A DNA stretch of 29,820 bases, from IMG/VR virus record IMGVR_UViG_3300020419_000063, positions 1-29,820 of that record, one strand, 5' to 3'. Both the position numbers and the translations under genes were made by a program. Positions 1-29,820 of this stretch are shown piece after piece (positions within the stretch are counted from its first letter, which is position 1; each line of letters begins with the position of its first letter). The notes beneath the pieces are model-generated. The model did not search any database, was not told the origin of the DNA, and was given only the letters and a program-made list of their open reading frames with translations. The DNA is from a virus.

Positions 1-186
1 AAAGAGGTTTACAAATCAAAGGGTTGGGTGTATGCTGAGTATAAGCTCAACACAAACTTCACCAGAGAGCAGTTTTATAATGAGTTTGGTAGAGGGTCAA
101 CTTTCCCCCAAGTTATTATCTCTGGACATAAGATGGGAGGTTGCACTGAAACTGTAAAATACCTACGAGAAAACACCTACCTATAA
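1..186 (+). CDS. Glutaredoxin, 3' part (5' end outside window)
   Basis: The reading frame is open from base 1 to the TAA at 184-186, giving the last 61 residues of a glutaredoxin. What is seen is the C-terminal half of the thioredoxin fold: the cis-proline segment STFPQVIISG followed by HKMGGCTET, which matches the family pattern T-V-P-x-(I/V)-F-I-x-G-x-x-I-G-G-x-x-(D/E). The CPYC-type redox site lies upstream of the window and cannot be judged. In T4-like phages such proteins donate electrons to ribonucleotide reductase, which suits a phage that also carries thyX 1.6 kb downstream. The stop codon shares one base with the next ATG (taATG), so the two genes are probably translationally coupled. 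Confidence 0.88.
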   Translation, partial: KEVYKSKGWVYAEYKLNTNFTREQFYNEFGRGSTFPQVIISGHKMGGCTETVKYLRENTYL

Positions 187-533
187 TGCAAAAGAATACT
201 GAAGAATTGTATACCCTAGTTGACCGAGCACTCGATGAGGCAATGGTCAACGGAAAGTTTCTCTTCAAAATGTATCCTTATTTGAAAGCAGAAAAGTGGA
301 CACGAAGAGAAGTCAATGCCTTCATTGAATCAACTGTAGCAGCAGAAGTTAGTAACGCTGTGTTAGAGTTGGAAGGTTACATTAAGGGTGGTGACTCTCA
401 ACTTAAAGAGTCATATGGACACATCCCTAAACCCAAAGCAAGAAAGATAAAGGATTATCTTTATTCAATCTTGAATGATGCTTGGACATACCATGCCGAG
501 CGAAAACCTGGGAGAAAAAAGGTTACTAAATAA
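186..533 (+). CDS. Conserved hypothetical protein, 115 aa
   Basis: I do not recognise a domain. The product is soluble, mostly helical and has a basic C-terminal tail (ending RKPGRKKVTK) that could touch nucleic acid. The ATG overlaps the glutaredoxin stop by one base, which supports this start and points to co-expression. Its place among nucleotide-metabolism genes is the only functional hint. Codon use and AT content look like those of its neighbours, so there is no sign of recent foreign origin. Confidence 0.7.
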   Translation: MQKNTEELYTLVDRALDEAMVNGKFLFKMYPYLKAEKWTRREVNAFIESTVAAEVSNAVLELEGYIKGGDSQLKESYGHIPKPKARKIKDYLYSILNDAWTYHAERKPGRKKVTK

Positions 534-556
534 AAGTACATACTCAGGAGTAGCCC

Positions 557-799
557 ATGCAGGAAATAGAATTTTTATACATGGCATTCTTCCTAACCAT
601 CGGAGCATTCCTCTTAGGAGCCATAATATCTTGGAATCTTAAGGGGATTTATGATGAGTGGGTAGAGAAAGCAGACTATGCTGCTGTTGCTATTCACCCT
701 GAGATGCAAGGCGAAGATGGATACGCAGACCCATCTGAATTATTGTACTTGCGTTTTACGGATGAAGATGCTACACTAGAGGATGAAGAAGAATCTTAA
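557..799 (+). CDS. Small single-pass membrane protein with acidic tail, 80 aa
   Basis: Residues about 7-27 form one strongly hydrophobic helix (AFFLTIGAFLLGAIISW). A polar C-terminal domain follows, ending in a run of acidic residues (DEDATLEDEEES). The start is well supported: AGGAG at 546-550 lies six bases before the ATG, one of the clearest Shine-Dalgarno sites in this part of the window. The motif SELLYLRF near residue 65 looks like a conserved phage motif, but I assign no function. It is probably inserted in the host cytoplasmic or thylakoid membrane, with the side of the acidic tail unknown. Confidence 0.72.
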   Translation: MQEIEFLYMAFFLTIGAFLLGAIISWNLKGIYDEWVEKADYAAVAIHPEMQGEDGYADPSELLYLRFTDEDATLEDEEES

Positions 800-812
800 T
801 TAGATTTTTACA

Positions 813-1253
813 ATGAAACTGATGATTTCTGAAGTGCTTCGCAAAGCACACAATGCAAAGACTAAAGCACAAAAAATAAAAATCCTACAGGATAACAGTA
901 CACAAACTCTACGCTCAATGTTTATCATGAATTTTGACGAGACTTTAGTGTCACGTATTCCTGCAGGAGATGTGCCTTATAAACCTAATGAAGCCCCAAA
1001 GGGGACTGAGCACACTCTTCTTGAGAAAGAAGGAAAGAAGTTATACTATTACTTCAAAGGTGGAGCAGACAATCTGCCTGCCTTGAAGATAGAAACTATG
1101 TTTATCGCTTTATTAGAAGGACTACATGCTGATGAAGCAGAGATAGTTGTTGCTGCCATTAATAAAAAACTTCACAAGAAGTATCGTATTACCCAAGCGG
1201 TTGTGGAAGAAGCATTTCCACAAATCAAATGGGGTAACAGAGGCAGACCATAG
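813..1253 (+). CDS. Conserved cyanophage hypothetical protein, 146 aa
   Basis: From memory this belongs to a protein family found widely in T4-like cyanophages (possibly the one catalogued as DUF6433). The recognisable features are a helical N-terminus, a central segment PYKPNEAPKGTEHT, the stretch LLEGLHADEAEIV near residue 104, and the end VVEEAFPQIKWG. The function is unknown. There is no membrane segment or catalytic motif that I can name. Two in-frame ATGs (813 and 822) are possible starts, and neither has a good ribosome binding site. The stop TAG (1251-1253) shares a G with the GTG start of the next gene. Confidence 0.75.
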   Translation: MKLMISEVLRKAHNAKTKAQKIKILQDNSTQTLRSMFIMNFDETLVSRIPAGDVPYKPNEAPKGTEHTLLEKEGKKLYYYFKGGADNLPALKIETMFIALLEGLHADEAEIVVAAINKKLHKKYRITQAVVEEAFPQIKWGNRGRP

Positions 1254-1519
1254 TGAAAGTGTTAGCAAGTGACTGTCTTATTGAGGCAGCACAAGACCCT
1301 AAACTTCCTTATACTGCATACCTTGTAGAATATGTTGCACCTGATGAGCATACTAAGTATGATATCGTTATGGGTAATAAACAATCTGAGATATTCGATG
1401 CTTACTATGATAAGTATGGAAAAGGATTGAAGAAGATTACACAGGCAGCAGGAAAAATTAATCCAAAGATATGGCAAGACCCCAACGAAAAAGTGGACAA
1501 GAAAAAGAAAAGAAAATAG
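1253..1519 (+). CDS. Hypothetical protein with very basic tail, 88 aa (GTG start)
   Basis: The start is the GTG that overlaps the previous TAG (taGTG). No ATG lies near enough to be a better choice, because the first residues (KVLASDCLIEAA) already read as a folded N-terminus. The body has a pattern of short strands and helices with no domain that I recognise. It ends in a lysine/arginine run (KVDKKKKRK), which could bind nucleic acid or a membrane surface. The same taGTG junction joins it to the next gene, so the three genes 813-1782 behave as one coupled unit. Confidence 0.65.
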   Translation: MKVLASDCLIEAAQDPKLPYTAYLVEYVAPDEHTKYDIVMGNKQSEIFDAYYDKYGKGLKKITQAAGKINPKIWQDPNEKVDKKKKRK

Positions 1520-1782
1520 TGGAAGTATTCTTTGACCCTCGTAAGAAGGCACAACAAGAGATAGAAGACCAGAAAATTCTTACTGAAAAGGAAGAAGAGA
1601 AGGAGCGTAACATAAAGTTAGGAGAGCAAACACTTAAAGCTATCGCAGACTTTACTGTTAAACCATTCCTATTAATGTTACTCTGGAATATTACACTACC
1701 ATCTTTCGGAATTGCAACCATAAGTTATTTTGGTGCAGTTGGAATCTACGCAATCGCAAGAATTTTATTTAAGCATGACTAA
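1519..1782 (+). CDS. Coiled-coil plus membrane-hairpin protein, 87 aa (GTG start)
   Basis: An upstream ATG at 1471 is in frame, but it would create a 49-base overlap and a lysine-rich extension that is only the shadow of the previous gene. The GTG at 1519 overlaps the TAG of that gene (taGTG) exactly as its own start overlaps the gene before it, so I choose 1519. Residues about 8-35 are charged and helical (rich in Glu, Lys, Gln), and may form a coiled coil. Residues about 48-83 are hydrophobic with a break at NITLPSFG, which fits one long or two short membrane helices. The function is unknown. The stop overlaps thyX by eight bases (ATGACTAA). Confidence 0.62.
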   Translation: MEVFFDPRKKAQQEIEDQKILTEKEEEKERNIKLGEQTLKAIADFTVKPFLLMLLWNITLPSFGIATISYFGAVGIYAIARILFKHD

Positions 1783-2485
1783 AGTATGTTTAGTTTCTGT
1801 GACACCTGACGCAGAAAAAACTATGGGTTATGTTGCTCGTGTAAGTAACCCTAACAATCAATCTAACCCATCTGTTGAAGGTCTCTTAAGTTATTGCATC
1901 AAGCACAACCATTGGTCTGTATTTGAGCAAGCATTTATGACACTTGAGATTAATACTACACGTGCTATCGCAGCACAAGTATTAAGACACAGAAGTTTTA
2001 CATTCCAAGAGTTTTCTCAACGCTATGCTGATGCAGGAATGCTAGGTGATATTCCTGTCCCTGATTTGCGTCGTCAAGATACTAAAAATAGACAGAATAG
2101 TATCGATGACATTGACCCTATTGTAAAAGCAAAATTTGATGCTAAGATAGAGGAGCATTTCTTTCAAGCACAACACATCTATGGTGAAATGCTAGATGAA
2201 GGAATTGCTAAAGAGTGTGCTAGAATGGTCTTGCCTTTAGCAACTCCAACCAGAATTTACATGAGTGGTAGTGTCCGTAGTTGGTTACACTACATCGAAT
2301 TGCGGTCAGCAAATGGCACGCAGAAAGAACACATGGACATCGCTAATCTATGCAGAGAGCATCTTATCTGTCAGTTTCCAATCGTTGCTAAGGCAATGGG
2401 GTGGTGTGCTGAAGATAAAGATTGTAACTGCAATGACAACGATGAATACTGGAATGACTTACAACCCTGTCTAAAAATATTATGA
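1775..2485 (+). CDS. thyX: Flavin-dependent thymidylate synthase ThyX
   Basis: ThyX makes dTMP from dUMP with methylene-tetrahydrofolate, using FAD and NADPH, and supplies thymidine for phage DNA synthesis in the host cytoplasm. The signature RHR(x7)SxR is complete: R71-H72-R73, S81 and R83 within RHRSFTFQEFSQRY. The product is 236 aa, usual for the family, and ends in a Cys/Asp/Asn-rich tail (DKDCNCNDNDEYW) that is not part of the catalytic core. I start at ATG 1775 (MTKVCLVSV) rather than the in-frame ATG at 1730, because 1775 gives the ATGACTAA overlap with the previous gene and the expected N-terminal strand. ThyX is common in T4-like cyanophages. Confidence 0.96.
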   Translation: MTKVCLVSVTPDAEKTMGYVARVSNPNNQSNPSVEGLLSYCIKHNHWSVFEQAFMTLEINTTRAIAAQVLRHRSFTFQEFSQRYADAGMLGDIPVPDLRRQDTKNRQNSIDDIDPIVKAKFDAKIEEHFFQAQHIYGEMLDEGIAKECARMVLPLATPTRIYMSGSVRSWLHYIELRSANGTQKEHMDIANLCREHLICQFPIVAKAMGWCAEDKDCNCNDNDEYWNDLQPCLKIL

Positions 2486-2628
2486 TACCACATGCTAACT
2501 ACGACCCAAATATTACAGCACCAATTTCTATTGCAGTTATTGTTGTGTTGTTTATATTCTATGGAGTTTACAAAGCATTCTTTGCAAACGAAGGGTTAGC
2601 AGATCCTTGGGACGACCACGATGACTGA
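2482..2628 (+). CDS. PsbN-like small membrane protein, 48 aa
   Basis: This short frame starts at an ATG overlapping the thyX stop (ATGA) and ends overlapping the next ATG by eight bases (ATGACTGA). It therefore fills the gap between two coupled genes exactly. Residues about 12-35 form one membrane helix (ITAPISIAVIVVLFIFYGVY). The C-terminus KAFFANEGLADPWDDHDD resembles the end of cyanobacterial PsbN, whose pattern is Y-x-A-F-(x5-7)-L-x-D-P-F-(D/E)-(D/E)-H-E-D. PsbN is a 43-48 aa thylakoid protein needed for assembly of photosystem II reaction centres. That this phage peptide acts there is inference from resemblance, because the family is short and chance likeness is possible. Confidence 0.72.
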   Translation: MIPHANYDPNITAPISIAVIVVLFIFYGVYKAFFANEGLADPWDDHDD

Positions 2629-2809
2629 ATTAGGAACTAAAACCCTCAAGAAAAGATACCAAATTAAATCTAGATGGTATTATATTTTCTGGGGTGTCGC
2701 TACTGTATCTGTAGTAGCAGGACAAATCTATGTTGGTACAGGTTATCGACAAATGTCAAATACAATAGAGGACTTTAGAAATGCCTACATATCCCGTAAT
2801 AAATACTAA
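2621..2809 (+). CDS. Small single-pass membrane protein, 62 aa
   Basis: The N-terminal 18 residues are basic (TLKKRYQIKSRW), followed by one membrane helix at about 19-38 (YYIFWGVATVSVVAGQIYVG). The positive-inside rule would put the N-terminus in the cytoplasm. The ATG sits in an ATGACTGA overlap with the PsbN-like gene, so the pair is probably translated together. From memory this sequence type recurs in T4-like cyanophages, but no function is established that I can name. Given its partner, a role at the thylakoid or cytoplasmic membrane is possible. Confidence 0.72.
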   Translation: MTELGTKTLKKRYQIKSRWYYIFWGVATVSVVAGQIYVGTGYRQMSNTIEDFRNAYISRNKY

Positions 2810-3011
2810 AACAGGAGAGAAACAAGAACTCAACCTGTCTATGAAAAAGTATGACGAGTGGAGGAAAGAGAATCCAGACTGGGATAAAGACTGGTCTGCA
2901 GGGACTGGTGGTGTTACCTACGGTGACCCCAAACAGACTGATGGATTCAAAGAAGTGATGCAGAAAATTCAATCAGACCATCCACGAGCGAACTTGAGTC
3001 GCTATACCTAA
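2781..3011 (+). CDS. Conserved cyanophage hypothetical protein, 76 aa
   Basis: The N-terminus MPTYPVINTKTGEKQELNLS reads as a short beta hairpin resembling small zinc-ribbon regulators, but no cysteines are present to bind a metal. A Trp-rich stretch follows (EWRKENPDWDKDWSAG). The start lies 29 bases inside the previous gene, and GAGG upstream of it could serve as the ribosome binding site. From memory, proteins with this N-terminus recur in cyanophages close to phoH. The function is unknown. Confidence 0.72.
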   Translation: MPTYPVINTKTGEKQELNLSMKKYDEWRKENPDWDKDWSAGTGGVTYGDPKQTDGFKEVMQKIQSDHPRANLSRYT

Positions 3012-3014
3012 ATT

Positions 3015-3776
3015 ATGCCTGTCAAAAAGAAAAACGGTAACGGTAACGGAAAGTACGACCACTACTCTGTTAAGCAGATGAAGAGACGTAAACCAATTAA
3101 CCTCGAGCATCTCAAAACTATTGAGCCACTCACACCTAATCAAAAGTTAGTCTTTGATGCTTATGCTCAAGGACAAAACCTTGTGCTACATGGTGCAGCA
3201 GGTACTGGTAAAACATTCATTAGTATCTTCCTAGCATTGCAAGAAGTGCTAGCTCCAGAGTCACCATATGAAAAAGTTTATATGGTCAGGTCTCTTGTGC
3301 CTACCAGAGAGATTGGTTTCCTCCCAGGTGACCATGATGATAAGTCATTACTGTATCAGATTCCTTATAAGAATATGGTAAAGTATATGTTTGAAATGCC
3401 TGATGACAATGCATTTGAATCACTCTATGCTAACCTCAGGAATCAAGAGACTATTTCTTTTTGGTCAACGTCATTCATACGTGGTACTACATTAGATAAC
3501 TGTGTGATTATTGTAGATGAATTCAGTAACTTGAATTTTCATGAATTAGATAGTATAATAACTCGTGTGGGTCAGAATGCTAAGATTATTTTCTCAGGAG
3601 ACTACGCACAATCTGATTTAGCAAAGAGTAATGAAAAGAATGGAGTCCTAGACTTCCTTAAAATCATACAGACAATGCCTTCCTTTACTTGCACCGAGTT
3701 TGGTATTGATGACATCGTTAGGTCTGGTCTCGTTAAGGAGTATCTTATCAGTAAAATTAATATGGGATTAAATTAA
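3015..3776 (+). CDS. phoH: PhoH-like P-loop ATPase
   Basis: The protein has the PhoH ATPase core: a Walker A loop G60-A-A-G-T-G-K-T67 in LVLHGAAGTGKTF and a Walker B segment IIVDEF with D168-E169, followed by IIFSGDYAQSDL as in the superfamily 1-like PhoH fold. Its length of 253 aa is usual for cyanophage PhoH, and the basic N-terminus (VKKKNGNGNGKY) is a typical leader. phoH is one of the most common cyanophage auxiliary genes. In bacteria it is linked to phosphate starvation and RNA metabolism, but its role in phages is not settled. The stop shares one base with the ATG of the nuclease gene that follows, so the two may act in one nucleic-acid process. Confidence 0.93.
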   Translation: MPVKKKNGNGNGKYDHYSVKQMKRRKPINLEHLKTIEPLTPNQKLVFDAYAQGQNLVLHGAAGTGKTFISIFLALQEVLAPESPYEKVYMVRSLVPTREIGFLPGDHDDKSLLYQIPYKNMVKYMFEMPDDNAFESLYANLRNQETISFWSTSFIRGTTLDNCVIIVDEFSNLNFHELDSIITRVGQNAKIIFSGDYAQSDLAKSNEKNGVLDFLKIIQTMPSFTCTEFGIDDIVRSGLVKEYLISKINMGLN

Positions 3777-4450
3777 TGTTTAATTATGTGGGCACTCCTC
3801 TTGAATTAGAGGACTTACAAAGTCAGACTCTAACTCATGGACGTTTCTATAAACTAGATGACGTGTGGGTACCTAGTGTTACTACTGTTGTAGGACACCA
3901 ATCTAAGCAAGGAATACTTGACTGGGAAAACAGAATAGGTTATACTGAAGCGGAGAAGATAAGACGTGCTGCAGCATGGCGAGGCACGAAGTATCATTCC
4001 ATTGTAGAATATTATTTAAGAAATGAACCTGAGAAAATTAAGGAGAGCAAGGGTCTTCCCAAGTACCTTTTTGGGGCTAGTCGTGAGACTCTTAATCGGA
4101 TTTCTAATATTCATGTTCTTGAAGCCCCTCTTTATTCTAGGAATTTATATCTCGCTGGCCGTGTCGATTGCATTGCTGAGTTTGATAATGAGTTGGCTGT
4201 AATTGACTTTAAAACTACAGGCACACTTAAGAAAGAAAAATACCTAGACAAATACTTTGTGCAAGAAGCAGCGTATGCATACATGTATTATGAATTGACT
4301 GGGGTAGAAGTCGACAAACTTGTCACCATATCTGTTGCCGAAGATGGGCAAACACAAGTGGTTGAGAAGTATGATAAAGTTCCTTACATCAACACCCTCA
4401 TTGAATGGATAAAAGACTACCGCTATTACACAGAGGGTTTAAATAAATGA
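3776..4450 (+). CDS. RecB/Cas4-type PD-(D/E)XK exonuclease
   Basis: All motifs of the RecB-like nuclease family are visible in order: GTKYH with H74, E116 (VLEAPLY), GRVD with D131, DFKT with D144 and K146, and the Q163-x3-Y motif (QEAAYAY). These form the metal-binding active centre that cuts DNA phosphodiester bonds, usually as a 5'-3' or single-strand exonuclease. The length is 224 aa. The ATG overlaps the phoH stop by one base and its stop overlaps gene 33 (ATGA). A role in recombination, DNA repair or host DNA breakdown is likely. No iron-sulphur cluster cysteines of the Cas4 type are present, so it is closer to phage lambda-exo/RecB-domain enzymes than to true Cas4. Confidence 0.85.
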   Translation: MFNYVGTPLELEDLQSQTLTHGRFYKLDDVWVPSVTTVVGHQSKQGILDWENRIGYTEAEKIRRAAAWRGTKYHSIVEYYLRNEPEKIKESKGLPKYLFGASRETLNRISNIHVLEAPLYSRNLYLAGRVDCIAEFDNELAVIDFKTTGTLKKEKYLDKYFVQEAAYAYMYYELTGVEVDKLVTISVAEDGQTQVVEKYDKVPYINTLIEWIKDYRYYTEGLNK

Positions 4451-4692
4451 AGGAAATTGAAGAAAAATTTATGACTCAAGGAAAGTTTACATCCCTTGTT
4501 GAAAACCTCGTTAAAGACAGTAACGGTCTTGTCAATTACATTGAAGCAGTCACATCTGTATGTGATGAGTTAGAGATAGATGTCACCACAGTAAAGAAAT
4601 TAATTTCTAAACCTTTAAAGGATAAGATACAGTGGGATGCTGCAAGACTAAATTATATTAAACGTACAAGTAAAGCAGTTTTAAACCTATGA
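4447..4692 (+). CDS. 33: Late-promoter transcription co-activator gp33
   Basis: The 81-aa product lines up with the core of T4 gp33 as I recall it: F-x-x-x-V/M-E at residues 14-19, a Y-I/L-E-A helix (NYIEAVTS), an acidic turn with D/E-I, then K-x-I-x-x-x-(L/I)-x-x-K-I-Q-x-x-A. T4 gp33 bridges RNA polymerase and the sliding clamp at late promoters. Here the C-terminus ends in VLNL, short and hydrophobic, where T4 has its clamp-binding tail. The gene starts in an ATGA overlap with the nuclease gene. Its presence fits the TATAAATA/CTAAATA late promoters in this window. It is shorter than T4 gp33 (112 aa) because the N-terminal part is missing. Confidence 0.72.
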   Translation: MKEIEEKFMTQGKFTSLVENLVKDSNGLVNYIEAVTSVCDELEIDVTTVKKLISKPLKDKIQWDAARLNYIKRTSKAVLNL

Positions 4693-5057
4693 ATTCCGAA
4701 GAAAGTTTCTTTGAATCTGATGTAGTCCAAAAAGAGTTGACTGACATACAGGAAACATACACACAACTACTAAAAATATCCTCAGGATTGGCAGAGTTTT
4801 CTCCTTCTGAAAGACTTGACCACATTAATAAAACACTTGAGTTGATTGCTAAACAGAAAGTATTTTATTCACGTCTTGCTCTTGCGTCACATAATATATC
4901 AGGAGATGAAAACGATGAGGAAGCAACCTTTGTAAAAGAAAAGATAGATACTTTATCTGCACAGTATTCTGGAGGATTAAACCTCATGTTAATACTACAA
5001 CAGATGGAAGACAAATTACGTTCTTGGAAGAAGGAGATACAAGATGCCGAATCCTAA
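4689..5057 (+). CDS. DUF1825-like cyanobacterial-type protein, 122 aa
   Basis: The N-terminus SFFESDVVQKELTDIQETY closely follows the pattern of the cyanobacterial DUF1825 family (x-F-F-D/E-S-D/E-I/V-V-Q-x-E-x-x-x-L/I). The rest is helical with the family-like order: a middle helix with K-x-x-F-Y/M-x-R (KVFYSRLALAS) and a C-terminal helix LQQMEDKLRSWKKEI. The function of DUF1825 is not known. Two extra segments near GDENDEEATF are not expected in the host protein. The gene is coupled to gp33 by an ATGA overlap, so it may work with transcription or DNA metabolism proteins. This is a likely host-derived gene, judged by family resemblance only. Confidence 0.68.
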   Translation: MNSEESFFESDVVQKELTDIQETYTQLLKISSGLAEFSPSERLDHINKTLELIAKQKVFYSRLALASHNISGDENDEEATFVKEKIDTLSAQYSGGLNLMLILQQMEDKLRSWKKEIQDAES

Positions 5058-5199
5058 TCAACTCTATGAGGATGCAGAGAGACTTAATGACCTGTTTGAG
5101 GAGTTGCTATGGGATGCAGACGATGAATTGTTTTTTACTCATGACGGAGATAAGGTAATAATATACAACAAGTCTAAACAGGGACTTGACAAGTCCTAA
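5044..5199 (+). CDS. Small acidic protein, 51 aa
   Basis: A frame begins at ATG 5044 inside the end of the DUF1825-like gene and closes at TAA 5197-5199. The product (MPNPNQLYEDAERLNDLFEE at the start) is acidic, with an N-terminal amphipathic helix and a short strand segment VIIYNKS. It fills the space up to the gene 32 leader, and its last codons (GLDKS) overlap a 15-bp palindrome while its TAA is part of a CTAAATA promoter box. I do not recognise a family, although small proteins of this look occur in cyanophages. It is judged real from coupling and coding character. Confidence 0.6.
   Translation: MPNPNQLYEDAERLNDLFEELLWDADDELFFTHDGDKVIIYNKSKQGLDKS
5182..5196. promoter_or_regulatory. Perfect 7+1+7 palindrome upstream of gene 32
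   Basis: GGACTTG-A-CAAGTCC is a perfect inverted repeat with a single central base. It contains TTGACA (5186-5191) and abuts the CTAAATAA box. In RNA it could fold as GGACT/AGTCC with the loop TGACA. It may be an operator for a dimeric protein, a -35-like element or an mRNA structure used in control of gene 32. Which of these is not decidable from sequence. Confidence 0.45.
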
Positions 5200-5203
5200 A
5201 TAA
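5196..5203 (+). promoter_or_regulatory. CTAAATAA late-type promoter of gene 32
   Basis: CTAAATAA is close to the T4 late box TATAAATA and to the NATAAATA/CTAAATA variants expected in cyanomyoviruses. It lies about 60 bases before the gene 32 ATG. Its TAA is also the stop codon of the preceding 51-aa ORF. The match is short and AT-rich, so its position at a gene boundary is the main support. Confidence 0.45.
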
Positions 5204-5262
5204 TATGTCATCATAATACGGTGGCAAATACAAAAAAACAAAACCACAACGGAGAAATACAA

Positions 5263-6171
5263 ATGTCATTCGCATCACTTAAGAAGAAGTCTGGTAGCTT
5301 TGATAAGCTTACCAAACAGATTGAGCAGATGTCTAAACCTAAGGGCGCAGGACCTGATGAGAGACTCTGGAAACCTGGGGTCGATAAGTCTGGAAATGGA
5401 TATGCAATAATCCGATTCCTTCCTGAGCCAGATGGTGAAGACCTACCATGGGCACAAGTTTGGAGTCACGCATTCCAAGGTGCAGGCGGTTGGTATATTG
5501 AGAATTCACTCACTACATTGGGACAAAAAGACCCTGTTGGTGAATTGAATCGCACCCTTTGGAATTCTGGTCTAGACCAAGACAAAGAGACTGCTCGTAA
5601 ACAGAAGAGGAAACTCTCCTACTACAGCAACATCTATGTTGTTAAAGACCAACTCAACCCAGATAATGAAGGAAAGGTCTTCCTATACAAGTATGGCAAG
5701 AAGATTCATGATAAGATTGTGAGTTCTATGCAACCTCAATTCGAGGATGAAGAACCTATCAACCCATTTGATATGTGGAAAGGTGCGGACTTCCGTATCA
5801 AGATACAAACCATCGGTGGGTATTGGAATTATGATAAGTCTGACTTCGCACCAACTTCTCCTCTAGGGGGATTTGATGACGCTAAGTTAGAAGAAATTTG
5901 GAAGTCACAACACTCTCTAAAGGAGTTTACTGACCCTGCCAACTTTAAATCATATGAGCAACTAGAAGAGAGACTCAACACTGTGTTGAATAAGTCTGCT
6001 CGTCCTACAGTCCGCTCATTTGACGGTGAAGAAACAGAAGCAGTGTACGCAGAAGAAACTGTCACACAACCTTCCACACCTAGTGGATTTGGTGATAAAG
6101 TTAAAGAGTTAAGTCAGAATTCTAGTAGTCCTGACCTTGATTACTTCGCATCACTAGCTGAAAACGACTAA
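5263..6171 (+). CDS. 32: Single-stranded DNA-binding protein gp32
   Basis: gp32 coats single-stranded DNA in phage replication, recombination and repair. The N-terminus (SFASLKKKSGSFDKLTKQIE) is the LAST-type cooperativity segment. The OB-fold core carries NGYAIIRFLP, GGWYIENSLTTLG, NIYVVKD, NEGKVFLYKYGKKIHDKI and KGADFRIKI, all in T4 order. The tail is acidic (SPDLDYFASLAEND), as needed for partner docking. I start at ATG 5263, with GGAG eight bases upstream, rather than at an in-frame GTG at 5221, because homologues begin MSFASLKK. The product is 302 aa and contains no cysteine at all, so the T4 zinc site (His plus three Cys) is missing. The stop shares one base with the next ATG. Confidence 0.95.
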   Translation: MSFASLKKKSGSFDKLTKQIEQMSKPKGAGPDERLWKPGVDKSGNGYAIIRFLPEPDGEDLPWAQVWSHAFQGAGGWYIENSLTTLGQKDPVGELNRTLWNSGLDQDKETARKQKRKLSYYSNIYVVKDQLNPDNEGKVFLYKYGKKIHDKIVSSMQPQFEDEEPINPFDMWKGADFRIKIQTIGGYWNYDKSDFAPTSPLGGFDDAKLEEIWKSQHSLKEFTDPANFKSYEQLEERLNTVLNKSARPTVRSFDGEETEAVYAEETVTQPSTPSGFGDKVKELSQNSSSPDLDYFASLAEND

Positions 6172-6467
6172 TGAAAATACTGGTTGCTTTACTCGCATCT
6201 TTAACTGTTGCACCCGCAGCAGAGGCTCTTACTTGGAAGGAATTCTGGGAGCCATTTGTCGAGTATGGCGACCATTATCATTATGAGCGTACACATTACC
6301 ATTATCCTCATCGCTATCCACCTAGACGGTGTATGGAAGAGGTAATCGTAACAGAAAAGATATGGGTACCTGGATACTGGTTATCTAGAGGTCACTATAT
6401 AGAAGGACACTATGAACATCGTGGACGTATTACTACCCAACCTTGTGGTAGACCATACCCACGTTGA
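6171..6467 (+). CDS. Exported His/Tyr-rich protein with WVPGYW motif, 98 aa
   Basis: Residues 1-19 are a clear Sec signal peptide (MKILVALLASLTVAPAAEA) with an AEA cleavage site. The mature part holds a dense His/Tyr/Arg cluster (YGDHYHYERTHYHYPHRYP, about residues 32-50), then KIWVPGYWLSRGHYIEGHY. The latter resembles the W-V-P-G-x-W repeats of bacterial periplasmic proteins of unknown role. C54 and C92 could form one disulphide in the periplasm. The His cluster may bind metal, which is inference. The start is coupled to the gene 32 stop (taATG), odd for an exported protein. A terminator-like hairpin follows. Confidence 0.72.
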   Translation: MKILVALLASLTVAPAAEALTWKEFWEPFVEYGDHYHYERTHYHYPHRYPPRRCMEEVIVTEKIWVPGYWLSRGHYIEGHYEHRGRITTQPCGRPYPR

Positions 6468-6508
6468 CCCATATATTATTTCACTTTCAGTTCACAGAAA
6501 GGTCGAAA

Positions 6509-6545
6509 AAAAACTCGGGGTAAAAATCGCCCTCTAGGGTTTTTC
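6509..6545 (+). terminator. Terminator-like hairpin with T run
   Basis: AAAAACTC (6509-6516) can pair with GGGTTTTT (6537-6544), and the inner GGGG (6517-6520) with CCCT (6530-6533). This leaves a nine-base loop and a three-base bulge. The T run forms the 3' arm. It stands in the only roughly 90-base non-coding gap of this part, directly after the gene 32 transcription unit, as expected for a factor-independent terminator. Confidence 0.5.
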
Positions 6546-6546
6546 A

Positions 6547-6554
6547 TATAAATT
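6547..6554 (+). promoter_or_regulatory. TATAAATT late-like box (weak)
   Basis: TATAAATT differs from the T4 late box by its last base and lies just after the terminator-like hairpin. It is only three bases from ATG 6558, so a transcript started from it would begin at or inside the gene. It may serve the genes further downstream, or be chance. Confidence 0.22.
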
Positions 6555-6557
6555 ATC

Positions 6558-6752
6558 ATGACACACTATAAACCTTATTCCCAAGAATGGCATAGACAAC
6601 GCTATCTCAAAGAAGCACTAGATAAGTACTTTGATGAGTATGTTGAAGTTGACGTCATTTTAGGAGATATACAGGAAATTCTAAAAACTCGCTCAGACGC
6701 TGCAAAAGCAGAATATGAAAAAGTTAGCGAATTGAATGCAAAACTAAAATAG
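6558..6752 (+). CDS. Conserved cyanophage hypothetical protein, 64 aa
   Basis: This is a small helical protein. The N-terminal segment YKPYSQEWHRQRYLKEALDK is strongly patterned, with aromatic and basic residues. A second helix follows, rich in Ala, Glu and Lys (SDAAKAEYEKVSELNAKL). From memory the WHR-x-RYLKEA motif is shared by small proteins in other T4-like cyanophages, but the function is unknown. It is the first gene after the hairpin at 6509-6545 and seems to open a new unit of small genes reading to 7928. No membrane segment or metal motif is seen. Confidence 0.7.
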   Translation: MTHYKPYSQEWHRQRYLKEALDKYFDEYVEVDVILGDIQEILKTRSDAAKAEYEKVSELNAKLK

Positions 6753-6759
6753 AGTTAAA

Positions 6760-7077
6760 ATGCTATCAACCCAATATCGCTTGAGACTTGATAAAGTCTG
6801 CAAACTTATTGTCGAAGGAAAAGACGTAGAGTTAACAGAAATGATATGGGCACAAAAACTAGCAAAATCTAACACCACTGCTGCCACATGGTTGAAACAA
6901 GCACGACTACGAGCAGCAAATCCCGACATGCCGAAGGGAGGGACGGACGATTTTCTTTATAGGATGGGGTTAGGCGAACCCGACCCATCTGACCATAAGA
7001 CTGGGTTCGACAGTGCCGATGATATTAATGATTGGTTCAACCGAGACAAACCTGATGATTGGAGACAACGTGACTAA
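6760..7077 (+). CDS. Conserved cyanophage hypothetical protein, 105 aa
   Basis: The N-terminal half (LSTQYRLRLDKVCKLIVEGK, then IWAQKLAKSNTTAATWLKQAR) is helical and recurs, as far as I remember, in small cyanophage proteins. The second half is rich in Asp, Gly and Trp (GEPDPSDHKTGFDSADD) and probably disordered. I recognise no domain. A GAG before the ATG could serve as a weak ribosome binding site. The end overlaps the next gene by eight bases (GTGACTAA). Confidence 0.68.
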   Translation: MLSTQYRLRLDKVCKLIVEGKDVELTEMIWAQKLAKSNTTAATWLKQARLRAANPDMPKGGTDDFLYRMGLGEPDPSDHKTGFDSADDINDWFNRDKPDDWRQRD

Positions 7078-7324
7078 ACCTGTAGAAAACTACGAGCAAC
7101 TAATTCAGCGTTTTACAAAACGCACAATGCAACTCGTTGCTAGACAAGATGAGTTAAAAGGGTGGTATGAAGAATATGTTAAAAACGAAAATGACCTAAA
7201 ACGTTTAGAAGGGTCAATGCAAGCAATAGAATATGTTGCCTATGGCAAGATGCCTGGGGACGGTAATCATGATAAGTTTAAAGACCATAAACCAGACTAC
7301 GGTAAAATTCCTGAGAGGTATTAA
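7070..7324 (+). CDS. Small coiled-coil protein, 84 aa (GTG start)
   Basis: Of the in-frame starts (ATG 7055, GTG 7070), I choose the GTG. GGAG at 7061-7064 lies five bases before it, and GTGACTAA gives the eight-base overlap seen elsewhere in the window. The product is highly charged and helical (ENYEQLIQRFTKRTMQL, then ELKGWYEEYVKNENDLKRLE), so a coiled coil over about residues 5-55 is likely, with a polar C-terminus. The function is unknown. The stop shares one base with the next ATG. Confidence 0.62.
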   Translation: MTKPVENYEQLIQRFTKRTMQLVARQDELKGWYEEYVKNENDLKRLEGSMQAIEYVAYGKMPGDGNHDKFKDHKPDYGKIPERY

Positions 7325-7611
7325 TGCTATCATTCTTATTCACAGCAGCAGGGTTTTTAAACCTGTTGTTTTATATCTTTGCTATTGGTTTTGTAATTTC
7401 ACTGATACTAGAGCAGATATTAAAGGTTAGACCCTTATCTGTTGATGCATCAATGAATGAAAGAAATCAATACATTGTGCAAACCAATAGAAAATACTGT
7501 TGGAGACAAGCATGGGTAACCAATATTTACTGGTTTCTATGTAATGTAGGTCTATATTTTATATCAAGGAATATGGCAACACCAACAGATAACTTCTGGA
7601 ACGGAATATGA
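7324..7611 (+). CDS. Two-helix membrane protein, 95 aa
   Basis: Hydrophobic helices at about residues 3-32 (FTAAGFLNLLFYIFAIGFVI) and 65-82 (VTNIYWFLCNVGLYFIS) flank a basic, polar loop. This is a small integral membrane protein. It is coupled to the gene before it (taATG) and overlaps the following membrane gene by four bases (ATGA), so the two are probably made together. A holin-like or other envelope role can be proposed from size and topology alone, but nothing specific supports it. The real phage holin is not otherwise visible here. Confidence 0.68.
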   Translation: MLSFLFTAAGFLNLLFYIFAIGFVISLILEQILKVRPLSVDASMNERNQYIVQTNRKYCWRQAWVTNIYWFLCNVGLYFISRNMATPTDNFWNGI

Positions 7612-7928
7612 TTTTTTGGATTGGATTCACCCTTATGGTATTAAATGAGGGTTTTGTTATGATGAGACATGTATCTCCTTTCTTTGATAATCTAAGAAAG
7701 AAGGTAATTAAAAAATTAGGTGAGAATCTATGGTATCGTCTTCATGGCACTCTGGACTATACTTGGATAGGTCTCGTAACACTAGGATTAATAGTAAACT
7801 CCGACAGATTAGTGCATTTATACTTTGTAATCGCTTTCTGGGTGTTTTCATTTATTATATTCTACTTACCAAGATGGATAAGGATGGATATTGAGAGTAA
7901 ATCTAGTAACCGCCATAACCACCGCTAG
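7608..7928 (+). CDS. Multi-pass membrane protein, 106 aa
   Basis: Three hydrophobic stretches are visible: residues 1-19, about 51-64 and about 70-88 (LYFVIAFWVFSFIIFYLP). A basic amphipathic segment lies between them (FFDNLRKKVIKKLGENLWYR). It starts in an ATGA overlap with the preceding membrane gene. Its last 26 bases lie antisense to the end of gene 53, so the C-terminal SSNRHNHR is encoded opposite the Gly/Tyr end of gp53. This marks the convergence point of the two transcription directions. The family is unknown to me. Confidence 0.66.
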   Translation: MIFWIGFTLMVLNEGFVMMRHVSPFFDNLRKKVIKKLGENLWYRLHGTLDYTWIGLVTLGLIVNSDRLVHLYFVIAFWVFSFIIFYLPRWIRMDIESKSSNRHNHR

Positions 7929-8862
7929 AACCACTACTTCCACTGCTACTGCTACTGGAAGATGATGATGAGGATGAAGATGTATCCTCTGTATTAGACG
8001 CTGTTTCCGTAATCGCTGTATTAGTCGATGTGGAGGCAGCGTTTGTTGATGTACTTGTAGTTACTGTTGTGCTACCGTCAGCAAGTTGCTGTCCTTCGTC
8101 AATCGTTGCACCTGAGGTATCAACTGTAATATTTCCAAAGTCTTGTTGGACTGCAAAGTCAACTGAAGAGGTTTGACCAATATTCGTGGAATATGTAGGT
8201 TTGACAGGTATAAAGTTTTCTTTGATAGCATCCGTAGTTTTCTTGAAACCAGTATTAGGGTCAACTTCTCGAGAATCATCATATTCGACAAGTTGCTGAA
8301 ATTCCTCTAAGAATGTTGCTAAGTATGGTTTGCGTAAAATGTAAATATTACGTTTAAAGTCATTTTGAGCAGATTCATACTCATAATTCGTAATAGGGTG
8401 AATCAAATCTGCAGTTGCAACCATTGTGCCATCTGGACGTCTATATGTCCAGTTGTAAGGTATTGTCAATCCTGCTTTTAATACAATATTACCTCTACCG
8501 TCTTTTATAGTTTTAGTCTCGTGGTGATGTATTCCTTCTGGTGACGTATATTTAGAAACGCAATACTTATATAATTCGTCTTCAGTCATAGGCCACTCAT
8601 CATATATGTTAACGATATTATTTGTCATCATAACAACCCAATCATACTGTGGGTCATCATAAAACTTTTGACTTACGTTATCAGGTCTCTCATTATTAAC
8701 TATAGTATACTGAGTAAAACCAGTAACTAAACCCTCTACATCTTCTCGTATCTTAACTCTACGAAAAAGATTCTTAGTTAATATATGAGGGTCAACGTTA
8801 TTTTGACGATAAGTTGACGTCCTTACATATACATTAGGTAGATATGAAAAATAATTACTCAT
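7903..8862 (-). CDS. 53: Baseplate wedge protein gp53 with Ser-rich tail
   Basis: The first 190 or so residues match T4-like gp53, a wedge protein of the tail baseplate: SNYFSYLPNVYVRTSTYR, LFRRVKIRED, and the typical YDDPQYDWVVMMTNNIVNIYDEWP. At 319 aa it is much longer than T4 gp53 (about 196 aa). The extra part, from about residue 225, is Ser/Thr/Gly-rich and ends in 13 serines (295-307) followed by GSSGSSGGYGGY. The serines use both TCN and AGY codons, so this is not a simple DNA slippage repeat. The gene is on the minus strand and starts in an ATGA overlap with gene 48. Confidence 0.88.
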   Translation of the reverse strand: MSNYFSYLPNVYVRTSTYRQNNVDPHILTKNLFRRVKIREDVEGLVTGFTQYTIVNNERPDNVSQKFYDDPQYDWVVMMTNNIVNIYDEWPMTEDELYKYCVSKYTSPEGIHHHETKTIKDGRGNIVLKAGLTIPYNWTYRRPDGTMVATADLIHPITNYEYESAQNDFKRNIYILRKPYLATFLEEFQQLVEYDDSREVDPNTGFKKTTDAIKENFIPVKPTYSTNIGQTSSVDFAVQQDFGNITVDTSGATIDEGQQLADGSTTVTTSTSTNAASTSTNTAITETASNTEDTSSSSSSSSSSSSSGSSGSSGGYGGY

Positions 8863-9896
8863 TGTTTCGTTACATCCATAGTTGTTTTCTGTCCTCTGGT
8901 ATTGTAACCATAACTCTCGCGAGTAAGAAGAGATGTCTCTTTGAATGAAAGACTTAGGTTGTATGCTACAGGACCAAAGTCATATGTGTCATTCTTAGGG
9001 TCATTTGTCTTAAGGGATGCATACGGACCATATGGAGATAAATCAACGTCCATATTAGACAAAACCATCTTTGCAGGGAATGTCATAATTTTTTGTAAAA
9101 CACCTTTATTACCAGAGCCCTTTGATGGATATAAAGTCTCCTCTTCTTCTGAAGTCACAAGTCTTACTATTTCTACTCTAAAGTAATCAGGTATAGTTAA
9201 CCAGTTATCACCATCCCTACCTGGGAGCATAGAAACACGGAAAGATTCTATAATATCAGTTACAGTCTTGACATCTGATGGGTTTTTAGGTGCAAATATG
9301 AAATCAAACTTATGACTTCTAAACTCCATACCTTGAAACACAGTTTCTTCATATGGGTTGAATACTTTACCTGTTGCTAATGCAGCGAGACCTTGACCAT
9401 CTATTCCTCCACCACCACCAAATTTAAGGAGTTTATTGATTGCACCAGCTCCAAGATTAAATCCTGCCATTGGAACACCAGATTTTGCCATGTTTTTAAC
9501 TGTATCACCAAAGTCATCTGGTAATCCACCTTCCGAAATAGCATCTTGGGTTGCTGCTACAGCTTCCCCACCTAGAGGTCCTAACTTCACACCATTATAT
9601 TTTGCTTGATATCCTTCTTTCAACTTATTGGGCAAATATAGATATATACTTTGCTTTACCGTATCAGTATTTGCATTATTGTTTTTTAAGTAGTTATAAC
9701 TACTGTTATTGCCTTCTTTGGGGTCATAAATAGTAATCTTAAGGTAGTCTACTACCTCAGTTCCATTCATTTTATCTTTTGAAATGGAATTTGCAGCACT
9801 TTTATCGTTTGCACCATAAGGTTTGCTACGAGGAAACACTAAAGTGTCTTTCGTAACAGTGCCTTGAGCGGGGTTAGACCAATTTCCTACTGCCAT
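8859..9896 (-). CDS. 48: Baseplate tail-tube cap gp48
   Basis: gp48 forms the platform on the baseplate hub from which the tail tube grows. The 345-aa protein shows the recognisable block NPYEETVFQGMEFRSHKFDF-IFAPKNP, followed by a helix (DVKTVTDIIESFRVSMLPG) and a strand set (YFRVEIVRL...FPAKMVLSNMDVDLSPYGPYA), which is the tube-like core fold. An internal Gly-rich stretch (KFGGGGGIDGQG) separates it from the N-terminal part. Gene 48 is the first gene of the minus-strand pair 48-53. A CATAAATA box on the same strand lies five bases before its ATG. Confidence 0.85.
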   Translation of the reverse strand: MAVGNWSNPAQGTVTKDTLVFPRSKPYGANDKSAANSISKDKMNGTEVVDYLKITIYDPKEGNNSSYNYLKNNNANTDTVKQSIYLYLPNKLKEGYQAKYNGVKLGPLGGEAVAATQDAISEGGLPDDFGDTVKNMAKSGVPMAGFNLGAGAINKLLKFGGGGGIDGQGLAALATGKVFNPYEETVFQGMEFRSHKFDFIFAPKNPSDVKTVTDIIESFRVSMLPGRDGDNWLTIPDYFRVEIVRLVTSEEEETLYPSKGSGNKGVLQKIMTFPAKMVLSNMDVDLSPYGPYASLKTNDPKNDTYDFGPVAYNLSLSFKETSLLTRESYGYNTRGQKTTMDVTKQ

Positions 9897-9901
9897 TTTA
9901 T

Positions 9902-9909
9902 TATTTATG
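9902..9909 (-). promoter_or_regulatory. CATAAATA late promoter for genes 48-53
   Basis: On the minus strand the sequence reads CATAAATAATAAAATGG, a seven-of-eight match to TATAAATA. It overlaps the ATG of the plus-strand gene 4 (9907). T4-type start sites fall about six bases after the box, so the gene 48 message would begin at or next to its ATG, with no room for a ribosome binding site. Confidence 0.5.
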
Positions 9910-10341
9910 TCTTATTCGGGGAAATACAAACCAACCAACAGATTCAAATACAAAGGTGACCCGACTAATATTATTTATAGGAGTTTGTGGGAAAGAAAGT
10001 TTATGGTCTGGTGTGATAAAAACGAAAACGTATTGGAGTGGGGGAGTGAAGAAATTATCATACCTTATATCAGTCCTGTTGATAGGAGGGTTCATCGCTA
10101 TTTCCCAGACTTTTATGTCAGAGCAAGAACTAAAACTGGGAGGACGGAGAAGTTTATTATTGAGGTCAAGCCTAGTAAGCAGACGTCACCTCCCAAAAAA
10201 CAACGCAAAGTTACAAAGAAATATCTAACAGAAATCAAAACATATGCTGTAAATGAAGCAAAATGGAAAGCAGCAGTCGATTATTGTAAAGACCGTCGCA
10301 TGCAATTTAAGATACTCACTGAATTTGAATTAAAGGTATGA
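9907..10341 (+). CDS. 4: Head completion protein gp4 (nuclease-like fold)
   Basis: The 144-aa product has the features of T4 gp4 (also called gp50/65), which is added to DNA-filled heads before tail joining. They are FKYKGDPTNIIYRSLWERKFM, VLEWGSEEIIIPY, RYFPDFYVR and EKFIIEVKPS. The acidic and basic residues E29, D68, E86 and K88 fall where TnsA/PD-(D/E)XK nucleases hold their metal site, so cleavage or trimming of the packaged DNA end is plausible. The gene starts ten bases from the divergent gene 48, and its stop overlaps the next ATG (ATGA). Confidence 0.85.
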   Translation: MSYSGKYKPTNRFKYKGDPTNIIYRSLWERKFMVWCDKNENVLEWGSEEIIIPYISPVDRRVHRYFPDFYVRARTKTGRTEKFIIEVKPSKQTSPPKKQRKVTKKYLTEIKTYAVNEAKWKAAVDYCKDRRMQFKILTEFELKV

Positions 10342-10808
10342 CTGTATTCTCAGACATAAAAGACACGACAGGGGGTCAAGCCAAGTCAAAAGATTGGTAT
10401 CGTGCACAGTTGGTGAGTAAACTCGAACCACAGAGTGGTATTCTTGCAGTAGGTGATATTATATTCTACAGATATGCTGCTCAGACAGAACTTTTACCTT
10501 TCTATGATACATATCCTATGACACTTGTAAGTGACGTAGACTATAATAAGAGACAGTTTTCGGGTGGAAATTTACATTATTTACGTCCATCAGTCAGGCA
10601 GGGAGTGGCATCTTCATGGTCATCAGGCACACAAGCATATCCTAAGCGTTGCCACCATAAATACTTTATGTCAACAGCTACAAATATTTACATAGTGCCA
10701 AAAGAGCAACTTGCCAACTTCATACCATTACCAGTGGAGCAATTTGTTAGGGATGTCATGGGTCGCATCGTTGAAATCCCAAGTAGTTTTATATGGAGTA
10801 GAGTCTAA
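10338..10808 (+). CDS. Conserved virion-associated hypothetical protein, 156 aa
   Basis: No named domain is recognised. The pattern VGDIIFYRYAAQTELLPFYD-TYPMTLV is the most distinctive part and recurs, as I recall, in T4-like marine phages in head and tail-gene neighbourhoods. It looks like a small beta-rich protein (SH3 or OB-like barrel). A position between gp4 and gp54 suggests a role in head-tail or baseplate completion. Homology to T4 gp2 (DNA end protector) cannot be shown from sequence by eye. The start is an ATGA overlap with an AAAGG site just upstream. CATAAATA at 10656-10663 lies inside it but is not counted as a promoter. Confidence 0.7.
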   Translation: MTVFSDIKDTTGGQAKSKDWYRAQLVSKLEPQSGILAVGDIIFYRYAAQTELLPFYDTYPMTLVSDVDYNKRQFSGGNLHYLRPSVRQGVASSWSSGTQAYPKRCHHKYFMSTATNIYIVPKEQLANFIPLPVEQFVRDVMGRIVEIPSSFIWSRV

Positions 10809-11551
10809 TGTCAGCTAATTCATTTGTCAGATTTAAAGACCAAGTGATGTCGGGGTATAAAACCCCATCAAAGTCCAATCTATTCTCATTGCAGATGACA
10901 ATACCACCGAGTGTTGCTCTAAAAGAAAGTGTATTTGGGACACAAAGGCAAACACAGGAGCACTATGATGCAATAAATTACTTTGCAAGTAGTGTAACAG
11001 TACCTGGTAGGAGAGTTACAACCAGTGAGGTTAGAGATGTTGGTGTTTCACGTAAATATGCTACTAACACAGCATTTGGTGATTTACAGGTAGAGTTTTT
11101 AGTAACAAGAGACCAATATCATCGTGACTTCTTTGAGACATGGATGCAGACTACAGCATCAGACCAAGAAAATAGAGTAGGTTTGTATGAGGAATATACA
11201 TCTACAATTCAAGTATTAAAGTGGGAGAATGGGTCAAATATTGTATATGAGGCTCCAAACATACCATATAAAAACACAAAAACAAGATTAAATCGCTCAT
11301 CTGCAGTATGGCAGATATATGGTGCATTCCCATATGATATGTCTGAGCAGAATTTTAATAACGGACCTGCAGATTTAGTCTTACTTAAAGTTAACTTCTT
11401 CTTTGAAAGGTATAGATTTGACAAAGTTGGTAATCGTACTGTACAATTTGGAAAAACACTTAACGATATAACAGTAAGTAATACGGATGATATTGCAGGA
11501 AAACTAGGATTTGTCTTAGAGCAGAAAGATTCCGCCCAAGTGGGTGTCTAA
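10808..11551 (+). CDS. 54: Baseplate tail-tube initiator gp54 (gp19-type fold)
   Basis: The 247-aa product has the tail-tube fold of the gp19 family: YFASSVTVPGRRVTTSEVRD, then ATNTAFGDLQVEFLVTRDQY and HRDFFETWM, ending with a strand DLVLLKVNFFFERY. In T4, gp54 sits on gp48 and starts tube polymerisation. Assignment as gp54 rather than the main tube protein gp19 rests on length (gp19 is shorter) and on its place beside gp48 and gp4. The start overlaps the previous stop (taATG). Its stop TAA is part of a CTAAATAA box that may drive gene 26. Confidence 0.72.
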   Translation: MSANSFVRFKDQVMSGYKTPSKSNLFSLQMTIPPSVALKESVFGTQRQTQEHYDAINYFASSVTVPGRRVTTSEVRDVGVSRKYATNTAFGDLQVEFLVTRDQYHRDFFETWMQTTASDQENRVGLYEEYTSTIQVLKWENGSNIVYEAPNIPYKNTKTRLNRSSAVWQIYGAFPYDMSEQNFNNGPADLVLLKVNFFFERYRFDKVGNRTVQFGKTLNDITVSNTDDIAGKLGFVLEQKDSAQVGV

Positions 11552-11555
11552 ATAA
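11548..11555 (+). promoter_or_regulatory. CTAAATAA late-type promoter of the gene 26 cluster
   Basis: The same CTAAATAA box as before gene 32 starts here, using the stop codon of gene 54 as its TAA. The gene 26 ATG lies 20 bases downstream, a usual leader length for T4-type late promoters. It could drive the long tail operon through to gene 5. Confidence 0.5.
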
Positions 11556-11575
11556 AATTATAGTTATGATTAATT

Positions 11576-12280
11576 ATGCCTTTACCTAAACTATCGATAC
11601 CTGAGTATGAGATGAAGTTGCCTGTCACAGGCACAAACGTTACATACCGACCTTTCCTTGTGAAAGAGGAAAAACTACTTTACCTAGCAATGGAGTCGCA
11701 AGACAACAAGCAAATGGTCAAAGCGGTTAAAACTATTATCAAAAACTGCACAAATCTAAAGAGTAATGTTGATAAACTTGCTACTTTTGAGATTGAATAC
11801 ATTTTCCTCCGTATCAGAGCAAAAGCAGTTGGTGAATTGAGTGAATTTAAAATCACTGCACCTGATGATGACGAAACACAGATAACAGTTGAAATCCCTC
11901 TAGAAGAAGTTGAAGTCTCAATTCCTGATGGTCATGACAAGAAAATCAAATTAGATGATAAACTTGGTATTGTTATGAAGTATCCTTCACTGGATGCGTT
12001 TATTCAACAGAATATGAGTGAAAACCCATCTGTTGAAGACATTTTTGAAATGGCAGCATCATGTATTGACCAAGTATATGATGATGAAGAGGTTTATGAC
12101 TCATTTTCTCACAAAGAAGCACTAGATTTTCTAGAAAACATGAATTCTGAGCAGTTTGCTAAAGTGCAAGGTTTCTTTGAAACCATGCCAAAACTATCTC
12201 ATACCATTGAAGTATATAATCCAAAGACTAAAGTCAAAAGTGAAGTAGTGTTAGAAGGGTTAGCGTCTTTTTTCGAGTAG
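11576..12280 (+). CDS. 26: gp26, baseplate hub / tail assembly chaperone
   Basis: The product (234 aa in frame 0) follows the gp26 pattern: PLPKLSIPEYEMKLPVTG, YRPFLVKEEKLLYLAMES, then FEIEYIFLRIRAKAVGE and a C-terminal VVLEGLASFFE. T4 gp26 was placed with the baseplate hub genes. Later work on tail assembly places this type of protein with chaperones of the tape measure. This position, directly before a short ORF and two tape-measure-like genes, agrees with that. The last codons TCT TTT TTC GAG TAG contain T TTT TTC in the phase required for a -1 frameshift, which would extend the protein to about 298 aa. The gene follows a CTAAATAA promoter. Confidence 0.85.
   Translation: MPLPKLSIPEYEMKLPVTGTNVTYRPFLVKEEKLLYLAMESQDNKQMVKAVKTIIKNCTNLKSNVDKLATFEIEYIFLRIRAKAVGELSEFKITAPDDDETQITVEIPLEEVEVSIPDGHDKKIKLDDKLGIVMKYPSLDAFIQQNMSENPSVEDIFEMAASCIDQVYDDEEVYDSFSHKEALDFLENMNSEQFAKVQGFFETMPKLSHTIEVYNPKTKVKSEVVLEGLASFFE
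12268..12274 (+). other. Probable -1 programmed frameshift site (T TTT TTC)
   Basis: The heptamer matches X XXY YYZ with the zero frame reading TTT TTC, two codons before the TAG of gene 26 (12278-12280). After a -1 slip the frame continues CGA GTA GCA TTA ATG without a stop and enters the 61-aa ORF at 12286 in its own frame. The fusion would be 233 plus 65 residues. It is placed as in lambda G/GT and similar tail chaperone pairs. Confidence 0.6.
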
Positions 12281-12285
12281 CATTA

Positions 12286-12471
12286 ATGCACGACAGTCTT
12301 GAGAATTACTACAAGACTAATTTCGCATTGATGCAGCATCATAAGTATAGTCTCACTGAGCTAGAGAACATGATGCCATGGGAACGTGATGTTTATGTGA
12401 GTTTACTTCTGCAATTCATTAAAGATGAAGAAGCAAGACAAAAAGCAGAAAACAATCGTATGTCCTTATGA
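12286..12471 (+). CDS. Tail-assembly chaperone second part (T4 gene 51 position), 61 aa
   Basis: The product is helical, with the pattern LMQHHKYSLTELENMMPWERD then VYVSLLLQFIKDEEARQKAE. This resembles the small downstream partners of tail chaperones, where a H-K/W-S-x-x-E-L/I-E-x-M-x-P-W-E-R motif is common. It can be read from its own ATG, five bases after the gp26 stop, or as the C-terminal part of a gp26 fusion after a -1 slip. No good Shine-Dalgarno sequence precedes the ATG, which favours coupling or frameshifting. Its end overlaps the tape-measure-like gene (ATGA). T4 gene 51 sits in the same place, but I cannot show homology. Confidence 0.68.
   Translation: MHDSLENYYKTNFALMQHHKYSLTELENMMPWERDVYVSLLLQFIKDEEARQKAENNRMSL
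12295..12318 (+). other. Inverted repeat downstream of the slippery site
   Basis: AGTCTTG (12295-12301) and CAAGACT (12312-12318) are perfect complements around a ten-base loop. The stem begins 20 bases after the heptamer, farther than the usual 5-9 base spacing of frameshift stimulators. A stimulatory role is therefore uncertain. Confidence 0.3.
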
Positions 12472-15143
12472 GACTTAAGAAGTTTGTTACTATTAATAAG
12501 TTTTCCTCTAAAACTGGTATAGGGGTTGCTTTTAATGAACTTAGAAAGGGCATCAATCGTACAGGTGTTGTTACTGATGGTATTGGGTCAAATGTAAATC
12601 AGCAAAGGAATATGTTAAAATTCCAAGCTGATTACTTATCAGATAAAACACTGTCTCAGATACAGATAGTAAAGAAGGAGACCAAACAGAAGAATCAGTT
12701 TTATGAGGCATATAAGAAACGTCTTCGTAGAATGTTTGGTGTTAGAAGAAGGCAGAAGGCAGAAGACTCAGCAGAAGATGGTGTAAAGGATGCAAAGACA
12801 AAAACAGATAAGTTAATAGGTAGAATTGGCAAACCAGTAAAGAAACTATTTGGTTTCATGGACAAAACCATTGGTAGTATAATAAAGTGGTTTGTTATAT
12901 TTGGGGCATTAGATTTTATAGGAAAGAATCCTGAGCAGATTGCAAAACTAGGAAGATTTGTGTTCGCTATAGGTAAGTTTGGATTTAATATTGTAAAACT
13001 TGGGGTAGGTGGTGTATTAAGTGGTCTTACCAATGTATTTGGTGATTATAGTGACAAGGGTGCTGTTGAGAGAGGAATGCGTAAATTTCTTGGTGTATTC
13101 CAGATAATTGGTGGTATCGCTGCACTAAGGACTGCACAGTATCTTGTTATGCCATGGAAATTGATATCTGATATGAAAGGTATCAATAATATGATGGATA
13201 GGACTGCAATGACCACAGAGGAAATCAAAGCAAGTCAGAAGGCAAGACTTGGTGGTTACAGAGATAAGAAGACAGGAGTTATATACTCAAAAGAAGAATA
13301 TAAGGCAATGCAGAAGTCGGCTCAGAGAGCTGACTCTAAACGTGCTTCCAAAGCAGGAAAAGGAATGAAGTCCGATTTATATCGGAATCAATTTGATAAG
13401 AGATTTCAAGCACAATATAAAGGACAGAAAGGACCGTTATCAAAACTGCAACAGAGAGCTAGGATTGGTCGAGGTAAGATGACTAAGGGTATTGGCAAGT
13501 TTGTCAAAGGAAATCCTGCAAAAGTAACTGGTGCTCTTAGTGTACTTGGTGGAGGATTACGAATTGCTACTGGTCTTTCTCAAGGTGAAGAAGCAGGGTC
13601 TGCGATAGGTGCGGGTGTAGGACAGGCAGTTGGAGGTATAGCGGGTGCTGCAGCATTAACAGCAGTTGCACCTTTCTTAGGACCTTTTGCACCTATGATT
13701 GGTAGTGCTATCGGTGGTTTCTTAGGTGAATGGGTTGGAAAATCATTTGGTAAGTTAGCACAACCTATATTTGAGCCTATAAAAAGAGCATTTGGTATGT
13801 ATTTTGAAATGGCGAAAGCATTATATAAACCTTTTATTGATAATCTAGGACCTGTACTTGGTGAAGTGTTTAATATTCTAGGTAGTCTTGGTAGTCTGTT
13901 ATTTAAACATACAAAACCATTAAGAGATTTCACTGGATTTGTCCTCAGCATGGGATTCAAAGCGATAGGTGAAACAGTAAAATTTGTTATTGACAATGCT
14001 AAACGATTGATGGATCCCAAGAGTATGGCAGCAGGATTTCTTGATGCTTTAACACTTAATGCCTTTGATTTGGATAATATGAATCCTGAGAATAAGGATG
14101 GCAAGAAGAAGAAAGCATGGTGGGATCCAGCTGGAGTGTTTACTGGTAAGGATAAAGAGGAAAAACCACCAGAAATGGCAGGGGGTGGTTTACTATCCTT
14201 AATGGATACAATGATTAGTATTGCAGGACATAATCCAGCTCAAAGAAAGCAGGAAATGGCAGAGGGTGGAAAGATATTAAAAGTCCCATACTACAACCAG
14301 AGAGCAAATGATGACGACCCACTTGGTCGTAAAGGTGATACGCAGTGCTATTCTACTGTCATGGCAATGTGGACAAGTTACTTAACAAGTAATAATGTAT
14401 CTACAAAAGAATATAATAAGACAAGGAGTAAGTATGGGTCATCTACAAGTGCGTCTGCACAACAAAAAGCGTTAAAAGATTATGGCATAGAAAGTAAGTT
14501 ACAGACTGGTGTGCAGGGATATGATAACTTGAAAAAAGAAATAGATGATGGATATCCAGTACCTCTTGGAATGAAGTATACAGGTAGTGGTCATTGGGCT
14601 ATGTTGACAGGATATTCACCTCTTGGATGGATAGTGCATGACCCATTTGGACAGTTAGGTAAAGGTGGTAACTGGATAAAGAAAAATTCACAGGACAGTA
14701 AGACTGAAGGTGTGGGTAAATCATATCTCATGAAGAAAGATGTATTCCAAGACCAGTCACCAGAGAATGATATATGGATGTGGAAAGCACCTAGAGGTAT
14801 AAAGGAAATTACTAAACCAAAATATGAAGAAAACGATTTATCGTTATCAGATAAAGCTGCAATGACAGTTTTCAATGGTTTTGTAAATTTTAAGGATAAA
14901 GTTTCTAATAAAATTAAGGACTTATCTGGTATCAAACCAACTGATGCAAAAGATACACAGATGAATCTAACTGATACTACATTCCAACAAAAGGCACAAA
15001 GGGATGCAGATGAAGAGATGGCTCGTGATGTGGTAGTACTTACTCAAACTATTACCCAACCAGTCATAAATAACGTAGGTGGAGCAGTACCTAACATTGT
15101 ATACAAGAATGGTAAAGGTCCTATGCTAACAGAGTTTACGTAA
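12468..15143 (+). CDS. Tape-measure-like tail protein with C39-like peptidase domain, 891 aa
   Basis: The N-terminal part is basic and helical. It is followed by a hydrophobic unit (about residues 125-190, with IIKWFVIFGALDFIGKNPEQ) and a Gly/Ala-rich membrane-type stretch at about 372-425. Then come long helices, as in proteins that fill the tail tube. From about residue 602 a globular domain begins with ILKVPYYNQ. It has C627 (DTQCYSTVMAMW), H709 (SGHWAMLTGY) and D725 (WIVHDPFGQ), the Cys-His-Asp order and spacing of C39-like papain-fold peptidases. Such a domain could trim tail proteins or cut host envelope peptides at infection. The gene starts in an ATGA overlap with the chaperone ORF. 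The tape-measure role is inferred from size, order and composition. Confidence 0.72.
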   Translation: MRLKKFVTINKFSSKTGIGVAFNELRKGINRTGVVTDGIGSNVNQQRNMLKFQADYLSDKTLSQIQIVKKETKQKNQFYEAYKKRLRRMFGVRRRQKAEDSAEDGVKDAKTKTDKLIGRIGKPVKKLFGFMDKTIGSIIKWFVIFGALDFIGKNPEQIAKLGRFVFAIGKFGFNIVKLGVGGVLSGLTNVFGDYSDKGAVERGMRKFLGVFQIIGGIAALRTAQYLVMPWKLISDMKGINNMMDRTAMTTEEIKASQKARLGGYRDKKTGVIYSKEEYKAMQKSAQRADSKRASKAGKGMKSDLYRNQFDKRFQAQYKGQKGPLSKLQQRARIGRGKMTKGIGKFVKGNPAKVTGALSVLGGGLRIATGLSQGEEAGSAIGAGVGQAVGGIAGAAALTAVAPFLGPFAPMIGSAIGGFLGEWVGKSFGKLAQPIFEPIKRAFGMYFEMAKALYKPFIDNLGPVLGEVFNILGSLGSLLFKHTKPLRDFTGFVLSMGFKAIGETVKFVIDNAKRLMDPKSMAAGFLDALTLNAFDLDNMNPENKDGKKKKAWWDPAGVFTGKDKEEKPPEMAGGGLLSLMDTMISIAGHNPAQRKQEMAEGGKILKVPYYNQRANDDDPLGRKGDTQCYSTVMAMWTSYLTSNNVSTKEYNKTRSKYGSSTSASAQQKALKDYGIESKLQTGVQGYDNLKKEIDDGYPVPLGMKYTGSGHWAMLTGYSPLGWIVHDPFGQLGKGGNWIKKNSQDSKTEGVGKSYLMKKDVFQDQSPENDIWMWKAPRGIKEITKPKYEENDLSLSDKAAMTVFNGFVNFKDKVSNKIKDLSGIKPTDAKDTQMNLTDTTFQQKAQRDADEEMARDVVVLTQTITQPVINNVGGAVPNIVYKNGKGPMLTEFT

Positions 15144-17705
15144 ATGGCAGACAAACCCACTACAAAAGTATCTAAAGCAACCCTTTATAAGATGGTGTCT
15201 TATAAGGGGATGAAGAGTGGTGAGAAATATAAGGGCATGTCAACTACAAAAGAGTTGGCATTCATGAAGGAAGACTTCGGGAAGGGAATGTCTGCTGTTA
15301 TAAGTGGTATAAACTCTTTAGGTGCATCTGTCAATGGTATTGCTCTAGGTGTGCAGAGTATGACATCATCTATGAGATTGTCAGTTGCTAAGCAAATAAA
15401 GAGTGCAGACAAACTTATAAAAATTCAAGAGAAAGGAATTGTAGACGATAAAACGAGAGAAAAGACTAAGATAAAGGATGAGCAAAGGAGACGTCAGTTA
15501 GAGAAAAGAAATGAAGCAGAGAATGCTTCAGAGATAGGACAACCATCCTTATTTAAAAAGATAAGAAAACAATTTGGAGAGAATACTAAAAAATCATTTG
15601 GTGGATTATTCTCAGGTCTAGTAAGATTCTCAGGATTTTTATTCAAAGCAACAGCAGGATTTGCTGCGTTAACTTGGTTAGCTAAGAATCCAGACTCTAT
15701 ACAAAGACTCGCTAAAACTTTAAACAGCGTTGGTAAATTCCTGTTACAGATGTCATCATTCCTAGCAGGGTCTGCAATGGATGGATTGATTAAGTTTTTA
15801 GAGAATCCTGTTAGTCTGAAAGGATTAATTGGGTCACTACAATTTCTTGCATCAGCAGCACCATTATTTGTATCATTAGCATTCCTTAAGAATCCAGTAG
15901 GCACAGTCCGTGCTTTTGCATGGGTAATAGGAGCTTTAGGTAAATCAATATCTGGAATGTTTAAGGCAGGCAAGAAGATGGACATGTTGCGTATGTTTCA
16001 TCGTAATAAGTTTGCAAAGTTAGGACTTGGTGCAGGGCTTGGTTTAGGTGTAGGAATCATAGGGTCAATGATGTCTGGTGAAGGTTTAGACCCAGAAACA
16101 CTAGGAGCAACAACAGGTGCAGGACTCGGAGCAACTGGTGGTGCTATGTTAGGTAATGCTATTGGTGGTCCTGTAGGAGGAATGTTACTGGGAGCAGCAG
16201 GAGGTGCTCTTGGTGGAAAGGTAGGTGGAGGTATTGGTAAGATGTTAAAACCTCTGACTGAGCCTATAGGAAGATATTTTAATATGATAGGTAAGGCATT
16301 TAATGATATAATGGCTCCTATAAAAGATAGTCTAGCTGGATTCTTTGAAGCACTTGGTGGTGCTATGAATGGAATCTTAGATTTCATTGAGCCACATATG
16401 CCAATGATTACTAAAATCATAGGAATTGGTGTTAATACATTATTCTCACCTTTATTCTTAGGTTTAAAAGCACTGACAGCAGTATTGAAATTCTTTTCAC
16501 CCAATAAACAAAAAGAAGAAACAACAAAAACAACGAAACCATCAATTAGTGATTCGATGTCATACACGAGAAAAGGAAACCCAGAAACAGGATTACAGGA
16601 AGTTGTTGATGGCACTCAAGGTAAAGGTATTGACATTGTAGCAGCTAATCAGCATAATTATGAGAGTCAGATAGCGTTAATAGAAAAGAAAAAAAGGAAT
16701 GATAAAAGGATAACAGAAGCACGAGGTGGTACGTTTGACCCATCCCAATATGATAAGAAACTTCTAAAACTTGAAAAAGCATATAATGCTACTCTAGAAT
16801 ATGGTGATGGAATTCAGACTTCAGCAAGTCGTGAATTTACAGGTAAAGCAAAAGGTGGATGGATAAATGGTCCTATGTCTGGATATCCTGTATCATTAGA
16901 TGGTAAGACAACAGCATTCATTGGTCATGGCACTGAGTGGGTTGGTGCAAAGATGTCATCAGGTGGTGCATTTGTCGTGCCATTTAACACTCCTGCAACT
17001 AAAAAAGATAGTGGACTAACATCACGAAGATTTCGTGAAGCAATGGCGGGTGGATATACATTACCGAAGAAAGCAGATGGTGGTATGGTAGAGCCAGACC
17101 AGTTAGTTGGTGGACACACAGACATTACAGTAAAAATGGGTGAGGACGGTGTATCATCAAAGAGCAAAGAAAAAGTGCAGTATGCTATTGACGTCAATCA
17201 TCTTTACTTACATAGGAAACAGATAGAAAACCAGTTACCAGATGGTGCAACAATAGATGATATTATTAATAAGAAACCTATTAATATAGACTCAAGAAAA
17301 CTTGATAGAATCCTAGCGTCTAGTGATGCAGCAAAAGCAACTAGAGAAAGAAGGATGATGAGAAATTTAGAGTTGATTAAGGGTATGACATTTGCGGGTG
17401 GATTTGAAACTCAGAAAAAAGCAGCAAAATTCTTATATAATAAAGCAATAGGAATAAAAGAAAATGTAGGTAGTTTAATAAACCAAGCAAAACTCAATAT
17501 GGTTGATAAGAAAATGAAAGCAGCTGAGTCTAAAGTAATTCAAGCACCTCCTCAAACTGCTGACCCGATAGTTACAGGCGGTGGAGGTGGAAGCTCATTT
17601 GATGTTCCTATCGTAACTAATGAAGAGCGTGATGCTGACCCATATCTAATAACTAGATTTGGATTAGTTTCTGAATTTAATGGAGACATGGCAGACTTAA
17701 TGTAA
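15144..17705 (+). CDS. Second tape-measure-like tail protein, 853 aa
   Basis: The layout repeats that of the preceding gene. A basic helical start is followed by a hydrophobic unit FKATAGFAALTWLAKNPDSI, alignable with FVIFGALDFIGKNPEQI there. Then come a long Gly/Ala-rich stretch (about residues 291-369) and amphipathic helices after KPLTEPIGRYFNM. There is no peptidase domain. The C-terminal third instead carries GPMSGYPVSLDGKTTAFIGH and GAFVVPFNTPATK, a motif found in phage tape-measure C-termini. Together the two genes look like an ancient duplication. The ATG is directly adjacent to the previous stop, and the stop overlaps the next ATG. Confidence 0.7.
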   Translation: MADKPTTKVSKATLYKMVSYKGMKSGEKYKGMSTTKELAFMKEDFGKGMSAVISGINSLGASVNGIALGVQSMTSSMRLSVAKQIKSADKLIKIQEKGIVDDKTREKTKIKDEQRRRQLEKRNEAENASEIGQPSLFKKIRKQFGENTKKSFGGLFSGLVRFSGFLFKATAGFAALTWLAKNPDSIQRLAKTLNSVGKFLLQMSSFLAGSAMDGLIKFLENPVSLKGLIGSLQFLASAAPLFVSLAFLKNPVGTVRAFAWVIGALGKSISGMFKAGKKMDMLRMFHRNKFAKLGLGAGLGLGVGIIGSMMSGEGLDPETLGATTGAGLGATGGAMLGNAIGGPVGGMLLGAAGGALGGKVGGGIGKMLKPLTEPIGRYFNMIGKAFNDIMAPIKDSLAGFFEALGGAMNGILDFIEPHMPMITKIIGIGVNTLFSPLFLGLKALTAVLKFFSPNKQKEETTKTTKPSISDSMSYTRKGNPETGLQEVVDGTQGKGIDIVAANQHNYESQIALIEKKKRNDKRITEARGGTFDPSQYDKKLLKLEKAYNATLEYGDGIQTSASREFTGKAKGGWINGPMSGYPVSLDGKTTAFIGHGTEWVGAKMSSGGAFVVPFNTPATKKDSGLTSRRFREAMAGGYTLPKKADGGMVEPDQLVGGHTDITVKMGEDGVSSKSKEKVQYAIDVNHLYLHRKQIENQLPDGATIDDIINKKPINIDSRKLDRILASSDAAKATRERRMMRNLELIKGMTFAGGFETQKKAAKFLYNKAIGIKENVGSLINQAKLNMVDKKMKAAESKVIQAPPQTADPIVTGGGGGSSFDVPIVTNEERDADPYLITRFGLVSEFNGDMADLM

Positions 17706-19066
17706 TGGCAGATAGAAAATCCCGACTATATCAACTTAAAAAGATGGAGTTAGTAACCATCGAAGGAGATAAGTACGACATACGAGATATTGTAATTGAT
17801 TTTGCTTACACAGAATCAATAGATTCTCCCTTTATAAGGTGTGATTTCACAATCCTTGATGCTATCGATTTCAATAAACTATTGATAGGTGGAGAAATGA
17901 TAAACATTGATTTAGTTACCAATAGCAGTGGTAACAAGCATTTAAAGACAGCACTTAGAGTTTTTAAAATTGGTAGTTTAATCAAACAAGAGCGTGGTCA
18001 GATGTATATTCTTCACTGCACAACTCCAGAATCATATCCAAATGAGATGAATAAAGTATTCAAACCATTCGGACCTGCAGGAAAGGATGTAGATAATATT
18101 CCTAAACATATCTGCAAAGAATATCTTAAAGCATCTAACGAGAAAACTAGAGATAGAAACTTTGAAACTCATTCAAAGATATCATTCATATCAACAAATT
18201 GGAGACCAGTAGAAGCAATCGCTTACATGTCAGATAAAGTCACACGTGTTGATGGTAAGGGGTCAGGTAAAGCATCTAAGAAACAATCTGGATTTCTATT
18301 CTGGGAAAATAGATATGGTTTTAATTTTAAATCATTAGACGGATTGTGTAAGGGAGAAGGTATACCAAAAGAAGAAGATATATTTGAATACACATATCAG
18401 CAGCAGGGTGCTGACCCACCAGCTAATGGTGCATATATTATAGAAAGTATATCGTACCCTGACAGAGCAAACCACCTCAGAAACATGAGAATGGGGACGT
18501 TTAAAACCACAGGTTTAAGTATTTCTTTGCCTCGTCCTACAAATTCAAATGCTACTGACTCTGGTGGCAGTGATAAAACCTCTCCTGCAGGGACTATTCA
18601 TAGTCCTAAAGAAATAACTTTTAACCAAGTTTTTGGAAAGGCAGACACTATACATAAAAGAAAACCTTTTGATTTACCTCCTGACCTAGCATCATTCAAA
18701 GGTGCTACTAGGATTAAATACAGGGCATTGCCTGGGATGAAGAATCAAGCCACTAAGGATGACCCCGATAATGGCACAGATTCTGATACCGACACAATGG
18801 CAGTTGCGGAATATGCTGCAGCACGCTATAATCTATTACAGGCAATACAACTAACTATAGTTGTACCTGGAAACTCTGCCTTAACAGCAGGGTCACTCAT
18901 TAAGGTTAGAATACCCGCATCGCAAGAAAAGAATAGGTCTGTTAAAGAAGACCTAAGATACAGTGGAAAGTATTTAATTTCTGGTGTAGAGCATGTTTTC
19001 AAAGCAGAAGGTCTAACTACTAAGTTAGTCTTGACTCGGGATTCAGTTATGAAAGAAACTTATTAA
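17705..19066 (+). CDS. Baseplate hub protein, gp27-like
   Basis: The 453-aa product has the outline of a gp27-type hub. An N-terminal strand-rich domain (IDFAYTESIDSPFIRCDFTI) is followed by a central YILHCTTPES segment and the hub motif SGFLFWENRYGFNFKSLDGL, with a C-terminal barrel ending YLISGVEHVFKAEGLTTKLVL. In T4, gp27 trimers connect the gp5 spike to the tail tube. Here gene 5 lies 1 kb downstream, with accessory genes placed between them. The gene is tightly coupled to the tape-measure-like gene (taATG). The call rests on motif likeness and position, not on a full alignment. Confidence 0.65.
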   Translation: MADRKSRLYQLKKMELVTIEGDKYDIRDIVIDFAYTESIDSPFIRCDFTILDAIDFNKLLIGGEMINIDLVTNSSGNKHLKTALRVFKIGSLIKQERGQMYILHCTTPESYPNEMNKVFKPFGPAGKDVDNIPKHICKEYLKASNEKTRDRNFETHSKISFISTNWRPVEAIAYMSDKVTRVDGKGSGKASKKQSGFLFWENRYGFNFKSLDGLCKGEGIPKEEDIFEYTYQQQGADPPANGAYIIESISYPDRANHLRNMRMGTFKTTGLSISLPRPTNSNATDSGGSDKTSPAGTIHSPKEITFNQVFGKADTIHKRKPFDLPPDLASFKGATRIKYRALPGMKNQATKDDPDNGTDSDTDTMAVAEYAAARYNLLQAIQLTIVVPGNSALTAGSLIKVRIPASQEKNRSVKEDLRYSGKYLISGVEHVFKAEGLTTKLVLTRDSVMKETY

Positions 19067-19077
19067 AGGTAACTAAT

Positions 19078-19305
19078 ATGGAATCAATAGAACAACACAT
19101 CCAAAAAGACAAAGACATCGTGGACGACCCACTAGCAAATCCTGCAGCACGCAGACATGCTAAGGTAGAATTGCACGAATTAGAAGAATACGCAGAGCAT
19201 CACAAAGAGGAAATTGCAGCAGGAGACCATCATGACCCTAATGCACTTGAAATCTGGTGTGACCAACATCCAGAAGAACCTGAATGTTTAGTGTATGACG
19301 ACTAA
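19078..19305 (+). CDS. cp12: CP12-like Calvin-cycle inhibitor
   Basis: CP12 is a small disordered protein that ties up phosphoribulokinase and GAPDH when it is oxidised, stopping the Calvin cycle. The C-terminal block is well kept: NALEIWCDQHPEEPECLVYDD, with C61 and C70 in the C-x8-C loop and the Y-x-D end that enters GAPDH. The N-terminal C-x7-C pair is absent and the A-W-D-x-V-E-E-L core is only partly recognisable (HAKVELHELEEYAEH). The 75-aa length is usual. Phage CP12, with transaldolase (24849-25508), is thought to direct carbon to the pentose phosphate pathway for NADPH and nucleotides. An AGG site precedes the ATG. Confidence 0.85.
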   Translation: MESIEQHIQKDKDIVDDPLANPAARRHAKVELHELEEYAEHHKEEIAAGDHHDPNALEIWCDQHPEEPECLVYDD

Positions 19306-19445
19306 TGGCACATCGTAAAAGGACAAACAAACTAAAAAATCCTCCATCAAAATGGAAGGATGAATTGCTTGAGAAAGGTCCTAAGAGCTGGACACAGGCA
19401 CTACTTTATGCTAAACTAAAACGCGAGAATGACGAAATGTCTTAA
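19305..19445 (+). CDS. Small basic protein, 46 aa
   Basis: The frame starts at the ATG overlapping the CP12 stop by one base (taATG) and closes at TAA 19443-19445, inside the next gene. The product (AHRKRTNKLKNPPSKWKDEL at the start) is very basic with three Trp/Tyr residues and a C-terminal helix (WTQALLYAKLKREND). No family is recognised. Coupling on both sides and an unbroken frame between two real genes support it, and nucleic-acid binding is possible from charge alone. Confidence 0.58.
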   Translation: MAHRKRTNKLKNPPSKWKDELLEKGPKSWTQALLYAKLKRENDEMS

Positions 19446-19644
19446 ACACTCTGAATTACATAACCATATCTTCAATGATGAGGAAATGGAATGTATCAGG
19501 GTGTGTCTAAAGAATGCACCTATACCATATGATATCGCTTTGAAAAAGATTCCAAAGCAAATTTTAGATAAGATAGGTGAGCCGCATGAAAAAGAGCATG
19601 CGGGTGAAATTTTAGTTGAATGTGACTTGGAGAGATACCAATGA
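19429..19644 (+). CDS. Hypothetical protein, 71 aa
   Basis: It begins within the preceding small gene (17-base overlap) and ends in an ATGA overlap with the CpeT-like gene. It has three Cys and three His in the first 27 residues (TKCLKHSELHNHIF then MECIRVCLK), so metal binding is imaginable. The spacing, however, fits no zinc motif that I know. The function is unknown. It is part of the short accessory string between the gp27-like and gp5 genes. Confidence 0.6.
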   Translation: MTKCLKHSELHNHIFNDEEMECIRVCLKNAPIPYDIALKKIPKQILDKIGEPHEKEHAGEILVECDLERYQ

Positions 19645-20111
19645 TGAATAACTGGGAAAACTTAATTCAAGGTCATTACCGAAATCAACGTCAGGCAATG
19701 TCAAACCCTGCCAAGTGGCCACAGGTTGATATTAAAGTCTGGAAAACTGGTAGTGGAATCTTTGAATCTAAGTCTTGGTATAAGTATAAGGGTGAAGAGA
19801 ATCCTTATAACTGGTTACGCTATAGGGTAACTGGTATGGCAGAAGATTATGTGAAAACAGATATCTTCAATTTAATGCACAACACAGATTCATGTCCTTT
19901 CTATTGGAAATGGAATAAAGAAACTGGTTGGTGGTCTGGCACTACGCTAGAAGATTGCACAGTTAGAGGACATAAAATGGTATCTACTGTTAGATTCAAT
20001 GGATTTGACTACAGGTCTCAAGACGTTGGATACAATCTAGAAACAAATGAGCAAGCATGGGGCAAACCAAAAGAAGAAGGTGAGTTTCAATTTGTAGCTA
20101 TAAATAACTAA
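19641..20111 (+). CDS. cpeT: CpeT/CpcT-like phycobiliprotein lyase
   Basis: CpeT-type lyases attach or handle bilin chromophores on phycobiliproteins of the light-harvesting antenna. Here the N-terminal HYRNQRQAMSNPAKW matches the family's G-x-Y-x-N-x-x-Q-A-x-x-N-P-x-x-(F/W). Next come a Cys-Pro-F-Y-W-K-W strand (85-91) and a GWWSGTTLEDC strand (96-106). The end YRSQDVGYNLETNEQAWG then GEFQFVAIN matches the S-x-D-(R)-G-Y-D-x-x-T-x-x-x-W-G ... G-P-F-x-F block. At 156 aa it lacks parts of the bacterial enzymes (about 190-210 aa), as other cyanophage CpeT proteins do. A phycoerythrin-bearing host is suggested. Confidence 0.75.
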   Translation: MMNNWENLIQGHYRNQRQAMSNPAKWPQVDIKVWKTGSGIFESKSWYKYKGEENPYNWLRYRVTGMAEDYVKTDIFNLMHNTDSCPFYWKWNKETGWWSGTTLEDCTVRGHKMVSTVRFNGFDYRSQDVGYNLETNEQAWGKPKEEGEFQFVAINN

Positions 20112-20123
20112 AACATCAATAAA

Positions 20124-22904
20124 ATGAGAACTAGGTCGGACTTTCTGGGAAGAGATGGATACACTTGGTGGGTAGGTGAAGTTGAAAGCAACACCGACCC
20201 ATCGAAACTTGGTCGTGTCAAGGTCAGGATTCTCGGTTGGTATACAGGAAGTCACGATAAAGAAACATATATTAAAGAAGTCCCTACAGCATCATTACCT
20301 TGGGCAAGCGTTTTACTACCTACTGATAAAGCACAGACTAAAAACGTAGGTACAACTTGCGAATTGCAGCCAGGTGCATGGGTATTAGGATTCTTTCTAG
20401 ATGGTGATGAAGCACAGTTACCTTGTGTATTAGGAGCATTCAGAGGATTTCAACAGAAGGAAAGCGGTAAGAAGACTACTATTGCGGACGGTAAAGAAGC
20501 ACAACAACTAGACACCAGTACAATCTTGAAGAAAGATATGGCTGGTAAAGAAAGGAATGAAGGTAACCCATTCGTTAAAGTCCAGTCATCTACTCCATCA
20601 AATGAAGCTGGTAGTATAGAAGAATCACGTGGTGGTCTATCATCTGCAGAGCAATTACTCCCAGGAAATGCGATTACCAATCCTATCAAACCTCCTGTAA
20701 ATGCAAACTCTATCGCAGATGGTGTTGGAGGACCTGGTGGGTCAGGATTTGAAGTAGATGTTACTCGTATGTTGACAGAGTTAGGACAGATGTCAGCATC
20801 AATAGCACATACTAAAAATGGTATGGTTTCTCTTGCCACTGGACATAAAATTGCAGGAGATAAAATTAAAGAGCATCTAGGAAGAATTACTAACTTCTTA
20901 TCAAGTGGTATCGCAGGTATTCTTGCACCATTAAAAGAATTGTTAGCAAAAATTATTGCAGAAGTTATTAATGCTTTAGTTAAAATTGTATCTAAGTTTA
21001 TTCCTCTAGGTGTTATCAGTGCTATTCTTAGTTTAGTTGAAGAGATATTTGCTATATTCTGTGCTAAGACACCAATGTGGTTAGGACTGGTGCAGTCGGC
21101 ACTGAATGATGTGGTGAATTTTGCCAATCAGATGGCTGCGTTCGCAATTAATAAGGTTATTGAAAAAATTAATGAATTCATTAGTAAAGCAGTTAAGGCA
21201 GTTACATGTCGTATATTAAATGGTATCACCTCAGCAATGGAGAGAATCAAAGGTGTTGCGGGTGATGTTATATCAGCAATCTCTATAGCAAAGAAAGCAG
21301 CAGGGGCAGCACGTGCTCTTGGTGCAACTGTTAGTAAAATCTTTGAAGTTGACTTCACTAAGTTAGACTGGGGTAGTTTAATATCAATCATTAAGATGCT
21401 TCTCGGCACACTCTTTAAAAAAGATTGTGGTAGGAAAATTAAACGACCAAAACAACAGAGGTGGTATCCTTTGATAGGTACGACGTCGTGTGATAATGTA
21501 CAAGATGCAGTAGAAGGCACACCATATAAATGTGGTGACCTTAACAGTCTTTATGAAGGTGCTGTAATTGCAGGGAAAGGTGTAAGTTATATTGATAATT
21601 TATTTCAAGGGTTAGATACTGAGTTAGTAAATGTGCAAACCTTCTTAGATGGGTCTAAGGTTATCCATGACTCTAACCCAGGAAAAGTAAAGTCTATCAT
21701 GTCAGGACCTGGGGGTGTATCTCTATTTGAGGATGCATATGGTAACCAACATAAGAATGTCCCTAACAACGAGACAAAAATTATTGGTAAGGATAAGGCA
21801 GAAACTATAAAAGGTAATTATGTATTGACTGTGGAGGGTGACTTCTATCTAAAAGTGATGGGTAACTATCATGAAGAAGTAACTGGTGCAAAAAATGAGC
21901 ATGATTCTAATGGTCCTCAAGCAGAATCATCAGGGTCATCTGATTCTCCAGATGGTACAACTGTAGGTGATAGTCTTAAAACAGTTGATACTAACGTAAC
22001 AGGTAGTGCTACACAGTCCGAGACATTTAAAAAGAATCCAGAAGCATTATCTAACTTGGGTAGTGATGACCCTGAGGGTGACGCAGAGTTAGATAGTATG
22101 ATTGACACTCCAAATGTACCATCAGGGTCTGGTGGTAACTACCTAAACTATAATAAAGTATTTAAAAAACCCGCAGATAAGAGATATCAATACTTAAAGA
22201 GAAATAATATTGGTGGATTCTATCCTGTAGATGAGATACCATTCCACCCTGACGCTGACGAGTGGGGCAGGACACCATATGGTCCTCAACTTAAAGGTGA
22301 GTTGTTAGATGACAATGAGCAGAAGTCTGCATCAAGAAAAGAGGGAGACCATGAGATTGCATATACAGGTGAGGTAAAGATACAGGGGTCTAAAGTTAAG
22401 ATTACTGCTGTTGAAGGTATCAACTTAAATGCACAGACAGTCAGGACAGAAGCAAATACTATTGAAAACGTTGCAGACGGTGAGATAACTAACGAAGCAA
22501 ACTGGATTACATCCTTCTTAAATGCAGGAAGATTTGAATTTGTTGCCTTATTCAATCCATTCGCAGCATTAACTGGACAGTTTAGTTTGGTTAAGGGGTC
22601 AATCGTGGATGTTGTAACTGACTTACCATTCCCATCAGTTTCACCACCTACACATACTCGTATCGCAGTGTCAACTACCATCCCAGGTTCTATGAATGAC
22701 ATCATAGCAGGGTCTGTGTCAGGTGTCCATAACACATTCATCGCTGCTCCTACTGGGGTCATCACTGAATTTGTGACCGCAGGAAACATCATGAATCAGG
22801 TGGTGACAGGTATGGCATCATACTCTGTAGGTGCAGGATACATGGCAACTGGTTGCGGTTTCGGACCTCATCAGGTCTATGGCTTGCCATTATTGCTAAA
22901 CTAG
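20124..22904 (+). CDS. 5: Baseplate hub/spike protein gp5
   Basis: The N-terminal 110 residues are the gp5/VgrG OB fold: WWVGEVESNTDPSKLGRVKV-RILGWYTG, LPWASVLLPT, PGAWVLGFFLDGDEAQLPCV-LGAFRG. The C-terminus has the beta-helix repeat character of a membrane-piercing needle (ETIKGNYVLTVEGDFYLKVM at about 555-575, and the last 200 residues). In T4 a lysozyme domain sits between these parts. Here the corresponding region (about 215-440) is instead a long series of amphipathic and hydrophobic helices, with no lysozyme motif. At 926 aa it is far longer than T4 gp5 (575 aa). It has no convincing promoter box of its own. Confidence 0.85.
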   Translation: MRTRSDFLGRDGYTWWVGEVESNTDPSKLGRVKVRILGWYTGSHDKETYIKEVPTASLPWASVLLPTDKAQTKNVGTTCELQPGAWVLGFFLDGDEAQLPCVLGAFRGFQQKESGKKTTIADGKEAQQLDTSTILKKDMAGKERNEGNPFVKVQSSTPSNEAGSIEESRGGLSSAEQLLPGNAITNPIKPPVNANSIADGVGGPGGSGFEVDVTRMLTELGQMSASIAHTKNGMVSLATGHKIAGDKIKEHLGRITNFLSSGIAGILAPLKELLAKIIAEVINALVKIVSKFIPLGVISAILSLVEEIFAIFCAKTPMWLGLVQSALNDVVNFANQMAAFAINKVIEKINEFISKAVKAVTCRILNGITSAMERIKGVAGDVISAISIAKKAAGAARALGATVSKIFEVDFTKLDWGSLISIIKMLLGTLFKKDCGRKIKRPKQQRWYPLIGTTSCDNVQDAVEGTPYKCGDLNSLYEGAVIAGKGVSYIDNLFQGLDTELVNVQTFLDGSKVIHDSNPGKVKSIMSGPGGVSLFEDAYGNQHKNVPNNETKIIGKDKAETIKGNYVLTVEGDFYLKVMGNYHEEVTGAKNEHDSNGPQAESSGSSDSPDGTTVGDSLKTVDTNVTGSATQSETFKKNPEALSNLGSDDPEGDAELDSMIDTPNVPSGSGGNYLNYNKVFKKPADKRYQYLKRNNIGGFYPVDEIPFHPDADEWGRTPYGPQLKGELLDDNEQKSASRKEGDHEIAYTGEVKIQGSKVKITAVEGINLNAQTVRTEANTIENVADGEITNEANWITSFLNAGRFEFVALFNPFAALTGQFSLVKGSIVDVVTDLPFPSVSPPTHTRIAVSTTIPGSMNDIIAGSVSGVHNTFIAAPTGVITEFVTAGNIMNQVVTGMASYSVGAGYMATGCGFGPHQVYGLPLLLN

Positions 22905-22934
22905 GGTATACTAGGGGGAGTTACCTCTCTTACT

Positions 22935-23144
22935 ATGATTGAAAGCTTTGATGAGCTCAACAATACAGTAACCTATTTGGAGCACATCTGGGTAAATATA
23001 CCCAAGCGTAGCGTGAAGATTCTCGATACTGAGGGCTACGAAGAAGTCGTTACTTGGAAGTTTGACAATGATGGGTGTGAGGGTTTCATGGAAACTCTTA
23101 CTTCATTTAACGAACTACCCGAAGATTTAATCACATACTTATGA
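22935..23144 (+). CDS. Conserved hypothetical protein, 69 aa
   Basis: A compact mixed alpha/beta protein: an N-terminal helix (ESFDELNNTVTYLEHIWVNI) is followed by strands KRSVKILDT and EEVVTWKFD, then an acidic helix and SFNELPEDLITYL. It is acidic overall. From memory similar proteins occur in other cyanophages near structural genes. No function is known to me. The start has no strong ribosome binding site. The stop overlaps the Phd-like gene (ATGA), so the pair is coupled. Confidence 0.66.
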   Translation: MIESFDELNNTVTYLEHIWVNIPKRSVKILDTEGYEEVVTWKFDNDGCEGFMETLTSFNELPEDLITYL

Positions 23145-23380
23145 ATATAATCAGCGTAGAAGTTGCAGAGTTTAAAGCAAACTTTGATTTCATTATGTCA
23201 CTTGTAGCAAAAGGACATACAGTTAAGATAAACACAGGAGATAAAGTTGCTATCATTACATCAGTAGCACAAGCTCCACCCGAGATAAATATTCCTCAAC
23301 CAGAGGAATTTGTGCCTGACCCTGCAGGGACACAGGCATTTGTATCTGAATCTCTAGGACAAATGACACAGGACTTTTAA
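23141..23380 (+). CDS. Phd/YefM-like antitoxin-type protein, 79 aa
   Basis: The first 42 residues (NIISVEVAEFKANFDFIMSL then VAKGHTVKINTGDKVAIITSV) follow the Phd/YefM fold pattern: S-V-x-E-F-K/R-x-N-F, helix, K-G-x-x-V-x-I-x-x-x-x-x-V-A-V/I-I. In toxin-antitoxin systems this half binds DNA as a dimer, and the tail masks the toxin. The tail here is Pro-rich (PPEINIPQPEEFVPD) with a short C-terminal helix. No toxin gene lies next to it: its neighbours are a small conserved ORF and an oxygenase. It may therefore be a repressor or a decoy antitoxin against a host toxin, which is inference. Confidence 0.66.
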   Translation: MNIISVEVAEFKANFDFIMSLVAKGHTVKINTGDKVAIITSVAQAPPEINIPQPEEFVPDPAGTQAFVSESLGQMTQDF

Positions 23381-24006
23381 TGGAAAATCTTAGTGATGAC
23401 TTAAATGATATAGTCCAAGCAGAAACGTATGGTTTCTTCCCCATACCTATTACTCGTATTAAACTCACTAACCACGAAGCAATTAAGAAAAGCATATTTG
23501 AGTGGATAGGCAAGGAGGATATACTAGAAAAACATGGGAGAGAATCAATATGTCATGGCATTTCACAAATAGGTGAAACTAATAAACTGGTAAATGAAAA
23601 TCAGGAGTTAGGTAAGGTTATCATGGATGCAGTTAGACAGCATAATGATAAATCTTTCAACTATAAAACTAACTTAGCAATAAGTGAATCATATTTAGAA
23701 TTAGCTGCTGAAGGAGCAATCTATGCACCTCATGAGCATTCTAATTGTGTTTACTCACTCACTTATTTGGTCAACTATAATCATGAGCAACATGCATTTA
23801 TCAAGTGGAGAAAGAATGTTGCATCAAATCATTATCCAATACTACAACTAGATACTAAAGACCCTACTGCATTTAATCTGACAGAAGCAACCTTTAATAT
23901 GGAAGAGGGAGATGTCATTATCTACCCATCTAATGTTACACATGGATTTGATTCAAACCCAAGCAATGATAGGATTACATTTACAGCAAACATTACTCTA
24001 AGTTAA
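23380..24006 (+). CDS. 2-oxoglutarate/Fe(II)-dependent oxygenase, 208 aa
   Basis: The C-terminal double-stranded beta-helix carries the family marks: PHEHSNCVYSLTYLVNY with H118 and H120, GDVIIYPSNVTHGF with the second ligand H188, and R198 (DRITFTANI) where 2-oxoglutarate is held. This is the arrangement of the 2OG-FeII_Oxy_5-type enzymes common in cyanophages. The enzymes hydroxylate an unknown substrate, protein or nucleic acid, with iron and oxygen. The gene is coupled to its neighbours on both sides (taATG). The substrate cannot be inferred from the sequence. Confidence 0.8.
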   Translation: MENLSDDLNDIVQAETYGFFPIPITRIKLTNHEAIKKSIFEWIGKEDILEKHGRESICHGISQIGETNKLVNENQELGKVIMDAVRQHNDKSFNYKTNLAISESYLELAAEGAIYAPHEHSNCVYSLTYLVNYNHEQHAFIKWRKNVASNHYPILQLDTKDPTAFNLTEATFNMEEGDVIIYPSNVTHGFDSNPSNDRITFTANITLS

Positions 24007-24308
24007 TGGTAAAAGCACAAATTACAAATAATTATTGTTGGCTTACATTGTATACTCAGAAACCTGAGGAAACAGTAAAGGTAATAGTAATGATGTGGTT
24101 TGTTAATGGTATTCCATTTACATTTGAAGAGTTACCAAAACCAGTGCAAGAAATGCCTGAGGTTATGGTAGAGGCAGATGTATTCTCGCTAGAGTATACT
24201 GACATTGACTTGTATCATTGGAGTGAATACCTTATAATGGAGGAGTGTCATCCTCTAATATTTGATATGGAGTATATGACTGAAAATTATGAAAACATCC
24301 CTGACTAA
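24006..24308 (+). CDS. Hypothetical acidic protein, 100 aa
   Basis: This is an acidic protein. A strand-rich start (ITNNYCWLTLYTQKP, then VKVIVMMWFVNGIPFTFEEL) leads into Tyr/Trp/Asp/Glu-rich helices. I recognise no family. It sits between two oxygenase genes with overlaps on both sides (one base before, 20 bases after), which suggests that it works with or is regulated like them, perhaps as a partner or substrate. No membrane helix or metal motif is seen. Confidence 0.62.
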   Translation: MVKAQITNNYCWLTLYTQKPEETVKVIVMMWFVNGIPFTFEELPKPVQEMPEVMVEADVFSLEYTDIDLYHWSEYLIMEECHPLIFDMEYMTENYENIPD

Positions 24309-24852
24309 CATTTTTAGTCAAGCTTTCTATTGGAAGTTTCAAGCACCAAATAAAGAAGAGTTGACAGAATATGTGATGAAACAAAAGAGTGGCGACCCTG
24401 TACCTTGGGGAGGTCTATGCTCAGTTAACATGACACAGATAACAGAAGACATACTCCCGATGCTTCAACCTAGTATCAATCAATTCTGTATAGAAGTCGA
24501 CCAAAAGATGATGATGTCTATGAATAGACCTTGGGTAAGTCATTATAATAGGGGAGACCATCAAGAGCCACATGACCATAATGATTGTGATGTTGTTGGT
24601 GTTTTCTTTCCCGAATATTTGGAGGGGTATTCACAATTCTACTTCCTAGATAGACATGTAGACTTATCTACAACATGGAGATATGTTTTGGGTAACACTG
24701 AGCAATCCCACATACCAAAAATCGAGGCAGGAGATATTATATTTTTTCCTGGCCACATGTTACATGGGGTATCACCTCATAAACATGACAACGTAAGAAA
24801 AACATTATCCTGCAATTTCTGGATAAAAAATATTGCACCTAAACTATTATGA
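24289..24852 (+). CDS. Second 2-oxoglutarate/Fe(II)-dependent oxygenase, 187 aa
   Basis: The iron site is visible as GDHQEPHDHNDCDVVGVFF with H95 and H97, then AGDIIFFPGHMLHGVSPH with H159. R170 (NVRKTLSCNFWI) is the expected 2-oxoglutarate ligand. It differs clearly from the oxygenase at 23380-24006 in the N-terminal half (ITEDILPMLQPSINQFCIEV), so the two are separate family members rather than a recent tandem copy. The ATG lies 20 bases inside the previous gene, and the stop overlaps talC (ATGA). The substrate is unknown. Confidence 0.78.
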   Translation: MKTSLTNIFSQAFYWKFQAPNKEELTEYVMKQKSGDPVPWGGLCSVNMTQITEDILPMLQPSINQFCIEVDQKMMMSMNRPWVSHYNRGDHQEPHDHNDCDVVGVFFPEYLEGYSQFYFLDRHVDLSTTWRYVLGNTEQSHIPKIEAGDIIFFPGHMLHGVSPHKHDNVRKTLSCNFWIKNIAPKLL

Positions 24853-25508
24853 AATTATTTCTTGATTCTGCAATCACTGATGAGATACGTAAGTATTACT
24901 CTACAGGTATGATTGATGGAGTCACAACAAACCCAACTCTTATATACAAATCTGGTAGAAATCCAGAAGATGTTTATCAGGAGTTGATTGATATTGGTAT
25001 CCCAGACATTAGTATGGAAGTCGTAGGTGATGAAAATACTATGATTGGTGAAGGTAGGAGACTGATTAAAAAGTTTGGTAATCGTCAAGCAACAATTAAA
25101 GTGCCCTGCACAGTAGATGGTCTAGCCGCATGTCGAGCTCTATCAGATGAGGGAGCAAGAGTTAATGTTACTCTCGTATTCTCACTAGCACAATCTATAT
25201 TGTCACACAAGTCAGGTGCAACATATATTAGTCCTTTCGTTGGAAGAGTGAATGATAACTCATTTAATGGGTTAGATTTAATTAAAGAGATTACTGCTAC
25301 ATTCTGCACACAAAATGTGGAATCAACACAAGTCTTAGCCGCATCACTCCGTGATGTGCATAGCGTTGCTGAATGCTTCACCTATGGTGCAGACATTGTT
25401 ACAATGCCACCATCTATCTTTGATAAGATGTATAATCACGTATTGACCGAGAAAGGTTTACAACTATTTGACGCAGACTATGCAGCAACCTTCGGTAAAG
25501 CACTTTAA
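24849..25508 (+). CDS. talC: Transaldolase (TalC/MipB type)
   Basis: TalC transfers a dihydroxyacetone unit in the pentose phosphate pathway. The 219-aa product has MKLFLDSA with D6, GVTTNPTL with N28, the Schiff-base lysine K84 in ATIKVPCT, NVTLVFSLAQ and the phosphate site YISPFVGRVND, all typical of the short fructose-6-phosphate aldolase-like transaldolases. It is a standard cyanophage auxiliary gene. With CP12 (19078-19305) it would increase flux through the pentose phosphate pathway, giving ribose and NADPH for phage DNA. It is coupled to the upstream oxygenase by an ATGA overlap. Confidence 0.95.
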   Translation: MKLFLDSAITDEIRKYYSTGMIDGVTTNPTLIYKSGRNPEDVYQELIDIGIPDISMEVVGDENTMIGEGRRLIKKFGNRQATIKVPCTVDGLAACRALSDEGARVNVTLVFSLAQSILSHKSGATYISPFVGRVNDNSFNGLDLIKEITATFCTQNVESTQVLAASLRDVHSVAECFTYGADIVTMPPSIFDKMYNHVLTEKGLQLFDADYAATFGKAL

Positions 25509-25938
25509 AAATTGGATTGACGAGTGTTACTTCTCGGGTGTGACATGGAATGATGTCATTGGTAAGGTTAACTGTGATATATTAAGGGGTGAGTGGGGTT
25601 ATTGTGACGACCCTCAAGAGGGATTCATACCTACCATAGTTTGTGAAGGACAAATGTATTCACCTATATTTAAACCTATCATAGACAAAGTTGCAGATAA
25701 TTTTGATTATCATAGAGTCCATACCTATGTTTCATTTGCTAAGAGTAAAACACTTGGCAGACATAATGATACAATGGACGTATTCATTGTTAATGTATTG
25801 GGCATAGTTAAATATGGGTTTGATGATGGCACAGAAGTGCTACTAAAACCTGGGGATGGCATACATATTCCTAAGGAAGTTTATCATAATCCATCCATTA
25901 TAGGACCTAGATGTAGTCTATCATTCTCAAAACAGTAA
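25480..25938 (+). CDS. Cupin/JmjC-like protein, 152 aa
   Basis: I start at ATG 25480 (MQQPSVKHF), 29 bases inside talC. A TTG 12 bases earlier is possible but less likely. The C-terminal half is a cupin-type beta barrel with an H-x-D/H pair: H95-N-D97 (GRHNDTMDVFIVNVLG), then LLKPGDGIHIPKEVYHNP with H136, and R144. This is consistent with an Fe(II) site of the JmjC/2OG superfamily or with a metal cupin. The N-terminal GVTWNDVIGKVN and WGYCDDPQEGF are specific and, from memory, shared by cyanophages. The function is unknown. It is the third metal-oxygenase-like fold in this block. Confidence 0.7.
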   Translation: MQQPSVKHFKNWIDECYFSGVTWNDVIGKVNCDILRGEWGYCDDPQEGFIPTIVCEGQMYSPIFKPIIDKVADNFDYHRVHTYVSFAKSKTLGRHNDTMDVFIVNVLGIVKYGFDDGTEVLLKPGDGIHIPKEVYHNPSIIGPRCSLSFSKQ

Positions 25939-25955
25939 ATAGACTCTGGAACGGT

Positions 25956-25963
25956 TATAAATA
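25956..25963 (+). promoter_or_regulatory. TATAAATA T4-type late promoter
   Basis: This is a full match to the T4 late box, placed in the 54-base gap after the accessory block and 29 bases before the GTG of the fibre-like gene. A gp33 homologue is present in the window (4447-4692). This is the strongest promoter call here. Confidence 0.75.
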
Positions 25964-25992
25964 AAAAAGTAGCAAAGTAGTGTTGAATTTCA

Positions 25993-27339
25993 GTGGCAAC
26001 TAAAAGAATATCCCAGTTAGATACAATCGCAGACGCACTCGTAACTGGTGAAGCTATTCTGCCTATTGTTATATCAGACCCTCTGATTCCAAACCGTAAA
26101 GCAAAAGTTAATCAACTTTTCAGAGGTTTATCAGCAGGATCGCAGACTGCGCCTGGGTTAGCCTTTGATTTGGACAGGGATTCGGGTATATATCAGAGTG
26201 CTGTTAATGAGATTGGTCTCACTTTCGGCTCAGCAGCGTATTATAACACTCGCAGAACAAATACAGATGGGTCTTCAACCCTAGTTGTCAGAGCTGTAGA
26301 TACTGCCTCTGCAACATCAAGCATTGAATTCACTCCGCAAGGTAGTGGATTCTTCACTGTGAACGGTCCTATTATACAGACTGACGCACAGTTTTTCTTA
26401 GGAGGTGACCAAAACCCTGCTAAGAGAGCACACTTTAACGTAGATACTATATCTACACAGTCAGGCACACGTCGTTTTGACCTACCAAACGTAGGGACAA
26501 ATACTAGCACAACGCTATTAGCAAACGATACATTCCAGACTATTACTAACAAGACAATTATAGTCAAAGATGGTGAATTACAGATAACAGGTTCTACATC
26601 TACAGATAAAATTGCTAAGTTAGAGTGTGACGCATGGGAGTCACCTGGGTTACATACCTATAGACTACCTGATTTTGGTGCTGCTGTAACACAATCAACT
26701 ATATTGGATGACGTTACAGAGCAAAATGTATTCAATAAGAATATGGTTAACCCCACATTCTCGAATACTCCATCAAGTGATGAGCAGAATAGCCCAACAC
26801 GTTATGTTATCTTTGACTCTTCTTTACTAACTTTAAACAGGACAGTAACATTTCCTGACCTTAATATTAAGGTAGTTGGTGAAGCATCATCCCAAACAAT
26901 AGAGAATAAACTGTTTAAGGGAGCAGTTTTTTGTGACACAGACGTAAATGATGGTGAAGGTAGAAAGATACAATTCGACCTGTCTAATATAGAAGACAAC
27001 CAGACATATGCTTTTGGTTTCCCAAATAATACGGTTACCGCCCCATTAAATAATGCGGGTGCTACAAACGTCTTAGTTACCGAGTTAAAAACTCAAACTC
27101 TTAAGAATAAAACCTTAGAGTTGACTAAGATAAATAACCCAGACGACGTTAATGGAGAGATGACCATTGACGCTTCTAACTTGACTGGTGCTCGCACTAT
27201 TCAATTCCCAGACGCTGACGCAACGTTGCTTTCAACTAATAACATTAGTGATGTGGCAATCAGTTTCGGTGGTGCACTGGCTGCCCCTGTATTGGGTGGT
27301 CAAATTCGATTACAATCATTTTTCCAAAGCGGATGGTAA
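25993..27339 (+). CDS. Tail-fibre-like structural protein with QT(L/I)xNK repeats, 448 aa (GTG start)
   Basis: The start GTG gives MATKRISQLDTI, the usual N-terminus of such cyanophage proteins, and no ATG lies nearby. Three short repeats, FQTITNKTI (about residue 180), SQTIENKLF (about 300) and TQTLKNKTLEL (about 367), match the QTLxNKT motifs of phage fibre proteins, where each starts a beta unit. The rest is strand-rich with many Thr/Ser/Asn residues. It probably forms part of a trimeric fibre or baseplate appendage at the host contact end. It is the first gene after the TATAAATA late promoter, and only four bases separate it from the next gene. Confidence 0.7.
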   Translation: MATKRISQLDTIADALVTGEAILPIVISDPLIPNRKAKVNQLFRGLSAGSQTAPGLAFDLDRDSGIYQSAVNEIGLTFGSAAYYNTRRTNTDGSSTLVVRAVDTASATSSIEFTPQGSGFFTVNGPIIQTDAQFFLGGDQNPAKRAHFNVDTISTQSGTRRFDLPNVGTNTSTTLLANDTFQTITNKTIIVKDGELQITGSTSTDKIAKLECDAWESPGLHTYRLPDFGAAVTQSTILDDVTEQNVFNKNMVNPTFSNTPSSDEQNSPTRYVIFDSSLLTLNRTVTFPDLNIKVVGEASSQTIENKLFKGAVFCDTDVNDGEGRKIQFDLSNIEDNQTYAFGFPNNTVTAPLNNAGATNVLVTELKTQTLKNKTLELTKINNPDDVNGEMTIDASNLTGARTIQFPDADATLLSTNNISDVAISFGGALAAPVLGGQIRLQSFFQSGW

Positions 27340-27343
27340 GTAA

Positions 27344-29569
27344 ATGACAGCAGGAAGACTAGCCGCTGCAAAACCAGGGGCGACTACAAACACAACGGTA
27401 TATAGATGCCCTACTACAGTAACTGGTAGCACAGTATTAAATGTGTGTAATCAGTCAGGAAGTGGTGCGACATATCGGACAGCATTGAGAGATTATGACC
27501 AAGTGTTGCACATGAGTGGCACACAGTCATCAACAGGTGCAGCAGCATCACCTTTAAAATTTACTAAAGGTAATCCAATTACTGCATATAAAATTAAGAC
27601 ACAGCCAGGATTTCAATTCGCTTCAGCGATTCCAGGTACAACTTTTACATCAACAAACAATGCGACAGCATCGATTCTTGACGTATTCAAACCAACATCA
27701 GACGTTACATATTACACTATAGTTGCACCTATATCACAGACACAGTTAGCTGCTAATAGTCAAGCAGGTACTTTCAGTGGTGGTGAGACAGTTACAGGAG
27801 CAACATCAGGTTTTACTACTGTCTATCGTGGAGGAGAAGATACTGAATTAGCATTACAATTTACAGATGTTACTACTGGAGCAACAACATTTAATATTTC
27901 TAGGAATACTGGTCTTGCTGACGGTATGTATCTTACGTTGGGTATTGCCCAAAATACAGATGGGTCTCCTGCGGCTACGGAAGTGGTTAGTATTAACTCT
28001 AGCGGAATTAATACAACAACTAATGTATTAACTGTCACTCGTGGTGCTCTTGGCACAACTCCTCTTGTAATTCCTGCAGGAAGGGCATGTAATGCTTGGA
28101 GTGCATCTGCTACTGTAACAACTGTTGATGAGGGTGCAACTTTTGCATCAGGTGACCAAACACTTACAGTTGCAGACTCTACTGGATTCGTTTCTGGTAG
28201 TAAGATGTTAATTGACAATGAATTATTAAACATCACGGACGTAGCAGGAAACGATATAACTGTTGAAAGAGGACAGTATGGCACAGGAGACGTTGACCAT
28301 AATAATGGTGCAACAGTCACATTGTTAACAGATAATGGTGTATACCTTGCCAACTACTATACTGAGGGTGAGAATATTTCTGGTGGCACATCAAACGCAT
28401 CAGCAACATTAGGATTCTCTACTGCATCTGACGCAGTTATTAATACTAAGTATCTTATTTCTGAGACACAGGGTAGTGGACACACTCAGTTGACTACAGT
28501 ATCCCTTAGAGTTGATAGGACATATAAGTTTGATTTAAGTGACTCTAGTTGTAATAACTACCCACTTAAATTCTCTGCAGATGACCTTGAAGGTCCTAAC
28601 GCAGACCCAACCCCAGGTACTGAATATACTGCAGGGGTTAGTAAAGTAGGTACTGCAGGCACAAGTGGAGCATATACTTCAATCCTAGTAACATCATCAA
28701 CTGAAATTAACATATTTGCATATGCAGATGGAAGTCCTGCGGGTAGCACAACTGGTGTAGGTTTCTCACTTGCAGTTGATGAAGACCCTCAGTTTGAAGA
28801 GATTTACATCTATGATGTAAAAGGAGAAACATTAATAGCTGGTGACACATTCACTGTTAATAGCGTCACATATACAATTCTTGCTGCTGGTGTAACACCA
28901 GGTCCCTTCGGTTATGTGCAGTCATATGACACAGTTAACGCTCATCTAAAGATTACATTGGGTGAAGGGTCACCAGCCTTTACTGCTAGTACACAATTCT
29001 ATGATACACCAACATTAAATAATGGTGACCGTACAATTGGAGAGGTTGTGGATGGTAAAATTCTAACAGTTGGCACTATTGGTGCTGCTGATGGAAGCAG
29101 GACTGCAGGCACATACACTATATCAGCCCCATCAGGCACTACAGGTAGTGGCACAGGAGATACTTACTCCATAGTTGTGGATGGTAGTGGAGCAGCAACA
29201 GTAACTGTTGTTGATGGTGGTAAAGGTCATGCGGTTGGAAACACTATCACAGTTAACGACTCATTACTTGGGTCTGGTGGTGGGGCAGCGTTGACATTTA
29301 ATGTCGCTTCTATTAGCACAGGTGTCAATACAGATGTAGCAGCAATTTACAATACTGAAGATTATGTATTTTATGACAAAGCAGTTGGAGCAAATGCAAC
29401 TGACAAAAATAGTGCAATCATTGTAGGTCCTGGGCAAAACTTAACAGTCTACTCATCAGCAGGCGACTTAAGTTATGTTGTTACAGGGTTTGAATCTCCG
29501 TCGGATGACTTTACAGTGGTCAATATGACCAAGGTGGCATCAGAAGGTGGTGGTGGTGCTGCACCCTAA
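27344..29569 (+). CDS. Large beta-rich virion structural protein, 741 aa
   Basis: Several beta modules are visible. Two related units (about residues 174-250 and 262-335) carry the pattern strand, G-F/A-x-x-G/D, then T-V-x-R-G-x-x-G-T, as in phage fibre and adhesin modules. Near residue 394 YKFDLSDSSCNNYPLKFS resembles the YxFD-x-SDxSN-x-(H)PLRFS cupredoxin-like segment common in marine phage proteins, but His is replaced by Tyr. A Gly-rich repeat (about 605-655) follows the G-x-G-x-x-x-V-x-V-x-G-G-x-(G)-Y/H-x-V-G pattern. The C-terminus ends GGGGAAP. The role is probably in tail fibre or capsid decoration. No catalytic motif is seen. Confidence 0.68.
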   Translation: MTAGRLAAAKPGATTNTTVYRCPTTVTGSTVLNVCNQSGSGATYRTALRDYDQVLHMSGTQSSTGAAASPLKFTKGNPITAYKIKTQPGFQFASAIPGTTFTSTNNATASILDVFKPTSDVTYYTIVAPISQTQLAANSQAGTFSGGETVTGATSGFTTVYRGGEDTELALQFTDVTTGATTFNISRNTGLADGMYLTLGIAQNTDGSPAATEVVSINSSGINTTTNVLTVTRGALGTTPLVIPAGRACNAWSASATVTTVDEGATFASGDQTLTVADSTGFVSGSKMLIDNELLNITDVAGNDITVERGQYGTGDVDHNNGATVTLLTDNGVYLANYYTEGENISGGTSNASATLGFSTASDAVINTKYLISETQGSGHTQLTTVSLRVDRTYKFDLSDSSCNNYPLKFSADDLEGPNADPTPGTEYTAGVSKVGTAGTSGAYTSILVTSSTEINIFAYADGSPAGSTTGVGFSLAVDEDPQFEEIYIYDVKGETLIAGDTFTVNSVTYTILAAGVTPGPFGYVQSYDTVNAHLKITLGEGSPAFTASTQFYDTPTLNNGDRTIGEVVDGKILTVGTIGAADGSRTAGTYTISAPSGTTGSGTGDTYSIVVDGSGAATVTVVDGGKGHAVGNTITVNDSLLGSGGGAALTFNVASISTGVNTDVAAIYNTEDYVFYDKAVGANATDKNSAIIVGPGQNLTVYSSAGDLSYVVTGFESPSDDFTVVNMTKVASEGGGGAAP

Positions 29570-29577
29570 CTAAATAT
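29570..29577 (+). promoter_or_regulatory. CTAAATAT late-type promoter
   Basis: CTAAATAT directly follows the stop of the 741-aa gene and lies 20 bases before the next ATG, with AGGAA at 29584-29588 as its ribosome binding site. It shares CTAAATA with the boxes at 5196 and 11548. Confidence 0.45.
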
Positions 29578-29596
29578 TTCCGTAGGAATTCCTTAA

Positions 29597-29820
29597 ATGG
29601 CATTAACACGTCTTAAAAATATCATCACGTCGAGGACTGGTCGTATCATATACGTCAACCCCGACGACTTTGATGCATCGGATGCTTTTGATAACAGAGG
29701 TAACTCAGCCTTGCGTCCGTTTAAGACGTTGCAACGAGCATTTTTAGAGGTATCAAGATTTTCATATAGAGTTGGTTTAAGTAATGACGAATTTGATGCT
29801 TTTAGTATCTACCTATATCC
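29597..29820 (+). CDS. Conserved cyanophage structural protein, 5' part (runs off window)
   Basis: The open frame continues to the last base. The first 74 residues read MALTRLKNIITSRTGRIIYV, then FDNRGNSALRPFKTLQRAFL and EVSRFSYRVGLSNDEFDAFS. The G-N-S-x-x-R-P-F-K-T-(L/I)-Q-R-A block is the start of a right-handed beta-helix type structural protein found in cyanomyoviruses, where it is one of the long virion proteins after the fibre-like genes. It follows a CTAAATA box and an AGGAA ribosome binding site. Full length and C-terminal domains lie outside the window. Confidence 0.72.
   Translation, partial: MALTRLKNIITSRTGRIIYVNPDDFDASDAFDNRGNSALRPFKTLQRAFLEVSRFSYRVGLSNDEFDAFSIYLY

Follow-up and report, generated by a model that had tools for sequence, protein, structure and literature searches.

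A conserved slippery heptamer at the end of gp26 points to a -1 frameshift that would join gp26 to a gp51-like domain in T4-like phages

In the viral DNA analyzed here (the window, 29,820 nucleotides in its full length), which comes from a marine cyanophage related to T4, a short open reading frame (ORF) stands directly behind the gp26 gene. The locus raises the question of whether these are two genes or a single gene with two products, the longer of which would be a tail assembly chaperone (TAC) made by a -1 ribosomal frameshift. The elements of the junction are as follows:

11576-12280, + strand: gp26, the 0-frame product of 234 amino acids (aa) and proposed TAC-N (PF12322 T4_baseplate, E 4e-68; phrog_150, E 6e-77)
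12268-12274, + strand: slippery heptamer T TTT TTC
12278-12280, + strand: 0-frame TAG stop of gp26, one codon 3' of the heptamer
12274-12471, + strand: -1 extension of 65 aa (RVALMHDSL...), a gp51-like C-terminal domain and putative T-domain equivalent
12286-12471, + strand: 61-aa ORF as usually annotated

The 3' end of gp26 reads TTA GCG TCT TTT TTC GAG TAG, in which only GAG separates the heptamer from the stop. The first-pass annotation had placed a heptamer in X XXY YYZ phase near this stop and had predicted a -1 frame open into the 61-aa ORF with a fusion of about 298 aa, and both statements agree with the sequence: the heptamer is in phase, and the -1 frame (TTT TTT CGA GTA GCA TTA ATG...), which would be translated as FFRVALMHDSLENYYK..., meets its first stop at 12469-12471. 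Fusion of gp26 with the -1 extension would give 298 aa, with the predicted junction peptide ...FFR-VALMHDSLENYYK. The number of TTTTTTC copies in the window is unremarkable (9, as against 10.4 +/- 3.0 in shuffles) and thus at the level of chance, whereas the position, phase and conservation of this copy are not, which makes the comparative evidence decisive. Stop-codon readthrough was ruled out, as the 0 frame reaches a TAA two codons past the TAG, and the +1 frame contains many stops.

For the comparison of gene 26 ends that had been proposed as a check, gp26 loci were collected from five viral-contig scans and 24 named-phage regions. A profile located gp26 in 417 loci, of which the 412 with an intact gp26 end were counted as relatives, with the T4-type duplicated genes left out; a non-redundant set contained 200 representatives (<85% identity). 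The motif T TTT TTN was found in the same phase in all 412 relatives, with TTC (372), TTA (22), TTT (17) or TTG (1) as its second codon, and the -1 junction is open in every one of them; no relative lacks the heptamer or carries a -1 stop ahead of the ORF. The second heptamer codon encodes leucine in 23 of the 412, and the six T are retained there despite the change from phenylalanine, which argues that the nucleotides are conserved and not the amino acid. One group of viral contigs (L385-L418, e.g. L392 and L413) has T TTT TTA (Phe-Leu) throughout, with the slippery run kept and the protein changed. As a control, T TTT TTY was present at 13 of 215 other Phe-Phe pairs in the same genes. The distance from heptamer to stop is one codon in 173 of the 200 representatives and 0, 2 or 8 codons in the others. 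The -1 extension is uninterrupted in all relatives (56-69 codons), while stops occur in the -1 frame within the gp26 body at a rate of 0.16 per codon (about one per six codons); at that rate, the chance of an open extension is about 3e-5 per gene. Among 550 phage records, PF12322 occurred at only one place in each.

Two kinds of signal that could stimulate slippage flank the heptamer, an upstream Shine-Dalgarno (SD)-like element and a 3' structure at 5-9 nt, and both exceed synonymous-codon controls. In the window they are located as follows:

12254-12259, + strand: SD-like GAAGGG (consensus of relatives GAG GGN), 8 nt 5' of the heptamer
12280-12289, + strand: 5' arm of the outer stem, about 5 nt 3' of the heptamer
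12325-12334, + strand: 3' arm of the outer stem, pairing with 12280-12289 in a 10-bp helix
12295-12318, + strand: inner helix (12295-12301 with 12312-12318), enclosed by the outer stem

Codons -5 and -4 before the heptamer encode Glu-Gly and are spelled GAG GGN, so that the element ends 8-9 nt upstream. Across 100 relatives, the energy predicted for its pairing with the anti-SD (16S tail) is about -6.6 kcal/mol, while synonymous shuffles reach -5.3 kcal/mol (z about -8), and the ratio of GAG to GAA among Glu codons is 107:43 at this site versus 1380:3117 elsewhere. The window carries the minority, weaker GAA variant (GAA GGG). The folding energy minimum of the region falls directly 3' of the heptamer, where folding is stronger than in synonymous shuffles (z about -12 to -16 for windows starting 3-6 nt downstream of the heptamer). 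The first-pass annotation had noted a stem at an unusual distance because it had seen the inner helix alone; this part of its reading was wrong, as the outer helix begins 5 nt after the heptamer, at classical spacing. The stem of the window has a z of -5.0 relative to dinucleotide shuffles. RNAalifold found no common structure among mixed relatives; the stems are clade-specific and no single structure fits all, so the clades were analyzed separately. In the window's own clade, changes in the outer stem are mostly one-sided with pairing kept, strong covariation is absent, and the stem is incompletely formed in 5 of 31 close relatives. In a sister clade, selected by protein motif, a 10-bp stem is paired in 93.6% of cells and one pair switches between U-A, A-U and G-C in 64 of 67 sequences. 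This covarying pair couples the codons GCT-GAG, GCA-GTG and GCG-GCG, the third base of one tracking the second base of the other.

These observations bear on two other readings of the junction. The 61-aa ORF may be a separate short gp51 gene, perhaps translationally coupled, that starts at ATG 12286, with the heptamer a coincidence. This ATG comes 5 nt after the gp26 stop, has a GAG 8 nt upstream and is retained in the window's clade, 91 of the 200 representatives have an ATG among the first 11 codons of the extension, and many records annotate a separate 'baseplate hub assembly catalyst'. Nevertheless, in 100 of the 200 representatives the -1 ORF contains no ATG, GTG or TTG before extension codon 11, although those that have no start codon conserve the motif R[IV]AL.H..LE.YY in this part, and in the window the ATG is buried in the outer stem. 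Reading the stretch before codon 11 in the -1 frame gives a dN/dS of about 0.13, as against 1.36 and 2.13 for the remaining frames, indicating that this start-less stretch is under purifying selection as protein in the -1 frame only. A separate gene needs a start codon; since half of the representatives have none and selection acts in the -1 frame, translation would have to enter from gp26. The downstream gene was omitted by the annotators of six named phages (GenBank records of ACG-2014d, ACG-2014b, S-MbCM25, S-CAM1, ACG-2014j and S-BM3). A wholly separate gene is therefore very unlikely, and separate initiation besides the frameshift is possible in the window's clade. Even less probable, and in our view barely credible, is that RNA polymerase slips on the T run, yielding mRNAs one base short and a fusion of transcriptional and not translational origin. 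The site does consist of 6 to 8 consecutive T, but the run is 6 long in 185 of the 200 representatives, and the tracts known for efficient polymerase slippage are longer than T6. The run begins exactly at codon position 3 in all 200, a phase that matters to tandem tRNA slippage and not to polymerase, whereas other T6 runs in gp26 favor another phase (80 vs 31); the SD-like element and the 3' stem, moreover, stand at ribosomal spacing.

The frameshift is thus very probably the correct reading: gp26 and the 61-aa ORF would form one gene with two products, TAC-N and a -1 frameshift fusion, TAC-NC. Most ribosomes would terminate at the TAG at 12278 and release gp26 (234 aa), a TAC-N resembling gpG. 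A minority, paused by the upstream SD-like pairing and by the stem 5 nt downstream, would slip by -1 on T TTT TTC through tandem tRNA-Phe slippage and produce the 298-aa TAC-NC, resembling gpGT and bearing the gp51-like C-terminal domain. Comparison shows the site, its phase, the open -1 frame and purifying selection in it ahead of any start codon, the SD-like and stem signals, and the homology of the fusion to gp51; what we infer is that ribosomes slip in the cell, how efficiently they do so, that both products bind the tape measure protein and the tail tube, and that the phage needs both.

The protein families are consistent with a relationship to both T4 proteins. T4 gp26 and gp51 each match PF12322 over nearly the whole profile (9e-64 and 4e-52), and the N-terminal part of gp51 is, judged from sequence, a paralogue of gp26. 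The gp51 match also takes in the columns to which the -1 extension aligns (T4 gp51 to phrog_634, 1.2e-23), so that gp51, covering both the gp26 domain and the extension columns, corresponds to the predicted fusion. The -1 extension matches phrog_634 (E 2e-31) and also columns 231-277 of phrog_150; the 61-aa ORF, which likewise matches phrog_634, falls at columns 239-277 of phrog_150, a profile long enough for gp26 plus the ORF. Pfam searches of the -1 extension returned chance matches only, a fold search with the extension alone gave no match, and searching the PDB sequences with a gp26 profile gave no credible match. In the AlphaFold model of gp26 (pLDDT 92), residues 1-87 best match HK97 gp13 (2OB9, Z 7.7) and YqbN (3KLU, Z 7.3), with the next matches at or below 4.8. 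As these Z values lie below 8 and Foldseek found no significant match with the gp26 model, the evidence for a TAC-like fold is moderate, and the N-terminal domain of gp26 may, with moderate confidence, be assigned the TAC-N fold of HK97 gp13 and YqbN.

The gp26 cassette sits between a tail tube-like gene and a tape-measure-like gene:

10808-11551, + strand: tail tube or gp54-like tail tube initiator gene, upstream of gp26 (phrog_45 tail tube, E 3.6e-37)
12468-15143, + strand: tape-measure-like gene of 891 aa that encodes a C39-type peptidase domain and shares 4 nt with the -1 ORF

The 891-aa protein has weak tape measure matches (phrog_794, 5e-6; phrog_973, 4e-5), which together with its position suggest a tape-measure-like identity, and its residues 604-726 match PF13529 (C39-type peptidase). 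At the same place, P-HM2 has a gene annotated as an M15 peptidase, versus the C39 type in the window, and the lytic domain of the tape-measure-like protein seems exchangeable. The tape-measure-like gene is followed at 15144-17705 by an 853-aa gene that matches PHROG profiles of the endolysin family but nothing in Pfam. Further upstream, at 9907-10341, a homologue of the head closure protein gp4 matches a TnsA-like endonuclease N-terminal domain (PF08722, 2e-22).

A further reading accepts the frameshift but assigns its products to the baseplate hub and not to tape-measure chaperones. It draws on the history of T4, in which gp26 and gp51 were regarded as hub-assembly proteins and gp51 is essential, absent from the virion and without known function (PMC3004832). 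The TAC-like fold at the N terminus of gp26, the two-product layout resembling G/GT, the tape-measure-like gene adjoining the cassette and the TAC assignment published for T4-like phages, as relayed in passages of PMC12846349 and PMC10274946, speak against a hub role, which we regard as unlikely. The first-pass proposal that the gp26 pair is a frameshift-made chaperone draws support from the gp26-gp51 paralogy, the tape-measure-like neighbor and the TAC-like fold.

T4 gp26 and gp51 and the genes of the window belong to the same protein family (PF12322), and the C-terminal domain of gp51 lies in the -1 frame of the window. The arrangements differ: T4 encodes the two forms in separate, divergent genes, as does Aes508, and T4 has no frameshift and no slippery site at the end of gp26, whereas the window has one gene and a probable frameshift. 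Phages phiAS5 and S13 and the Vibrio phages, from the same broad group as T4, have a single gene with the heptamer; phiAS5 is another large Aeromonas phage, which we take to be a relative of Aeh1. Among T4-like phages, the frameshift gene lies next to genes 2/54 (loci L085, L102, L088 and L104), versus the duplicated 26/51 next to 25 and 27 (L081 and L101). Cyanophage gp51 was described as short by about 200 residues, and gp51 as missing in Aeh1, by Sullivan et al. 2010 (PMC3037559). If the gp51 domain is read as the -1 half of a frameshift gene, cyanophage gp51 will look truncated, and by analogy with phiAS5 the missing gp51 of Aeh1 would be the frameshift arrangement.

In its broadest form, the proposal is tentative and held with well under even confidence: that the frameshift with its SD-like element and covarying stem has gone undescribed for cyano- and pelagiphages and is widespread in the sampled PF12322 phages, that 'truncated' gp51 is a misannotated -1 half, and that T4 gp51 arose by duplication, the long form becoming a gene of its own. 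The frameshift reading as such, which is far more probable, would correct how a near-core gene is annotated in the genomes of hundreds of marine T4-like phages, explain the cyanophage gp51 without its first 200 residues and offer a reason for its apparent absence in Aeh1. T4 gp51 would gain a testable role as a long tail chaperone, and the relatives would form an extensive natural collection in which to study -1 slippage at U UUU UUN together with its SD and stem stimulators.

TAC frameshifting as a kind is known, and the T4-like case is probably known too. Tail assembly chaperones made by a -1 frameshift, among them lambda G/GT, were reportedly treated by Xu, Hendrix and Duda in 2004, and Vladimirov, Gautam and Davidson (Virology 2022) are said to have recognized which genes of T4-like phages encode TACs, with T4 gp26/gp51 as TAC-N/TAC-NC. 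A passage of PMC12846349 credits Vladimirov et al. with poly-T slippery sequences in T4-like TAC-N genes, and one in PMC10274946 attributes to them the observation that short and long TAC genes are separate in some T4-like phages. The first-pass statement that no description was known in T4-like cyanophages was thus too strong, given that T4-like TACs and, as cited, poly-T sites are published. In the open literature no text naming cyanophages for TAC frameshifting was found, an SD element or covarying stem was not mentioned, and nothing was found that joins 'baseplate hub assembly catalyst' with 'frameshift'. The TAC frameshift of the Vandenendeviridae and Andersonviridae (phage Adele, PMC12846349) resembles that of the window in its conserved poly-T site and always-open -1 frame, likewise inferred comparatively, but uses a GTTTTT motif and occurs in different phage families. 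Frameshifted TACs, lambda G/GT among them, are classical (reviewed in PMC5009743). Lambda has a G-rich slippery site where the window has T TTT TTC, gp26 belongs by sequence to a protein family other than that of G/GT, and SD-like and stem stimulators are both evident in the window cassette; gpG would nevertheless correspond to gp26 as the short product and gpGT to the frameshift fusion as the long one.
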